From contig NZ_JAHKQT010000023.1 of NCBI RefSeq assembly GCF_018861145.1, positions 310,001-374,000 on the forward strand: DNA of 64,000 nucleotides, written 5' to 3'. The notes under the pieces are model-generated. The model searched no databases and was not told the origin of the DNA. It saw nothing but the letters and a program-made list of their open reading frames with translations. This document shows positions 1 to 64,000 of this stretch, piece after piece. How positions within the stretch are numbered: position 1 is the first letter of the stretch; each line of letters starts with the position of its first letter. The DNA comes from Poseidonibacter lekithochrous. Lineage in GTDB: Bacteria; Campylobacterota; Campylobacteria; Campylobacterales; Arcobacteraceae. A program made the translations under genes and the position numbers.

Positions 1-369
1 CTCTAAAATACTTTTTTCAATAAGAGATGAATCTATAGAATTATTATCTTCATTCTTTTTATTAAATCTTGCCAATGATATATCTAAAAATTCATACACT
101 CCATTTTCATGATTCTTTTCAAATGTTTTTATAAAACTACTTTTCCCAGAACCATATGAACCTGATATTGCGATATTTCTTACTTTTATTTCATTTAGTG
201 CATTTTCTAAAGCGATTGAATATTCTTCTATATTTTCTGCTTTATCATTAGGTGTTAAAAATTGATATCTACTTTCTGTTTTATAATATTTATTTTTTAT
301 ATAACAATGATAAATATTCAACTTCTTTATTAAAAAAACAATTATCTTATCTAGAAATTTTTCTAGCAT
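1..369 (-). CDS. YobI-like P-loop ATPase, N-terminal part (runs off window)
   Basis: The reverse strand is open from an ATG at 367-369 to the window edge (123 codons), so only the N-terminus is seen. After about 30 hydrophobic and basic residues comes RYQFLTPNDKAENIEEY, then ALENALNEIKVRNIAISG and a Walker A loop GSYGSGKSS. This order (YxFLTP, an NIAI strand, then GxYGxGKSS) is what I remember of the YobI-type P-loop NTPases, large ATPases of poorly known role that often sit in variable genome regions. The function cannot be settled from a fragment. It lies directly downstream of a decayed sbcC end, which suggests that it arrived by insertion. The Walker A call is secure; the family call is moderate. 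Confidence 0.6.
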   Translation of the reverse strand, partial: MLEKFLDKIIVFLIKKLNIYHCYIKNKYYKTESRYQFLTPNDKAENIEEYSIALENALNEIKVRNIAISGSYGSGKSSFIKTFEKNHENGVYEFLDISLARFNKKNEDNNSIDSSLIEKSILE

Positions 370-392
370 TATTATCCTCTGTATTATTAATT

Positions 393-590
393 TTAATCTA
401 TCTCAACAAAACTCATCCCAGCACCCTTAGGAACAACTTTTATTTGTAATGGTATTCTCTCTTTCAATGCTTCCACATGAAAAATCACACCTACCATTTT
501 TCCGCTACTTTGGAGTAGCTTTAGAGCATTTAGTGTTAGTTCACAACTATCTTCATCTAAAAAATCTATGATAAAAGTATAAATAAAAGA
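393..590 (-). pseudogene. sbcC: Decayed C-terminal remnant of exonuclease subunit SbcC
   Basis: The reverse frame ending at TAA 393-395 is open only up to a TAG at 591-593 and has no plausible start. The last 58 codons read as the C-terminus of SbcC: LDEDSCELTLNALKLLQSSG, VGVIFHVEALKERIP and VVPKGAGMSFVEID. Intact SbcC has a Walker B/D-loop of the form FIDEGFGxLDE. Here it is shortened to FIIDFLDED, so the catalytic glutamate region is deleted and everything upstream is gone. This is therefore a leftover rather than a gene. The gap from 591 to 723 holds only AT-rich sequence, presumably the promoter of the channel gene. Confidence 0.75.
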
Positions 591-723
591 CTAGTTATTT
601 TATTTCTATTTTACAGTTATTCCTATTAAATTATAATAATTTATTATTTTATAATATTATTTAAAGTTTAATAGCTTTTAAAACCTTTATTTTGCTATTA
701 TTCTAAAAAAATATGGAGATTAT

Positions 724-1527
724 ATGAGCACAAAAATTAAGTCTATTATTGAAAGTAATTTTTTCACAAAGTTTATAATTTATTTGATTATTTTAAATGG
801 TATTACTATGGGATTAGAGACTTCTAAAACTTTTATGTCAAATTATGAAAGTTATACTACGATATTTAATCAATTTGTTATAACGATTTTTACTATTGAG
901 ATTATACTTAGGATTTATGTTTATAGAATCTCTTTTTTCAAAGACCCATGGAGTTTATTTGATTTCTTTGTTGTTGCTATTTCATTAGTTCCTACAAGTG
1001 GTGGTTTTGAGATATTAAGAACTTTAAGGGTATTAAGATTATTTAGACTTGTTACAGCAGTTCCACAAATGAAAAAGATAGTTGCTGCTATAGTTAGTGT
1101 GATTCCGGGTATGTTATCTGTGATTGCTTTGATGACACTATTTTTTTATATCTCAGCTATTATGTCAACACAACTTTTCTCAGAAAAATTCCCTGAATGG
1201 TTTGGAACATTAGGAGAGTCTTTTTATACCTTATTCCAAATTATGACATTAGAGTCTTGGTCAATGGGAATTGTAAGACCTATTATGGAAGTTCATCCTT
1301 ATGCATGGGTTTTCTTTGTGCCTTTTATTTTCGTTGTAACCTTTGTAATGATTAACTTAGTAGTTGCCATCATAGTTGATGCAATGGCTATTTTAAATCA
1401 AAAAGAAGAACAAAATATTTTAGATGAAGTACAATCAAATGAAACACATATAAATGAAGAGATAAAAAGTTTAAGAGAAGAAGTACGAGAGTTAAAAGTT
1501 TTATTAGAAAATAATTTCAAAAGGTAA
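724..1527 (+). CDS. NavAb-type voltage-gated sodium channel
   Basis: This 267-residue inner-membrane protein is one subunit of a homotetrameric voltage-gated Na+ channel. It has S1-S4 (about residues 14-112), with S4 arginines at R99, R102, R105 and R108 in the pattern [11 protein letters not shown] pore module S5-P-S6 follows (about 127-222) with selectivity filter TLESWS at 175-180, and then a C-terminal coiled coil (about 225-267). Length, filter and S4 match my memory of NavAb of Arcobacter butzleri, the channel used for crystal structures, almost residue for residue. The start has a GGAG ribosome site in ATGGAGATTATATG. The next gene begins 3 nt after the stop, so the two are probably one transcript. 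The physiological role in these bacteria is not established. Confidence 0.95.
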
Positions 1528-1530
1528 ATC

Positions 1531-2496
1531 ATGGAACATGAATCTAGTTATGAAGAAATAATTGTAGAAAAATCAGATAAAACGTATGAATTAAAAGATC
1601 AACTAAAAACTTATGGAATTCATTATAATTTTGATGAAAAAGAGTATTCAAACAACTCACCTATAAGTGAAAATACTCTTGAAGAGCTAAAGTGGTTTTT
1701 AAAAAGTAATGATTTGAAACATACAACAAGAAAAGCTAGCAAAAAAACACTAAATTATAAAATAATACCAATTGATAAAAACAACTTCATAATAGAACAA
1801 ATAAACAATAATTTAAAATGCTATTTTATAAATGTTTATATAGGTATGGATCAAAACAGAGTAAATATTTTAGATACAAGAAAATCACTGCACTTAAGTG
1901 CAAATTTGCCAAAGTTTGAATCTAGTGACAATTTATTTGAAGTACTCAAATACTTCTCTTTAAATAATGAAAAGCTTGTTGAAACAAAGTTTGATGAATC
2001 AGAATTATTTACTATTCTTCCAAATATTATTGATACACACTCTTTACAGATAAGCTTGGAGCAAAAACTACAAAAATTTAAGTTTATGGTGATTAAAGAT
2101 TTAGCTTCTAAAAGTAAAGGAGATTTCTTATGCAATTGTGTTCCAGGGTTTTTCCCAGAAACAGAGTTTAAAATAGTAGGTAATAAAATCCTTAGTTCTT
2201 ACACAGAAAACTTTCTTTCAGCTAATCAAGAAAAAAAGATATGGAAATATTTATATAAAAAAGAAAATCGAAGATATATAGGAAACAGAAAAGAACCAAG
2301 TTTATTTGAATTATTTAAAGGTGCAAAAATACCTATAAGAGAACAATCAGGAAATGAATACTTAGGAAGAATAACTGCTATAAAAGAAATCAGAGGTAAA
2401 TTGGAAATAAAAATATCAAATGGAATAAGTGAAAAAATTGCTCCAAGGCTATTTGGAAAAGAAGAGTTATTTGATTTTATTAGACCATATAGATAA
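1531..2496 (+). CDS. Uncharacterised protein linked to the sodium channel
   Basis: This 321-residue soluble protein has no signal peptide, no membrane segment and no motif I recognise. It is lysine- and asparagine-rich with mixed alpha/beta character. Its start lies 3 nt after the channel stop, so the two genes are probably translated from one mRNA. Residues around 197-210 (GDFLCNCVPGFFPETEF) and the C-terminal stretch FELFKGAKIPIREQSGNEY look the most conserved-like. No function is proposed. It is followed by about 160 nt of AT-rich DNA holding the promoter of the next operon. Confidence 0.7.
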   Translation: MEHESSYEEIIVEKSDKTYELKDQLKTYGIHYNFDEKEYSNNSPISENTLEELKWFLKSNDLKHTTRKASKKTLNYKIIPIDKNNFIIEQINNNLKCYFINVYIGMDQNRVNILDTRKSLHLSANLPKFESSDNLFEVLKYFSLNNEKLVETKFDESELFTILPNIIDTHSLQISLEQKLQKFKFMVIKDLASKSKGDFLCNCVPGFFPETEFKIVGNKILSSYTENFLSANQEKKIWKYLYKKENRRYIGNRKEPSLFELFKGAKIPIREQSGNEYLGRITAIKEIRGKLEIKISNGISEKIAPRLFGKEELFDFIRPYR

Positions 2497-2591
2497 TTTG
2501 AATATCTTATTTCATTTTTCTCAGGATATTAAATAATCAGCAATTAATCATATTTAATCAACTTATATTAGCTCTATAATACTATCAATAT

Positions 2592-2626
2592 TTTGTAATT
2601 AATTTGTAACCATTTACTATTATAAT
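2592..2626 (+). promoter_or_regulatory. Pho-box-like promoter of the phosphoesterase operon
   Basis: Two perfect 7-bp direct repeats TTTGTAA (2592-2598 and 2603-2609) are separated by TTAA. This is the 7+4 geometry of the PhoB Pho box. Eleven nt after the second repeat comes TATAAT (2621-2626), with no separate -35 box, as expected where PhoB replaces it. The ATG of the downstream lipoprotein is at 2659. The phn operon promoter has the same TGTAA-N6-TGTAA-N11 arrangement. Regulation by phosphate is inferred. Confidence 0.7.
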
Positions 2627-2658
2627 TGAACGATAAATGTATTATACGAGGAAAATAA

Positions 2659-5490
2659 ATGAATAAAAAAAGTTGGTTAAGTATCTCAGTTGCAAGTGCA
2701 ATTTTATCTATAGCTTTTGTAGGATGTAATTCCTCAAAGAGTGGTACTGATTCTGAAGAATCAAATTTAGAAAAGTTTTTCAATACAGGAGCTGTATTAC
2801 CATATACTCAAATTGGTGAAGAGTTAGATAATGGTGCTAAAGAGAATGAGAAGTTTTTTGTTAGAAATGGTGGATATGGTTCAGCAGCTGCTGCACATCC
2901 AAGTGAAGAAAAACAATTTTATGCATTAACAGATAGAGGACCAAATGCAGCTTTTACAGGTGATGATGGTGTAGGTAAAAAGTTTCCCGTTCCTGATTAT
3001 ACACCTAGAATCGGTCTTTTTGAAATTCAATCAGATAATTCAGTTAAAAAAATAAAAGATATCCTTCTAAAAAGACCTGATGGTACAGAAATTTCAGGAT
3101 TACCAAATACTTCTGCTTTAGGTGGTACGGGTGAAACGCCTTATGATGCACAAGGCAATACAATAAAAGATGAAAATGGCAATATTAAACTTGATGATTA
3201 TGGACTTGATGGTGAAGGATTAGCTGTATTAAAAGATGGTACTTTTTGGGTAAGTGATGAATATGGACCACATATGGTTCACTTTGATGCTGATGGTAAA
3301 GAAATTGGAAGAATAAATCCTTTTGCTTCTGATTCACGAAATACTTTTACTTTACCTTCTGAATTTTCTTATAGAAGAGCAAATAGAGGAATGGAAGGTC
3401 TTACAATTACACCTGATCAAAAAACACTTGTTGGTATTATGCAATCAACTATGTATCTTCCCTCTTCTGAAGTTAAAGATTTAAATATTACACGAATTGT
3501 AACTGTTAATGTAGAAACTGGAGAAACAAAACAATATCTATACAAGCAAGAAAAAAATCAGAATTCTAATTCAGAAATAGTTGCTTTAAATAATGATGAA
3601 TTTTTAATTATAGAAAGAGATGGTAAATTCATAAAAGATGGTGATAATTTACAAAAAAATATTTATAAAGTAAGTTTATCTTCAGGGACAGAACTGGAAA
3701 ATGTTTCTTTAAAAAACAACATGATACAAGATGATTCTTTAGGACTTATAATTGATGGTTTAACTCTAGAACAAGTAGTTTTAAATAGTGGATGGGAAGC
3801 ATTAGAAAATTCAGGTATTTATCCAATATCAAAACAATTATTTGTTGATATGGTTGATCAAGTACAATATCCCCATGATAAAATGGAAGGTTTAATAGTA
3901 TTTAATAATGGCAAATTAGGAATAGTAAATGACGATGATTTTGCAACTTGGTCAACAGGTGGTATTTTAGAGCAAAAATATCTTGATGCAGATAAAAAAA
4001 CAATTGATACAAATACACTATATCTTGTTGATCAACCAAAAATTGTAAGTAATTTAGAAAAAATAGGTTCTTATGACACTAAAAAAGAAGCTGGAAGTGA
4101 AATTGTTGCTTATGATAAAGATTCAAAAAGAATGTTTGTTACAAATGGCGCTAATAATGCTATTGATGTTATTGATATTTCAAACCCAACATCAACATCT
4201 TTAGTTAAAAGTATTGACTTAAACACTTATGGAACAGGTGTTAATTCTGTTGCTACTTATAATGGAAAAGTAGCTGTTGCTACTGAAAATAAGTCTAGTG
4301 ATGGATTAAAAACAAATAGTAAAGGTAATGTTGTATTTTTTGATATAAATGGAACTCATCTAAAAACTGTAGAAGCTGGATATCTACCTGATATGGTTAC
4401 TTTTAATGAAGATGGTTCAAAAGTTATAGTAGCAAATGAAGGCGAACCAAATGGTGATTATTCAGTAGATCCAGAAGGAAGTATTGGAATTATTAATACT
4501 GATGATTATAGTTATACAGAAATTACTTTAGATATGCAAACAACTAATGCAAATGATGGAACTCTTGTAAGATTAGGAGCAACACCTAGTAATTCTCAAA
4601 CAAAAGATTTAGAACCTGAATATATTACAGTTTTAGGGAATTATGCTTATGTAACTTTACAAGAAAATAATGCATTAGCAAAAGTTGATTTAACAACTAA
4701 CACATTAGAGTTTATTAAATCATTTGGTGCTAAAGATTATTCAAGTAAAAATACAATTGACATCGAAGAAAATGGCACAATTGAAATGAAAAATTATCCA
4801 GGTCTTTTTGGTTTATATCAACCAGATTCAATAGCTTCTTATTCTTACAATAATTCAACATATTTAGTTACAGCAAATGAAGGTGATGGAAGAGAATATC
4901 TTTATGATGATAAAGATGGTGAAGAACAAGAATCACATGTAGATGAGAAAAAAATTAGTAAATTAGACTTAGATTCTTCAATTGCCAATGCATATAAAAA
5001 TGATAATGATTTAAAAGTTATGATTGATTTAGGTGATACAGATAATGATGGCGTGTATGAAGAACTATATACTTATGGTGCTAGAAGTTTCTCTATTTGG
5101 GATGAAAATGCAGATTTAGTATGGGATAGTGGTGATCAAATTTCTAAAAAAATAGCACAAATTCAACCTGATCTATTTAATCAAGATGAAGGAGAAATAG
5201 ATGGTCGAAGTGGAAATAAAGGTGGTGAACCTGAAGCCTTAACTGTAGGAGTAATTGATAATAAAACTTATGCATTTATTGGTCTTGAAAGACAAAATGC
5301 AATATTAATTTATGATATTACTAATCCAACAAATGCCTCTTTTGTAAAATATATTGAAATTGGCTCTAATGGTGATATTTCACCCGAAGGTATGAAGTTT
5401 ATTTCATCAAGTGATTCTTCAAATGGAAAGGATTTATTACTTGTTTCTTATGAAATGAGTGGGTCAACTGTTATTTATGAAGTTAAATAA
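2659..5490 (+). CDS. Phytase-like esterase / choice-of-anchor-I lipoprotein
   Basis: This 943-residue secreted lipoprotein has a signal peptide with lipobox FVGC, so C23 would be lipidated. Residues about 60-440 read as the 'esterase-like activity of phytase' domain (ALTDRGPNAAF, LDGEGLAVLKDGTFWVSDEY, RGMEGLTITPD). Residues about 455-940 read as a choice-of-anchor-I beta-propeller (AGSEIVAYDKDSKRMFVTNG, VANEGEPNGDY, GGEPEALTVG). Such proteins are thought to attack phosphate esters at the cell surface, but the substrate cannot be told. The gene follows a Pho-box-like promoter and is 29 nt upstream of a 5'-nucleotidase-type lipoprotein. The two probably form one phosphate-scavenging operon. Confidence 0.85.
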   Translation: MNKKSWLSISVASAILSIAFVGCNSSKSGTDSEESNLEKFFNTGAVLPYTQIGEELDNGAKENEKFFVRNGGYGSAAAAHPSEEKQFYALTDRGPNAAFTGDDGVGKKFPVPDYTPRIGLFEIQSDNSVKKIKDILLKRPDGTEISGLPNTSALGGTGETPYDAQGNTIKDENGNIKLDDYGLDGEGLAVLKDGTFWVSDEYGPHMVHFDADGKEIGRINPFASDSRNTFTLPSEFSYRRANRGMEGLTITPDQKTLVGIMQSTMYLPSSEVKDLNITRIVTVNVETGETKQYLYKQEKNQNSNSEIVALNNDEFLIIERDGKFIKDGDNLQKNIYKVSLSSGTELENVSLKNNMIQDDSLGLIIDGLTLEQVVLNSGWEALENSGIYPISKQLFVDMVDQVQYPHDKMEGLIVFNNGKLGIVNDDDFATWSTGGILEQKYLDADKKTIDTNTLYLVDQPKIVSNLEKIGSYDTKKEAGSEIVAYDKDSKRMFVTNGANNAIDVIDISNPTSTSLVKSIDLNTYGTGVNSVATYNGKVAVATENKSSDGLKTNSKGNVVFFDINGTHLKTVEAGYLPDMVTFNEDGSKVIVANEGEPNGDYSVDPEGSIGIINTDDYSYTEITLDMQTTNANDGTLVRLGATPSNSQTKDLEPEYITVLGNYAYVTLQENNALAKVDLTTNTLEFIKSFGAKDYSSKNTIDIEENGTIEMKNYPGLFGLYQPDSIASYSYNNSTYLVTANEGDGREYLYDDKDGEEQESHVDEKKISKLDLDSSIANAYKNDNDLKVMIDLGDTDNDGVYEELYTYGARSFSIWDENADLVWDSGDQISKKIAQIQPDLFNQDEGEIDGRSGNKGGEPEALTVGVIDNKTYAFIGLERQNAILIYDITNPTNASFVKYIEIGSNGDISPEGMKFISSSDSSNGKDLLLVSYEMSGSTVIYEVK

Positions 5491-5519
5491 TTTATATTAT
5501 TAATAGTAAGGAATAATTT

Positions 5520-7331
5520 ATGAAAAAAGTATATTTAAGTATTGTTTCAATAGTAACAGCATCAGCATTATTTGTAGGTTGCGGTTCCTCAAGTAATAAG
5601 TCAGTAAATAATGATGAAAATTTTAAACTATCAATATTTCATGTAAATGATACACACTCTCACATAGAAAGTGAATCTATGACATTAGAGTTTAATGGTG
5701 TTGAAACATCAGCAGACGTTGGTGGTTATGCAAGATATGTAAGTAAGCTAAATGAATTAAAAGAAGAAAAACCTGATTCAATTACATTAAATGCAGGTGA
5801 CGTATTCCAAGGTACTCTTTATTATTCATTGTTTAAAGGAGAAGCAGATGCAGCAGCTATGAATCTTATTTCTTGGGATGCTTATGCATTAGGAAATCAT
5901 GAATTTGATGATGGAGATGAAGGATTAAAATCATTTTTAGATATGTTAAATGATGATATACCAGTAATTTCAGCAAATGTAGTACCTCAGAAAGGAAATA
6001 TATTAGAAGGATATTGGACTCCTTATATTATAAAAGAAATAAATGGTGAACAAGTAGGAATAATAGGTTTAGATATTGTAGGTAAAACACAAAACTCATC
6101 TAATCCTAGTGATGAAATCACATTTTTTAATGAAACTCAAACTGCACAAAAGTACATTGATGAATTAACAAGTAAAGGTGTTAATAAGATTGTATTATTG
6201 ACACATCAAGGCTTTGATAATGATTTAGCAATGGCTGAAAGTCTAACAGGTGTTGATGTAATAGTTGGTGGTGACTCTCATACTTTAGTTGGAGATTTTA
6301 CAGCTTTAGGTCTACAAAGTACTGTTAGTGATTACCCTAGTATTAAGCAATCTCTTGATGGAAATACTGTTTGTATTGTTCAAGCCTGGGAATATGGGCA
6401 TATTTTAGGTGATTTAGATGTTATATTTGATGAAAAAGGTACTGTTTTATCTTGTGAAGGAAACCCTTTACTTTTAGTAGGTAATGAATTTACACAAGAA
6501 GATAAAAACGGTGATGATCAAATTGTAAATGATATACAAAAAGAAACAATCACTAAAATCATAGAAGAAAATTCTAATATAGAAATAGTTAAAGAAGATG
6601 AAAATACATTAAGTGTTATAAACACTTTTGTTCAACAAGTTGATGAGAAAAAATCTCTTGAAATAGGAATAGCAAGCCAAAGATTAGGACATAATAGAAT
6701 TCCCGGTGATGTAAAAGATGGTGTTGCTGCACTACCTTTAGGAAGTGATATTGCACCAATTGTTGCAAAATCTTTTTATGATTTAAGTAATTTAGCTGAT
6801 GCTTGTATTCAAAATGCAGGTGGAGTAAGAGTTGCTATTGAAGAAGGTGTAGTTACAATGGGTGATGCATATACTTTATTACCTTTTGCAAATACTTTAT
6901 TCGAAATTGAAATGTACGGAAGTGAAATTAAACAAGTATTAGAAGATGCTTTAACTAATACAATAGACGTAGATGGTTCAACTGGTTCTTTCCCTTATTC
7001 TTATGCTTTAAAATACGATATTGATTTATCAGCAGAAGAAAATAATAGAATTTCAAATCTTGAAATAAAAGATAGACAAACAGGAACTTGGGGATTAATT
7101 CAAAATGAAACTATGTACACAATTGTTACAAACTCTTACACAGGTGGAGGTAAAGATGGTTATCTTACTTTTAAAACTGTACAAGATGAAAGAGGTCAAG
7201 GTGTTGATACATATTTAGATTATGCATTAAGTTTTGTTAAATATATGGAAACATTAAAGGCAAATGGAGAAACTTTACAAAAGCTTCCAAGTGAAGATCA
7301 TCCAATAAAAAGCTTTATTGGAATAGAATAA
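5520..7331 (+). CDS. Lipoprotein metallophosphatase / 5'-nucleotidase (UshA-like)
   Basis: This 603-residue protein has a signal peptide and lipobox FVGC (lipidated C21). The N-terminal calcineurin-like metallophosphatase domain shows the metal ligands HVNDTHSH (H41, D44, H46), NAGDVFQG (D94), GNHEFD (N126, H127), LLTHQG and GGDSHT. The C-terminal 5'-nucleotidase substrate domain covers about residues 360-570 (NAGGVRVAIEEG, LPFANTL, NSYTGGGKDGY). The family removes phosphate from nucleotides and related esters outside the cytoplasm. The position behind the phytase-like gene and opposite the phn operon fits phosphorus scavenging. A terminator-like hairpin follows at 7348. Confidence 0.93.
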   Translation: MKKVYLSIVSIVTASALFVGCGSSSNKSVNNDENFKLSIFHVNDTHSHIESESMTLEFNGVETSADVGGYARYVSKLNELKEEKPDSITLNAGDVFQGTLYYSLFKGEADAAAMNLISWDAYALGNHEFDDGDEGLKSFLDMLNDDIPVISANVVPQKGNILEGYWTPYIIKEINGEQVGIIGLDIVGKTQNSSNPSDEITFFNETQTAQKYIDELTSKGVNKIVLLTHQGFDNDLAMAESLTGVDVIVGGDSHTLVGDFTALGLQSTVSDYPSIKQSLDGNTVCIVQAWEYGHILGDLDVIFDEKGTVLSCEGNPLLLVGNEFTQEDKNGDDQIVNDIQKETITKIIEENSNIEIVKEDENTLSVINTFVQQVDEKKSLEIGIASQRLGHNRIPGDVKDGVAALPLGSDIAPIVAKSFYDLSNLADACIQNAGGVRVAIEEGVVTMGDAYTLLPFANTLFEIEMYGSEIKQVLEDALTNTIDVDGSTGSFPYSYALKYDIDLSAEENNRISNLEIKDRQTGTWGLIQNETMYTIVTNSYTGGGKDGYLTFKTVQDERGQGVDTYLDYALSFVKYMETLKANGETLQKLPSEDHPIKSFIGIE

Positions 7332-7347
7332 AAAAGAAAGAAGTTAG

Positions 7348-7375
7348 TTTAAGAATAGATTTTTCTATTCTTAAA
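7348..7375 (+). terminator. Hairpin after the phosphoesterase operon
   Basis: A perfect 12-bp stem (7348-7359 with 7364-7375, core TAAGAATAGA/TCTATTCTTA) has a TTTT loop and starts 17 nt after the stop. There is no strong T-run, so termination may be partial. It lies between convergent operons. The remaining DNA to 7612 shows no gene; one stretch near 7500-7600 looks faintly coding but has stops. Confidence 0.6.
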
Positions 7376-7612
7376 TCTACATTATATTTTAACACTCACC
7401 TACTCTAAAATTATTTAAATCAAGTTAATATATTTACTTTTGATATAATAATTTTTAATTACATATTTAAAAGAACAAAATGACTTAAAAATAATCAAAA
7501 ATATAAATGATAATTACCCAGATGGGGGAAGTTCACGAATCAATTAATATCACTATCTAAACAAGATATAACAATTAAGAATATTGCTGGAAATAAAAGA
7601 ATTGTAATATCT

Positions 7613-8350
7613 TTATATTATAAATACATTATTTTTTTTAAGATATTTATATTTTAGAAATACATTATTTTCTTTAATATATGCTGCAGTTGTATGTGAA
7701 ATATGCATTAGTGAAGCATTTTTTACTTCAAGTTCATCTAATATTTCACTCGCTTGTACATAGTTTAAATGATTTCCAGTTTCTTTTCTTTCATCATAGC
7801 AAGCATCAATAAAAGCATAATCTAGTGAAAATGATTTTAAGAATTCCATACTTGTCTTACTTATACCTGAGCAATCTGTCAAATATGCAATTTTATTATT
7901 TTTATATTCTATTAAATATCCAAAAGTATTCTTTGAGTGCTTTAAAGGAATTGTAGTAAATTTTATTTCATTTATAATTGTTTCACTAAAAGGTTCTAGT
8001 TCATTATATAAAAGCGAATATTTGTGTTTAAATAAATCAGAAAAACCATCTTTATCTTTTGGATGATAACAATTAATTTTATCATTTGAATGTCTAAGTC
8101 TTAAAAGACCCATGCAATGATCAGCATGGAAATGTGTTAAAAAAATTGCAGATATTTTTTTCATATCAAATATATTTGAGATATCTTCAATACCAGCATC
8201 AATTAAAATAACCTTATCTTCAATTTCTAAATATGCACAAGTTGATAAATTATTCATATTATCACTTCTATATTCATTACATATAGAACAAGTACAATTA
8301 TGTACAGGGATACCTGCACTATCTGCTGTTCCTAAGAATTTGAGTTTCAT
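7613..8350 (-). CDS. phnP: PhnP, cyclic ribose phosphodiesterase of C-P lyase
   Basis: This 245-residue metallo-beta-lactamase-fold enzyme is the last gene of the phn operon. It opens 5-phosphoribosyl 1,2-cyclic phosphate, the product of PhnJ, to ribose 1,5-bisphosphate. The sequence shows the N-terminal PhnP signature FLGTADSAGIPVHNC with CTCSIC, a probable extra zinc site. It also has the metal motif HFHADH and later YLTDCSG and DACYDE. The start has an AAAAGG site 6 nt upstream. It follows phnN after 18 nt. Confidence 0.95.
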   Translation of the reverse strand: MKLKFLGTADSAGIPVHNCTCSICNEYRSDNMNNLSTCAYLEIEDKVILIDAGIEDISNIFDMKKISAIFLTHFHADHCMGLLRLRHSNDKINCYHPKDKDGFSDLFKHKYSLLYNELEPFSETIINEIKFTTIPLKHSKNTFGYLIEYKNNKIAYLTDCSGISKTSMEFLKSFSLDYAFIDACYDERKETGNHLNYVQASEILDELEVKNASLMHISHTTAAYIKENNVFLKYKYLKKNNVFII

Positions 8351-8368
8351 TTTTTACCTTTTGTACTT

Positions 8369-8905
8369 TTATCTATTTTCAATATCAATTTTAATAAGTA
8401 AGTTATCAAATCTTTTTGTTGATTCTTCAAGAGAAGTAGAATTATCAAAATTAATTAAATTCTTTGCTTCTATTTTCTCATAACTACGAGATAATCTTTT
8501 TTCAATTTCTTCTTTTGTTTCTCTTCCACGAAAAAGTAATCTTTGTTTTAGTATTTCTTTAGGAATTGTTATATTAATCGTATAAACATTATCATATTGT
8601 TTTTCAAAATCTTTAATTTTGGATCTTGATATTGATATAACATTCGTTCCTGTTGTAAGAAATCTTCTTGCAATACCATATGAATTACCATGAGCATTCC
8701 AAGATGAAGCAAAATATGAATTATGTTTTAATAACAAAAAAGCATAATCATCTATATAATAATTGCTTTCATTTAAATCTGCTTTTCTTGTTATATATCT
8801 TTGTACAAAGTTTAACTTATCACTTAATCTTTCTTGTGAAGAGCGTAAAAGCGTATCTTTTCCTACTCCGCTTGGCCCTACAATTAGTATAATTTTTGTT
8901 TTCAT
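8369..8905 (-). CDS. phnN: PhnN, ribose 1,5-bisphosphate phosphokinase
   Basis: This 178-residue guanylate-kinase-like P-loop enzyme has Walker A GPSGVGKDT at residues 9-17. It phosphorylates ribose 1,5-bisphosphate to PRPP, returning the phosphonate-derived ribose to nucleotide synthesis. The motifs YITRKADLNE and FRGRETKEEIEKRL are typical of PhnN. It lies between phnM and phnP in the same direction, with short gaps of 25 and 18 nt. Confidence 0.93.
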   Translation of the reverse strand: MKTKIILIVGPSGVGKDTLLRSSQERLSDKLNFVQRYITRKADLNESNYYIDDYAFLLLKHNSYFASSWNAHGNSYGIARRFLTTGTNVISISRSKIKDFEKQYDNVYTINITIPKEILKQRLLFRGRETKEEIEKRLSRSYEKIEAKNLINFDNSTSLEESTKRFDNLLIKIDIENR

Positions 8906-8930
8906 TTTTCCTACTTTAAATATTTATATA

Positions 8931-10070
8931 TTAAAAATCGAAACCTCTAATTCCGTTATAAATTGATTCACCATCTTTAATTGTCAAAACAACTTTTGGA
9001 ATATATGTATCATCAATTACAATAATATCAGCTCTTTTACCTTCTTTTATAACACCTCTATCTTCCAAGTTTGCATATGTCGCAGGAGTTGATGTTACCA
9101 TTGAAAACCCTTTTGCTATATCTAAATTAGCATCTTCTTTCATTCTATAAACAGCTTGAAGCATTGATGTTGGGTGGTAATCTGAACATAAATATTTACA
9201 TACATCTTCTTTTACTAAATCAATTGCAGCAATATTCCCACTTTGACTTCCTCCTCTTACAATATTAGGAGCTCCCATACCAGTTGCAATTCCTTTTGAA
9301 ACTGCATATTTTGCAACTTCTAAATCTAAAGGAAATTCAGAGATTTGAACACCAAGGCTAAGTAAACCATCAAGTTTTTCAATACAATCATCATCATGAC
9401 TTAATAGTGTTAAATTATGCTCTTTCGCATATGAAACTAAATCATTGATTTTTTCTTCATTCTTATTTAACTTTTTACTAACGACATCATTAATTTCTTC
9501 TTCATTTAAGTTATAATAATTTTCATAATATGTTTTAAATGATTCTAATGATTTAAATTGACCTTGACCAGGACTGTGATCCATTAAAGATACCATTTTT
9601 ACCATTCCATTTTTGATAACTTCTTTTATAGGTTCAACTGCTTCTTCTGAGCTAAGTTCAAATCTTGCATGTACAAAATTATCAACACCTAAATGTTTTT
9701 TATTTGCTTTATTTATCTCTTTTATTTGTTCAATTGCTAAATCTATACTTCTTTTCTTTTTAGGATTATCTTCAAAACCAATTGCATGAAACATAGTTGT
9801 TATTCCTGCCATTGATAGTTTTTTATCTAATTCAGCAAGAGCTAAAGAAACAGGGAAAGTAGCACCATGTCTAGGTTCTATTTCTTTTTCAATTGCATCT
9901 GAATGCAAATCTACAATTCCAGGAGCTATTTTTTTATCTCCTAAATCAATTGCAATTTCATTTTCTTTATATTTATCAATTCTTTTTATAAATTCTCCTT
10001 GAATTACTATATCAGCAGGGACAAATTCTTCATTTATTAATACATTTTTACTTCTTAAAATTGTTTCCAT
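8931..10070 (-). CDS. phnM: PhnM, alpha-D-ribose 1-methylphosphonate 5-triphosphate diphosphatase
   Basis: This 379-residue amidohydrolase removes pyrophosphate from the 5-triphosphoribosyl-phosphonate made by PhnI, giving the 5-phosphate that is the substrate of PhnJ. Recognisable blocks are GIVDLHSDAIEKEIEPR, GITTMFHAIGFED, MVSLMDHSPGQGQF, LLSHDDD and CSDYHP, which carry the metal-binding His and Asp residues. The start is 2 nt after the phnL stop, so translation is probably coupled. Confidence 0.96.
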   Translation of the reverse strand: METILRSKNVLINEEFVPADIVIQGEFIKRIDKYKENEIAIDLGDKKIAPGIVDLHSDAIEKEIEPRHGATFPVSLALAELDKKLSMAGITTMFHAIGFEDNPKKKRSIDLAIEQIKEINKANKKHLGVDNFVHARFELSSEEAVEPIKEVIKNGMVKMVSLMDHSPGQGQFKSLESFKTYYENYYNLNEEEINDVVSKKLNKNEEKINDLVSYAKEHNLTLLSHDDDCIEKLDGLLSLGVQISEFPLDLEVAKYAVSKGIATGMGAPNIVRGGSQSGNIAAIDLVKEDVCKYLCSDYHPTSMLQAVYRMKEDANLDIAKGFSMVTSTPATYANLEDRGVIKEGKRADIIVIDDTYIPKVVLTIKDGESIYNGIRGFDF

Positions 10071-10071
10071 T

Positions 10072-10761
10072 TTACTTTACTCTCTCTAATTCATAAATTC
10101 TATCACTAATAATTTTCATTGCTTCAAGGTCATGGAAAATACCAACCATTGCAACACCTTGTTTTTTTAAATCTTTTAATTTTTCTACAACTTTCATTGT
10201 ATTTGTTTTATCCAATGATGCAGTTGGTTCATCTAGTAATAATAGTGATTTTGGTGCAATAATCCCTTTTGCAATATTTACACGTTGTTGTTCTCCACCT
10301 GAAAAAGTCAATGGTGATAAATCAAAAAGTTCTTCCCTTATTGATAAATAAGCTAATAATTCTTTTGCTTTTTCTCTTGAAACCTCTTCACTTTCACCTT
10401 TAAAAATAAGTTGTTCAGATACAACATCAACTGCACTTACTCTTGGTAAAATTTGTAAAAATTGAGAAACATATCCTATTTCTGATTTTCTTAAATTTAA
10501 AATTTCACTTTCACTTGCATTTGAAATATCAATATTACTTCTATCGTCTCTTGTAAAAATGATACTTCCTGATGTTGTAGTATATGTTCTATATAAAGTC
10601 TTTAAAATAGATGATTTTCCTGCACCACTTGGTCCAAATAAAGATAAAAATTCTCCATTTTTAACAGTTAAATTAATATTTTCAAAACCTTTTACTTCAA
10701 TACTTCCTCTTGTATGTACTTTAAAAGTTTTATTTAAATCTTTTACTTCTAATCTAATCAT
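10072..10761 (-). CDS. phnL: PhnL, ABC-type ATPase of the C-P lyase complex
   Basis: This 229-residue ABC ATPase has Walker A GPSGAGKSS, signature FSGGEQQRVNIAKG, Walker B LLLDEPTASLD and a switch His in IFHDLEAM. PhnL is not a transporter subunit. With PhnK it docks on the PhnGHIJ core and is needed for C-P lyase activity. It is placed between phnK and phnM in the usual order, 9 nt downstream of phnK. Confidence 0.94.
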   Translation of the reverse strand: MIRLEVKDLNKTFKVHTRGSIEVKGFENINLTVKNGEFLSLFGPSGAGKSSILKTLYRTYTTTSGSIIFTRDDRSNIDISNASESEILNLRKSEIGYVSQFLQILPRVSAVDVVSEQLIFKGESEEVSREKAKELLAYLSIREELFDLSPLTFSGGEQQRVNIAKGIIAPKSLLLLDEPTASLDKTNTMKVVEKLKDLKKQGVAMVGIFHDLEAMKIISDRIYELERVK

Positions 10762-10770
10762 CTTTTACCC

Positions 10771-11607
10771 TTATAGTATTGAAGACACAAGTAGTTGTGT
10801 ATATGAATGTTGTGGATCTTCTAAAACTTGATCTGTTAATCCACGTTCAACTATTTGACCATTTTTCATTACAACTGTAATGTCTGTTAAGTGTTTAATA
10901 ACACCCAAATCATGTGAAACTACAATCATTGCAAAACCAATTTCATGTTGTAATTCTTTTATTAAATCAAGAATCTTAGCTTGAACTGATAAATCAAGTC
11001 CCGTTGTAGGTTCATCTAAAAGTAATATCTTCGGATTTGAAGATAATGCTTTTGATATTTGAATTCTTTGTTGTTGTCCACCTGAAAAATATTCAGGATA
11101 ATCATCAATTCTACTTACTGGGATTTCTGTTTTTTCTAAAAAGTACAATGCTCTTTTTCTTATTTCATCATACTTTTTATTTCCACTCATAATTACTTTT
11201 TCAGCAATATTTCCACCAGCTGAAAACTTGTAGTTTAATCCTAATCTAGGGTTTTGATAAATCATAGACATTAAAGAGTTTCGTAAATAAGACAGCTCAT
11301 TTAAATTTGCATCTAAAATATTCTTTCGATTTCCTTCCTTATCTACAAAATCTTTTACAAAAATATCACCAAGACTTGCTTTTTGATCTTGATAAATTAA
11401 TTGTAATAATGTAGATTTTCCAGAACCACTCTCTCCTACAATTCCTAAAACTTCACCTTGTGATAAAGTTAAATTTACATTATTAACTCCAACTACACTT
11501 TTACAAGAAGGACAAATTGAACTGTTGACATTGGCCCCTGTTTCTTCTAGACATTTTGGGCAGAATCTACCAAAAACCTTAGAAACGTTTTTCATATCAA
11601 GTATCAT
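10771..11607 (-). CDS. phnK: PhnK, ABC-type ATPase of C-P lyase, with a four-cysteine insert
   Basis: This 278-residue ABC ATPase binds the PhnJ face of the C-P lyase core. It has Walker A GESGSGKS (58-65), signature FSGGQQQRIQISKAL, Walker B LLLDEPTTGLD and SHDLGV. Residues 16-35 hold two CxxC pairs (C16, C19, C32, C35: CPKC and CPSC), a zinc-ribbon-like insertion between the first two strands. The E. coli protein, as I remember it, lacks this. Its first codons overlap the end of phnJ by 4 nt (ATGA). The cysteine knuckle may strengthen contact with PhnJ, but that is speculation. Confidence 0.93.
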   Translation of the reverse strand: MILDMKNVSKVFGRFCPKCLEETGANVNSSICPSCKSVVGVNNVNLTLSQGEVLGIVGESGSGKSTLLQLIYQDQKASLGDIFVKDFVDKEGNRKNILDANLNELSYLRNSLMSMIYQNPRLGLNYKFSAGGNIAEKVIMSGNKKYDEIRKRALYFLEKTEIPVSRIDDYPEYFSGGQQQRIQISKALSSNPKILLLDEPTTGLDLSVQAKILDLIKELQHEIGFAMIVVSHDLGVIKHLTDITVVMKNGQIVERGLTDQVLEDPQHSYTQLLVSSIL

Positions 11608-12434
11608 ATATTTTCCTTACTTTCTAAATTTGTATCACAAAAGTCTGTATCATTACAATAATAATGTATATCTCCATTATCATCATAAACTTCATCTAAA
11701 AAGCTATGTGAACTTCCACATCTTGAACAAATTTTATCATCAAAACTTTCTACTTTAAACTCTCTATCTTCAAACTTTAAAGGAACAACTTTTGTATATG
11801 GTGGAATAGCATATATCTTTTTTTCTCTTCCTGCTCCAAAAATTTGTAAGGCTTTACAATTATTCAATTTTGGTGTGTCATATTTGGGAATAGGACTTGG
11901 ATCCATTGCATATCTATTATTTACCATTACTGGATATCTATTTGAAATTCTTGAATCTCCAAATTGAGAAGTGTCTTCATATAAAAGAACCCAAAGTTTT
12001 GAATAATCAGCATTAGCATGAAGTAATTTTGCTTTTGAAATATTTGGTTCAACTGTTTCTAAAATATCGGGCATTGGAACTTGAAATACTAAAGTTTGAT
12101 TCTCTTCTAAATGTATTTCAGGAATTCTATGTCTTGTTTGTATAATAGTTGCATCTTTTGTACTTGTTGTAGTCTCTACATTGGTAACTGATGATATAAA
12201 GTTTCTGATGTTTACAGCATTTACAGAACCATCACAACCTTGATCAATTACTTTTAAATTATCTTCTTCATTTATAATTGCAAGTGTAACTTGAAGACCA
12301 CCTGTTCCCCACCCTCTTGCAACTGGTAACTCTCGTGATGCAAAAGAAACGATATACCCAGGAATTGCAATTGCTTTTAAAATAGATCTTCTAATTTCTT
12401 TTTTAGCTTCTTCATCTAAAAATGCATATCTCAT
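11604..12434 (-). CDS. phnJ: PhnJ, C-P lyase catalytic radical SAM subunit
   Basis: This 276-residue enzyme cleaves the carbon-phosphorus bond using an Fe4S4 cluster and S-adenosylmethionine. It releases methane or another alkane and leaves ribose cyclic phosphate. It has the glycyl-radical glycine in IPGY (G26), the conserved SRELP and GWGTGG stretch, and the cluster cysteines in CSRCGSSHS and CNDTDFC (C236, C239, C260, C266). The complete cysteine set argues that the enzyme is active. It overlaps phnI upstream and phnK downstream by 4 nt each. Confidence 0.97.
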   Translation of the reverse strand: MRYAFLDEEAKKEIRRSILKAIAIPGYIVSFASRELPVARGWGTGGLQVTLAIINEEDNLKVIDQGCDGSVNAVNIRNFISSVTNVETTTSTKDATIIQTRHRIPEIHLEENQTLVFQVPMPDILETVEPNISKAKLLHANADYSKLWVLLYEDTSQFGDSRISNRYPVMVNNRYAMDPSPIPKYDTPKLNNCKALQIFGAGREKKIYAIPPYTKVVPLKFEDREFKVESFDDKICSRCGSSHSFLDEVYDDNGDIHYYCNDTDFCDTNLESKENI

Positions 12435-13498
12435 TTTGCTTCTCCACTTTCATTTTCTTCTACATATTTTTGTGCTGATTTAAAGATTTGATAATCAGTT
12501 TGGAAAGTCACATAATGTGGTAATTTAAAATGATTTGTCATACCAAAAGACTCTATTCCATCTAAATGATGCATAATCATGTCAAAATCTGCTGCAACAA
12601 CATGTTCTCCACCAACTGAATAATGTGAATTATAAAGTGATAAATCAATCATAGACATAGATATAGCTTTTGTTTCATTCTTCCCAAAACAGAAACCAAA
12701 ACCTGTTGTTAGTTTTGTATCTCCATTTTCATCTTGATTAAATGTTCCAACGCATTCAACACTAGTTGCTTCAATACTTCCAATTTTCACTTCTTTTTTA
12801 GTAAAAGGATGAGTAAATTTAATATCTAATTCCCCAATTCGCAAATCACCAATAGTAGGATGAATATCTCCATAACCTCTCATTGTTGTATATCCTATAC
12901 AAAGTAAAGAACCAGATTCTCCTCTACTCATAACTTGTAATACTGCTGATCTTGGATATGGTGCATTTGGATAATTTCTAGTAATATCCCAAGTTTCATC
13001 TTCTTTTGGTAAAACTTTTATCAAATTATCATTACGTAAAGGAGTTAATGCTGATTTAATTATATTATCACCATTTGAATATTCTTCAATATCTACATCT
13101 TGATTTTTCAAATCAAGTAATAATTTAATCTCATAATCATTTGATGGCCCTAATAACTGTCCACCTTCAATATCTTTAAAGGCAGATGAAATTTTTCTAC
13201 TTAATCTCATATCATTTACGTCAATTTGATTAGCTATTCCTATTCTTTGACAAGAACTTCTATGTGCTCGTAAGAAAAAAGAAGCATTTAATAAATCCCC
13301 TGCACTTCTTTTAATAGCTTTTGCAGCTAGTTTTTTAGAATATAAAGAACCTTCACTAATTACTTTATCAATTGAAAAAGTTAAACCTTCAATAAGTTTT
13401 TTATCTTCAATATCATTAGCACTTGATGTTACATCATCATAAAAATGTAAGGAGTTTTTTATTGCTTCTTCACCGCCTTTAATTGCATAGTAAGCCAT
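12431..13498 (-). CDS. phnI: PhnI, nucleosidase subunit of the C-P lyase core
   Basis: This 355-residue protein (the E. coli protein is about 354) couples the phosphonate to ATP with loss of adenine, aided by PhnG, H and L. Typical blocks are MAYYAIKGGEEAI at the start, the arginine-rich AHRSSCQRIG, VLQVMSRGESGSLLCIGYTT and GYGDIHPTIGDLRIG. The start codon overlaps the phnH stop by one base and the end overlaps phnJ by 4, so the core subunits are translationally coupled. Confidence 0.96.
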   Translation of the reverse strand: MAYYAIKGGEEAIKNSLHFYDDVTSSANDIEDKKLIEGLTFSIDKVISEGSLYSKKLAAKAIKRSAGDLLNASFFLRAHRSSCQRIGIANQIDVNDMRLSRKISSAFKDIEGGQLLGPSNDYEIKLLLDLKNQDVDIEEYSNGDNIIKSALTPLRNDNLIKVLPKEDETWDITRNYPNAPYPRSAVLQVMSRGESGSLLCIGYTTMRGYGDIHPTIGDLRIGELDIKFTHPFTKKEVKIGSIEATSVECVGTFNQDENGDTKLTTGFGFCFGKNETKAISMSMIDLSLYNSHYSVGGEHVVAADFDMIMHHLDGIESFGMTNHFKLPHYVTFQTDYQIFKSAQKYVEENESGEAK

Positions 13499-14034
13499 TA
13501 TAAAATCTCCAGTTTTGTTGTTCTTGATATTGCTAATAGCTCATTATTCTCATTTAAAAAGAAGACTTCATTTCCTAGGGGAAAATATGAATTTTTTTCA
13601 TTAAATGAATTTACAAACGATTTATTAATTGGCAAAGAAATATCTTTTTTTTCATTAATACCAGGTCCTGTAAGTCTTACTTTTAACCCATCAAAGTTTT
13701 TACATTTAAAAATATAAGTACTTGAGTGTTCAGGATCCAATGAAGTTCCTATTTTCCCCTGATTAAAAAGATATTCATTTAATTCATCACAAAAAATATA
13801 ATCTGCATTTTTTGTATCTGCTTCTTTAGGATTTGTAATTGCTTTAATCAATTCAAACTCTTCTTTACCTTCATAGTAAAAACTAACTTCCGAATAAAGA
13901 AGTGTATTTGCAATAGCTAAAAAAGATGAGTCAAAAAGTTCTTCAATCTTTTCTACTTTTCCTGGCATTGATAAAACATTCATCATTAATCTAAAATTTT
14001 CTCTATTTAATTTTTCTATATCTACTGATTTCAT
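13498..14034 (-). CDS. phnH: PhnH, C-P lyase core subunit
   Basis: This 178-residue subunit of the PhnGHIJ core has the PhnH features REN-FRLMMNVLSMPGK near the N-terminus and a central FKCKNFDGLKVRLTGPGI (compare LTGPGI in the family). The PLGNEVFF stretch corresponds to the usual FP-LGVD segment. It is slightly shorter than E. coli PhnH (about 194). It lies 8 nt after phnG and overlaps phnI by one base. Confidence 0.92.
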   Translation of the reverse strand: MKSVDIEKLNRENFRLMMNVLSMPGKVEKIEELFDSSFLAIANTLLYSEVSFYYEGKEEFELIKAITNPKEADTKNADYIFCDELNEYLFNQGKIGTSLDPEHSSTYIFKCKNFDGLKVRLTGPGINEKKDISLPINKSFVNSFNEKNSYFPLGNEVFFLNENNELLAISRTTKLEIL

Positions 14035-14042
14035 TTCAAACC

Positions 14043-14456
14043 TTACATTAAATCAAAAGAGACTCTAGTTGAGTTAACTTTTTTATTTGTATTTTTAATA
14101 TCTTTTTCTTTTATATTTTTTGCATCTATTAGTAAGCTTTCAATTTCTTCTTTACAAATATTTGCTTCAAAAGATGCATCTAAAACTGCTGTATATAATG
14201 ATATTTCTTCATTTAAATCCATTACCATTGACCAACCTTTTACTTCTTCAACTTGAACAATTGTAGAAGTTACAAGAACTTCTCCAGCATAAAAGCTTCC
14301 GCCTGATATTGGATCTTTTACTGGAACTAGTAGTGTTTGTTCTGTTGCTTGTGTTAAAATCTTTACATTATGATTTTTATCAATTTTTTTATATAATTTT
14401 TCTAATTTCTCAATTTGCACTAGTTGTGCTAAATCATTTATCTCTTCACGTTTCAT
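14043..14456 (-). CDS. phnG: PhnG, C-P lyase core subunit
   Basis: This 137-residue protein is the smallest core subunit, essential with PhnI for the ATP-dependent nucleosidase step. PhnG signatures seen are LLVPVKDPISGGSFYAGEVL, AVLDASFEANIC and GWSMVMD. It starts 2 nt after the phnE stop, making the junction between transport genes and catalytic genes very tight. Confidence 0.92.
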   Translation of the reverse strand: MKREEINDLAQLVQIEKLEKLYKKIDKNHNVKILTQATEQTLLVPVKDPISGGSFYAGEVLVTSTIVQVEEVKGWSMVMDLNEEISLYTAVLDASFEANICKEEIESLLIDAKNIKEKDIKNTNKKVNSTRVSFDLM

Positions 14457-14458
14457 TT

Positions 14459-15316
14459 TTAAATAAACCTTTTTCTAATTAATGCACTCATTTTGTCTAA
14501 AGCCCAAACAGTTAAAACAATAACAATAATAATCGTACAAACATCACCATTTTCAAAAGCTCTCATCTTGTCAAATAAGTAAAATCCAATTCCACCAGCT
14601 CCTACAAAACCAAGTATTGAAGCTGATCTTACATCTGATTCAAATCTATATAAAACCATTGATACAAAATGAGGCATTGTTTGAGGTATTACTGCAAATA
14701 TTAATACCTTAATAAACCCAGCACCTGTTGTTGTTAATGCTTCAACTGGACCTGGGTCAATCGCTTCATTTCCTTCACTTAAAAGTTTTGATAATACTCC
14801 TGCTGTATGTACACCTAAGGCTAAAATACCTGCCATTGGACCAAGTCCAACTGCACTTACAAAAATCAAAGCCCAAATAATTTCGTTTATAGATCTAAAA
14901 ACATTTGATATTAAAGTAGCACTTCCATATATCAATTTTTTTGAAAATATATGAATAGGAGATTTACCTGGAATTAAAATATTAAGTATATTTCTTGAAC
15001 TCATATATGACAATGGAACTGCTAAAATAATTGATAAAACAAGTGCAACAACTGCCATTTGTATAGTTTCAAGCATTGACAAAGCATAAGTAAATAAATC
15101 ATCTCTATTTAGATTTGGTGGGAAAAAACCACTATTTTCAATATTTGGATTCCCTCTTATATATTCAAGCATATATTGCCAACCATCAATTAATGAAGTA
15201 AAGCTCATTTCTGTATCTTTCCAAGACTGTATAAAAATCAATAAGAAAATGATTATTACTATTGATTTAGAAAAAGAGAATGGATTACTCTGTGCTTTTA
15301 ACTCGTCTACATTCAT
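14459..15316 (-). CDS. phnE: PhnE, phosphonate ABC transporter permease
   Basis: This 285-residue inner-membrane permease has about six hydrophobic segments (near residues 17-32, 84-110, 135-160, 165-185, 210-235 and 255-275). It carries the permease EAA-like loop EALTTTGAGFIKVLIFAVIP. It pairs with PhnC and PhnD to import phosphonates. It sits between phnD and phnG. A stable hairpin lies between phnD and this gene. Confidence 0.95.
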   Translation of the reverse strand: MNVDELKAQSNPFSFSKSIVIIIFLLIFIQSWKDTEMSFTSLIDGWQYMLEYIRGNPNIENSGFFPPNLNRDDLFTYALSMLETIQMAVVALVLSIILAVPLSYMSSRNILNILIPGKSPIHIFSKKLIYGSATLISNVFRSINEIIWALIFVSAVGLGPMAGILALGVHTAGVLSKLLSEGNEAIDPGPVEALTTTGAGFIKVLIFAVIPQTMPHFVSMVLYRFESDVRSASILGFVGAGGIGFYLFDKMRAFENGDVCTIIIVIVLTVWALDKMSALIRKRFI

Positions 15317-15336
15317 GTTTTATTTCCTTGTGATTT

Positions 15337-15359
15337 AAGTAGGCAAGAAATGCCTACTT
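15337..15359 (-). other. Intercistronic hairpin between phnD and phnE
   Basis: A perfect 9-bp stem AAGTAGGCA/TGCCTACTT with a 5-nt loop lies just 3' of phnD in the 53-nt phnD-phnE gap. No U-run follows on the transcribed strand, so it is unlikely to be a full terminator. Hairpins in this position commonly protect the mRNA of a highly needed binding protein from 3' decay. That role here is inferred. Confidence 0.6.
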
Positions 15360-15369
15360 TATACTTTGA

Positions 15370-16233
15370 TTATTTTTTCTTTTTTAATTCGTCTTTTAAT
15401 TTGATTAATTCTCTAACTGGGTTATAAACAGAATCATCTCCTTTAATAAAACCTTTATTCTTAAGTCTTTTTAATCCTTCAGGATCATTGTAAGAAAGGA
15501 AAGCACCTTTTAAAGCCATTTTTAAAGAAGTTGGTAAATCTTTTCTAGCTGCAATAGGAGCACCTGGAATTAATTCTGAAGTCCAAAGAATATTGAATTG
15601 GTCTTTTTCCCAATGTTTTCCTAAACCTCTATTGAAGTCTAAGTTATTTGTAGATGCTGCATCAACTTTTCCAGCTTTAACAGAAAGAATAGAAGCTTCA
15701 TGTCCACCTGAGTAAATTACTTTAGAGAAATATTTCTTAGGGTCAATTCCAGCTTTTGAGAACATAACAGTAGGAACTAAAGTTCCTGAAGTTGATTGAG
15801 AAGATGTAAATGCCCAAGTTTTACCTTTTAAGTCTGCTAAAGTTTTTAAACCAGAACCTTTTTTACTAATAATTGTTCCAACATAACCTGGTAATCCTGA
15901 TTCACCATCAACTTCAACAACTAATGCTTCAGCATTTGCTCTTTTTGCAGCTTCTACATAAGATTTTGGTCCTAAGTAAGCAAAGTCAATATGTTTATGT
16001 TGCATAGCTGTAATAATACCAGTGTAATCACCTGCTAACTTCATCTCAACTTTAATTCCTAAAGACTTAGAAATATAATCAGTTAATGGTCCAAAATTTT
16101 CTTTCATCGAAGTAGAACCAGCTACTGGAATTACACCAAAAACAAGTTTATCTGGCCATTTATCTTGAGCCATCACAGATGTTGTTAAACCTAATACAAT
16201 CGAAGCAGATACAATTTTCTTAATAAATTTCAT
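15370..16233 (-). CDS. phnD: PhnD, periplasmic phosphonate-binding protein
   Basis: This 287-residue protein has a signal peptide (about residues 1-22, ending VMAQ) and belongs to the phosphate/phosphite/phosphonate-binding family. Motifs include FGVIPVAGSTSM, DFAYLGPKSYVEA, GKTWAFTSSQSTSGTLVP, YSGGHEASILSVKAGKVDAA and LIPGAPIAARKDLP. It captures phosphonates in the periplasm for PhnCE. A hairpin follows the gene and may raise its mRNA level relative to the rest of the operon. Confidence 0.96.
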   Translation of the reverse strand: MKFIKKIVSASIVLGLTTSVMAQDKWPDKLVFGVIPVAGSTSMKENFGPLTDYISKSLGIKVEMKLAGDYTGIITAMQHKHIDFAYLGPKSYVEAAKRANAEALVVEVDGESGLPGYVGTIISKKGSGLKTLADLKGKTWAFTSSQSTSGTLVPTVMFSKAGIDPKKYFSKVIYSGGHEASILSVKAGKVDAASTNNLDFNRGLGKHWEKDQFNILWTSELIPGAPIAARKDLPTSLKMALKGAFLSYNDPEGLKRLKNKGFIKGDDSVYNPVRELIKLKDELKKKK

Positions 16234-16259
16234 TTTAATTCCTTATTTTAAATGTTTTA

Positions 16260-17003
16260 TTATGCTTTTTCATTGTTAGCATATATTTTTTCAACTAACT
16301 CATCAGTTAGTTTTTCACTTTTGTCATCAAACACTACCGTTCCATTATTAACACCAATAATTCTGTTACAGTATTCATTTGCATACTCTAAATGATGAAG
16401 GTTAGCAATTACAGTTACCCCATAAGTTTCGTTAACCTTCTTCAATATACTCATAATCTTTTTTGCACTCTTTGGATCTAAAGCAGAAACAGGTTCATCT
16501 GCTAAAATAATCTTTGGTTCAGCCGCTAACGCCCGTGCAATTGCTACACGTTGTCTTTGACCACCAGAAAGTTCATCACATCTTTTTAATGAATGTTTTG
16601 TCATATCAACAATATCCATGTACTCTTTTGCTTTTTTTAACTCCTTTTTTTTATAAAGTTTAATTATTGCTCTTGTAAGAGGAATGTCTTTTAACATTCC
16701 ACTTATTACATTGTCTAAAACAGATATTCTGTCAACTAAGTTATAACCTTGAAAAATTACTCCAATTTGCTCTCTTAATTTGATTAAGTTTTTCTTTTTA
16801 ATATTTTCTAAGTCGTAATCCAAGACTTCAAATTTTCCATCAAAAACTTTTATCCCACCAGTAACGGCCATTAATAAAGTTGATTTTCCTGCTCCACTTG
16901 GACCAATGATTCCAATGAACTCACCTTTTTTTACTCTTATATTTATATTATTTAATATTTTTTCTTTTTTATAACCTAAAGTAAGGTTTTTCATTTTTAT
17001 CAT
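16260..17003 (-). CDS. phnC: PhnC, phosphonate ABC transporter ATPase
   Basis: This 247-residue ABC ATPase has Walker A GPSGAGKST, Q-loop IFQGYNLV, signature LSGGQRQRVAIARAL, Walker B IILADEPVSALDP and switch His in ANLHHLEYA. The sequence ADEPVSALDPKSAKKIM is typical of PhnC. It energises uptake through PhnE with PhnD. It lies 15 nt after phnF and 26 nt before phnD in the operon. Confidence 0.96.
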   Translation of the reverse strand: MIKMKNLTLGYKKEKILNNINIRVKKGEFIGIIGPSGAGKSTLLMAVTGGIKVFDGKFEVLDYDLENIKKKNLIKLREQIGVIFQGYNLVDRISVLDNVISGMLKDIPLTRAIIKLYKKKELKKAKEYMDIVDMTKHSLKRCDELSGGQRQRVAIARALAAEPKIILADEPVSALDPKSAKKIMSILKKVNETYGVTVIANLHHLEYANEYCNRIIGVNNGTVVFDDKSEKLTDELVEKIYANNEKA

Positions 17004-17018
17004 TTTTAATTCTCCTAA

Positions 17019-17741
17019 TTAGATTAAATCGACTTTAATTTTTACGGCATCTGCTCTGGAATATGATGTTCCAAATTCAACAAGGTTTCCATCTTGATCT
17101 TTTGAGATTGTACTTGCACTTAAGATTGGAGTATTTGAGTGTAAATTAAGTAAAGAACTTAACTCAGCACTTGGATTTAATGCTTCAAATACTGTTGACA
17201 TTTTTGTTATTTCCATTTTGGGATAGCATTGATTTAGAACCCTATATAATGAGAAAGGTTTCATATCTAGGTGATTTACAATATCTCTAAAAAGATATGC
17301 ATCAAAGTAAGAATATGAAACAGTTATTGGCAAGTCATTAGCAAATCTAAGAAGTTTTATTTCTATTACATTTAGATTTTTATTCAGACCTAGTTTTTTT
17401 GCCACTTCTGCATTTGGTTCAATAATATCAACATTTAAAACTTCAGTAGTAGGTTCATATCCTAAGTCTAATATTCGCTGACTATATGAACTTTTATCAG
17501 ATATTGAATAAGGGATTTTTATATTAGAGATAAAGTTGCCTTTTCCTTTTAATGTATAAATAACTCCTTCATCTTTTAATAATTGTAAGGCTTGTCGTAC
17601 AGTATGTCTATTAACATTAAATTCAGAAGCAAAAGTATTTTCTGAGGGTAATTTATAATTAACATTATATTTTTTATTTTCAATATTTTCTAAAATTTTG
17701 TTATATAATTTTATATATAATGGTTTATCAAAATTCTTCAT
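17019..17741 (-). CDS. phnF: PhnF-type GntR/HutC-family regulator
   Basis: This 240-residue regulator has an N-terminal winged helix (about residues 6-72, KLPSENTFASEFNVNRHTVR then LLKDEGVIYTLKGKGNFI). A C-terminal UTRA ligand domain follows (about 95-235: LPITVSYSYFDAYLF, DGNLVEFGTSYSRADAVKI). It is the first gene of the phn operon and probably controls it by sensing a phosphonate or pathway intermediate. Palindromes CTTGTCTATACAAG lie on both sides of the promoter, one of them 16 nt upstream of this start codon, and are the likely binding sites. The start has a GGAAG site. Confidence 0.9.
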   Translation of the reverse strand: MKNFDKPLYIKLYNKILENIENKKYNVNYKLPSENTFASEFNVNRHTVRQALQLLKDEGVIYTLKGKGNFISNIKIPYSISDKSSYSQRILDLGYEPTTEVLNVDIIEPNAEVAKKLGLNKNLNVIEIKLLRFANDLPITVSYSYFDAYLFRDIVNHLDMKPFSLYRVLNQCYPKMEITKMSTVFEALNPSAELSSLLNLHSNTPILSASTISKDQDGNLVEFGTSYSRADAVKIKVDLI

Positions 17742-17756
17742 TTTTACTTCCTTTAT

Positions 17757-17770
17757 CTTGTCTATACAAG
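17757..17770 (-). promoter_or_regulatory. Probable PhnF operator O1
   Basis: The near-perfect palindrome CTTGTCTATACAAG lies between the predicted transcription start and the phnF ribosome site. An identical 14-mer sits exactly 60 bp upstream. The half site TACAAG resembles HutC-family operators (CTTGTATxTACAAG, from memory). Binding here would block elongation or initiation. Confidence 0.7.
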
Positions 17771-17782
17771 CTGAACGTTGGA

Positions 17783-17815
17783 AGTATAAAACAGTAGAAT
17801 TACACTTTAGTTACA
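17783..17815 (-). promoter_or_regulatory. phn operon promoter with Pho-box-like repeats
   Basis: Read on the reverse strand, TGTAA (17811-17815) and TGTAA (17800-17804) are 6 nt apart. TATACT (17783-17788) follows 11 nt after the second repeat. This is the same geometry as at 2592-2626. A third, weaker repeat TGTTTTA continues the 11-bp period. Control by a PhoB-type activator is inferred. The two PhnF palindromes bracket this element. Confidence 0.7.
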
Positions 17816-17816
17816 T

Positions 17817-17830
17817 CTTGTCTATACAAG
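17817..17830 (-). promoter_or_regulatory. Probable PhnF operator O2
   Basis: This is the second exact copy of CTTGTCTATACAAG, directly abutting the upstream edge of the Pho-box-like repeats and 60 bp from O1. Two identical sites around the promoter would allow looping or simple occlusion of the activator. Confidence 0.7.
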
Positions 17831-17838
17831 TTATAATA

Positions 17839-17852
17839 GAGGTATAGACAAG
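17839..17852 (-). promoter_or_regulatory. Possible third, partial PhnF operator
   Basis: The + strand reads GAGGTATAGACAAG, matching the inverse of the operator (CTTGTATAGACAAG) at 11 of 14 positions with one intact half site GACAAG. It lies 22 bp upstream of O2 and is probably an auxiliary weak site. Confidence 0.45.
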
Positions 17853-17955
17853 TAAAATGAATATTTAGAAGATATAAATTATTATAGAGTTTAGACTGAT
17901 AGTTATTTAGGAATTTTATTGATTGTTAGTTTAATATAGAATAAGTATTTGAAAG

Positions 17956-18031
17956 TGGCGACCCCGGCAAGATTTGAACTTACGTCATCAGGAGGAAATC
18001 CTGAGGTCCTTGGCCGCTAGACGACGGGGTC
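17956..18031 (-). tRNA. tRNA-Glu (anticodon TTC)
   Basis: This is a complete 76-nt cloverleaf including an encoded CCA end. The acceptor stem GACCCCG/CGGGGTC is perfect, the D-arm is of tRNA-Glu type (GTCTAGCGGCC), and the T-arm is GTAAG-TTCAAAT-CTTGC. The anticodon stem TCAGG/CCTGA encloses the loop ATTTCCT, giving anticodon TTC. The loop is unusual: position 37 is C instead of the normal A, and A32/T38 can pair. The discriminator is G, as in other Glu tRNAs. It stands alone between the phn control region and an unrelated gene. The flanks 17853-17955 and 18032-18174 hold no gene. Confidence 0.87.
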
Positions 18032-18174
18032 ATTTGAATGATTGAAATTATAAGTTACTTTGCGTTTATATTTGCTTAAAATATAAGTTCTGGTACTCTT
18101 TATATGCAAATTTTACACTTTATTGAAAAGATACTGGTTTATTCTTATTAAATATTAATAAAAATTGTCTTCTT

Positions 18175-19449
18175 TTAAAGAATGATATATTTTCTTTCTA
18201 ATTGACTGACAAATGAATTAGCTTTATTTTCTAATAACCTATAGTCACTTTCTAAACTATTTTTCTTTATCCATTTACAATCAATAAAAGTAATAGTTTG
18301 TGTATTATAGGCAATAAAATCTATTTCTAAATCCTTATTATTCCACCATGAAGCAATTTTTTTTGGTATATAGTCAAGAAACTCTTCTGGATTGTTTTCT
18401 AATACTTCAAAAATATATTTTTTATAAGCACTTGGCAGAAGTCTTTTATTGAAATCAACTTTAATATGCTCTTGTACATTATGAATTTTATTTGATGTTA
18501 TATTATTTGCATTTGGGTATACATAACAAAACCAAAACTTTAAAAAATTATCTTCAATCTCATATCTACCAAATTTTGTTTTTATTGGATCTTGGTTGAT
18601 TGGTGTAATTCTATTTATAATCATTAAATCAAGTAATTTTTGCATGTATCGAGTAAGATATGTAGATTTCAAATTAAGAAAACTTGCAATATCACCTATT
18701 TTATTATTTCCCATTGAAATTGAATATAAAATAGAAAAATATGTAATAGCATCCGATAAATCTTTCTTTATGATATTCATACCTTCATTATATAAAGAAC
18801 CATCATATCTAAAGAAATTATTCTTAACATTTGTTCTAAAATCTTTTCTTTCATTGTAAAAAGAAAGATATTTAGGATTTGTACCAAAAGCTGTATAAAC
18901 GTTCATTTGATCATTTTTTGAAAGGTTTGGGAAAATCTTTTTTATTGTATTAAACCCTAAAGACTTTAATCTTATTTTATTATCTACCTTTTTTGATATT
19001 TGCAATATTTCAAAATTATTTGGTAATAAAGAAGAGGTGATGATAAATTGAATATTCATATTTTTTAAATATTTATTCCAATAGTTATTAAAATTTATTA
19101 AAAATAGTTTATCAATTTTTATAAGGTTATGGATATCTTCTAAAACTATTACTATTTTATTATTTATTCTACTTTTAGATAAATAATAAAATAAATCATC
19201 AAGTGTAGATATTTCCTCATTTTTATTAATATTAAAAAAAATATCTATAGTCTTTTTAAATTCTTTTATCAATAATGAAGCCATCGTTTCAAAAGAAACT
19301 AAATATAATGCTTTTTTATCTTTTATATATTCATTTACAAGTGATGATTTTCCTACTTTTCTTCTTCCAAAAATAAAATTTAGAGTTGAATTAGGTTTAT
19401 CAAAATCTTCATTTAAAAGATTTATCTCATTTTCTCTAGATAAAAACAT
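18175..19449 (-). CDS. Archaeal-type AAA ATPase with C-terminal DUF234-like domain
   Basis: This 424-residue ATPase has Walker A FGRRKVGKSSL (about 28-38), Walker B-like IVIVLEDIHNL and the sensor IITSS near residue 137. It is an ARCH-ATPase/STAND-like NTPase. The C-terminal part (about 310-410) reads RYEIEDNFLKFWFCYVYPN, then WWNNKDLEIDFIAYNT and ITFIDCKW. The E-x-D...D-C-K pattern is of a PD-(D/E)XK nuclease-like DUF234 domain. Its role is unknown; related proteins spread between genomes. The start overlaps the Sua5-like gene stop by one base. Confidence 0.8.
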   Translation of the reverse strand: MFLSRENEINLLNEDFDKPNSTLNFIFGRRKVGKSSLVNEYIKDKKALYLVSFETMASLLIKEFKKTIDIFFNINKNEEISTLDDLFYYLSKSRINNKIVIVLEDIHNLIKIDKLFLINFNNYWNKYLKNMNIQFIITSSLLPNNFEILQISKKVDNKIRLKSLGFNTIKKIFPNLSKNDQMNVYTAFGTNPKYLSFYNERKDFRTNVKNNFFRYDGSLYNEGMNIIKKDLSDAITYFSILYSISMGNNKIGDIASFLNLKSTYLTRYMQKLLDLMIINRITPINQDPIKTKFGRYEIEDNFLKFWFCYVYPNANNITSNKIHNVQEHIKVDFNKRLLPSAYKKYIFEVLENNPEEFLDYIPKKIASWWNNKDLEIDFIAYNTQTITFIDCKWIKKNSLESDYRLLENKANSFVSQLERKYIIL

Positions 19450-19892
19450 TATCTGATATTCTTCTTTTTAGTTTTTTCTAGTTTTATAATTCTAGATGCA
19501 CTTGTTTCAAAGAAATTATTTTTATCTTCGACGATTATATCTGCACTATTTATCGCAAACTCTTTTTCAAAACTTTTCGATGTTTTATTGGCTGAAGTTG
19601 AATACAAGATTTTAAACTTATGTATAAAATTATAAAAGTTATTCTCTTTTTTTATTACTCTAAAGGATTTTTCATTTGGATATATAAATGTAGTTTTTTT
19701 AGAGTTTCTAACTATTTTTCTAAATTTTTTAGGAACTCTTGTATGCTCTTGTAAAGTCTTAAAAGAGTCAACTGTATGAAGTATTTTTTTTGATTTTGGT
19801 CTTTGTTTTATGGCAGAAAGTTTTTCATCATTTGAAGATGAAAAACCAACTGTAGTATCTGTTTGAACTAGATAAACTAGCGATGAATCCAT
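19449..19892 (-). CDS. Short Sua5/YciO/YrdC-family protein
   Basis: At 147 residues this is shorter than TsaC/Sua5 (about 190-350). The N-terminal VYLVQTDTTVGFSS matches the YrdC motif IxxPTDTxYGL, and ILYSTSANKTSKSF matches the SANxSG motif. This abbreviated type is common in Campylobacterota as I recall. It may make threonylcarbamoyl-AMP for tRNA t6A or may be a diverged paralogue. It is probably co-transcribed with carB upstream (8-nt gap) and the ATPase downstream. Confidence 0.75.
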   Translation of the reverse strand: MDSSLVYLVQTDTTVGFSSSNDEKLSAIKQRPKSKKILHTVDSFKTLQEHTRVPKKFRKIVRNSKKTTFIYPNEKSFRVIKKENNFYNFIHKFKILYSTSANKTSKSFEKEFAINSADIIVEDKNNFFETSASRIIKLEKTKKKNIR

Positions 19893-19900
19893 AAAAAAAT

Positions 19901-22900
19901 TTAGTCGTTTAAGAACTCTTGGATAGATTTAACACCTAATCCATTTTTCTTCTTTAACACAGTAATAGATTCAACACAAGCAAGTGCTCCTGAAACTGTT
20001 GTTACATAAGGAACATTTTCTTTTAATACTGCTCGTCTAATATTTTTACCATCATCTTTTGATGATTCTTTTCCATCTGATGTATTAAAAGCAAGTGCAA
20101 TTTCACCATTTGTAATAGAATCTGTAATATTAGGACGTCCTTCAGAGATCTTAAGAACCTTTTCACACTCAATTCCAGCATCTTCTATAGCTTTGTGTGT
20201 TCCACCAGTAGCAACTACTGTGAAACCTTCATCAACTAAGCCTTTAGCAATTTTTGGTGCAAACTCTTTATCTAAATCACATAATGAAATAAATACTTTT
20301 CCACTTAATGGTAAATCATTTTTTGCAGCACTTTGTGCTTTTGCAAATGACTCACCGAAGCTATCAGAAATACCCATAACTTCACCAGTAGATTTCATTT
20401 CAGGAGTTAAAATCATATCTGAACCAGATAATTTATTGAATGGGAAAACAGCTTCTTTAACAGCAACGTGATCTCTTAAAATTGGTTTTAATACACCATT
20501 TCCTTCCCATACTAAATCAAAGTTATATGATGATAATGCATCTCTTAAACTTTCACCCCACATAACACGAGTAGCAACTTTTGCTAATGGCATACCTGTT
20601 GCTTTAGATACAAAAGGAACAGTTCTTGAAGCTCTTGGATTTACTTCAATTAAGTAAATCTGACCTTTATGAATTGCATATTGAACGTTCATTAGACCAA
20701 CAACACCTAAGTTAAGTGCCATTGTTTTAGTTTTTGTTTCTAATTCTTTGATTAATTCATCAGAAATTGAGATTGGAGGTAAAGAACAAGCAGAATCACC
20801 TGAGTGAATTCCAGCTTCTTCAATATGTTGCATAATTCCACCAATATAAACTTCTTTACCATCACAAATACAATCAACATCTAATTCAATTGCTCTGTCT
20901 AAGAATCTATCGATTAATACAGGTGCATCATTTGAAACAGATACAGCTTCATCCATATATTGTTTTAATTCACTAGTTGAGTAAACAATTCTCATTCCTC
21001 TTCCACCTAAAACAAATGAAGGACGAACAAGTACTGGGTAACCAATTCTCTCAGCAATTTCAATAGCTTCTTCTACTTCAACAGCAGTACCATTTTCAGG
21101 CTGTAATAATCCAGCTTCTTCAACAAATTTAGAGAATTTTTTTCTATCTTCAGCTAAATCAATAACCGCAGCCGTAGTACCAATAATTTTAGCACCTGCA
21201 GCAGTTAATGCATTTGCAAGTTTTAATGGAGTTTGTCCACCAAAGTGTACTATTACACCATCTGGTTGCTCTTCTTCAATTACAGATCTTACATGTTCAA
21301 AGTCAATTGGTTCAAAGTATAAAATATCTGATGTATCATAATCTGTAGATACTGTCTCAGGGTTACAGTTATACATGATAGTTTTAACACCCATTTCATT
21401 TAAAGCAAATGAGGCATGAACACAACAATAATCAAATTCAATACCTTGTCCAATTCTGTTTGGACCTCCACCAATAATCATAACTTTCTTTTCAGCTGAT
21501 TGAGGTTTTGCAACTTTTGGTAATTTAGTAATATTTGTAGTTGAGTAAAGGTATGGAGTTAAAGCTTTGAACTCAGCAGCACAAGTATCAACTTCGTTGT
21601 ATTCTAAGTTTACATCTAAAATTTTTCTAGCTTTATAAACATCTTCTTCTGTTTTACCAATAATTCTTGCAATCATAACATCAGAGAAACCGTTTGTTTT
21701 TGCAGTTCTCATAGCTAATTCATCACTTAAAATTGATTCAGTCATTGAAGCTTCAATATTATAAATTTCTCTAAATTTAGTTAAGAACCATGGGTCAATT
21801 GCACAAAGATCAAAAATCTCTTCATTTGTAAGACCTTGTCTCATACCATCCATTACATATAATGCTCTAGAATCATTTGGTCTTCTAATCTCTTTTTTGA
21901 TTTGTTCCATATCTGTAGAAATAGAATCAAAACCACAAAGACCTGTTTCAAGTGAACAAAGTGCTTTTTGCATAGATTCGTTAAATGTTCTTCCCATAGC
22001 CATAACTTCACCAACTGATTTCATTGCTGTTGTTAATGTAGAGTTTGCTTTAGGGAATTTTTCAAAAGTAAATCGAGGAATTTTTGTAACAACATAATCA
22101 ATTACTGGTTCAAAAGAAGCCGTAGTACCTGTAATATCATTTTCAATTTCATCTAAAGTAAATCCAACTGCTAAAAGTGTAGCAACTTTTGCAATAGGAT
22201 AACCAGTTGCTTTACTTGCAAGTGCAGATGATCTTGATACTCTTGGGTTCATTTCAATTACAATCATTCTTCCTGTTTTTGGACAAATTGAGAATTGTAC
22301 GTTTGATCCACCTGTATCAACACCAATTTCTCTAAGAATTGCAAAAGAAGCATTTCTCATATCTTGGTATTCTTTATCAGTTAAAGTAAGTGCAGGTGCA
22401 ACAGTGATACTATCACCTGTATGAACACCCATTGGGTCTAAGTTTTCAATTGAACACACGATAATACAGTTATCTTTTTTATCTCTGATAACTTCCATCT
22501 CATATTCTTTCCAACCAAGCATAGATTCCATAATTTCAATCTCGTTAATTGGAGAAGCATCAATACCAGCTTCAGCTAAAGCTTTGAACTCTTCCATATT
22601 ATAAGCAACTCCAGAACCACCACCTGCAAGTGTAAATGAAGATCTAGAAATTACTGGGAAACCAATATCTTTAGCTACTTTAATTGCTTCTTCAACAGAA
22701 TAAGCATTTGCACTTTTTGGTAAATCCATACCTATTTTAATCATTGCATCATTAAAAAGTTGTCTCTCTTCACCTTTTTTAATAGCATCAGGATGAGCTC
22801 CTAGAAATTGAATTCCTTCAAGCATCCCTTTGTCATACATAGATGTTGCAACGTTTAGTGCTGTTTGTCCACCCATTGTAGGTAAAATAGCATCAATATT

Positions 22901-23143
22901 TTCTTTTTTGATTATTTTTGCAACCACATCTTCAGTGATTGGTTCTATATAAGTTCTATCAGCAAACTCTGGATCTGTCATAATAGTTGCTGGATTTGAA
23001 TTAATTAAAACAACTCTATATCCTAGTTCTTTTAATGTTTTTGTAGCTTGAGTACCTGAATAATCAAACTCACATGCTTGACCAATAACAATTGGACCAG
23101 AACCGATTAGTAAAATAGACTTTATATCTTCTCTTTTTGGCAT
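19901..23143 (-). CDS. carB: Carbamoyl-phosphate synthase large subunit
   Basis: This 1080-residue enzyme makes carbamoyl phosphate for arginine and pyrimidines, using ammonia from CarA. It has two homologous ATP-grasp halves: about 1-400 ([48 protein letters not shown]) and about 550-935 ([43 protein letters not shown]). An oligomerisation region lies between them. A C-terminal MGS-like regulatory domain (about 940-1075, [15 protein letters not shown]) completes it. The length is normal. carA is not in the window. Confidence 0.98.
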
Positions 23144-23249
23144 AAAAATTCCCCATATATATTTTTATAAATTTGGAGATTATACCTATAAAGTGCTTAA
23201 AATTCGGTTATATGAAAGAAAGATGAAATTAAATTATGCAATATTATTA

Positions 23250-23278
23250 AAGAAAAAGAAGTACTATAAAATAGTACT
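23250..23278 (-). terminator. Terminator after the ThiF-like gene
   Basis: An 8-bp stem AGTACTAT/ATAGTACT (23260-23267 with 23271-23278) has a 3-nt loop. On the reverse strand it is followed by CTTCTTTTTCTTT, a T-rich tail. It lies just 3' of the ThiF-like gene. Confidence 0.7.
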
Positions 23279-23287
23279 CCTTTATAC

Positions 23288-23968
23288 TTATGATGTAGGA
23301 AGATTAAATCTTTTAGTATCTAAAACACCTTCACTATCAAAAGATAGATAGTATAAAATATCTTTTTTTACAGGAAGTCCTGTAAGATGTCTAATTGCTA
23401 AGTTAGCTTGAAGTGAAGCTATATGCATAACTATTGGACAAGCTATTCCATTTGGTTTTCGATCATTTACTTGAAAAACTGCTTCATAAGATGCTTTTTC
23501 AAAGAAACAAACTTGACCATGAAACTCTTCTACAGAACCATAAATCCAAGCTTGATTGTTTTTCATGCAATATTCATTTATAGCTGCTCTTGTTGGAAGA
23601 TTGTCTGTTCCATCAATAACTAAATCAAACTCTAAACCACGCTTTGCAAACTCTTCAAAACTTTCCACATAAGAAGTAACTTTAGTATAGGGACATCTTG
23701 ATTCAACAAGTTCTTTTAAAACATCACTTTTAAACTTTCCATCATCACCTACTTTAAAACCAATTTGTCTGTGAATATTATGAACACCCACTTCATCAAA
23801 ATCAACTAAAGCAAACTCCCCTATTCCAGAGGCTCCAAGAGCGATAGCTAAGGAACAACCAAGTCCTCCACTACCAATAATAGCAACTTTTTTATTTGCT
23901 AATGAGTCTTGTGTCTCTTCACCCCAAAGCTTTATTTGTCTGTTAAAAAATTCATGTGATTCACTCAT
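23288..23968 (-). CDS. ThiF/MoeB/HesA-family adenylyltransferase
   Basis: This 226-residue E1-like enzyme has the ATP-binding Rossmann motif GSGGLGCSLAIALGASGIG, LVDFDEVGVHNIHRQ and the aspartate of DGTDNLPTRAAINE. It would adenylate the C-terminus of a ThiS- or MoaD-type sulfur carrier. It is shorter than MoeB and lacks the usual CxxC zinc pairs, so the partner cannot be told from the sequence. There is no thi or moa gene nearby. It is followed by a clear terminator. Confidence 0.85.
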   Translation of the reverse strand: MSESHEFFNRQIKLWGEETQDSLANKKVAIIGSGGLGCSLAIALGASGIGEFALVDFDEVGVHNIHRQIGFKVGDDGKFKSDVLKELVESRCPYTKVTSYVESFEEFAKRGLEFDLVIDGTDNLPTRAAINEYCMKNNQAWIYGSVEEFHGQVCFFEKASYEAVFQVNDRKPNGIACPIVMHIASLQANLAIRHLTGLPVKKDILYYLSFDSEGVLDTKRFNLPTS

Positions 23969-24038
23969 AATTTATTCCCTAGTAAATAAGTATAGTTTAT
24001 TTTTATTATATATATTTGTAATAATAGCAGATTTATAT

Positions 24039-26951
24039 TTAAGTATACTCAGGTTTTGGTTGGGCTACTAAAAGTTCTTCTGGTACATTTACATAATCAC
24101 TGCTATTGCTTGCAAAACTACTTTGAGTTCCTAAATCATCATAAAACTTCTCTACAAATACTACAATTTTATCTAAAACCCTTGGCACTACTTTCTTCCT
24201 CTCTAAAAGTTTTGGTTTTACTTTTAAAGTTTTCACAACTTCATCTTTTAACGGAACTCTTTGTTCATAGATATATTTATCTACTACTTTTCGTACCTCT
24301 TTACAATCTAGGTTTTCTTCACTACATAACTCTTTATACGCTTTGTCTTTTTCCTCTTCCCAAAACTTATCAAACTCATCTTCTATATCATCTTCATTTA
24401 TTGCATAAAGATTTTCATTGATAAATTTCTCAATAAGCTCTTTTTTACTTCTAAGCTGTGGATTGTTTGTCAAAATATTTGAGATATTTTCCCTTTGTTG
24501 TTTTTGCTCTTCATCGGATGACTCTTTATATTTAGCTAGTAGTTTTAAAATATACGCTACATTTATCTCATCTTTATGTATAAGTTCTAATTCAAAATCT
24601 ACATCTTCTAAAATAGATACCTTTTCAGCTCCTTGATTTTTTTCACTTTTTATCTTCTCATACATATCAAGGTATTTTGACTTATAGTCTTCAAACATCT
24701 GTTCACTCATTGACAAATCTGACCATTTGAAATCACTAAAGCCCTCTAGTATATTTTTTATTCTCATCAGCTCTCTAAAAGCTTTTATAAAATCTAGCTT
24801 ATCATCTTCACTTATCAAACTATCCACACTACTTACACTTGGTGTTATTTTTATAAGATTTATAAAGGCTTCATTGAACTTTAGAACATACTCTTCATAA
24901 GGTTGCATAAGTATCACATCTTTTGCTTCTGGTTTTGAAAAAAGTGCTATTGCATCATCTGTTGCTTTTTTGATATTTCTAAAGCAAAGTATATTTCCTT
25001 GTGATTTTCTCTCATCAAGTATTCTATTTGTTCTTGAAAAGGCTTGGATAAGTCCGTGGTATTTTAGACTTTTATCCACATACAAGGTATTTAGTTTTTT
25101 ACTATCAAATCCAGTTAAAAACATATTTACTACAAGAAGTAAATCTATTTCACCTTTTTTTACTCTTTTTGATAGTTCATTATAGTAGTTATAAAAACTT
25201 TTACTATCTTTTGTACTGTATTTTGTACCAAACATTTTATTATAGTCTGATATATACTCATCAAGCTTTTCACGGCTGTGTTTATTGATATGTTCTTCAT
25301 CTATATGTGCCCCATCTGATTCATACAGACCATTGGCATCTTTGTCCTCTTCGTTTGCACTATAAGAGAATATTGTTGCTATTTTTAAATTGTGTTCTTT
25401 ACTTCTAAAAGTCTCATAATACTTTGTAAGCATATCTACACTACTTACGCACATCATTGCTGTAAAATCTTTACTGTGAGTTTTTCTTCCATGATTTGCA
25501 ATAATATAATCTGCTATTTTGTTGATTCTATCTTCACTCTGAAGTAGTTCTTCTTTATCTATATCTTCAACTTCAATATCAATATTTGTAGCACTTCCCT
25601 CTTTCTCTTTGTATCTTCCTATATACTCAACTGAAAACTTCAAGACATTTTCATCATTGATTGCATCTGTAATTACATATCGGTGAAGTCTATCCTCAAA
25701 AAGGTCTGCTGTGGTTCTTTTGCCCAGTTTATTTCCCATAGCATTTTGTTTAAAGATTGGCGTTCCTGTAAAGCCTATCATTTGATTGTTTGAAAAAAAT
25801 CTATTTATACTTAAGTGTGTTTGTCCAAACTGACTTCTATGGCACTCATCAAAGATAAATACAATATGTTTATCTTTTTGTTTTTCCATCTTTTCTAGGT
25901 ACTGTTTTTTATTTATAGCCGTATTTAGTTTTTGTATAGTTGTTACTATTAGTTTGGTATCATCACCAAACTGTTTTACTAAAGCTTTTGTATTATCAGT
26001 ACCATCTACACTTCCATCACTAAAAGAGTTAAACTCTTTTGTAGTTTGAAAGTCTAAATCTTTTCTATCTACTACGAAAACCACTTTATCTACTTTTGCT
26101 AGTTTCATAAGTATTTGTGCAGTTTTAAAAGAGGTTAGCGTTTTCCCACTTCCTGTTGTATGCCAAATGTAACCATTTCTTTTTGAGGTATTTACTTGCT
26201 CGATAATAGCTTCAACGGCGTAAAACTGATAAGGTCTAAGAACCATAAGTATCTTATCAACTTCAGCTAAAACGATATATTTACATATCATCTTTGAGAT
26301 ATGACATCGCTCTAAAAATGAGTCTGTAAACGCTTCTAGATTTGTGATATTTTTATTCTCTTTATCTGCCCAAAAAAAGGTTTGTTTAAAGCTTTGTTTT
26401 TTGTTGTTGGCATAATACTTTGTATTTACTCCATTGCTTATGACAAAGATTTGAATGTAGTGAAATAAAGCACTGTTTGAGCCATAAGAGTGTTTTTGGT
26501 AACGATTGATTTGATTAAAAGCTTCTTTGAGTTCCAATCCTCTTCTTTTTAGCTCGATTTGTACTAGGGGAAATCCATTGATTAAAAGAGTTACATCGTA
26601 TCTGTTTTTATAAGTTCCATCGACACTGATTTGATTTGTCACTTGAAAAAGATTTTGACACCAATGCTCAGAGTCTAAAAACTCAATATAAGAAGTGGTA
26701 CCATCATCTTTTTGAAGCACATATTTATCTCTTAGTTTTTTAGCTTTTTCAAATACATTTCCACCATTTAGATGGTTTAGTATCTTTTTAAATTCGCTGT
26801 CACTTATGGTTGTTTTATTATGCTTTTCAAGTTGAGATTTGAGATTTGTTTCTAAATCTTTATCATCTTTTATACTTACTCTTTCGTATTTTGAAGAGAC
26901 AAGTTGTTTAATAAGATTTTCTTCTAGTATTGCTTCGCTTTGGGTACTCAT
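24039..26951 (-). CDS. hsdR: Type I restriction enzyme HsdR, restriction/translocase subunit
   Basis: This 970-residue protein has an N-terminal PD-(D/E)XK nuclease (about 90-160: YDVTLLINGFPLVQIELKRR, with the D...E-K residues). An SF2 motor follows, with Walker A WHTTGSGKTLTS (about residue 265), FDECHRSQFG, FTGTPIF and a second RecA domain ending FSRTNRI. A helical C-terminal domain binds HsdM. It cleaves DNA lacking HsdM methylation. The ATG overlaps the Fic stop by 4 nt, so it is coupled to the toxin gene and to hsdM/hsdS upstream. Confidence 0.95.
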   Translation of the reverse strand: MSTQSEAILEENLIKQLVSSKYERVSIKDDKDLETNLKSQLEKHNKTTISDSEFKKILNHLNGGNVFEKAKKLRDKYVLQKDDGTTSYIEFLDSEHWCQNLFQVTNQISVDGTYKNRYDVTLLINGFPLVQIELKRRGLELKEAFNQINRYQKHSYGSNSALFHYIQIFVISNGVNTKYYANNKKQSFKQTFFWADKENKNITNLEAFTDSFLERCHISKMICKYIVLAEVDKILMVLRPYQFYAVEAIIEQVNTSKRNGYIWHTTGSGKTLTSFKTAQILMKLAKVDKVVFVVDRKDLDFQTTKEFNSFSDGSVDGTDNTKALVKQFGDDTKLIVTTIQKLNTAINKKQYLEKMEKQKDKHIVFIFDECHRSQFGQTHLSINRFFSNNQMIGFTGTPIFKQNAMGNKLGKRTTADLFEDRLHRYVITDAINDENVLKFSVEYIGRYKEKEGSATNIDIEVEDIDKEELLQSEDRINKIADYIIANHGRKTHSKDFTAMMCVSSVDMLTKYYETFRSKEHNLKIATIFSYSANEEDKDANGLYESDGAHIDEEHINKHSREKLDEYISDYNKMFGTKYSTKDSKSFYNYYNELSKRVKKGEIDLLLVVNMFLTGFDSKKLNTLYVDKSLKYHGLIQAFSRTNRILDERKSQGNILCFRNIKKATDDAIALFSKPEAKDVILMQPYEEYVLKFNEAFINLIKITPSVSSVDSLISEDDKLDFIKAFRELMRIKNILEGFSDFKWSDLSMSEQMFEDYKSKYLDMYEKIKSEKNQGAEKVSILEDVDFELELIHKDEINVAYILKLLAKYKESSDEEQKQQRENISNILTNNPQLRSKKELIEKFINENLYAINEDDIEDEFDKFWEEEKDKAYKELCSEENLDCKEVRKVVDKYIYEQRVPLKDEVVKTLKVKPKLLERKKVVPRVLDKIVVFVEKFYDDLGTQSSFASNSSDYVNVPEELLVAQPKPEYT

Positions 26952-27562
26952 ATTTTATTTAGTCCATTTAGAATTATTTTTTCAAAACCACTTTCATCTG
27001 CATATTGTACGCACTCAATAGCACAATTGATATACTCTTTTGGAGTTACGCTTGAATAATCTATAAATTTATATCCATTAAATGAAACAATCATATCAAA
27101 AAACATTCTTGTGATTCTTCCATTTAATTCACAAAAGGGGTGTAAGGCATTTATTTCACATTTGTAATAAGCCAATTTTTTAGCAAACTCTTCTTTTGGT
27201 CTGTTTTCAAAATCTTTTAGATAATTGTCTTGTTTTAACTCTTCAAATATTTTTTTAGAAGATGATTCTATAAAAGCGCCTTGGCAAAATCGGCTTTCAC
27301 CTTTTGACATATTAAAATCTCTATATAATCCAGCCCATTCATAAAGTGATTCAAAAGTTCTTTTGTGCAAAGACTTAAAATATTCTTCATCAAAAAGAGT
27401 ATCTTCTTCTAGTTCATCAAAAAATATTTCATAAGACTTTATAAGTAGTTCTTGCTCTATATCATGTATTATTTGACTATCTTTTATATCAAACTTGTTT
27501 TTAGGAATATCCGTATTTGCATAGTAAAAGCTACTATCTTTTAGGTGATACTTTGATTTCAT
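26948..27562 (-). CDS. Fic-domain protein (probable AMPylating toxin)
   Basis: This 204-residue protein has the Fic motif HPFCELNGR (141-149) and the upstream beta-flap SRFCQGAFIES. Fic enzymes transfer AMP to proteins using the motif histidine. The canonical motif is HPFx(D/E)GNGR; here the first glycine is leucine, which may modify nucleotide binding. A 50-codon gene with a Fic-inhibition motif overlaps its start, forming a class-I toxin-antitoxin pair. Its position between hsdS and hsdR, with an ATGA overlap, makes it part of the restriction operon. Confidence 0.9.
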   Translation of the reverse strand: MKSKYHLKDSSFYYANTDIPKNKFDIKDSQIIHDIEQELLIKSYEIFFDELEEDTLFDEEYFKSLHKRTFESLYEWAGLYRDFNMSKGESRFCQGAFIESSSKKIFEELKQDNYLKDFENRPKEEFAKKLAYYKCEINALHPFCELNGRITRMFFDMIVSFNGYKFIDYSSVTPKEYINCAIECVQYADESGFEKIILNGLNKI

Positions 27563-27686
27563 ATTTTTCCATTAATTCTTTAGCTTTTTTTATAGATTCA
27601 CTTGTAGATGAATTATAACCTTCAATAGCTTGTGATACTTTTATTGTATCTTTAATAGATTGTTTATTTATAGGATTTTTACTCAT
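27534..27686 (-). CDS. Small Fic antitoxin (VbhA-like)
   Basis: This 50-residue ORF runs from ATG 27684-27686 to TAG 27534-27536, overlapping the Fic start by 29 nt. It reads MSKNPINKQS... with VSQAIEGYN at residues 17-25. This matches the inhibitory helix motif (S/T)xxxE(G/N) of Fic antitoxins, where the glutamate blocks the ATP gamma-phosphate. The upstream AAGGAAGATT is a good ribosome site. Its length, place and motif fit the class-I VbhA/VbhT arrangement, in which the antitoxin precedes the toxin. It is small enough to be missed by automatic annotation. Confidence 0.8.
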   Translation of the reverse strand: MSKNPINKQSIKDTIKVSQAIEGYNSSTSESIKKAKELMEKYEIKVSPKR

Positions 27687-27714
27687 AATCTTCCTTTATA
27701 TTATTTTACCATAT

Positions 27715-28935
27715 CTATACAAACATCTGCTGTAAAAGTGCTTTTTTGAACTTTTTTGTCTCTTCTAGGGCTTTTCTGTTTTGTGATATTTTTGTATCGA
27801 TAGAAAATAAAAAGTTTGCTATTTTTGTTTGTTCTTTTAGGCAAGGTAGTTTTATTTTTATTTTTTCAATTTCTTTTTTACTGATTTCAGGGAAAGTTGA
27901 ACCATTTGCTCTTGATATAAATTTATATTTATTTCTTTTAATCCAATTAAAAATAAATATACTATTATTGCTATCATTTACTACTAAAGATTGAAAACCT
28001 TGATTAGTAGTACATTCTTTTAATGCTATTGATACTTCACCAATAGTTGCTCTTGTTGTTAATAAAATCGTTCCTTTTGGTAAAATTTTGGCAGACGATT
28101 TTTTTAATCCTAATAAAGAAATTGTTCTTTTACTTGTAGAAACATTGTCTGATTTTATTTCTGTTGGTGTGAACCATTGAATATCTCCGTTCCAATATTC
28201 ATCTTTAGTTGTATCAGGTGTTCCTCCCCCTACTATTTCAGATACATCACTTAAACTTTTTTCTTCCCAATCAGGATAATCACTTCCATCTTTTTCGCCC
28301 TGAGCTTGTGAAGAAGTCCCCTTGGGGGAAAATCTAATCTCTTGAGAAAATATCTTTTGCATGGCACCTTTTTTATAAGAGTGCAACAACTCATCTTTTT
28401 TTGATAATTGTTCAATCTTTTTATCAATAGAACTTAGAAAAGAGGCAATTTTTTCTTGCTCTTGTTTTTGTGGAATATAAATTTTTATTTTTGATAAATC
28501 CGTTGAGTTTATTGCGGGATAACTTGTACCTGTACATCTTAATAAAACTTTATTTACAAAATCATCAGTATGAAGTTTTTGATATAAAAATTCTGATGAT
28601 TCATTTGCACTTATTTGGGCATAACCTGTTGATGCAACATAGTCCCCATCTAATTTAAAAAAGTAGTTATTCTTTTGATAAGGTCTAACTGTTTGAAATA
28701 AAATATCATTTACAGATAATACCCTTTGAGCTCTACTTGGTGCTTCATCTTTCATAATTTCATTTGATTTTACAAGTAATCCCTTTTCAACACTCTCTAA
28801 ATCTATATAAATGAATTTGTTCGGTAGTTCTTTTGTTTTTGGATTAATTTTAGAAGTTTCTTTTAATTCTTTTTCTTCCCAATCTCCAGAAAACTCTTTA
28901 AACCTAAGTGTAGGCATTTTCAATTTATCACTCAT
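27715..28935 (-). CDS. hsdS: Type I restriction specificity subunit HsdS
   Basis: This 406-residue protein has two target-recognition domains and two conserved helices. TRD1 covers about 1-150 and is followed by the helix EQEKIASFLSSIDKKIEQLS. TRD2 covers about 220-350 (VGGGTPDTTKDEYWNGDIQW, TRATIGEVSIA), followed by EQTKIANFLFSIDTKISQNR. It sets the bipartite DNA sequence recognised by HsdM/HsdR. The linker at about residues 202-215 (SPKGTSSQAQGEKD) is encoded by an unusually GC-rich repeat-like segment. It overlaps the hsdM stop by one base. Confidence 0.94.
   Translation of the reverse strand: MSDKLKMPTLRFKEFSGDWEEKELKETSKINPKTKELPNKFIYIDLESVEKGLLVKSNEIMKDEAPSRAQRVLSVNDILFQTVRPYQKNNYFFKLDGDYVASTGYAQISANESSEFLYQKLHTDDFVNKVLLRCTGTSYPAINSTDLSKIKIYIPQKQEQEKIASFLSSIDKKIEQLSKKDELLHSYKKGAMQKIFSQEIRFSPKGTSSQAQGEKDGSDYPDWEEKSLSDVSEIVGGGTPDTTKDEYWNGDIQWFTPTEIKSDNVSTSKRTISLLGLKKSSAKILPKGTILLTTRATIGEVSIALKECTTNQGFQSLVVNDSNNSIFIFNWIKRNKYKFISRANGSTFPEISKKEIEKIKIKLPCLKEQTKIANFLFSIDTKISQNRKALEETKKFKKALLQQMFV
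28296..28330. repeat. GC-rich repeat-like segment inside hsdS
   Basis: In a roughly 30% GC surrounding, this 35-bp stretch (CGCCCTGAGCTTGTGAAG, then AAGTCCCCTTGGGGGAA) is about 60% GC. It includes CCCTGAGCTTGTGAAG, close to the dispersed repeat CCCTGAGCTTGTCGAAGG seen in many bacteria, as I recall. It encodes part of the linker between the two HsdS halves without breaking the frame. Identity as a mobile repeat is inferred. Confidence 0.45.
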
Positions 28936-30491
28936 TAAAACGGTGCTTTAATATTAAGTTCACTACAAAAAGAAGCGATAACTTTATCATTTTCAACTGT
29001 TTCTTTTTCAAGTGCTTTTAGCTCACTTGAAACTTCGTCCAAGTCAATCAGCTCTTCCTCTTCAAAAGTATTCACATATCTTGGGATATTTAGGTTGTAG
29101 TCGTTCTCTTTTATCTCTTCTAAGCTGGCTTTATAAGAGTATTTATCTTCTTGTATTCTAGTTTTGTATGTATCTATAATTTTTTCAATATCTTCATCTC
29201 TTAAAACATTTTGATTTTTTACCTTTTCAAAATGTTTTGAAGCATCTATAAATAAAACATCATCACTATCTTCACGACACTTTTTAAAGACCATGATACA
29301 AGTAGGTATAGAAGTTCCATAAAAGATATTTGCAGGCAATCCAATGACTGCATCAAGATAGTTTCTGTCTTCAATCAAATATTGTCTTATATGTCCCTCT
29401 GCGCTTCCACGAAAAAGTACACCGTGGGGAAGAACGACGCTCATCGTTCCAGCATCATCAAGGTGGTGAATCATATGTTGCACAAAAGCAAAATCTGCTT
29501 TTGTTTTGGGTGCGAGTTTTCCGTATTGGGAAAATCTATCATCGCTTAGGTGAAGTGGGTTTGCTGACCATTGGGCAGAAAATGGAGGATTGGCAACTAT
29601 GGCTTCAAATTTTAGCTCTTGGTGTTGTGGGTGTTCTAGGGTATCTTCTTGTTTTAGGTCAAACTTTCTATAGTGAATATCATGCATTATCATATTCATT
29701 CTAGCAAGGTTGAAAGTGGTTCTGTTTAACTCTTGTCCATAGAAGTTTGATACATCATTAACCTCTTTTGAAACTCTAAGCAGAAGTGAACCTGAACCAC
29801 AAGTTGGGTCGTACACTGATTTTAGTTTTGTTTTTCCAGTAGTTACTATTTTAGCAAGTATTTTTGAGACACTTTGAGGAGTATAAAACTCCCCTGCTTT
29901 TTTACCAGCACCTGCTGCAAACTGTGAGATAAGATACTCATAAGCATCACCTAAAACATCTCTATCGTGGTTTTTTAGTTCAAAGTTTATATTATCAAGG
30001 TGGGCTAAAACTTTTGCAATTAGAGTGTTTTTTTGCTCTTCACTTCGTCCTAGTTTTTTAGAAGTCAAATCAATATCAGAAAACAAATCTTCAAAATCAT
30101 CTTCACTCTCATGCCCCATAGTAGAAGACTCAATATTTCGTAAAATTGTAGTCAAATCTTCAAGTATGAAGTTGTTTGTATCGCCATTTCCTCTTAAAGC
30201 AAGTGCAGAAAAAAGCTCAGCAGGTTTGAGAAAATATCCAAGCTGTTCCAAAGCATCCTCTTTGATAGCGTCAAGATACTCAGCATCTTTTTTTTCATCA
30301 AGATTTGTATAGATTAGTTTATCTTCTTCTAAAAGTTCATTTGCATATGTTTCCATCTTTTCAGATAGATATTTGTAAAAGATAAAACCAAGGATATAAT
30401 CCCTAAACTCATCCGCATCCATCTTACCTCTTAAGGTATTTGCTATATTCCATAATTGTTGTTCTAATTTCTTTTTGTTTTCTTCACCCAT
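28935..30491 (-). CDS. hsdM: Type I restriction-modification methyltransferase HsdM
   Basis: This N6-adenine methyltransferase has an N-terminal HsdM_N helical domain (KKLEQQLWNIANTLRGKMDA). The catalytic domain has the SAM motif DPTCGSGSLLL and the catalytic NPPFSAQW. I place the start at the ATG 30489-30491 (518 residues). The protein then begins MGEENKKKLEQQL as in the family and has AAGGA upstream. A 15-residue longer version from 30536 lacks a ribosome site. It is the first gene of hsdM-hsdS-antitoxin-fic-hsdR. Confidence 0.94.
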   Translation of the reverse strand: MGEENKKKLEQQLWNIANTLRGKMDADEFRDYILGFIFYKYLSEKMETYANELLEEDKLIYTNLDEKKDAEYLDAIKEDALEQLGYFLKPAELFSALALRGNGDTNNFILEDLTTILRNIESSTMGHESEDDFEDLFSDIDLTSKKLGRSEEQKNTLIAKVLAHLDNINFELKNHDRDVLGDAYEYLISQFAAGAGKKAGEFYTPQSVSKILAKIVTTGKTKLKSVYDPTCGSGSLLLRVSKEVNDVSNFYGQELNRTTFNLARMNMIMHDIHYRKFDLKQEDTLEHPQHQELKFEAIVANPPFSAQWSANPLHLSDDRFSQYGKLAPKTKADFAFVQHMIHHLDDAGTMSVVLPHGVLFRGSAEGHIRQYLIEDRNYLDAVIGLPANIFYGTSIPTCIMVFKKCREDSDDVLFIDASKHFEKVKNQNVLRDEDIEKIIDTYKTRIQEDKYSYKASLEEIKENDYNLNIPRYVNTFEEEELIDLDEVSSELKALEKETVENDKVIASFCSELNIKAPF

Positions 30492-30588
30492 AATTGTTTG
30501 TATTTCCTTGATTATTAAGGATATTATTTTACTCAAAGTTTCTACTCATACGGCTAAAAGAAAATATGATTTTTAAAATACTTTTAAC

Positions 30589-31251
30589 TTATAAAATCCC
30601 CTCTTCTTTAAAAGAATAAAAGCCCTCACTTGTAAAAATCACATGGTCAAGTATATCAATCCCTAAAATCTTTGCAGATTCTTGTAATCTTTTTGTTATA
30701 TTTATATCAGATAAACTAGCACTTAAAACTCCACTTGGGTGGTTATGAGCTAGGATAAGACTTGCACACCTTTTTTCAATCGCATAAGAAAATACTTCTC
30801 GTGGATGTACTAGTGTTTGGTTTAAAGTGCCTATACTTATGACTTCTGTGTTTACTAGATGATTTGCTCCATCTAGGTAAATAGCCAAAAAGTATTCTTG
30901 TTGTTTGTCTTTATAGGGGATTAATTCTTCATATACATCACGAGAGCTTGATATTCTTATTTTTTGTTTATCACTCAAGTATCTTTTTGATAGTTCTATG
31001 CTTGACAATATTTGTGCGGCTTTTGCTTTTCCTAAGCCATGTATACTTGTAAGCATTTCTAAAGTGATAGTAGTGAAGTTTTTTTCTAGAAGTTTTATTA
31101 TCTCTTTTGATAAAGAAATAACATCTTTACCTTTTACACCTGATCCCAAAAGTACACTCAAAAGTTCATAATCTTTTAGTGCTTGAGCACCTTTTTTATA
31201 TAATTTTTCTCTTGGTTTATTTATCTCTTCTAAGTCTTGAATAGTTTTCAT
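30589..31251 (-). CDS. radC: RadC/YicR-family JAB-domain protein
   Basis: This 220-residue protein has an N-terminal helix-hairpin-helix (about 55-75, LTSIHGLGKAKAAQIL). The C-terminal MPN/JAB domain has the metal signature HNHPSGVLSASLSDINIT. Despite the name, a DNA repair role is not supported in E. coli, and members are often linked to mobile or defence loci. Here it lies beside the restriction locus. The gene has AAGGAT before the ATG and a perfect 22-bp palindrome immediately upstream of that site. Confidence 0.92.
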   Translation of the reverse strand: MKTIQDLEEINKPREKLYKKGAQALKDYELLSVLLGSGVKGKDVISLSKEIIKLLEKNFTTITLEMLTSIHGLGKAKAAQILSSIELSKRYLSDKQKIRISSSRDVYEELIPYKDKQQEYFLAIYLDGANHLVNTEVISIGTLNQTLVHPREVFSYAIEKRCASLILAHNHPSGVLSASLSDINITKRLQESAKILGIDILDHVIFTSEGFYSFKEEGIL

Positions 31252-31262
31252 TTTAAATCCTT

Positions 31263-31284
31263 AACTTTTCATATATGAAAAGTT
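31263..31284. promoter_or_regulatory. Perfect 22-bp palindrome upstream of radC
   Basis: AACTTTTCATA/TATGAAAAGTT is a perfect inverted repeat ending just before the radC ribosome site (AAGGAT). A second inverted repeat, ATGTTATA/TATAACAT, lies at 31301-31321. The former could be an operator or a 5'-UTR hairpin. The latter may end the xseB transcript. Both roles are guesses. Confidence 0.45.
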
Positions 31285-31348
31285 TATCGGATTTTTTAGA
31301 ATGTTATAAAATATATAACATTTTGTAATATTTTATTATTTAGTTTTT

Positions 31349-31546
31349 TTAATTTTTCTCTTGTGTTGTAAAGATAAGCTTTGCTTCATCTAGCAGTTTT
31401 TGTGCATCTTCTAGTTGCTTAATACCTCTTTTATATACTTCAATAGAATCACTTAATGTGATTTGTGGGTTTGATAACTTTTCTAAAAGTTGTTTTGCTT
31501 CTACTATTTTATCTTCAAAAACTAATTTTTCTGTTTCTTTACTCAT
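31349..31546 (-). CDS. xseB: Exodeoxyribonuclease VII small subunit
   Basis: At 65 residues it has the normal length for XseB, with the family pattern FEDKIVEAKQLLEKL, ITLSDSIEVYKRGIKQLEDA and an acidic helical tail. It assembles in several copies on XseA to degrade single-stranded DNA. The start overlaps the metX stop by one base. xseA is not in the window. Confidence 0.92.
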   Translation of the reverse strand: MSKETEKLVFEDKIVEAKQLLEKLSNPQITLSDSIEVYKRGIKQLEDAQKLLDEAKLIFTTQEKN

Positions 31547-32652
31547 TATTTACCTTCTAATATATTTCTTGTATGTTCTTCAAACTTATCAACTTCAACT
31601 AAAAAAGAATCATGTCCTGATTTGCTGTTTATAAGTTTATAAGTTACTTGGTCTTCTTTTCCTAGTTTTATCATAATATCTCTTATTTCTTCCATTTCTT
31701 CAGGAAAAAATAGCATATCATCTTCAAAAGCGATTAGGTGTAAATTAGATTTTACTTTTTCAAATGCATCTTCTAATTTATCTTTATTTCTTCCTGCATC
31801 AAAAATATTCATCGTTTTACAAATATACAAATATGATAAAGGATCAAATACTTTTGGAAAACTATATGCGTTGTATTCTAAGTATCTTTCAACTTCAAAT
31901 CTACCAAATAGTTCATATAAACCGTCTTTACTTGAATACTCTCTTCCAAACTTTTCATTAAATAAACTTGGACTTAAATATGCAATTAATCCAGCCATTC
32001 GTCCAATTGCAAGACCAGGTAAACCATTAGCTTCTAAATCTTCTTTATCATAAAGTCCATTTTTAAAAACAGGGTCATGTCTTATTGCTTCTATTGCTAT
32101 TTTATTTGTTGCTATTGCCCATGGTCTTGTATATGCAGTTGTGGCAAGTGCGATAATAGTATCTGTAAACTCAGGAAATTCAATAGCATAACAAAGTGCT
32201 TGCATTCCACCCATTGAACCACCTATAACAGCAACAGCTTTTTTAATACCTAGTTTTTCATATAAAGCCATTTGTGCTTTAACAATATCTGAAATAGTTA
32301 AAATTGGAAATTTAAGCCTATATTCTTTCTTCGTTGAAGGGTCTATGCTTAAAGGATTTGTTGAACCAAAACTACTGCCTAGGTTATTTGAACAGATTAC
32401 AAAATATTTTGACGTATCTACTACTTTTCCATCTCCAATAAACTTATCCCACCAACCAGCTTTTGCTTCAGAGCCATAACGACCAGCAGCATGATGTGAT
32501 CCTGCAAGTGCATGACAAATAACAATTACATTTGATTTATCTTCATTTAATTCGCCATACGTTTCGTATACTAGTTCGTATGATTCTAGTATCCTTCCAC
32601 TTTCTAATTGTAGGCGTTCATCAATCTTCTGGGTTTTTGTTTCTATTCTCAA
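31546..32652 (-). CDS. metX: Homoserine O-acetyltransferase
   Basis: This 368-residue alpha/beta-hydrolase-fold enzyme acetylates homoserine in methionine synthesis. It has NVIVICHALAGSHHAAG, the nucleophile elbow VIGGSMGGMQAL, and a catalytic Asp/His in the C-terminal part (SGHDSFLVE). The start is a TTG at 32650-32652 with a weak GGAAA site; no in-frame ATG fits better. It is translationally coupled to xseB downstream. Confidence 0.95.
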   Translation of the reverse strand: MRIETKTQKIDERLQLESGRILESYELVYETYGELNEDKSNVIVICHALAGSHHAAGRYGSEAKAGWWDKFIGDGKVVDTSKYFVICSNNLGSSFGSTNPLSIDPSTKKEYRLKFPILTISDIVKAQMALYEKLGIKKAVAVIGGSMGGMQALCYAIEFPEFTDTIIALATTAYTRPWAIATNKIAIEAIRHDPVFKNGLYDKEDLEANGLPGLAIGRMAGLIAYLSPSLFNEKFGREYSSKDGLYELFGRFEVERYLEYNAYSFPKVFDPLSYLYICKTMNIFDAGRNKDKLEDAFEKVKSNLHLIAFEDDMLFFPEEMEEIRDIMIKLGKEDQVTYKLINSKSGHDSFLVEVDKFEEHTRNILEGK

Positions 32653-32736
32653 ATTTTTTCCATTATTAATTTATAAGTTTATATTATCAAAAGTTAAGAT
32701 AAGACTTGCTTTTACTGATAATTTACCTCTGATATA

Positions 32737-33186
32737 TTAAGCTTTTTTTATTTCTTCAAAGTCTATTTTCATAATCTCTTGCCATTTAGTATCAGGAGAC
32801 CATTGCTCAAACATTGAGATATCAATATCATTAAATGGAGTATTTAGTATATATTTATGATAAACATACATAAAGGCTGTAACTCTATAGTTTAAAGCAC
32901 AGTGAACCCATACTTTATTTGCTCCAAGAGCTTGCAATGTATTTAAAAAAAGTTTTACATCTGAGGGTTTTGGGTTTTCAAAATCTACTGGAATATGAAA
33001 ATATGCCATTTTTAAATCTGTTACTATTTTATCTTCATTTTCTATTGCATTTGAAGCATTGTGAAGTGCAAGATTTATAACTACTTCAAAGTCATTTTCT
33101 GCAATAACTTCAAATTGTTCAGGGCTTGGTTGTCCTGATGTTGATATTAATTCATTTATTTTTATATAGTTTAATATTTCTTCCAT
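32737..33186 (-). CDS. Tyrosine-phosphatase-like protein with shortened P-loop
   Basis: This 149-residue protein has a dual-specificity-phosphatase-like fold. It has STSGQPSPEQF near the N-terminus, VINLALHN and the loop VWVHCALNYR. Classical phosphatases have HCx5R; this one has HCx4R, so the catalytic arginine is displaced by one residue. Similar HCAxNYR proteins occur in other proteobacteria, as I recall, so this is a family feature rather than a local error. Activity is uncertain. It lies 9 nt after the adenosine/adenine deaminase gene. Confidence 0.75.
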   Translation of the reverse strand: MEEILNYIKINELISTSGQPSPEQFEVIAENDFEVVINLALHNASNAIENEDKIVTDLKMAYFHIPVDFENPKPSDVKLFLNTLQALGANKVWVHCALNYRVTAFMYVYHKYILNTPFNDIDISMFEQWSPDTKWQEIMKIDFEEIKKA

Positions 33187-33195
33187 TTTATACCT

Positions 33196-34191
33196 TTAAA
33201 TTGCTTTTTCTACTTTTAAAATATATTCTTTTTTTAGCTTTTCATCTATAAAACTTGAGTTAAAAGAGTTTTTTACTAGAGTAATAATATCTTCTTTTGT
33301 AAGTTCTAAGTTTTCATATAAATTGATAAAGTTTTGATTTAAATACCCTTTAAAATATGATGGGTCATCTGAATTTACTGTTATATTTAATCCATAATCT
33401 AAAAGCTTTTTTATATTGTGTTCTTTATAGTTTTCAAATACTTTTAACTCGATATTTGAGTTAGGACAAACTGTAAGAGGTATTTGCTCTTCTTTTAATC
33501 TTTTCATTAAAGCATCTGATTTTATAGACTGAACACCGTGGTCAATTCGCTGTATATCTAAAAGGTCTAAAGCTTCATAAATATATGAAACATCAGCTTC
33601 TTCTCCTGCATGAGCTACAAGTTTAAAGCCCTGCTCTTTTGCTTTTTTAAATACTTCTTCAAACTTTGAAGGTGGATTTCCTAACTCTGAGGAATCTAAG
33701 CCAACTCCTATAATATCATCTTTAAAAGCTATAGCTTGTTCTAAAGTTTCAAAGGCATCTTCTTGTGATAAGTGTCTTAAAAAACACATGATAATACAAG
33801 ATGTGATTCCATACTTTTCTTTTGCATCATCTAAAGCTTCTTTGATTCCTGTAAGTACAGTTTCAAAAGAAATTCCTCTTAAAGTGTGTGATTGTGGGTC
33901 AAAAAATATTTCTGTATGAATTATATTATCTTCTACACATTTTAAAATATATTCATGCGTCAAATCATAAAAATCTTGCTTTGTTATAAGTACATTTGCG
34001 CCTGCATAGTAAATATCTAAAAAGCTTTGTAGATTTGTGAAGTTATATGCAGCTTTTACATCTTCTATAGTTTTATAAGGTATTTGTATATTATTCTTTT
34101 TTGCTAACTTAAACATAAGTTCAGGTTCTAAGGAACCTTCAATATGCAAATGCAGTTCAGCTTTTGGTAATCTTTTTATTAAATCTATCAT
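33196..34191 (-). CDS. add: Adenosine/adenine deaminase
   Basis: This 331-residue amidohydrolase has HLHIEGSLEPELMF (metal HxH), VAHAGEE, RIDHGVQ and the SDDP motif in TVNSDDPSYF. The N-terminal HIEGSLEPELMF style is the one I associate with adenine deaminases (adenine to hypoxanthine) rather than true adenosine deaminases, but sequence alone does not settle the substrate. It functions in purine salvage. It is probably co-transcribed with the phosphatase-like gene downstream. Confidence 0.9.
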   Translation of the reverse strand: MIDLIKRLPKAELHLHIEGSLEPELMFKLAKKNNIQIPYKTIEDVKAAYNFTNLQSFLDIYYAGANVLITKQDFYDLTHEYILKCVEDNIIHTEIFFDPQSHTLRGISFETVLTGIKEALDDAKEKYGITSCIIMCFLRHLSQEDAFETLEQAIAFKDDIIGVGLDSSELGNPPSKFEEVFKKAKEQGFKLVAHAGEEADVSYIYEALDLLDIQRIDHGVQSIKSDALMKRLKEEQIPLTVCPNSNIELKVFENYKEHNIKKLLDYGLNITVNSDDPSYFKGYLNQNFINLYENLELTKEDIITLVKNSFNSSFIDEKLKKEYILKVEKAI

Positions 34192-34265
34192 TTATTCCCA
34201 TTGTTTCTTATTTATTTTTCTGATTATACTATGATACAATAAGAAAAAATTTAAGGTATATATAA

Positions 34266-35300
34266 ATGACTATGATTATGGCAAAATCAACTGAAGCTAT
34301 TCAGGCTTATAAACTTGTAAGAGCTTTACAAAAAAGATTTGTAGACAAACTAAATCACTTAAGCCAAACAATTGGAGAGAATAAAAATTACGAAAAAGTT
34401 ACATGGTTAAGAGATGAAGGAATTCACGGTGGTGGTTCTAGATTTGAAGCAAGAGATAATACTCTTTTTAATACTGCAAGTGTAAATGTATCTCAAGTTC
34501 ATTATGATGAAGATGAGAGTAAAAGACTTCAAAGTGCAAGTGCAATATCTACTATAATTCATCCTAAAAATCCTAATGTTCCATCTATTCATATTCATAT
34601 TTCACTTACTCAAATTAAAGGAAATGATTCTTATTGGCGTATTATGGCGGATTTAAATCCAAGTATTGAAAATAATGAAGATAAAGAGGTATTTGAAAAA
34701 GCTTTAAAAACTCTTTCAAAAGATACTTTTGAAGAAGGAATCAAACAAGGCGATAAATACTTTAATATTCCTGATTTAAATAGACACAGAGGTATTTCTC
34801 ACTTTTATTTAGAAAACTATAAAACATCAGATATTAAAAAAGATTATAACTTTGCAAATAGTTTTGGTGAGGGAATAATCGATACATATATTGATATTAT
34901 TTCAAATGCATTTAATACTAGAAAAACAGTTTTAGAAGAAGATAAAAAGAAACAACTTGATTATCATACTTTATATTTATTTCAAGTTTTAACACTTGAT
35001 AGAGGTACAACTTCTGGGCTTTTAATCCATAATCAAAATGATGTTGGAATTATGGGTTCACTACCTACTTTTGTAAATAAAGTTTTATTAAAATCATGGC
35101 AAGAAAAAGCTACAAAACCACAAGATGAATTGGTTTCAAATTTAGTAGAAGTTATAGGTGATGAAGGAAAAGTTGACAAAATTACAAAAGAAAAGCTAGC
35201 GCAAGTTGTGAGAGAACATTATAAAAAATATCCCCAAGCTTTAAGTATGCAAGCTAGTGGAAATACTGTACCATCAACAGTATCAAATCATAAAGGTTAA
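34266..35300 (+). CDS. hemF: Oxygen-dependent coproporphyrinogen III oxidase
   Basis: This 344-residue HemF-family protein has TWLRDEGIHGGGSRFEARD, NVSQVHYDEDES, TIIHPKNPNVPSIHIHI, YFNIPDLNRHRGISHFYLEN and LDRGTTSGLL. It decarboxylates coproporphyrinogen III to protoporphyrinogen IX using O2 in haem synthesis. AAGG lies 9 nt before the first ATG. It is followed after 2 nt by a YhcH-family gene on the same transcript. hemL, also of the haem pathway, is at the end of the window. Confidence 0.93.
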   Translation: MTMIMAKSTEAIQAYKLVRALQKRFVDKLNHLSQTIGENKNYEKVTWLRDEGIHGGGSRFEARDNTLFNTASVNVSQVHYDEDESKRLQSASAISTIIHPKNPNVPSIHIHISLTQIKGNDSYWRIMADLNPSIENNEDKEVFEKALKTLSKDTFEEGIKQGDKYFNIPDLNRHRGISHFYLENYKTSDIKKDYNFANSFGEGIIDTYIDIISNAFNTRKTVLEEDKKKQLDYHTLYLFQVLTLDRGTTSGLLIHNQNDVGIMGSLPTFVNKVLLKSWQEKATKPQDELVSNLVEVIGDEGKVDKITKEKLAQVVREHYKKYPQALSMQASGNTVPSTVSNHKG

Positions 35301-35302
35301 AC

Positions 35303-35782
35303 ATGGCAATTTTTGGAAATTTAGAAGATATAAAAAAACAAGTTTCAAAAGAAGCTTTTCAAGTGGCTTTTGAGTATTTAGAAAATATTACAAGTGATTT
35401 TTTAGATATTAAAAATGGCGAGTGTATAAAAGAGATGTTAAACGAAGATATTTATGTTTTAAAACAAGCTTATTATACAAAGAATAGAAAAGATTGTTTT
35501 TTTGAAGCACATAAAAAATATATTGATATTCAGTTTATGGTAAAAGGTGAAGAGTATATGGATATATGTGATTTAGACTCATTAGAAATAATAAATGAGT
35601 ATGTAGAAAAAACAGATTTTGCTCATTATAAGGGAAAAGAAAATGGCATATCAAAACTTCTTATTCGTGAAAATTGCTTAGCTATTTTTTATCCAAGTGA
35701 TGCACATCAACCTTGTGTAAAAGTAGAGAAAGAAGAGTTAATTTATAAAGCTGTTATAAAAATACCTGTGAGTTTAGGATAG
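35303..35782 (+). CDS. YhcH/YjgK/YiaL (EbgC-like) family protein
   Basis: This 159-residue cupin-like protein has HKKYIDIQFMVKGEEYMDIC, FAHYKGKEN and FYPSDAHQPC. Members are linked to sugar or sialic acid metabolism (anomerase-like), but no sugar genes are near here, and it follows hemF by 2 nt. The metal-binding His residues of the family are present in HKKYIDIQ and DAHQP. Confidence 0.88.
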   Translation: MAIFGNLEDIKKQVSKEAFQVAFEYLENITSDFLDIKNGECIKEMLNEDIYVLKQAYYTKNRKDCFFEAHKKYIDIQFMVKGEEYMDICDLDSLEIINEYVEKTDFAHYKGKENGISKLLIRENCLAIFYPSDAHQPCVKVEKEELIYKAVIKIPVSLG

Positions 35783-35810
35783 TTTCAAATCGTTTAAACG
35801 GTTTAATGAT

Positions 35811-36425
35811 TTAAATTTTCCAATGATTTATTTTCTCTTGATTTAAATCTTTTTTTGTATGTTCGCATAATTGTGGGAAGAAGTCTAAGAAATCATTTTC
35901 TAACTCGTCTATATTTAAGTGAACTTCATCAAAATACTCTGAAGCACTTTCTCTTTTTAACAGTCGTTCAGATAGTCGTAAATCCATTCTTTTAAATGAA
36001 GTATTTAAGTCATCTAAAGTATGATATTTATTTAATAAATCTTTATTTATTAGATTTGTTACAATATATGAAGCTTTTTTTGGTAAATATTCTAAGCTAT
36101 TACTTGCCTTTTTATAAAAATTTTCTGTGAACTTATCAATTGGTATAGTAGAAAATAAATCCCAGTTTTTTGTAAGTAAATAATCATAAGTCAAGTCAAT
36201 AATTACCGGTTTTAATAAACCTTTTTCTCTAAGTCTTTTTTTACTTAATCTTACAATATCATGAGAATCAGTAAACTTATCAATCCTAATATGTGTTTGC
36301 ATTCCATTTTCCATATGAATACTAGCATCATCCCATGTTCTAGCTTTTAAAGGATCGGCTAGAATATTTCCAATTTGGAAATCAATATGATCTTCTGATA
36401 AAAAAGCATGTGCTAACCAATTCAT
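35811..36425 (-). CDS. acpH: Acyl carrier protein phosphodiesterase (AcpH-like)
   Basis: This protein has 204 residues when started at ATG 36423-36425. That gives the family start MNWLAHAFLSED and an AAGGA 6 nt upstream; a longer form from 36473 adds 16 unlike residues. It has IGNILADPLKAR, MQTHIRIDKFTDSH and YDYLLTKNW, typical of AcpH (DUF479), which removes phosphopantetheine from acyl carrier protein. It converges with the YhcH gene. Confidence 0.9.
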   Translation of the reverse strand: MNWLAHAFLSEDHIDFQIGNILADPLKARTWDDASIHMENGMQTHIRIDKFTDSHDIVRLSKKRLREKGLLKPVIIDLTYDYLLTKNWDLFSTIPIDKFTENFYKKASNSLEYLPKKASYIVTNLINKDLLNKYHTLDDLNTSFKRMDLRLSERLLKRESASEYFDEVHLNIDELENDFLDFFPQLCEHTKKDLNQEKINHWKI

Positions 36426-36532
36426 TAAATTCCTTTTAAAACGTAACTTTATATTAATAAACTTAAATGCCAATAAAACAAATATTTATGCATTATATTA
36501 TATACTGCGATTACTAATTAAAAGGATTTTAT

Positions 36533-37027
36533 TTGAACGTAGATATTACAAAAATAGCTAATGTGATTTTATATATGTTACATAAAAAAGTTGACCACCT
36601 AAATGATAAAAAAGTATCAATAATGCTTTTCTTAATGGAATATAATCATCTTAAGTTTTGCGAGAAGAAGATATTCAATGAAGAGTATATTAAAAACTCA
36701 AGAAACCCTGAGCCAGTACTTTTAAGTGAACTTTTTGATGTAATTGCAAACAATGAAGATTTAGACGAAGAGGATGAAAGACTTTATTTTATTCAAGAGC
36801 TTTTAGATTACTTGGATATTGAAGTTGTTGAGAGAAAGAAATTTGCTGAATTAAAGTTTATTAAAATGGAAGAAGAGTTTGATGAATCACTTTTTGATGA
36901 AGATGAAATGAAAACAATTCATAAAATTGTAAGTGATCATAAAAGTACAAGTCCTAGAAATATTGCAAATTCATGTTTCCAAATTGATGACTTAAGAAAA
37001 ATTCCAAATGGTGAGATTATTATCTAA
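36533..37027 (+). CDS. Panacea/SocA-like (DUF4065) domain protein, TTG start
   Basis: This 164-residue protein begins at TTG 36533-36535, with AAAGGA 6 nt upstream. It has KIANVILYMLHKK, VSIMLFLMEYNHL and NPEPVLLSELFDVI, resembling the DUF4065 pattern in which a helix pair is followed by an AxxxGPV-like turn. This domain often occurs in antitoxins and phage-related proteins. The match is loose, and no toxin-like partner is adjacent. The C-terminal half is acidic and unassigned. Confidence 0.55.
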   Translation: MNVDITKIANVILYMLHKKVDHLNDKKVSIMLFLMEYNHLKFCEKKIFNEEYIKNSRNPEPVLLSELFDVIANNEDLDEEDERLYFIQELLDYLDIEVVERKKFAELKFIKMEEEFDESLFDEDEMKTIHKIVSDHKSTSPRNIANSCFQIDDLRKIPNGEIII

Positions 37028-37045
37028 TTAGAGTAATTAAACATT

Positions 37046-37984
37046 TTAAAAATTATTCTTAAAGTTTAAAATATCACTTTGTGTTAAAGATAGTTGATTT
37101 ATCTGGTTTTGTTGTAATATCGGATTCATTAACGCATCTTTTTCATCTATATGTGGCACTCCCACTAAATGCGCAATTTCATGTGCAAGTATCACTTTTA
37201 ATTCATCTTTACTTTCAAAACCATAAATCTCTATTTTATTCATTATATTTTTAACACTTTTTTCTTTTACTCTTTTTCCATCTTTATAGAAAATTTTTGA
37301 AGTAATCTGTTTTTGTCCTATTGTATTGCCTTTTACTTTTCTAAAACTTCTATTCATTCTTTCAAGTTCATTGTTTAGTCTAGTAAAATCTCTTAGTAAA
37401 GAATTTTGTAAATTTACTTTTTGGTTATATGAAGTTACTTTGGATTGCAATTTTCTTTGATTTCGTTGTAGTGTACTTGTGTAAGATTTAATTCTTTTTT
37501 GTTCACTCTTTATATAAGTTTTAATTCTTTCATATTCACCTTTTGAAAAGTTTTTCTGTTTATTTACATCTTTTATATAATCATTTAATCTTGATATTCT
37601 TTCATTTAATATAAGACTTTCTTGTTTTAAAAAACCTTTTTGGGTATTAATACTTTTTAACTTTCTAGGTAAAGAACTTTTAATTTCATTAATCTTTTGT
37701 TTCTTGAATTTTAACTTTTCTAATTTTCTATCAATTCTTTTTTCAAGTTTTGAAGGTGGAACATAAAGAATATCAATAACTTTCCCATCATTGGAATAAT
37801 CAAAAATATTCATGTTAAGTTGTGATTCAAAGATATATTCTATTTCATCTAAGAGATTACGAACTTCTTGATAGCTGATTTTATTTTTATAGTAATTATC
37901 TATTTTACCAATTTTTATTTTCTCAAAAGAGGCATGTGATAGAGTTGTTAAAATCAAGATTGGAAATATTATTCTTTTAAACAT
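37046..37984 (-). CDS. Secreted matrixin-type zinc metalloprotease
   Basis: This 312-residue protein has an N-terminal signal peptide (about 18 residues, ILTTLSHA). A long coiled-coil region of lysine-rich helices follows (about 75-220). The C-terminal zinc site is HEIAHLVGVPH (HExxHxxGxxH) followed by DALMNP, the Met-turn of metzincins. It probably acts in the periplasm or outside. The coiled coil is unusual for so small a protease and may serve as an anchor or inhibitory arm. Confidence 0.87.
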   Translation of the reverse strand: MFKRIIFPILILTTLSHASFEKIKIGKIDNYYKNKISYQEVRNLLDEIEYIFESQLNMNIFDYSNDGKVIDILYVPPSKLEKRIDRKLEKLKFKKQKINEIKSSLPRKLKSINTQKGFLKQESLILNERISRLNDYIKDVNKQKNFSKGEYERIKTYIKSEQKRIKSYTSTLQRNQRKLQSKVTSYNQKVNLQNSLLRDFTRLNNELERMNRSFRKVKGNTIGQKQITSKIFYKDGKRVKEKSVKNIMNKIEIYGFESKDELKVILAHEIAHLVGVPHIDEKDALMNPILQQNQINQLSLTQSDILNFKNNF

Positions 37985-38059
37985 ACTTTATTTTAATTAA
38001 ATATATATTTATCATAGCTTATTTCGATATAGTACTAAGCAAAAAATAGAAGGATGAAT

Positions 38060-38479
38060 ATGTCAATAAAAGAAAATCAAAATGTAACTTTAAACTATGA
38101 ATTAAAACTTAATGACGAAATAATAGATACAAATATAGATAAAGATCCAATATCATTTCTTTATGGTTCAGGACAGATAATAAATGGTTTAGAATTAGGA
38201 ATAAAAGATATGAAAGAAGGTGAAACTAAAATCATAAAAGTAAGTCCTAAAGATGCCTATGGCGAATATGATGAAAAACTTTCTGAGATTGTTGATATTT
38301 CTGAATTTGAAGGAATTGACTTACAAATTGGAATGGTTTTAGAAGCTGAAAATGACAGAAAAGAACCTATTAGAGCAACTGTAACTGATGTAACAAAAGA
38401 ACATGTTACTGTAGATTACAATCACCCCTTAGCAGGTTGTGAGTTAGAATTTAAAGTTATTATAAAATCAATTATCTAA
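38060..38479 (+). CDS. FKBP-type peptidyl-prolyl isomerase (SlyD-like)
   Basis: At 139 residues it has the SlyD arrangement: a split FKBP domain with an inserted chaperone flap. Motifs are PISFLYGSGQIINGLELGI, GETKIIKVSPKDAYGEYD and VDYNHPLAGCELEF. There is no His-rich tail, unlike E. coli SlyD. I start it at ATG 38060-38062, which has AAGGA 5 nt upstream. An ATG at 38054 overlaps that site. Its last 12 nt overlap the convergent selenothioredoxin gene. Confidence 0.92.
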   Translation: MSIKENQNVTLNYELKLNDEIIDTNIDKDPISFLYGSGQIINGLELGIKDMKEGETKIIKVSPKDAYGEYDEKLSEIVDISEFEGIDLQIGMVLEAENDRKEPIRATVTDVTKEHVTVDYNHPLAGCELEFKVIIKSII

Positions 38480-38845
38480 TAAATAAGTTTTAGCACTTTG
38501 CTTTATTAAAGCAGGTGTTTTAACGCCAACTTCCCTTTCAATGATTTCATCATCTTTAAAATAAATCAAAGTAGGAATCACTCTAACACTAAATTCTTTT
38601 GCTAAACTTTTTTGTTTATCAATATCCACTTTATAAATTACAATATCATCTTGCTTGTTTTTATTATAAATTGTTAAGCTTTCACCTAAAGCCTTACAAG
38701 CTGATCAAGTTTGTGAATAAAAGTCTAGTATTACTTTTTTGCCAATTGTTTTTTCTTCAAAGTTTTCTTGAGTTAAATCTTCAAAGGCAAAAAGTATACT
38801 ATTGAAAAAGAATAAAGATACAAATACTAGTAATTTAATTTTCAT
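38468..38845 (-). CDS. Secreted thioredoxin-like selenoprotein (UxxC active site)
   Basis: The frame runs from ATG 38843-38845 (AAAGGA 5 nt upstream) to TGA 38468-38470. It is open apart from one TGA at 38705-38707, codon 47. Read as selenocysteine this gives 125 residues: a signal peptide (about 1-20), DFYSQT-U47-SACK, a thioredoxin beta strand YKVDID, and the cis-proline motif VIPTLIYF (P91). U47 occupies the place of the first cysteine in WCxxC, with C50 as the partner. A SECIS-like hairpin starts just downstream. The gene begins 9 nt after gdhA. A nonsense mutation of a Cys codon is the alternative, but the rest of the gene is intact. Sec machinery genes are not in the window. Confidence 0.82.
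38671..38699 (-). promoter_or_regulatory. Bacterial SECIS-like hairpin after the in-frame TGA
   Basis: On the reverse strand, TTGTAAGGCTTT pairs with AAAGCTTAACAA. This gives 11 base pairs with one bulged G (38692) and one bulged A (38674), and the loop AGGTG (38687-38683). The loop starts 17 nt after the TGA. As I remember the E. coli fdhF element, its AGGUCU loop also starts 17 nt after its UGA, and the GGU is what SelB reads. Confidence 0.75.
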
Positions 38846-38854
38846 ATGATTCCT

Positions 38855-40216
<1,362 letters not shown>

Positions 40217-40362
40217 TTATTTTATCATCTAAAATGATATTTTTTGAACAAAAATAATATCAAAAAATATTAAATATTAACTTAAGTTTACATTAGATAG
40301 AGGTGGTTCTCTATTTTTAAGTATCATATAGTAAAATACACAAAATTTAAATAGGTATTAAA

Positions 40363-41223
40363 ATGAACAAAAAAACTATCGCTTATCAAGGTGTTGAGGG
40401 TGCTTATTCTCATCTTTCATGCAAAAACGTATTCCCCGATGCAAAAACCATTGCTTGTGAATCATTTCAAGAAGCTATGTATTTAGTTGAAACTGATGTT
40501 GCTGATGTTGCTATGATTCCTGTTGAGAATTCAACAGCAGGAAGAGTTGAAGAGATTTATAGACTTATTCCTAAAATGGAACTAACTATTATTGATGAGC
40601 ATTTTGAACCTATAAAACATTGTTTATTAGGTCTTAAAGACTCAACTTTAAAAGATATAAAATATGTATCATCTCATCCTCAAGCACTAGCACAGTGCCT
40701 TGGAAATATTACAAAAAGAAATATCCAAGCAATAGCAAAATTTGACACAGCAGGTGCAGCAAAAGAGCTAGCTCATATGAAAGATAAAGCGCATGCAGCA
40801 ATTGCATCAAGCTTATCTGCTGAACTTTATGATTTAAATATTTTAGATGATAACTTTGGTGATCATCATGGAAATACAACAAGATTTTTAATTCTTGGAA
40901 AAAGCAATGAAATACCTGAGTATATTGAAGATGAAAAGTTTATTACATCATTAGTTTTTGAAGTAAGAGATATCCCTTCTTCTTTATATAAAGCTTTAGG
41001 TGGGTTTGCAACAAATGGAGTAAATCTTATAAAACTTGAAAGTTATTCAGTTCCAGGAAGTATGAATGCTAGTCAATTCCATATAGATATTGATGGACAT
41101 ATAAGTGAAAGAAGATTGCAACTTGCTATAGAAGAATTAAAGTTTTTTGCAAAAGATATGAAACAATTAGGTATTTATAAAAGAGACTCATATAGAGATA
41201 TAATGGAAAACTTTAAGAACTAA
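40363..41223 (+). CDS. pheA: Prephenate dehydratase with ACT domain
   Basis: This 286-residue enzyme makes phenylpyruvate. The catalytic domain starts at once (AYQGVEGAYSHLSC), so there is no chorismate mutase part. It has IPVENSTAGRVEEIY and the TRF motif NTTRFLIL. A C-terminal ACT domain (about 195-275) has SLYKALGGFATNGVNLIKLE, with LESYSVPG in place of the classical ESRP. This variant is known from alphaproteobacterial-type dehydratases and may alter phenylalanine feedback. A Rof-like gene follows after 18 nt. Confidence 0.95.
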   Translation: MNKKTIAYQGVEGAYSHLSCKNVFPDAKTIACESFQEAMYLVETDVADVAMIPVENSTAGRVEEIYRLIPKMELTIIDEHFEPIKHCLLGLKDSTLKDIKYVSSHPQALAQCLGNITKRNIQAIAKFDTAGAAKELAHMKDKAHAAIASSLSAELYDLNILDDNFGDHHGNTTRFLILGKSNEIPEYIEDEKFITSLVFEVRDIPSSLYKALGGFATNGVNLIKLESYSVPGSMNASQFHIDIDGHISERRLQLAIEELKFFAKDMKQLGIYKRDSYRDIMENFKN

Positions 41224-41241
41224 AAATAAGGAAAGAAACAA

Positions 41242-41487
41242 ATGTACAACCCTATATCATGTGAGTTTTTTGATCAATTAAATGTTGCAATGCAAAGAAA
41301 AATCCCTTCAACTGTTGTTTACATAAAAAAAGAAGAAAATAAAGAACAGACAAAAGAAACTGCAAAAGGTATTGTAAAAACAATGGAAGTAATAGATGGA
41401 ATAGAATACCTAGTCTTAGATTCTCAAGAGAAAATAAGACTAGATTTTGTTCTTACCTTCAATGGAAAAAGGCATAAAGAAGAATAG
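41242..41487 (+). CDS. Rof-like (Rho-binding antiterminator family) small protein
   Basis: This 81-residue protein has YNPISCEFFDQLNVAMQRK, then a small beta barrel ending in IEYLVLDSQEKIRLDFVLTF. The pattern (xxIxCxxYDxLE near the start, YLxLxxxxxIRLDxI at the end) is that of Rof/YaeO, which binds Rho factor and inhibits termination. The match is by eye, with no genomic support beyond its place after pheA. It could regulate Rho-dependent termination. Confidence 0.6.
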   Translation: MYNPISCEFFDQLNVAMQRKIPSTVVYIKKEENKEQTKETAKGIVKTMEVIDGIEYLVLDSQEKIRLDFVLTFNGKRHKEE

Positions 41488-41498
41488 GACAGTTAAAA

Positions 41499-42215
41499 CT
41501 AGTCTCTTATTTTTATATAAATATGGACATTATCAGAATCATCGTTAAATTTTCTTTCATCTATAAGAATATAATTTAAATCTCTAATTAGTTTTCCTAG
41601 CTTATCATAACCATAATTTCTAGGATCAAAAGAAGGATGCTTTTTATTTATATAAGCACCTACATTTGATAATCTTGCCCAACCATCATCTTTTGATACT
41701 GCATTTATAGCTGAGATAACTACAGGTCTTAATTCTGTAGTATTAGACTCTTCTATAATTTCTGTATCTTTTTTCTCTCGTAAAATTTCTGTAAATACAA
41801 ACTTATCACAAGCTGCGATAAATGCTTCAGGAGTCTTCTTTTCACCAAAACCATATACAATCAAACCAGATTCTCTAATTCGTGTAGCAAGTCTTGTAAA
41901 GTCACTATCTGAAGAAATCAAACAAAAACCATCTAAGCTATTTTCATGTAAAATATCCATAGCATCAATGATTAAAGAAGCATCTGTTGCATTTTTCCCT
42001 TGTGTATAACTAAACTGTTGTATAGGCTGAATAGCATGTGAATTTAAATGTTCTTTCCACTGTTTTAAATTTGTAGTAGTCCAATCTCCATACGCTCTTT
42101 TAATACTCGCAACTCCAAACTTTGCTACTTCTGCAAGTAGTTCTTCAACAACTGAAGCCTGAGCATTATCTGCATCAATTAACACAGCTAGTTTCATTGT
42201 TTTATAATCTCGCAT
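41499..42215 (-). CDS. NYN-domain ribonuclease-like protein with OST-HTH domain
   Basis: At 238 residues it has an N-terminal NYN (PIN-like) nuclease domain with VLIDADNAQ, KNATDASLIIDAMD and LISSDSDFTRLATRIRESG. This supplies the acidic metal-binding set. A C-terminal OST-HTH/LOTUS domain (about 165-235) has VGAYINKKHPSFDPRNYGYD. LOTUS domains bind RNA, so a role in RNA processing is likely. The start at 42215 has AAGGA at good spacing. Confidence 0.9.
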   Translation of the reverse strand: MRDYKTMKLAVLIDADNAQASVVEELLAEVAKFGVASIKRAYGDWTTTNLKQWKEHLNSHAIQPIQQFSYTQGKNATDASLIIDAMDILHENSLDGFCLISSDSDFTRLATRIRESGLIVYGFGEKKTPEAFIAACDKFVFTEILREKKDTEIIEESNTTELRPVVISAINAVSKDDGWARLSNVGAYINKKHPSFDPRNYGYDKLGKLIRDLNYILIDERKFNDDSDNVHIYIKIRD

Positions 42216-42309
42216 TTGTTTCCTTATATTTTGAAATTTTATTTTTAATTTTATCTAGATAAGGTTTAGTTTATACTTCAAATAATAATTTTATAAATAA
42301 ATTTTTATT

Positions 42310-43239
42310 TTACTTTTCATTTCTAACCCACGACGAAATTTGTTTTATATCATCAGGTGTAGTTTGGCAACATCTACCAATAATACTAGCGCCTTTTTGA
42401 TACCACATTAAAGCCATTTTTCCATACTCTTTAGTATTAACTTGAGTACTCCACGTTTTTGTAATTCCATCATATGCTGCTCCACCATTTGGGTAAATAA
42501 TAATAGGTTTTGAAGAAACTTCTTTAATCTCTTTTATTAAAGATTCGATATATTCAGGTGCTGTACAATTAATACCAATAGCAACAATTTGTTCTTTATT
42601 ATCTAAAAATTTTGCACACTCTTTAATACTCTCACCACTATTAATGTGTTTACCATCCTTTGCACTAAAACTAATCCAAGCTTGCTCTAAAGGGAACTGT
42701 TTTAAAAGTTGAACATAAGCTTGTGCTTCAATTAAGCAAGGAACAGTTTCAAATGCTAATAAATCTGGTTTAGCCTCAAGAAGAGTTCTCATTCTTCTTT
42801 CATGAAAAGAAATAAGTTCATCTTCACTTAATCCATAGTTACCTCTAAACTCTGATCCATCAGCTAAATATGCACCATAAGGACCAATTGAAGCTGCAAC
42901 TAAAGGTTTAATTCTATTGTTACTTGCATTTTTCTTCCAGAAGTCATCTCGTACCTTTTGTGCAAGAGTTACTGAGGATTGTAATAAGTTTTTTGATTCA
43001 CTATCACTTAAACCTCGGTTTTTAAAACCTTCAAAAGTAGCTTGATAACTCAAAGTAGTAATACAATCAGAACCTGCATTTAAATAATCTTTGTGAACCT
43101 CTGCAATTGCAGTTGGGTTTTCCATAAGAAATTTAGCTGACCATAAAGAATCATTTATATCATAGCCTTTACGTTCTAATTCAGTACCAGTAGCTCCATC
43201 TATTATGACAATTTTTTGTTTTTTTAATATATTCTTCAT
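42310..43239 (-). CDS. mmuM: Homocysteine S-methyltransferase
   Basis: This 309-residue zinc enzyme transfers a methyl group from S-methylmethionine or SAM to homocysteine. It has IDGATGTELERKGYD, ITTLSYQATFEGF, GINCTAP and the zinc cysteines GRCCQT. This is the MmuM architecture, lacking the cobalamin domains of MetH. It lies 1 nt after the MIP18-like gene stop and so is coupled to it. Confidence 0.92.
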   Translation of the reverse strand: MKNILKKQKIVIIDGATGTELERKGYDINDSLWSAKFLMENPTAIAEVHKDYLNAGSDCITTLSYQATFEGFKNRGLSDSESKNLLQSSVTLAQKVRDDFWKKNASNNRIKPLVAASIGPYGAYLADGSEFRGNYGLSEDELISFHERRMRTLLEAKPDLLAFETVPCLIEAQAYVQLLKQFPLEQAWISFSAKDGKHINSGESIKECAKFLDNKEQIVAIGINCTAPEYIESLIKEIKEVSSKPIIIYPNGGAAYDGITKTWSTQVNTKEYGKMALMWYQKGASIIGRCCQTTPDDIKQISSWVRNEK

Positions 43240-43240
43240 T

Positions 43241-43579
43241 TTATTTTGAGTTTGCTTTTCTTAATATTTCTAAACCTTCTTGAGTTATCATTGTAACTTC
43301 CCATTTAGGAGAAAATACAAATTTCACTTTACATGTATCAACTTCATCAACACTTTTTACAGTATCAATGATCTTATCAGTAAAAGATTTTGTACTATTA
43401 CAAGTAGAGTTTATTACTGTATTTTCAATATTTACATTTACTTTATCATCTATCTTTTGCACTTCGATTTTATAAATAAGTCCCAAATCATAAATACTAA
43501 TTGGCAATTCTAAATCTAAAATTGTTTTTAATTTTTCAATTACTTTTTCTTTTATTTTCTCTTTATTAAATACTTTCAT
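43241..43579 (-). CDS. MIP18-family (DUF59) iron-sulfur assembly-like protein
   Basis: This 112-residue protein has LPISIYDLGLIYKIEV and a C-terminal VFSPKWEVTMITQEGLEIL. It resembles the DUF59 proteins (SufT, PaaD) with the DP.W..d.IT.EG signature. The usual central catalytic-type Cys region is present as NSTCNST. It lies between the CGNR regulator (4-nt overlap at 43576-43579) and mmuM. An Fe-S maturation role is inferred from the family. Confidence 0.8.
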   Translation of the reverse strand: MKVFNKEKIKEKVIEKLKTILDLELPISIYDLGLIYKIEVQKIDDKVNVNIENTVINSTCNSTKSFTDKIIDTVKSVDEVDTCKVKFVFSPKWEVTMITQEGLEILRKANSK

Positions 43580-44154
43580 TTTATATCTTTTTGTCGTTTA
43601 CTAAATTTATTAACTTTAGCCCTATTTCCACAAATATCCATACTACACCAACGTCTAGAATGGTTCTTTGATGTATCTATAAAATATAAACTACACTTAT
43701 GATTATCACATTTCTTAAGATATTTAAATTCTGTAGAGTTTAGAAGTTTCATAAATTCTATTGCTAATATTGATAGCAATACATTGTTATTTAAAGTATC
43801 ACAAAGATATTCTAATACATAAGAATCATCTTTTTTTACCATTTGAGGATGAACGGAGTTTTTTAATAAAATATTATTTGTAATGTTTATTAAATTATCT
43901 AAAGAAATATTAGATTCAAGATATTGTTTAAAACTATCTCTTATTAACTTTCTATACTCTATAATTTCTTCAAAATATTCTTTCTTTTTAGCAACATTTA
44001 ACTCTTCAAGTTTTTCAACTAAACCTACTTCTAAAAACCAATTCTCTATATCTGAATAACTTTTTAAAAGTTCAATAATCTCACTATGTGGAGTATATAT
44101 AGTATTTATAAAATCTGTTATGTGATTGGAACCTATAAATAAAAAAGATTTTAT
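43576..44154 (-). CDS. CGNR zinc-finger (ABATE-domain) regulator lacking a standard start codon
   Basis: The reverse frame ending at 43576 is open far beyond its first ATG (43842). The upstream part reads SFLFIGSNHITDFINTIY and ELLKSYSDIENWFLEVGL, matching the ABATE N-terminal domain of CGNR proteins. The C-terminus has the zinc motif with C-x4-C and CSMDICGNRAKVNKF. The natural start would be codon ATA at 44152-44154, exactly 6 nt after AAAAGGA. No in-frame ATG, GTG or TTG exists before the conserved domain. Either ATA is used or the start was lost by ATG to ATA change. About 192 residues. It is divergent from the VOC cluster it may control. Confidence 0.75.
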   Translation of the reverse strand: MKSFLFIGSNHITDFINTIYTPHSEIIELLKSYSDIENWFLEVGLVEKLEELNVAKKKEYFEEIIEYRKLIRDSFKQYLESNISLDNLINITNNILLKNSVHPQMVKKDDSYVLEYLCDTLNNNVLLSILAIEFMKLLNSTEFKYLKKCDNHKCSLYFIDTSKNHSRRWCSMDICGNRAKVNKFSKRQKDIK

Positions 44155-44208
44155 GACTATTCCTTTTTGTTTTTATAATAGCATGAAATTAATTAATATA
44201 AAATTTCT

Positions 44209-44290
44209 ACTAACTTTCTAAATAAACTTGACAGGTTAGTTAAAAAGAGATATCATTTTACTAACCATCTAATTTATCTTTAATGGTTAG
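44209..44290 (+). promoter_or_regulatory. Promoter of the VOC cluster with alternating GGTTAG sites
   Basis: TTGACA (44228-44233), 17 nt, then TATCAT (44251-44256) is a near-consensus sigma70 promoter, rare in this AT-rich genome. Four copies of one motif alternate in orientation at 25-26 bp spacing: ACTAAC 44209-44214, GGTTAGT 44234-44240, ACTAACC 44260-44266 and GGTTAG 44285-44290. They cover the spacer and start region, as repressor half sites would. Confidence 0.65.
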
Positions 44291-44308
44291 AAATAAAAAG
44301 GATAGAAA

Positions 44309-44746
44309 ATGAAAGTAGGACACGTAGGAATTAATGTAATAAATATGGAAGAGTCAAAAGAATTTTATTTAAAACTTTTTGGATTTGATATATTATTTGA
44401 AGAGACATTAGAAGATAAGAGATATATGTTTTTAGGAAAAGATGGAGAAATTATTGTGACATTGTGGGAACAAGCAAATAAAAACTTCTCAACATCAACA
44501 GCAGGACTTCACCACTTAGCTTTTATAGTAGATAGTGTAGATGAATTAAAAGCTTTTGAGAAAAAACTTGAAGAACATAAAATTACAAAGATTTATAATG
44601 GAATAGTAACACACTGTGAAGGAGCATCATCTGGGGGTGTATTTTTCTTAGATCCAAATGGAGTTAGACTTGAAGTTTGTATTGCAGAAGGAATTGAGGA
44701 ATGTAATCCAAGTAATCATGACCATTCATCTTGTGGTTTCTTTTAG
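44309..44746 (+). CDS. VOC/glyoxalase-family protein
   Basis: This 145-residue protein with two beta-alpha-beta-beta-beta modules has VGHVGINVINMEESKEFYLK, LHHLAFIVDSVDEL and FFLDPNGVRLEV. The metal-ligand positions include H4 and H71-type histidines and a C-terminal glutamate. A histidine-, cysteine-rich tail (HDHSSCGFF) is an oddity. The substrate is unknown. It follows a strong, probably repressed promoter and precedes a PNPOx-like gene by 6 nt. Confidence 0.85.
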   Translation: MKVGHVGINVINMEESKEFYLKLFGFDILFEETLEDKRYMFLGKDGEIIVTLWEQANKNFSTSTAGLHHLAFIVDSVDELKAFEKKLEEHKITKIYNGIVTHCEGASSGGVFFLDPNGVRLEVCIAEGIEECNPSNHDHSSCGFF

Positions 44747-44752
44747 AATAAA

Positions 44753-45610
44753 ATGAATACTATCTTTCATGAAGGTGAATATCATATTCAAGAAGTGATG
44801 AGCGTCACAAAATCAGCCGATGCTCTATCTTCAATGATAAAAGATACCATACCAAAAATTGCCTCATATTTTTTAGAAGACTTAAATTTTTGCGTATTAA
44901 CACTTGGTACTAAAAATGATAATATCTTTACATCTGTTGTATATGATAATAAATCATTTATTAAAATCATTAGTCAAAATAGTTTTTCCATAAATTTAAA
45001 AAACAAGAGTCATATTCCAGATATATTTTTCAAACAAAGATTAGTAAATATTGGAATAATTGGATTAGAATTTTCTAGTGCAAAACGTATAAGAATTAAT
45101 GGGAAAGCCAAGATTATAAATAGTGAAATTATAGTTTTAATAGATGAAATATATTCAAATTGTCCCAAATACATAAAAAAAAGATTTCTTCAAAAACAAA
45201 TGAAGCCTTTAGATACCCCTATTATAGAAAATGAGCTTGAACTGAATCAAAATTTGATAAATGTAATAACAAATTCTGACACATTCTTTTTAGCCTCAGG
45301 ACATAAAGGAAAAGGTCTTGATGTATCATATAAAGGTGGAGAAAAAGGTTTTGTAAAAGTAAACTCTTCTACACAATTAAGCTTTGATGATTTGCCTGGA
45401 AACAATTTATATAATACCTTAGGAAATATTTACACTAATCCCTATATAAATATGTTCTTTATAGATTTTGAAAACAATAATACTTATAATATTTTAGGAA
45501 ATGCAAATATAGAAGAAATAAATATAAAAGAAGGAAAAAGACTTAGAGTTATTATAAATTGTATAAAAATTACAATTAATAAAAATAGTTTTTCACTTGA
45601 TTATAAATAG
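44753..45610 (+). CDS. Pyridoxamine-phosphate-oxidase-like flavin protein
   Basis: This 285-residue protein begins FHEGEYHIQEVMSV, typical of the larger PNPOx-related proteins. It has two split-barrel halves: the first about 40-135, the second about 160-280 with DTFFLASGHKGKGLDVSYKG, the common ASxxGxPxxDxSxRGG-like block. It probably binds FMN or haem. It is co-transcribed with the VOC gene and so may share its detoxification-type response. The ribosome site is weak. Confidence 0.8.
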   Translation: MNTIFHEGEYHIQEVMSVTKSADALSSMIKDTIPKIASYFLEDLNFCVLTLGTKNDNIFTSVVYDNKSFIKIISQNSFSINLKNKSHIPDIFFKQRLVNIGIIGLEFSSAKRIRINGKAKIINSEIIVLIDEIYSNCPKYIKKRFLQKQMKPLDTPIIENELELNQNLINVITNSDTFFLASGHKGKGLDVSYKGGEKGFVKVNSSTQLSFDDLPGNNLYNTLGNIYTNPYINMFFIDFENNNTYNILGNANIEEINIKEGKRLRVIINCIKITINKNSFSLDYK

Positions 45611-45636
45611 ATTTTATAATCAAATGAATATAAAAA

Positions 45637-45948
45637 TTAAATTAAAACTTCACTAATTTGAATTTGAGGTTGTGAATTTGTAAAGTTTGGAATGTCTGAA
45701 AGTAATTCTTCCGAATGAACTCCAAATATAGCTTCAAAAGCCTCAACTGAATCAAATGTCATATGAGTCATCACAACGTATAATGCAGGACTGCCAGGTA
45801 AACCACCTGCAAGACCAAAATCTACTTGTGCATTTTTTAATGCATCACCTAATAGTTTTGTAACTAAAGGAACATGTTTATCAAGGTAATATTCTTTATC
45901 AAATACTACATATTCTGAATTTGGATATAGTACACTTACTTTTATCAT
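45637..45948 (-). CDS. EthD-family protein
   Basis: This 103-residue dimeric ferredoxin-like-fold protein has VSVLYPNSEYVVFDKEYYLD, HVPLV and YVVMTHMTFDSVEAFEAIFG, the EthD pattern. Members include small proteins of ether or quinone degradation, with poorly defined roles. It is convergent with the PNPOx-like gene, with a 26-nt gap. Confidence 0.88.
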   Translation of the reverse strand: MIKVSVLYPNSEYVVFDKEYYLDKHVPLVTKLLGDALKNAQVDFGLAGGLPGSPALYVVMTHMTFDSVEAFEAIFGVHSEELLSDIPNFTNSQPQIQISEVLI

Positions 45949-46063
45949 TATATTTTCCTATTTTAAATTTAACTAATATCTAGTTATGTTAAAAGTCTAA
46001 CATATGAATATAGCAAGAGTATAAATATTTTATTTAAAGAGTTGTTTTAAAGAAGTTAAAAAA

Positions 46064-46090
46064 TAAAGAATTGAAAAATTCAATTCTTTA
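46064..46090. terminator. Bidirectional terminator of adk
   Basis: The 12-bp perfect stem TAAAGAATTGAA/TTCAATTCTTTA has a 3-nt loop. On the reverse strand it is followed by TTTTTT, 20 nt after the adk stop. On the + strand it is followed by TTTTTATTT, so it can also act on rightward transcripts. Confidence 0.8.
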
Positions 46091-46110
46091 TTTTTATTTA
46101 TTGAAAGTTA

Positions 46111-46737
46111 TTATTTAAGTGCTGCAAACATATCAGCAGTTACTTCTGATACTTCTTTTGTACCATCAAGCTCTACTATAACGCCCATATTTGTATAGAA
46201 ATCAATTAATGGAGCAGTTTGTTCATGATAAGCTGATAATCTTTGTTTCACAGTTTCTTCTGTATCATCAGCTCTTTGGATTAAATCTTCTTCTTTTTCA
46301 TCTGTTGGTGGGTTAAATTTCATATGGTAAATTTTACCAGTTACTTTAGATGTTCTTCTTCCTGTAATTCTTTCAACTATTAATTCATCAGGAACATTTA
46401 AAGAGATTACTTTATCTAAAGAAATATTCATCTTAGCCATTAATTCTTTTAAAGCTTCAGCTTGTCCAAGAGTTCTTGGGAAACCATCAAGAATAAATCC
46501 TTTTTTACAGTCATCTTCTGCAAGTCTATCTTTAATAATACCAATAATAGTTGAATCAGGAACTAACTTACCTGCATCCATAAAATTCTTTGCTTCCATA
46601 CCCATATCAGTTTTATCTGCAATTGCAGCTCTTAGAATATCACCAGTAGAGATTTGAGGGATATCATACTTTTCTATTAAAAACTTTGCTTGTGTACCTT
46701 TTCCAGCACCAGGTGCTCCAAATACCATTAAATTCAT
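46111..46737 (-). CDS. adk: Adenylate kinase
   Basis: This 208-residue enzyme interconverts AMP, ATP and ADP. It has the P-loop GAPGAGKGTQ, ISTGDILRAAI, LDGFPRTLGQAEAL, TGRRTSKVTGKIYH and LIQRADDTEETVKQRL. The lid is of the long type without zinc cysteines. I start at ATG 46735-46737, which has AAGGA 8 nt upstream; a TTG two codons earlier is too close to that site. A strong terminator follows. Confidence 0.97.
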   Translation of the reverse strand: MNLMVFGAPGAGKGTQAKFLIEKYDIPQISTGDILRAAIADKTDMGMEAKNFMDAGKLVPDSTIIGIIKDRLAEDDCKKGFILDGFPRTLGQAEALKELMAKMNISLDKVISLNVPDELIVERITGRRTSKVTGKIYHMKFNPPTDEKEEDLIQRADDTEETVKQRLSAYHEQTAPLIDFYTNMGVIVELDGTKEVSEVTADMFAALK

Positions 46738-46822
46738 GTTCAACTTCCTTGATTTTCTTTTACGTGATTGTATAAAAAAAGTAGTTAATAATACCTAAGA
46801 GATAAAAATTACATACTAAATT

Positions 46823-47581
46823 TTACTCTTTAGCAAACTCTTCTATTTTAGAAGCAAAATATACAGGACATTCTAACATTGGGTAATGCCCAGCTTCTTG
46901 ACATTCAATAATTTCTAAGTCTTTATAATAATTAGAGAATAGTTTTGTAACTAATTTAATTCCAAAAATTGGAAAATCATATTTCCCTACAATAATTTTG
47001 ATAGGTATTTTTATATTTTCAACATCATCAGAAAAATCTGTTTCTAAATACATTTTCATATACCCTACTCGTGCATTTAGTGTTGAAGCCTTATATGCCA
47101 TTTTAATTCTAGATTTAGCCCATATTTTATTATGTCGTTTACTTGCACTATAAACTATTTCTTCAATTTTATTTTTATTTTCATTCATCTCATTTATAAG
47201 TTTATCTTGTGCTATTTGTGGTAATTTTATTCCGGTTGGAGGAATTGGAGTAATAAGTATAAGTTTGGAGATTCTTGAATCAATAAGTGCAACTTTTTGT
47301 GCAATTAGAGTTGACATAGAGTGTGCAATCAAAATAACATCTTCTAGCTCTAGTTGTGTTATAAGATTTTTAATATCATTAGATGCTTCAACACAAGAAT
47401 AATCACCTTCAATATCTTTTGATAATCCATAACCACGTAAATCTACAAATATAAAAGTAAAATCATCTGTATTTAAGTAAGGAAAAGTAGGCTCATAGTT
47501 TTTATAGTTTCCCATTAGTTCATGTAAAACTATTATATTTTTTTTACCAGTTCCAATTATTTTATGGCCTAACTTTATCAT
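46823..47581 (-). CDS. Alpha/beta hydrolase
   Basis: This 252-residue alpha/beta-hydrolase-fold protein has HELMGNYKNYEP, VDLRGYGLSKD, the nucleophile elbow AHSMST, an acid in VGKYDFPIFG and a histidine in EAGHYPMLECP. No signal peptide. The substrate cannot be told. It stands alone between adk and a divergent small-gene pair. Confidence 0.88.
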   Translation of the reverse strand: MIKLGHKIIGTGKKNIIVLHELMGNYKNYEPTFPYLNTDDFTFIFVDLRGYGLSKDIEGDYSCVEASNDIKNLITQLELEDVILIAHSMSTLIAQKVALIDSRISKLILITPIPPTGIKLPQIAQDKLINEMNENKNKIEEIVYSASKRHNKIWAKSRIKMAYKASTLNARVGYMKMYLETDFSDDVENIKIPIKIIVGKYDFPIFGIKLVTKLFSNYYKDLEIIECQEAGHYPMLECPVYFASKIEEFAKE

Positions 47582-47730
47582 TACTATCCTATATATTTAT
47601 TTTTTAACAAAAAGTTTAACATCTATATTCTTAGATTAAAATTTTGCTAATCTAACAGCTTAAAAATCAACATAAAAGATGCTTTAAAAAGCTTTTAGAT
47701 ACACTTCTTTTACATCTAATGGAGTAAATA

Positions 47731-47985
47731 ATGCAGAAAAATGAAGAAATAGAACAAATACTTGATAACATAAGAAAACTAGCTTTTTATGTAGGACATG
47801 GAAAGTACAATGAATATATGAGTACAGAAGAAGTTCTAAAAATCAAAGTAAAATTAGAAAAAATACTTGAAATTGAAAAAGAATATGAGAAAACTACAAC
47901 AGATGAAGAAAAAGAACTTATTTATAAACGATTAGAAATATTTAAAACTTTTAATGTAAAAGATTTTATTGATTTAAAAATATAA
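47731..47985 (+). CDS. Small uncharacterised helical protein
   Basis: This 84-residue protein is highly charged and mostly helical (EEIEQILDNIRKLAFYVGHG, then EEVLKIKVKLEKILEIEKEY). No known motif is recognised. It has TGGAG upstream and lies 11 nt before the thiamine-binding-type gene, so the two probably share a transcript. Confidence 0.65.
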   Translation: MQKNEEIEQILDNIRKLAFYVGHGKYNEYMSTEEVLKIKVKLEKILEIEKEYEKTTTDEEKELIYKRLEIFKTFNVKDFIDLKI

Positions 47986-47996
47986 AGGAAAAAACA

Positions 47997-48323
47997 ATGT
48001 TATCAGTACTTTTAGAATTTGCCATGTTTCCAACATCAAATGATGGAAGAGAAGGCTCTTCAGTTTCAAAAGAAGTAAGTAAAATAATCGATGCCATTGA
48101 TAAAAGTGGGATACCCTACCAATTAACAGCAATGGGAACTATCATAGAAGCACAGAGTATGAAAGAAGCTTTAAGTATCATAGAGTTAGCTTATGAACAA
48201 TTAGAAGATTGTGATAGAGTATATAGTTCACTGAAATTTGATATACGAAAGAATTGTGAAAATAGACTAAAAACAAAAGTAGAAAAAGTAGAAAAAACTT
48301 TGAATAGAAAAATAAACTCATAA
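47997..48323 (+). CDS. MTH1187-family thiamine-binding protein
   Basis: This 108-residue ferredoxin-like-fold protein has LLEFAMFPTSNDGREGSSVSKEV and IPYQLTAMGTIIEA, the MTH1187/YkoF pattern. Family structures bind thiamine or related small ligands. No thiamine genes or THI-box-like leader were seen here. AAAGGAA lies just upstream. Confidence 0.87.
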   Translation: MLSVLLEFAMFPTSNDGREGSSVSKEVSKIIDAIDKSGIPYQLTAMGTIIEAQSMKEALSIIELAYEQLEDCDRVYSSLKFDIRKNCENRLKTKVEKVEKTLNRKINS

Positions 48324-48433
48324 GAAAGAGTATAAAAGTTACTTGGAATAATTTCAAGTAAAAAATATTTTACTATTATTCTAGTTTATAACAGTTTATT
48401 GACTATAATTCAAATAAAAATAGGATATACGTA

Positions 48434-48724
48434 ATGAGCGAAAAATCAAACGAATTTTTACAACGAGCTGATGCTCAAATTGCAATTGCTAATGAACAAC
48501 TACAACAAGGACTAACATTAGGTGAAGTGAGTGCTTCATATATGTATGGTTCAGTACGATTTAGTACTTATATGGCGTGTACTTCATATGATACAGCAGA
48601 AGATATGCTTGCAGATAAAGATGAAATTATAGAGTACTTTACAAAAGAATATAAATTAGCATTAGAAGAACATCTAAATAATCATGCAGTTACTCATGAT
48701 TTTACACAAAATCCAAAAAACTAA
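48434..48724 (+). CDS. DUF3144-family small protein
   Basis: This 96-residue protein has FLQRADAQIAIANEQLQQG, VSASYMYGSVRFSTYMA and a C-terminal EEHLNNHAVTHDF. The pattern is that of DUF3144, small proteins of unknown role in proteobacteria. AGGA lies 8 nt before the ATG, and a hairpin terminator follows the stop. Confidence 0.85.
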   Translation: MSEKSNEFLQRADAQIAIANEQLQQGLTLGEVSASYMYGSVRFSTYMACTSYDTAEDMLADKDEIIEYFTKEYKLALEEHLNNHAVTHDFTQNPKN

Positions 48725-48733
48725 ATTAGGAAA

Positions 48734-48756
48734 GAGGTGAAATACACCTCGCTTTT
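48734..48756 (+). terminator. Terminator after the DUF3144 gene
   Basis: A 6-bp GC-rich stem GAGGTG/CACCTC with a 5-nt loop is followed by GCTTTTAG, starting 10 nt after the stop codon. Confidence 0.7.
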
Positions 48757-48832
48757 AGTTAAACTTTAACAAGTTTAAAATAACTAGACTTTAAAAGTGG
48801 GGATTAATGATATAAGCCCTATTTTTATAAAT

Positions 48833-49084
48833 TTAGTCTTTCTTTTTTGGTGGCGGTAATAAGTTATTAAAATTGTAAGGAATTATATTTCGTTCAATAT
48901 CTTCAGTAAAATCATATAATTTAATACAAACACCAAGTAATACAGGCCAAACAGCTATTTCTCTTATACTAGGGCTAAATACAAATCCAACTAGAATACC
49001 CAAAATACCAACTGAAATTAAAATATCATCAACTTTTTTTTCTTTCAATAATCTATAAAAATCTTTTATTTTTTTAATAAACAT
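48833..49084 (-). CDS. Small membrane protein
   Basis: This 83-residue protein has two close hydrophobic segments (about residues 20-36, ILISVGILGILVGFVF, and 46-58). A basic N-terminal and a polar proline-rich C-terminal tail (NNLLPPPKKKD) flank them. No family is recognised. It is probably an inner-membrane hairpin protein. Confidence 0.6.
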   Translation of the reverse strand: MFIKKIKDFYRLLKEKKVDDILISVGILGILVGFVFSPSIREIAVWPVLLGVCIKLYDFTEDIERNIIPYNFNNLLPPPKKKD

Positions 49085-49318
49085 ATCTATTTCCTTTTGG
49101 ATATTAGTATTTATTATAGTATCTAATTATTTAGGAAATGTAAAATATTTATTAATTGAATCATCTTTTTTAGTTTACACTCTTTACAAATCCACATTAT
49201 TTAATCCTTTTTATAATAAATTATATTATCAAAAAAGGGTTTATAACAGCCTCTTTTTTTAAGTTTAAGGCAAAAGTAAAATTTTAAAAAGGAATGTACA
49301 TCAAGTATATGAGTGAGA

Positions 49319-49372
49319 AAATTTCTGCGATAAACGCAGAAATTTGAGAAAGAGGTTGTTATAAACCTCTTT
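49319..49372 (+). terminator. Double hairpin between the small membrane gene and guaB
   Basis: Two perfect stems stand in tandem. AAATTTCTGCG/CGCAGAAATTT (49319-49345, 11 bp) has a 5-nt loop. AAAGAGGTT/AACCTCTTT (49349-49372, 9 bp) has a 6-nt loop. The second is followed on the + strand by a T-run, while on the reverse strand the first one ends in TTTTC. So they can end guaB transcripts, and could also be the body of a + strand small RNA starting near 49250-49300. The rest of 49085-49318 shows no gene. Confidence 0.65.
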
Positions 49373-49374
49373 TT

Positions 49375-50832
<1,458 letters not shown>

Positions 50833-52194
50833 TTATTTTTTATAATTAATTGCTTTTTCTAGTGATAAAGCACCGTCAAACATAGTTTGTTCATCATAAG
50901 CCTTTGCGATGAACTGAAGACCAACTGGCATTCCATTTTCATCATTATCAACTGGCAATGAAATTGCAGGTAATCCTGCTAAATTTACTGAAATTGTATA
51001 AATATCACTTAGATACATCTCTAATGAAGTTTTAAAGCTTCCAAACTCTGGAGCAGTTGTAGGTGCTACTGGAGAAAGTATTAAATCTGCTTCTGCAAAT
51101 ATAGCTTCATACTCATCTTTGATTAAGTGTCTAACTTTTTGTGCTTTAATATAATAAGCATCGTAGTATCCTGAACTTAATACAAAAGAACCTAATAAAA
51201 TTCTTTTTTGTACTTCATCTCCAAATCCTTGAGATTTAGTTTGAACATACATATCTTTTAACCCAGCTTCACCTTTTCTATTTCCATATCTAACACCATC
51301 AAATCTTGAAAGATTCGCAGATGCTTCAGCAGTTGCAACAATATAGTAAGAAGAAAGAATTTTTCCAGTATCTAACATATTTTTATGAATAATTTTATGT
51401 CCTGCTTCTTCTAAAGCTTTTATAGATTTTGTAAAGGCATTTTTAATAGCAGGACTTGCTTGATCAATAAAATTATCGATAACTGCAATAGTTAGTTTTT
51501 TATCTGCATCAAGTTTTGGTGTAACAGCATCATAATCAACATTTGCAGAAGTAGAATCCATTGGATCATGTCCTGAAATAATATCGTATAAAATTGCAGC
51601 ATCTTCTACATTTTGAGTAATAGGTCCACATTGATCTAAAGAAGAAGAATAAGCAGTAATTCCATATCTTGAAACTCTTCCATAAGTAGGTTTCATTCCA
51701 ACAACACCACAATATGCAGCAGGTTGTCTAATACTTCCACCCGTATCTGTTCCTAAAGCAGCAATTGCAATACCACCAGCAACCGCAGCAGCAGAACCAC
51801 CTGAGCTTCCTCCTGGTGTTTTATTATTATCAATTGGATTTAAAGTTTTACCATAACAAGAAGTTTCAGTTGAACTTCCCATTGCAAACTCATCCATATT
51901 AGCTCTACCAAATGGACTTAATCCTGCTTTTTCTAAATTATTAATTACTGTTGCATTATATGGTGAAATATAACCTTTTAAGATATTACTTGAACAAGTA
52001 ATTTCCCAATTTTTAACATTTATATTATCTTTTATAGCAATTGGAATTCCAGTACCTGAAGTAGAAATATCTGTTGAAGTTAGTTGCTCAACATATGCAC
52101 CAGTTTTGTTTTCTTTTATTTTTGTAGTTAAATCTTCTCTTAATTTTTTAATATCGTCACTAGCTAAGCTTAGTGCTTCTTTTAGAGTTATCAA
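50833..52194 (-). CDS. gatA: Glutamyl-tRNA(Gln)/aspartyl-tRNA(Asn) amidotransferase subunit A
   Basis: This 453-residue amidase-signature protein has GIPIAIKDN (catalytic Lys), GGSSGGSAAAVA and DTGGSIRQPAAYCG (Ser-cisSer). It frees ammonia from glutamine for GatB-driven transamidation, the route to Gln-tRNA in Campylobacterota. The start is TTG 52192-52194, which has AGGAG 6 nt upstream; an ATG a few bases earlier is out of frame. gatB and gatC are not adjacent. Confidence 0.96.
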   Translation of the reverse strand: MITLKEALSLASDDIKKLREDLTTKIKENKTGAYVEQLTSTDISTSGTGIPIAIKDNINVKNWEITCSSNILKGYISPYNATVINNLEKAGLSPFGRANMDEFAMGSSTETSCYGKTLNPIDNNKTPGGSSGGSAAAVAGGIAIAALGTDTGGSIRQPAAYCGVVGMKPTYGRVSRYGITAYSSSLDQCGPITQNVEDAAILYDIISGHDPMDSTSANVDYDAVTPKLDADKKLTIAVIDNFIDQASPAIKNAFTKSIKALEEAGHKIIHKNMLDTGKILSSYYIVATAEASANLSRFDGVRYGNRKGEAGLKDMYVQTKSQGFGDEVQKRILLGSFVLSSGYYDAYYIKAQKVRHLIKDEYEAIFAEADLILSPVAPTTAPEFGSFKTSLEMYLSDIYTISVNLAGLPAISLPVDNDENGMPVGLQFIAKAYDEQTMFDGALSLEKAINYKK

Positions 52195-52347
52195 ACATGT
52201 CTCCTGTAATTTCTAATTATAATATTACACCCGATTTTAGCTAAAAAATGATTAAAATATGGTAAAGCAAATATTAATTAAAAAAGAAAAGGTAAATTTA
52301 AGTTTTGAAGAGAATTTAATGAGAGAAAAATATTTTTATGTAAAAAA

Positions 52348-52373
52348 AAAGGTAGGAGAAAACTCCTACCTTT
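52348..52373 (-). terminator. Terminator of the rpmJ-rplQ operon
   Basis: The 11-bp perfect stem AAAGGTAGGAG/CTCCTACCTTT with a 4-nt loop is followed on the reverse strand by a long T-run (TTTTTT after the stem). It lies 21 nt after the rplQ stop. Confidence 0.9.
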
Positions 52374-52393
52374 CTAATCAATAAAACTATTAA

Positions 52394-52744
52394 TTATACG
52401 AATGAAATGAATGCCATTTGAGTAGCATCACCTCTTCTGATTCTTGTTTTAATAATTGAAGTATATCCACCATTTCTTTCAGTATACTTTGGTGCAATTT
52501 CGTTTATTATTTTCTTAGTAGCTTCTTTAGATTGTAATGATGCAAATACTTGTCTATGAGTATTTAAATCAGCATTTCTAGAAGTAGTTACTAATCTTTC
52601 AATATATCTTTGTAATTCTTTTGCTTTTGGAACAGTTGTTTCAATCTTTTCTCTTTCGATTAAAGCGATTGCCATATTTTTTAACAATGCTTTTCTATGA
52701 GAAGAAGTTCTACTTAACTTTCTATATCCGTGCTTATGTCTCAT
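52394..52744 (-). CDS. rplQ: Ribosomal protein L17
   Basis: This 116-residue 50S protein begins [20 protein letters not shown] and has the L17 blocks RYIERLVTT and [20 protein letters not shown]. It is the last gene of the alpha operon, 15 nt after rpoA, followed by a strong terminator. Confidence 0.97.
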
Positions 52745-52759
52745 ATTCTAAACCCTTAA

Positions 52760-53758
52760 TTATGCTTTAAGTTGCTCTAATTTTCTTCTTAATGCAGAAG
52801 CAACATTTTCTGGAAGTGTATCTTCAACTGGGAAACCAAGTGATTCAAGCTTTTCAGCAATTTCATCATAAGATTTTTTCCCTAGGTTTTTGATATTTTT
52901 AACTTCAACTTCACTCATAAGTACTAATTCACCTAAGAATTTTAATCCCGCTCTATCTAAAGAGTTGAATGATCTAGCACTTAAATTTAAGTCATCAATT
53001 TTGACAACTAAATCTTTTAGTTCTACTGGTTCTTCACCTGCATCACTAACTGTTACTTCTGATAAATCAAAAACTTTATTAAATACTGACATTTGAGAAT
53101 ACATAACAGAAACTGCTTCTTTAAAAGCAGTTATTGGAGAAATTTGTCCATTTGTTTGTACATTAAATACAGCTTTTTCAAAGTTAGGATTATCTTCAAC
53201 TAACATTTTTTCAATATCGTAAACAACTTTTTTTACTGGAGTAAAGAAAGCATCTACTGGAATATAATCTGGTCCAACAATTTCTCTAATATCTTCAGAA
53301 GGCATATAACCAATACCTTTTTGAATAATTACAGAGAATGTTAAATTACAATCCGCATTTATTGTAGCTACGTGAACATCAGGAGAAACTACTTCAACAT
53401 CAGAGTTGATTAAGTCTTCACCTTTAATTTCTTTTGGTCCATCAAAAGAATATTCAACAACCACTTGTTCTACATCACTATTAATTTTAAATTTAATATT
53501 TTTAAGATTAATTATAAAAATAGCTATATCTTCGAGCATCCCTCTTAACGAGTCGAACTCGTGAGAAGCTCCTTCTATTTTTACTGCAATTGGTGCGTAA
53601 CCAACTGAAGAACTTAAAAGAAGTCTTCTTAAAGGGTGTGCCAAAGTTATTGCAAAACCACTTTCAAATGGATATGCAGAAATCTTAGCTTCATTATCAT
53701 TGATAGTTTCGATTTCAACTTCTGTTGGTAAAAACGGTGCGTCCGCAAACTTTTTCAT
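52760..53758 (-). CDS. rpoA: RNA polymerase alpha subunit
   Basis: This 332-residue protein has an N-terminal assembly domain (about 1-230, FAITLAHPLRRLLLSSSVGY and GASHEFDSLRGMLED). A linker follows, then a C-terminal DNA-contact domain (about 255-320: LSARSFNSLDRAGLKFLGEL and KNLGKKSYDEIAEKLESLG). It sits in the conserved order rpsD-rpoA-rplQ. Confidence 0.97.
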   Translation of the reverse strand: MKKFADAPFLPTEVEIETINDNEAKISAYPFESGFAITLAHPLRRLLLSSSVGYAPIAVKIEGASHEFDSLRGMLEDIAIFIINLKNIKFKINSDVEQVVVEYSFDGPKEIKGEDLINSDVEVVSPDVHVATINADCNLTFSVIIQKGIGYMPSEDIREIVGPDYIPVDAFFTPVKKVVYDIEKMLVEDNPNFEKAVFNVQTNGQISPITAFKEAVSVMYSQMSVFNKVFDLSEVTVSDAGEEPVELKDLVVKIDDLNLSARSFNSLDRAGLKFLGELVLMSEVEVKNIKNLGKKSYDEIAEKLESLGFPVEDTLPENVASALRRKLEQLKA

Positions 53759-53774
53759 TGGCTACCTTTACTTA

Positions 53775-54401
53775 TTACTTAGAATATAACTCTACGATTA
53801 ATCTTTCTTCAACTGGAATAACTACTTCTTCTCTTGTAGGAATTCTAGTAAAAATACCAAATGCTTTAGCTGTATCTACATCTACCCAATCAACAATACC
53901 TGTTTGATTAGTTAATTCTAACGCTCTAACAATTTGAGGATTAGTTTTAGATTTTTCTTTTATTTCTATTTTTTGACCTGGTTTAACAACGTAAGAAGGA
54001 ATATCTACTTTCTTTCCGTCAACTAAAACATGTCCGTGTGTTGTAAATTGTCTAGCATTTGCTCTAGTTGTAGCAAATCCCATTCTATAAACAACGTTGT
54101 CTAATCTTTGCTCAATTGATGTAATTAAGTTAGATCCTGTATTACCTTCAGTTGTTGCAGCTTTTTTAAAGTACTTTCTGAATTGTTTTTCAGAAACACC
54201 ATACATAAATTTAGCTTTTTGCTTTTCTCTTAATTGTAAACCGTACTCAGAAATTTTAGTTCTTCTTTGTCCGTGTTGTCCTGGAGCAAATGGTCTTTTT
54301 TCTAAAGCAGATTTTCCGTTAAGTCTTCTCTCACCTTTTAATCCAAGGTCTGCATCAAGTCTTCTCTCGATTTTTTCTACTGGTCCTCTATATCTTGCCA
54401 T
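53775..54401 (-). CDS. rpsD: Ribosomal protein S4
   Basis: This 208-residue 30S assembly protein has [20 protein letters not shown], the S4 RNA-binding domain with [20 protein letters not shown] and [10 protein letters not shown]. In many bacteria S4 represses this operon by binding its leader. A leader hairpin lies at 55342-55366. The N-terminus lacks zinc cysteines, as in the C-minus form. Confidence 0.97.
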
Positions 54402-54410
54402 AACTACCCC

Positions 54411-54803
54411 TTACACTCTTCTTCTTTTAGGAGGTCTACAACCATTATGTGGTAATGGTGTAACATCCTTTAACCATGTAACTCTGATACCTTCAATTGC
54501 ACCAACAGCTTTAACTGCAGTGTCTCTACCTGAACCAGGTCCTTGAATTTTGATACCAATGTTTTTAATTCCATGTTCCATAGCTTTTGCCATTGCATCT
54601 TCTACAGCAGCTTGTGCAGCAAATGGAGTAGACTTTTTAGAACCTTTAAATCCTAAGTTTCCAGCACTTGACCAAGCAATAGCATTACCTACGCTGTCTG
54701 TAACTGTAACCATAGTATTATTGAAAGTAGCCGCAATGTGAACGATACCGTCAGCAATATTCTTTTTTACAACTTTTTTTCTAGTAACTTTTCTTTTTGC
54801 CAT
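54411..54803 (-). CDS. rpsK: Ribosomal protein S11
   Basis: This 130-residue 30S platform protein has [34 protein letters not shown] and the C-terminal [16 protein letters not shown]. It lies 9-10 nt from both neighbours in the operon. Confidence 0.97.
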
Positions 54804-54812
54804 TAGTTATCC

Positions 54813-55181
54813 TTACTTCGCTGCTGCGCCAACAGTTTTCTTTTTACCTTTTCTTGTTCGAGCATTAGTCTTAGTCTTTTGCCCTCTACATGGTAAACCT
54901 CTTCTATGTCTTAAACCTCTATATGAACCAATGTCCATTAATGATTTAATATCCATAGCAACATTTTTTCTAAGATCACCTTCAACTACATAGCTTTTTT
55001 GGATCTCTTGTCTAATTGCTGCAGCTTCATCTTCAGTTAATTCATGAGCTCTTTTGTTGTAATCAATTCCAACAGCATCTAAAATTAATCTTGAGTTGTA
55101 TAACCCAATTCCAAAAATATACGTTAATGCATATTCCATTCTTTTTTTATTTGGTAAATCAACACCTGCGATTCTTGCCAT
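54813..55181 (-). CDS. rpsM: Ribosomal protein S13
   Basis: This 122-residue 30S head protein has [19 protein letters not shown], the helix-two-turn-helix [20 protein letters not shown] and a basic tail. It lies between rpmJ (6 nt away) and rpsK. Confidence 0.97.
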
Positions 55182-55186
55182 GTGTC

Positions 55187-55300
55187 TTATCCTTGTCTTT
55201 GTTTGTGTTTTTTAGTTTCGCAAATCACTCTTACGACACCTCTTCTTTTGACAATTTTACATTTGTCACACATCTTCTTTACTGAAGCTCTAACTTTCAT
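55187..55300 (-). CDS. rpmJ: Ribosomal protein L36
   Basis: This 37-residue zinc-binding 50S protein runs from ATG 55298-55300 to TAA 55187-55189. It reads [20 protein letters not shown], then [17 protein letters not shown]. The zinc ligands are C11, C14, C27 and H32. It is the first gene seen of the rpsM-rplQ operon and is too short for many ORF screens. A GAGGAT ribosome site precedes it. Confidence 0.96.
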
Positions 55301-55341
55301 AAGTCATCCTCTTTTTTGTGTATTTGCCAATATCATACAAC

Positions 55342-55366
55342 AGGTATGAACGATAAGGACATACCT
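55342..55366 (-). promoter_or_regulatory. Inverted repeat in the ribosomal operon leader
   Basis: AGGTATG/CATACCT (7 bp, 11-nt loop) lies 42 nt upstream of rpmJ within a leader of about 190 nt. It could belong to an autoregulatory structure bound by S4 or another operon protein. This is inferred from position only. Confidence 0.4.
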
Positions 55367-55496
55367 TGATCATTCATCCAACTCTTTATAAAACACAAAA
55401 CATTTTATAAAAACTTCTTTTATGGTTGTAGAAATGGAAAGGGATTATATTTAAGATTTACTTAAAGCTTGGTTAATCAGTATTTAATATACGTAT

Positions 55497-55525
55497 TTAA
55501 TAGTTCTTGTAGTAAAATATGTCAA
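55497..55525 (-). promoter_or_regulatory. Promoter of the rpmJ-rplQ operon
   Basis: On the reverse strand TTGACA (55525-55520) is followed by a 17-nt spacer and TATTAA (55502-55497). This leaves a leader of about 190 nt to rpmJ. A full TTGACA box is unusual here and fits strong ribosomal expression. It overlaps the region upstream of the divergent HIT gene. Confidence 0.6.
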
Positions 55526-55559
55526 GTTAAAATAATAAATAAAATGAAAAAGGCTAAAA

Positions 55560-55922
55560 ATGTCAGAAGTTTATAAAAACTCATTAATCAAAATTGAAAT
55601 AGAAAATAGTGAAATTCCATGGCTTAAAATATTTACGAATAAAAAAATAAAAGAGTTTTCACAATGTGACAATGAAACAAAACTTGAAATACTTAGATGT
55701 TTAGATGTAATTGAAAAAGAGATGTTAGAGTATTTTAAACCTGCTAAAATAAATATTGCATCATTTGGGAATTATGTTCCTCATGTACATTTTCATATTA
55801 TGGCAAGATTTGAAGAAGATTCATATTTCCCTGAACCTATATGGGGGAAAATTCAAAGAGAAGCAAAACTTGATTTACCCTCTTTTGAAAACTTTTTTGA
55901 GATTATAAAAAATAAGTTATAA
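55560..55922 (+). CDS. HIT-family nucleotide-binding protein
   Basis: This 120-residue histidine-triad protein has the motif HVHFHIMAR, with the catalytic histidine in HxHxH, and FFEIIKNKL at the end. The N-terminal half has IEIENSEIPWLKIFTNKKIKEF, close to the short HIT proteins of Campylobacterota. It probably hydrolyses a nucleotide phosphoramidate or dinucleotide. It is convergent with a DHH-family gene. Confidence 0.9.
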   Translation: MSEVYKNSLIKIEIENSEIPWLKIFTNKKIKEFSQCDNETKLEILRCLDVIEKEMLEYFKPAKINIASFGNYVPHVHFHIMARFEEDSYFPEPIWGKIQREAKLDLPSFENFFEIIKNKL

Positions 55923-55931
55923 AATAAACTC

Positions 55932-55962
55932 GAAAAGATTAGCCATCTTCGTTAATCTTTTC
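55932..55962. terminator. Hairpin between HIT and DHH genes
   Basis: GAAAAGATTA/TAATCTTTTC (10 bp, 11-nt loop) spans the convergent junction and includes the last codons of the DHH gene. It is probably a bidirectional terminator. Confidence 0.55.
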
Positions 55963-56868
55963 AACTAATTCTTTTAATACTTTTTCTGCATCCTCAATTT
56001 CAATCTGACATCCACCAGCAGCTTTATGACCTCCACCATTATATGAAAGCATTAACTCACCTATATTTGTTTTTGATGTTTTATTTATAATTGATTTTCC
56101 AGTACTAAAAACTACATTTTGTTTATCTTTACCCCAAATAACATGTATAGAGATATTTGCATCTGGATACATTGCATAAACCATAAATCGATTACCTGGA
56201 TAGATTATTTCTTCATTTCTATAATCTATAATTAAAAGATTACCTTTAACTGTTGTACATCTTCTTAATTGTTCTTTAAAATCTTCTTCATATTTAAAGT
56301 ATAAATCGATTCTTTCTTTTACATCTGGTAATTCTATTATTTCATCAATGTTGTGTTTTACACAATAATCAATCAAATCCATCATTAATTGATAATTAGA
56401 AATTCTAAAGTCTCTAAATCTTCCTAAACCAGTTCGGCTATCCATTAAGAAGCTTAATAATGGCCATCCTCTTGGATTTAAAATCTCTTCTTCAATAAAA
56501 TCTGCTGAATCTGCTTTATTTGCGCCATTCATCATTCCAGTAAAATATCCAGGAAATTTATCATTTCCACCATAATATTCAAAAACAACTTGTGCTGCAC
56601 TTGCTGCATCTGGATCTATTATATGATTCTCTTTTTTTTCATTTCTTAAAGTTTCAGAATAATGATGATCGAAAGCTAAGTATACACCATCTACATAAGG
56701 AAGGTTTGTTGTAATATCACTTGATGTAAGTTTGATTTTTCCATCTTGCATATCTTTTGGATGTACAAACTTTATTTCATCTATTACACCAATATATTTT
56801 AATAAAGTTCCACATACAAGCCCATCCATATCACTACGTGTTACTAATCTATATTTTTTTTCATTCAT
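55939..56868 (-). CDS. DHH-family phosphoesterase
   Basis: This 309-residue protein has LVTRSDMDGLVCGTLL (metal Asp), AFDHHYSET (the DHH motif), SADFIEEEIL and the C-terminal DHHA1-type GGGHKAAGGCQI. It is related to exopolyphosphatase and nanoRNase/RecJ-like enzymes. The usual substrates are phosphoesters of short RNA or polyphosphate, but the exact one is unclear. It lacks a signal peptide. Confidence 0.88.
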   Translation of the reverse strand: MNEKKYRLVTRSDMDGLVCGTLLKYIGVIDEIKFVHPKDMQDGKIKLTSSDITTNLPYVDGVYLAFDHHYSETLRNEKKENHIIDPDAASAAQVVFEYYGGNDKFPGYFTGMMNGANKADSADFIEEEILNPRGWPLLSFLMDSRTGLGRFRDFRISNYQLMMDLIDYCVKHNIDEIIELPDVKERIDLYFKYEEDFKEQLRRCTTVKGNLLIIDYRNEEIIYPGNRFMVYAMYPDANISIHVIWGKDKQNVVFSTGKSIINKTSKTNIGELMLSYNGGGHKAAGGCQIEIEDAEKVLKELVEKINEDG

Positions 56869-56992
56869 TATTTAATCTTCCTATTTAGGATTTTTATAAT
56901 TTTAACATAAAAAGTTATTAATTACAAGAGAATTGATTATTTTTAGTGTAGATATAGGGAGGAGTCATAAAGAAGGACATGTTCCCTCTTTA

Positions 56993-58060
56993 TTATTTGT
57001 TTATATAATTAGCGATAACATCGCCCATTTCAGTAGTAGATAAAACTTCTTTAGCATCATAATCAGCTAAATCTTTTGTTCTATATCCATCTTTTAATAC
57101 ATTTCGTATCGCTTTTTCTATCATATCTGCTGCTTTATCTTCACCTAGTGAATATCTAAGCATCATTGCTGCACTTTCTATTGTTGCTATTGGGTTTGCT
57201 ATCCCTTGTCCTGCTATATCTGGTGCACTTCCATGTATTGGTTCATATACTGCTGTTTTATCTCCTGTTGATGCTGATGGCAATAATCCTATTGATCCTA
57301 CTACCATTGATGCTGTATCTGATAATATATCTCCAAAGATATTCCCTGTTACTATTACATCAAATTGTTTTGGGTTTCTTACTAGTTGCATTGCTGCGTT
57401 ATCTACATACATATGTGTTAATTCTACTTCTGGGTAATCTTTTGACAGTTCTATCATTGTATCTCTCCACAATTGTGATACTTCTAACACATTCGCTTTA
57501 TCTACTGAACAAACTCTTTTATCTCTTTTCATCGCAAATTCAAATGCTTTTTTACCAATTCTGATGATTTCATCTTTTGTATATACCATTGTATTATAAG
57601 CTTTTTGTCCATCATTCGCACGTGGCTGTCCAAAGTATATTCCACCTATTAGCTCTCGCACTACCATAATATCACATCCTTGAATTACTTCTGGTTTTAG
57701 TGTTGAGGCGTTTACTAATTCATCATATACTATTGCTGGTCTTAGGTTTGCGTATACTCCTAATTCTTCTCTTAATTTTAATAATCCTGTCTCTGGTCTT
57801 AATTCTCGTGGCAAGTTATCCCATTTCTCTCCACCTATTGAACCGAATAAACAAGCATCTGATGCTAATACTCCTGGTACTGTCTCAGGTGGTAATGGTA
57901 CACCTGTTTCATCTATTGCTATTCCTCCCATTAAATACTCTTTATAATCTAATGTAAAATCACAAGCTCCTGATACTGCATCTAATACTTTGATCGCTTC
58001 TTCTACAATCTCTGGTCCTATTCCATCACCTTTGATTATTGATATATTATAGTTCTTCAT
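56993..58060 (-). CDS. leuB: 3-isopropylmalate dehydrogenase
   Basis: This 355-residue NAD-dependent enzyme of leucine synthesis has [66 protein letters not shown] and [15 protein letters not shown]. It starts right after the leuD stop. Its codon choice is unlike its neighbours. A-ending codons dominate, with ATA frequent for isoleucine and GTA for valine. That also leaves long open frames on the opposite strand. Confidence 0.97.
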
Positions 58061-58561
58061 TTATTTCCCTTCTACCATTTCTTCTTTTGCATAATTAATT
58101 AATCCACCAGATGCAATTAACTCTTGCATAAAAGGAGGAATTGGAGTAAATGTATAATCTTTTTTAGTTGTTTCATTTGTGATAATTCCATTATCTAGAT
58201 TAATACTAATTTTCTCACCCTCTTTAATTTCTAAAGATTCTGGAAGTTCAAAGATTGGTAACCCCATATTGAATGCATTTCTATAAAAAATTCTTGCAAA
58301 AGATGGTGCAACAACAGCAGCAACACCTGCAGCTTTTAAAGCAATTGGTGCATGTTCTCTTGAACTTCCACATCCAAAGTTTTCACCTGCTACTATAATG
58401 TCACCTCTTTGTAATTTGTTTGGAAATTCTGGATCTGCATCTTCCATTACATACTTTGCTAAATGTTCTGGATCTGAACTATTTAAATATCTTGCAGCAA
58501 TTATAACATCTGTATCGATATTAGCTCCAAAATTCCATACTTTGCCTTCAATCTTATTCAT
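58061..58561 (-). CDS. leuD: 3-isopropylmalate dehydratase small subunit
   Basis: This 166-residue subunit pairs with LeuC in isopropylmalate isomerisation. It has WNFGANIDTDVIIAARYL, IIVAGENFGCGSSREHAPIA and RIFYRNAFNMGLPIFELP. It is followed immediately by leuB. leuC and leuA are not in the window. The gene diverges from rpoD. Confidence 0.96.
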   Translation of the reverse strand: MNKIEGKVWNFGANIDTDVIIAARYLNSSDPEHLAKYVMEDADPEFPNKLQRGDIIVAGENFGCGSSREHAPIALKAAGVAAVVAPSFARIFYRNAFNMGLPIFELPESLEIKEGEKISINLDNGIITNETTKKDYTFTPIPPFMQELIASGGLINYAKEEMVEGK

Positions 58562-58690
58562 ATTTTTTATCCTTGTTTCAATAAATTTCTTGATATTTTC
58601 TAAGAATTATTTTTTTTAAAGTTGCATTTTATCCAATAATTTAGTAATTTCTGATTAAATCTAAAAAACTAATCATAATTTTAGGTAATT

Positions 58691-58700
58691 TGGGTATAAT
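58691..58700 (+). promoter_or_regulatory. Extended -10 promoter of rpoD
   Basis: TGGGTATAAT holds a perfect TATAAT with an upstream TG, 35 nt before the rpoD start codon. There is no clear -35, as is normal for sigma70 promoters of Campylobacterota. Confidence 0.65.
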
Positions 58701-58734
58701 ATCCATCTATTTAAAAGAGAGGAATCTTCATTAT

Positions 58735-60582
58735 ATGAGCGCAAAAGATTTAAATAAAGCAATAGAAAAAACAGTAAAAGAGTATAAAGACTCTATACTA
58801 ACTTATGAAAAAATTATTAAGATCTTTCCTAAAGCACCATCAGGTGCCAATGTAAAAAAACTTTTAGCTTTTATCCAATTGTACAATGTTACGATAATTA
58901 GTTCGCAAGAACAAGCAAAAAGAATGAATGCAGAAGAGGCAAAGAAAAGAAAAGAACAAAGAGAAAAACTAATAATGAACGAAGATGAAGTTTATGATCT
59001 TCTGAAAAACAAAGAATTATTAGAATGGTCTAGATCTGACTCTCCTGTAAGAATGTACTTAAGAGAAATGGGACAAATCCCTTTACTTACAAAAGAAGAA
59101 GAGATTGAAATTTCAAAAAAAATTGAAATGGGTGAAGATGTTATTCTTGATGCAATTTGTTATGTACCTTACTTAATAGATTTTATCTTAGAGTACAAAG
59201 AACCTTTAGTAAATAGAGAAAGAAAAGTAAAAGAACTTTTCAGAAACTTTGATGATGAAGAATCAGATGATTCATCTGACGATAATGCAGAAGTTGAAGT
59301 TGATAAAGAAAAAGAAGATGGTAAAAAACAAAAGAAGCTTGATAAAAGAGCACAAACTATTGTTGAAGCATTTAAAATATTAGAAAAAGCAAAAAAAGAC
59401 TGGTTAAAATTCTTAAGCAAAGAATTTGCTAAATCTGATGCAGAAGCTGATCAAATGCAACATAATCTTGCAATTGCTTTTAAGAAAAGAATTTTAAAAG
59501 AAGCATTATTAGATCTTGGACCTACTTCTAAACTTATTACAGAAATTGTAAAGGCAATGGAAACTGCACTTAAATCTGATACTGGTTTTGATCATGAACT
59601 TAAAAGACTTGAGTATAAATTACCTTTATTTAATGATACTTTATTACAAAATCACCAAAAGATTTTAGATAATATTGTTAACTTAACTAAAGTACAAATT
59701 ACGACTATGGTTCCTGAAGCTACTATGGTTTCTACTTATATGGAAATTAAAAAACTTTTCCAAACAGCAGAAGCTTCTAAAGATGGGTTTGATTTAGATC
59801 CAGAAGAACTTAAAAATGTTTTAGAGCAAATTAAACGTGGTAAAGATATTACTGATAAATCTAAAACAAGAATGGCTAAGTCAAACCTTAGACTTGTTGT
59901 ATCTATTGCAAAAAGATATACAAATAGAGGTTTACCATTCTTAGATCTAATTCAAGAAGGTAATATTGGGCTTATGAAAGCTGTTGATAAATTTGAGTAT
60001 AAAAAGGGATATAAATTCTCTACTTATGCAACATGGTGGATTAGACAAGCGATTTCAAGAGCAATTGCAGATCAGGCAAGAACTATTAGAATTCCAATTC
60101 ATATGATTGAAACTATTAATAGAATCAATAAGATTATTAGAAAAGGTATTCAAGAAAATGGTAAAGAGCCAGATGTTGATGAAATTTCTAAAGAAGTAGG
60201 ATTACCTGTTGATAAAGTTAAACAAGTAATTAAAATTACTAAAGAACCTGTATCTCTTGAAGCTCCTATTGGATCTGATGATGATGGTAAATTTGGTGAC
60301 TTTGTTCCAGATGAAAAAGCTCCAACACCAGTTGATAATATTATGAAAGAAGATTTACAAGGTCAAATTGATCAAATCTTAGCACAATTGAATGAAAGAG
60401 AACAAGCCGTAGTTAGAATGAGATTTGGACTTATGCATGATGCATCTGATAGAACACTAGAAGAGATTGGTAAAGAGCTTTCTGTTACAAGAGAAAGAGT
60501 TAGACAAATCGAATCAAGTGCAATTAAGAAGCTAAAACATCCAAAAGTAGGTAAAAACCTTAAGAACTACGTAGAAAGTTAG
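58735..60582 (+). CDS. rpoD: RNA polymerase primary sigma factor RpoD
   Basis: This 615-residue sigma70 starts at ATG 58735-58737, preceded by GAGAGGAAT; a longer frame begins within the promoter. It has region 1.2 ([20 protein letters not shown]), a non-conserved acidic insertion ([20 protein letters not shown]), and region 2 ([20 protein letters not shown] and [10 protein letters not shown]). Regions 3 and 4 end in [20 protein letters not shown]. It directs most transcription. A 226-residue unknown gene follows by 3 nt. Confidence 0.98.
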
Positions 60583-60585
60583 AAG

Positions 60586-61266
60586 ATGGATTTTTTTGAA
60601 GATTGGGTAGAGTTAGATCTTAATCCTGTTATTTCTTTTTCTTCTACTTCGAAGATTTTATATTCTAATTCTGAAGCTCAGTTTCTATTAAATAGAATAA
60701 AACAAAAAGAGCTTTATGAATTAGCTTTAAAGTATGCTCCAAAGTCTTTTGGAGCAGAAACTTCATATATAGATTTAACTATACAAAACTACACATTTTA
60801 TGCAATTACTGTAAAGTATGATAATGAAGATGAAATTCATATGAAACTTTATAAAAGTACTATGGCAAAAAAAGAAGCAACCCTTAATATTAAGAATATA
60901 AATAGTACAAATATTTTCACTCTTGTTGACTTAGCAATATCTACAAATAAAATTAAGACTGATACTACTTATAGAAAGAATTATGATCCATCTATTCCTG
61001 AATTTAAGTTAGATGCTAGTTTATTTATTAAAACACTGAACCAAGCTTTTGAAGCATTTAACGGCTCTATAGATATAAACTGCTCTATTCTACTTAAAAT
61101 CGGTGAATATATAAAAATTGGAGGAAAGAAATACTCTTTAATCACAGTTAAAATTACATCTGATAAAGATGCTGTAAAAGAGTTACTTCAATATAAAGAA
61201 GGTAGTTCATTTATTTTGTCTTGTGATAAAAATGAAATTACTATTGATTTACCTTTAATTACTTAG
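60586..61266 (+). CDS. Uncharacterised protein co-transcribed with rpoD
   Basis: This 226-residue soluble protein starts 3 nt after the rpoD stop. The N-terminal half (about 1-90) looks PAS- or ligand-binding-like (EDWVELDLNPVISFSSTSKI, YSNSEAQFLLNR). The second half is mixed alpha/beta (NQAFEAFNGSIDINCSILLK). No family is recognised for certain. The close linkage to rpoD may mean only shared expression. Confidence 0.6.
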   Translation: MDFFEDWVELDLNPVISFSSTSKILYSNSEAQFLLNRIKQKELYELALKYAPKSFGAETSYIDLTIQNYTFYAITVKYDNEDEIHMKLYKSTMAKKEATLNIKNINSTNIFTLVDLAISTNKIKTDTTYRKNYDPSIPEFKLDASLFIKTLNQAFEAFNGSIDINCSILLKIGEYIKIGGKKYSLITVKITSDKDAVKELLQYKEGSSFILSCDKNEITIDLPLIT

Positions 61267-61275
61267 AATATAGTA

Positions 61276-61312
61276 TATCAAAGCTTTTATTTTCTATCTA
61301 AAAGCTTTGATA
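61276..61312. terminator. Bidirectional terminator between the rpoD unit and a membrane gene
   Basis: The perfect 14-bp repeat TATCAAAGCTTTTA/TAAAAGCTTTGATA (61276-61289 with 61299-61312) has a 9-nt loop. It overlaps the last codons of the reverse-strand gene and lies 10 nt after the + strand stop. Confidence 0.75.
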
Positions 61313-61835
61313 ATAATACGCCAATAGGAACAATTGCTAAACCTACTATAAAAGCTATAGGAAGAAATAATTTATTATTATTTAGGGCAAAAAATCCAAA
61401 AATCAATGTTGCATAACCTAAAACTCTATATACAGATAAGAAACCTGTTGCAGAAAAGATAGTATTTTTAAAAGAATTCTTTTTTACTTTTGTTTTTTCA
61501 TCACTGATAATCTCTTTTATTTTTTCAGGTGTTAATTCATCTTCTGGTATCTCTTCATATTCAGTATATAAATCATAAGGATCATCAATTTCATCAACTT
61601 TATCTCTTTGTTCAGCATTTACTTGTTTAGATAAATCGAGATTTGATAATCTATTTTGTATATTCTTTTTATATGAAAGAAAAGATGCGATAGTTATAAA
61701 TAATGAAGAAACAAAAGCAACTTGAGTATTTAATAGCCAGATTTGTGTATTAAATACTAGTGTGTATATTACTAAACAAAGGTCTAAAATAATAAAGACT
61801 AATGCAAAGTTTTTTAAAGATTGATTAATCTTCAT
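61287..61835 (-). CDS. Small polytopic membrane protein
   Basis: At 182 residues from ATG 61833-61835, this protein has four membrane segments (about 9-28, 33-53, 135-153 and 156-176). They are separated by a large acidic cytoplasmic loop (DEIDDPYDLYTEYEEIPEDE, about 78-115). A longer open frame upstream overlaps atpZ out of frame and is rejected. It overlaps the atpZ-like stop by about 11 nt, so coupling is likely. No family is recognised. Confidence 0.65.
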   Translation of the reverse strand: MKINQSLKNFALVFIILDLCLVIYTLVFNTQIWLLNTQVAFVSSLFITIASFLSYKKNIQNRLSNLDLSKQVNAEQRDKVDEIDDPYDLYTEYEEIPEDELTPEKIKEIISDEKTKVKKNSFKNTIFSATGFLSVYRVLGYATLIFGFFALNNNKLFLPIAFIVGLAIVPIGVLLSKLLDRK

Positions 61836-62142
61836 CGTCATTATATTCTTTATCACCATATTTAGCTCTATGCGCATATCGAGGATCATTCTCCATACCT
61901 TCATAAGATTTCTGAGCTCTCTTGTATGCTTTATAAACATTAAGAATAGCTGCACTTATTCCCCAAAATAAACCTAACCATAATAACCAATCAATTTCAA
62001 AAACTGTTTTTAATCCATAACCAATACCAAAACCAATACCAACAGCAGCTACCATTGAGATACCCAAAGATAAGTTATCTAATGCTTCAAACTTATCTCT
62101 ATGCTTAGGTCTAGTTTTCTCTACTTTTTTATTTTCTTCCAT
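61825..62142 (-). CDS. AtpZ/AtpI-family membrane protein
   Basis: This 105-residue protein has two membrane segments (about 24-47 with GISMVAAVGIGFGIGYGL, and 51-70 with WLLWLGLFWGISAAILN) and an acidic C-terminal tail. The glycine-rich first helix and length fit the AtpZ/AtpI proteins often linked to F-type ATP synthase. No atp operon is nearby. The start has AGGA at 6 nt. Confidence 0.85.
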   Translation of the reverse strand: MEENKKVEKTRPKHRDKFEALDNLSLGISMVAAVGIGFGIGYGLKTVFEIDWLLWLGLFWGISAAILNVYKAYKRAQKSYEGMENDPRYAHRAKYGDKEYNDDED

Positions 62143-62153
62143 TAAAATTCCTA

Positions 62154-62468
62154 TTATTTAATATATGAACAACAATAATCAGTTATTGTTTTCACCTTAA
62201 TATCAAAACTAGAGTTTGCATCAACATTAAAAGAAGTATCAGCGGTATAAGTATTCCAAGTATCAGAACCAGCTAGTTTAACTTCAACTGTTCCATCAAG
62301 AATTTCCATTAATTCTGCTTCATTTGTACCAAAGTTATACTCTCCTGGCATCATAATTCCTAATGACATTTTAGAACCATCGTTGTTAATGAAACTTCTA
62401 CTTGTAACATTTCCATCAAAATAAATATTTGCTTTTTTTACTAAATCTACGTTTTTTAATACTTCCAT
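62154..62468 (-). CDS. ppnP: Pyrimidine/purine nucleoside phosphorylase PpnP
   Basis: This 104-residue cupin of the DUF1255/PpnP family has NIYFDGNVTSRSFINNDGSK, LGIMMPGEYNFGT and MEILDGTVEVKL. It phosphorolyses several nucleosides. It lies 9 nt after hemL and 11 nt before atpZ. The usual C-terminal Cys residues (TDYCCSYIK) are present. Confidence 0.93.
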   Translation of the reverse strand: MEVLKNVDLVKKANIYFDGNVTSRSFINNDGSKMSLGIMMPGEYNFGTNEAELMEILDGTVEVKLAGSDTWNTYTADTSFNVDANSSFDIKVKTITDYCCSYIK

Positions 62469-62477
62469 TTTAATCTC

Positions 62478-63758
62478 CTAAAGGCTTTTCATAACTTCAG
62501 ATGCTGCATCAATACAAGCATCAATATCTTCATTTGTCATAACTGTTGAAATAAACCCAGCTTCATATTGAGAACAAGCAAAATAGAAACCTTTTTTCAA
62601 CATTTCATGATGAAACTTTGCAAATCTATCAAAATCACATTTTGCTACTTCTTTTATATTAAAAGGTTCTTTTTCACAAAAAAAGAAACCAAACATAGAA
62701 CCTCTTGTATTAACTTGTAGAGGAATATTATTTTCATTCGCAACTTTTTTAAATCCATTTATTAATCTTAATGCTTTAGCATTTAATTCATCATAGATAG
62801 AGGGATTCGCTTTTAATTTTCTAAGACTTGTTAATCCAGCACTCATAGCAACTGGATTTCCACTTAAAGTTCCTGCTTGATAAACTGCACCATCAGGTGA
62901 AAGATGTCCCATGATTTCTTTTGAACTTGCAAATGCACCAACTGGCATACCTGCACCTATTACTTTACCAAAAGTTATAATATCTGCTTTCGTATCTACA
63001 GTTCCAGATGCACCTGTTAAAGAAGCTCTAAACCCTGTCATAACTTCATCAAAAATTAGTAAAGCACCATGTTTATCACATAACTCTCTACACGTTCTTA
63101 AAAACTCTTGAGTTGCAGGAATAAATCCCATATTACCTGCAATTGGTTCAATAATAATACAAGAAATATCATCTGAATCTTCAAAGCATTTCTTAAGATT
63201 CTCAATATTGTTATATTCACAAAGTAAGGTATGATTTGTTAAAGCAGCTGGAACTCCAGGTGAACTTGGCGTTCCAAAAGTTGCTAATCCTGAACCTGCT
63301 TGAACTAATAAAGAGTCAGAATGTCCATGATAACATCCTTCAAATTTTAAGATATCATCTTTACCCGTAACACCACGTGCAAGTCTAATTGCAGACATAG
63401 TAGCTTCTGTACCAGAACTTACAAATCTAACCTTATCAATATTTTCATACATTTCAACAATTTCTTCAGCTAATTGTGTTTCTAATTCAGTTGGTGCTCC
63501 AAAAGACAGACCGTTTTTTACAGTTTTTATAACTGCTTCTTCTATATCTTTATCACAATGACCAAAAATTAATGGCCCCCATGATTGTATAAAGTCTAAG
63601 TATTTATTACCATCAACATCAAACAAATAAGCACCCTCACCTCTTGCTATAAAAGGTGGAGTTCCTCCAACACTTTTAAACGCACGAACTGGTGAATCAA
63701 CACCACCTGGGATTACTTCACAAGCTTTTGCATATGCTTTTACTGAATTATCAAACAT
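62478..63758 (-). CDS. hemL: Glutamate-1-semialdehyde 2,1-aminomutase
   Basis: This 426-residue PLP enzyme makes 5-aminolevulinate. It has [44 protein letters not shown] and the PLP lysine in [17 protein letters not shown]. Its full length and motifs indicate activity in the C5 haem route that leads also to HemF. It is the first gene of a leftward group with ppnP. Confidence 0.97.
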
Positions 63759-63807
63759 TTAATTTCCTATTAATTTTCTATTAGCGATATTCTACTATAA
63801 TCACGTT

Positions 63808-64000
63808 ATGAAACTTATTATATTAGCCTTTATTATATCAATATCTTTACATTTATTATTATTCAATAATTATAAACTTGCTCAAAAACCAAATGTAAAT
63901 AAAAAAGCTTTAGAAAAAGAGAAAAAAGCTAATGTAACTTTTGTAAAAATCAAGAAAGAAAAGAAGGCAGAAAAAAAAGTAACAGTAAAAAAAACTGAAG
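63808..64000 (+). CDS. Possible TonB-type or other membrane-anchored protein, N-terminus only
   Basis: The frame is open from ATG 63808-63810 to the window end (64 codons). It has a single N-terminal membrane segment (LIILAFIISISLHLLLF). A lysine-rich stretch follows (KKALEKEKKANVTFVKIKKE, then EKKAEKKVTVKK). The layout fits the start of a TonB-like energy transducer or another periplasmic protein with a charged linker. The family is uncertain because the C-terminus is outside. Confidence 0.5.
   Translation, partial: MKLIILAFIISISLHLLLFNNYKLAQKPNVNKKALEKEKKANVTFVKIKKEKKAEKKVTVKKTE

Follow-up and report, generated by a model that had tools for sequence, protein, structure and literature searches.

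A predicted exported selenocysteine thioredoxin in Poseidonibacter lekithochrous and its clade of Sec and Cys homologs in the Arcobacteraceae

Thioredoxins with selenocysteine (Sec) at the first position of a UxxC motif are tabulated as a selenoprotein family (pfam00085, representative WP_010956703.1) and listed among the verified ones (PMC9312934, PMC13188914); they had already been counted in the Sargasso Sea (PMC1088965) and in 2006 (PMC1794560). For the Epsilonproteobacteria, PMC4607533 includes one earlier annotated Sec-thioredoxin and a short apical SECIS hairpin similar to the one presented below. The bacterial SECIS element is a hairpin located immediately 3' of the UGA, with a small apical loop containing a conserved G (PMC1088965, PMC4607533).

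The gene described here is located in a stretch of 64,000 nucleotides (the window) from the genome of the marine bacterium Poseidonibacter lekithochrous and very probably encodes an exported thioredoxin selenoprotein, whose UGA at codon 47 would be read as Sec by SelB via a hairpin; selenium incorporation is predicted, and the periplasmic site, the reductase direction and the DsbD partner are putative. The sequence evidence consists of a Sec/Cys exchange, the decoding machinery, a conserved hairpin, selection downstream of the UGA and the thioredoxin fold. With the UxxC family the protein has in common PF00085, a single Sec placed first in UxxC and a SECIS hairpin after the Sec codon, while in a comparison with WP_010956703.1 made by description it differs in having a predicted signal peptide and a likely periplasmic location. 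It also belongs to a separate Arcobacteraceae clade with USAC, UGSC, UPAC and UYAC motifs and with Cys paralogs. The epsilonproteobacterial protein comes from the same phylum and is likewise a Sec-thioredoxin, the likeness being one of annotation (PMC4607533). The CPPC-type periplasmic thioredoxins of the Arcobacteraceae resemble the window protein in length, signal peptide and domain (mostly 35–50% identity), but have Cys in place of Sec, CPPC in 54 out of 58 cases and no GGU loop. The DsbD gamma domain, TsoB and other proteins of this type share with it the thioredoxin fold and a redox motif, their models giving weak domain-level matches far below the NCBIfam cut-offs. The literature search found no paper describing this gene or its Arcobacteraceae clade. 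The UxxC thioredoxin as a kind is, however, already established and verified elsewhere, so that the original prediction overstated the novelty; the less ordinary parts are the exported clade and a paralog that has apparently only recently returned to Cys and whose SECIS is still intact. The features of the locus are as follows.

38845..38468, minus strand: Sec-thioredoxin gene, 125 codons plus terminal TGA (translated with TGA=U)
38786..38845, minus strand: predicted N-terminal signal peptide, residues 1–20, MKIKLLVFVSLFFFNSILFA, judged by eye
38707..38705, minus strand: codon 47, in-frame TGA, predicted Sec; TGA or TGT/TGC in 81/81 homologs
38696..38698, minus strand: Cys50, resolving Cys of UxxC, invariant in alignment A2
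38671..38699, minus strand: bacterial SECIS-type hairpin, 11 pairs with an A.A internal loop (fold, covariation, leave-out covariance model)
38683..38687, minus strand: apical loop AGGUG, starting 17 nt after the UGA
38570..38581, minus strand: VIPT, cis-proline motif, with P91 invariant in alignment A2
38855..40207, minus strand: gdhA-type glutamate dehydrogenase (PF00208 and PF02812), upstream of the Sec-thioredoxin gene
38054..38479, plus strand: FKBP-type peptidyl-prolyl isomerase (PF00254), convergent

Translation with TGA=U gave MKIKLLVFVSLFFFNSILFAFEDLTQENFEEKTIGKKVILDFYSQT-U-SACKALGESL...RVIPTLIYFKDD...TYLLDN followed by the terminal TGA, with the TGA of codon 47 as the single internal stop. 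The gene had been described as intact apart from this codon, which proved correct; the minus strand, missing from that description, is added here. Its further claim, that the TGA occupies the place of the first active-site Cys upstream of a VIPT motif, agrees with the flanking residues FYSQT-U-SAC-K, in which U47 and Cys50 are three residues apart (U47-S-A-C50). The N-terminus, conserved in alignment A2, has by eye a short basic start, a hydrophobic core and a small residue preceding F21, and the protein is likely exported to the periplasm. The adjacency to gdhA was also borne out, the gdhA stop and the thioredoxin start being separated by 9 nt, while the isomerase gene overlaps the thioredoxin gene end by 12 nt. 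In Poseidonibacter ostreae the linkage with the isomerase is kept, but the upstream gene encodes a fumarylacetoacetate hydrolase family protein and the linkage with gdhA is not conserved; gdhA is therefore a non-essential partner. In genome G004, where the ortholog of the window gene has Cys, a gene starting with MKIEVFYDKQCPFCNLY (L011 2498-2851) and located a few genes further downstream looks like a DCC-type thiol oxidoreductase.

Homologs were drawn from 104 Arcobacteraceae genomes and aligned. Among the 81 aligned sequences the codon 47 column contained TGA in 22 genes (distributed over 20 genomes), TGT or TGC in 59 and nothing else, and TGA was absent elsewhere inside them; the finding of any other residue, named in advance as a refutation, did not occur. 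An additional TGA gene, with the motif UHSC, was present outside the Arcobacteraceae in a genome from another family of the order (G418). Formally, a gene that is ordinary except for an in-frame stop counts as disrupted, and the stop could reflect a nonsense mutation or a sequencing error in a dying gene. This explanation is refuted by the comparative data and its probability is practically negligible: the TGA recurs at the same codon in the 22 genes from 20 genomes and in the one outside the family, without other internal stops, the downstream part is under selection (see below) and the hairpin covaries. Other disruptions, which had also been named as a possible refutation, were not seen in close relatives of the window gene. 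Three Cys genes seem to contain internal TAG stops; these fall at residues 114–118, at the C-terminal end, and look like ordinary gene ends. The closest TGA ortholog, from P. ostreae (94% identity; L010/L039), gave a dN/dS of 0.032 for the part 5' of the TGA and of 0.084 for the part 3' of it; the latter is therefore translated and selected. The terminal TGA was considered as a second Sec codon and rejected: no hairpin match was found there, and two orthologs sharing the same gene end (G002 and G004) have TAA at that place. In genome G002, moreover, a Sec-thioredoxin gene is in tandem with a divergent gene encoding a Cys thioredoxin with a CDIC motif (L110; G002:C1:911450-912218).

The original prediction had placed a bulged hairpin with an AGGTG loop 17 nt past the TGA, and it was recovered by RNAfold as UUGU-A-AGGCUUU[AGGUG]AAAGCUU-A-ACAA, with a 1x1 A.A internal loop and -8.4 kcal/mol; as a single sequence, this fold was not markedly more stable than expected from its composition (z -0.89). 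Among 19 different TGA sequences, pairing was preserved in 91.9% of the cells, and in three apical pairs both partners had changed, in 18 cells altogether (UA/CG, GC/AU). The covariation score reached 0.293 against 0.186 in shuffles (0/500), with slid partners at 0.190 or below. Pairing alone was rejected as a criterion, since in the same columns the AT-rich Cys homologs also pair in part (8.2 of 11 pairs versus 10.2). The case for the hairpin rests instead on the loop motif, the covariation and the model scores, given the weak single-sequence z and this partial pairing. All 22 TGA genes had AGGTA, AGGTG, GGGTC, GGGTT, AGAGC or AGAGA as the loop, whereas AGCAA, GGCAA or TGCAA predominated among the Cys genes.

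No SECIS was found by Rfam in the window, and a covariance model was therefore built from the TGA homologs. Trained on all TGA sequences, it gave only two matches in the whole genome, the window gene and its Cys paralog. When the window gene and its two closest relatives were left out of training, the window gene still scored 59.4 bits (E 1.5e-11) against 16.8 bits for the next best match in the window, and the unseen G418 gene scored 52.7 bits (E 1.1e-9). The Cys homologs remained at or below 33 bits with the leave-out model, the single exception being the paralog of this genome with its complete hairpin. The hairpin has also left its imprint on the protein: at position +7 from Sec, 20 of the 22 Sec proteins carry Gly, whereas 37 of the 58 Cys proteins carry Ala. 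Among known structured RNA families, the window yielded only a tRNA-Glu (TTC), at 17956-18031 on the minus strand.

The genes needed for decoding, whose absence had been named as a third possible refutation, are all present in this genome: selD, selC (a tRNA-Sec with TCA anticodon), selA and selB form one locus of about 6 kb on contig C9. In this locus (L112 1678-7397; G000:C9) selD is of the Cys form, and one nitroreductase-like and one regulator-like gene are located between selD and the others. The same contig also encodes a formate dehydrogenase whose Sec position is encoded by TGA (IDHQARIUHSS). This alpha-type gene (G000:C9:79383-80231; L147), with its in-frame TGA (ARIUHSS) and a 5-bp hairpin with a GGGGU loop, represents a second selenoprotein of this genome. 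A TGA thioredoxin occurred in 20 Arcobacteraceae genomes, 19 of which also had selA, the exception (G006) being an 86% complete MAG. The association of TGA with selA was significant across all 104 genomes (p 0.003); within the genomes having the thioredoxin family it pointed the same way without reaching significance (p 0.27), because most such genomes have selA. An elongation-factor-like match with eight in-frame TGA codons in an 85% complete MAG (G083:C19:425-1303) perhaps comes from a contaminant contig with another genetic code.

Near-cognate readthrough of UGA occurs in bacteria. A near-cognate tRNA might accordingly insert another amino acid, such as Trp or Cys, at this codon, or the codon might serve as a regulated truncation point, in either case without selenium. 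No result obtained here favors such a reading, and it is very improbable in view of the replacement of TGA in homologs solely by Cys and never by Trp or another residue, the SECIS-type loop tied to the TGA and the full Sec machinery in the genome. Taken on the same comparative grounds, the Sec reading of the active-site UGA is strongly supported, as the original prediction had proposed, by the 81/81 codon column, the Sec machinery, the downstream dN/dS of 0.08 and the covarying hairpin; the incorporation of selenium is predicted from them.

The best family matches of the window protein were PF00085 (68.3 bits, above the gathering cut-off of 23.5) and TIGR01068, the NCBIfam equivalog for TrxA, where the score of 75.6 bits did not reach the cut-off of 96.8; the protein is therefore assigned to the thioredoxin family, yet not classed as canonical TrxA. 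None of the NCBIfam models attained its cut-off. Structure prediction confidently gave a thioredoxin fold (mean pLDDT 87.3), with low pLDDT at the N-terminus (residues 1–4 and 10–18), and the nearest structure was the H. pylori Trx 6bkv (TM 0.77/0.89). The genome also encodes a 582-aa DsbD in which all three domains are present.

In the proposed mechanism, the product would be an exported selenoprotein with a thioredoxin fold. UGA47 would be decoded by SelB with Sec-tRNA-Sec, the hairpin just 3' of it keeping SelB at the ribosome, and readthrough would yield the full-length precursor of 125 residues, which the signal peptide would direct to the periplasm, where Sec47-x-x-Cys50 would be its redox center. 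Sec47 may be the attacking nucleophile, with Cys50 resolving the mixed selenenylsulfide, and the protein would most likely function as a disulfide reductase recharged by DsbD. Given the signal peptide recognized by eye, the Sec-x-x-Cys center and the complete DsbD in the genome, a periplasmic disulfide reductase fed by DsbD is the most economical reading, its catalytic direction, partner and substrates being putative.

The functional step alone admits a different interpretation, namely that Sec is inserted but the protein works in the periplasm as an oxidase or isomerase, or else supplies reducing equivalents to a dedicated peroxidase or methionine sulfoxide reductase. The Sec proteins have UGSC, UPAC, UYAC and USAC motifs, different both from CPPC, found in nearly all Cys relatives (54/58), and from the CGPC of canonical thioredoxin, which is compatible with such roles, as are the TIGR01068 score below the equivalog cut-off and the inspected neighborhoods, where no conserved partner gene for the thioredoxin was found. 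Against this stand the best matches to PF00085 and TIGR01068, the retained cis-Pro and the presence of DsbD, and we consider these roles rather unlikely compared with that of a DsbD-fed reductase.

After masking of the Sec/Cys column, a tree was built whose root was not inferred and many of whose branches are unresolved; in it, all 23 Sec genes fell in one group of 26 together with three Cys genes, and the Sec/Cys label required four changes. This likely reflects one gain of Sec followed by three returns to Cys, in G084, in G004 and in the paralog of this genome. In the G004 ortholog of the window gene, which has TGT, the hairpin has decayed to below the reporting limit. The Cys paralog of this genome (G000:C25:48360-48713; L019 1495-1872), with TGT at the Sec position, reads TGTCCATCTTGTAAGGTTTTAGGTAAAAACTTGACAA, compared with TGACCATCTTGT... 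and the same hairpin in G004; its SECIS-type hairpin is complete and scores 65 bits. The TGT in the paralog is apparently the result of a very recent Sec-to-Cys change. It is fairly probable that the exported Sec-thioredoxin clade had a single Cys-to-Sec origin in the Arcobacteraceae and their relatives with at least three reversions, one of them so recent that the TGT paralog in the same genome keeps a complete SECIS hairpin.

Genes for Sec-thioredoxins are easily missed in annotation, and the window gene may be recorded as truncated or absent, because no NCBIfam model reaches its cut-off on it. The clade records Sec-to-Cys changes in thioredoxins. If the present reading is true, the TGT paralog and the Sec gene would form a natural before-and-after pair for the benefit of Sec and the decay of SECIS, and, with a Sec gene and a just-reverted Cys paralog in one genome, the cost and benefit of selenocysteine would be directly testable.
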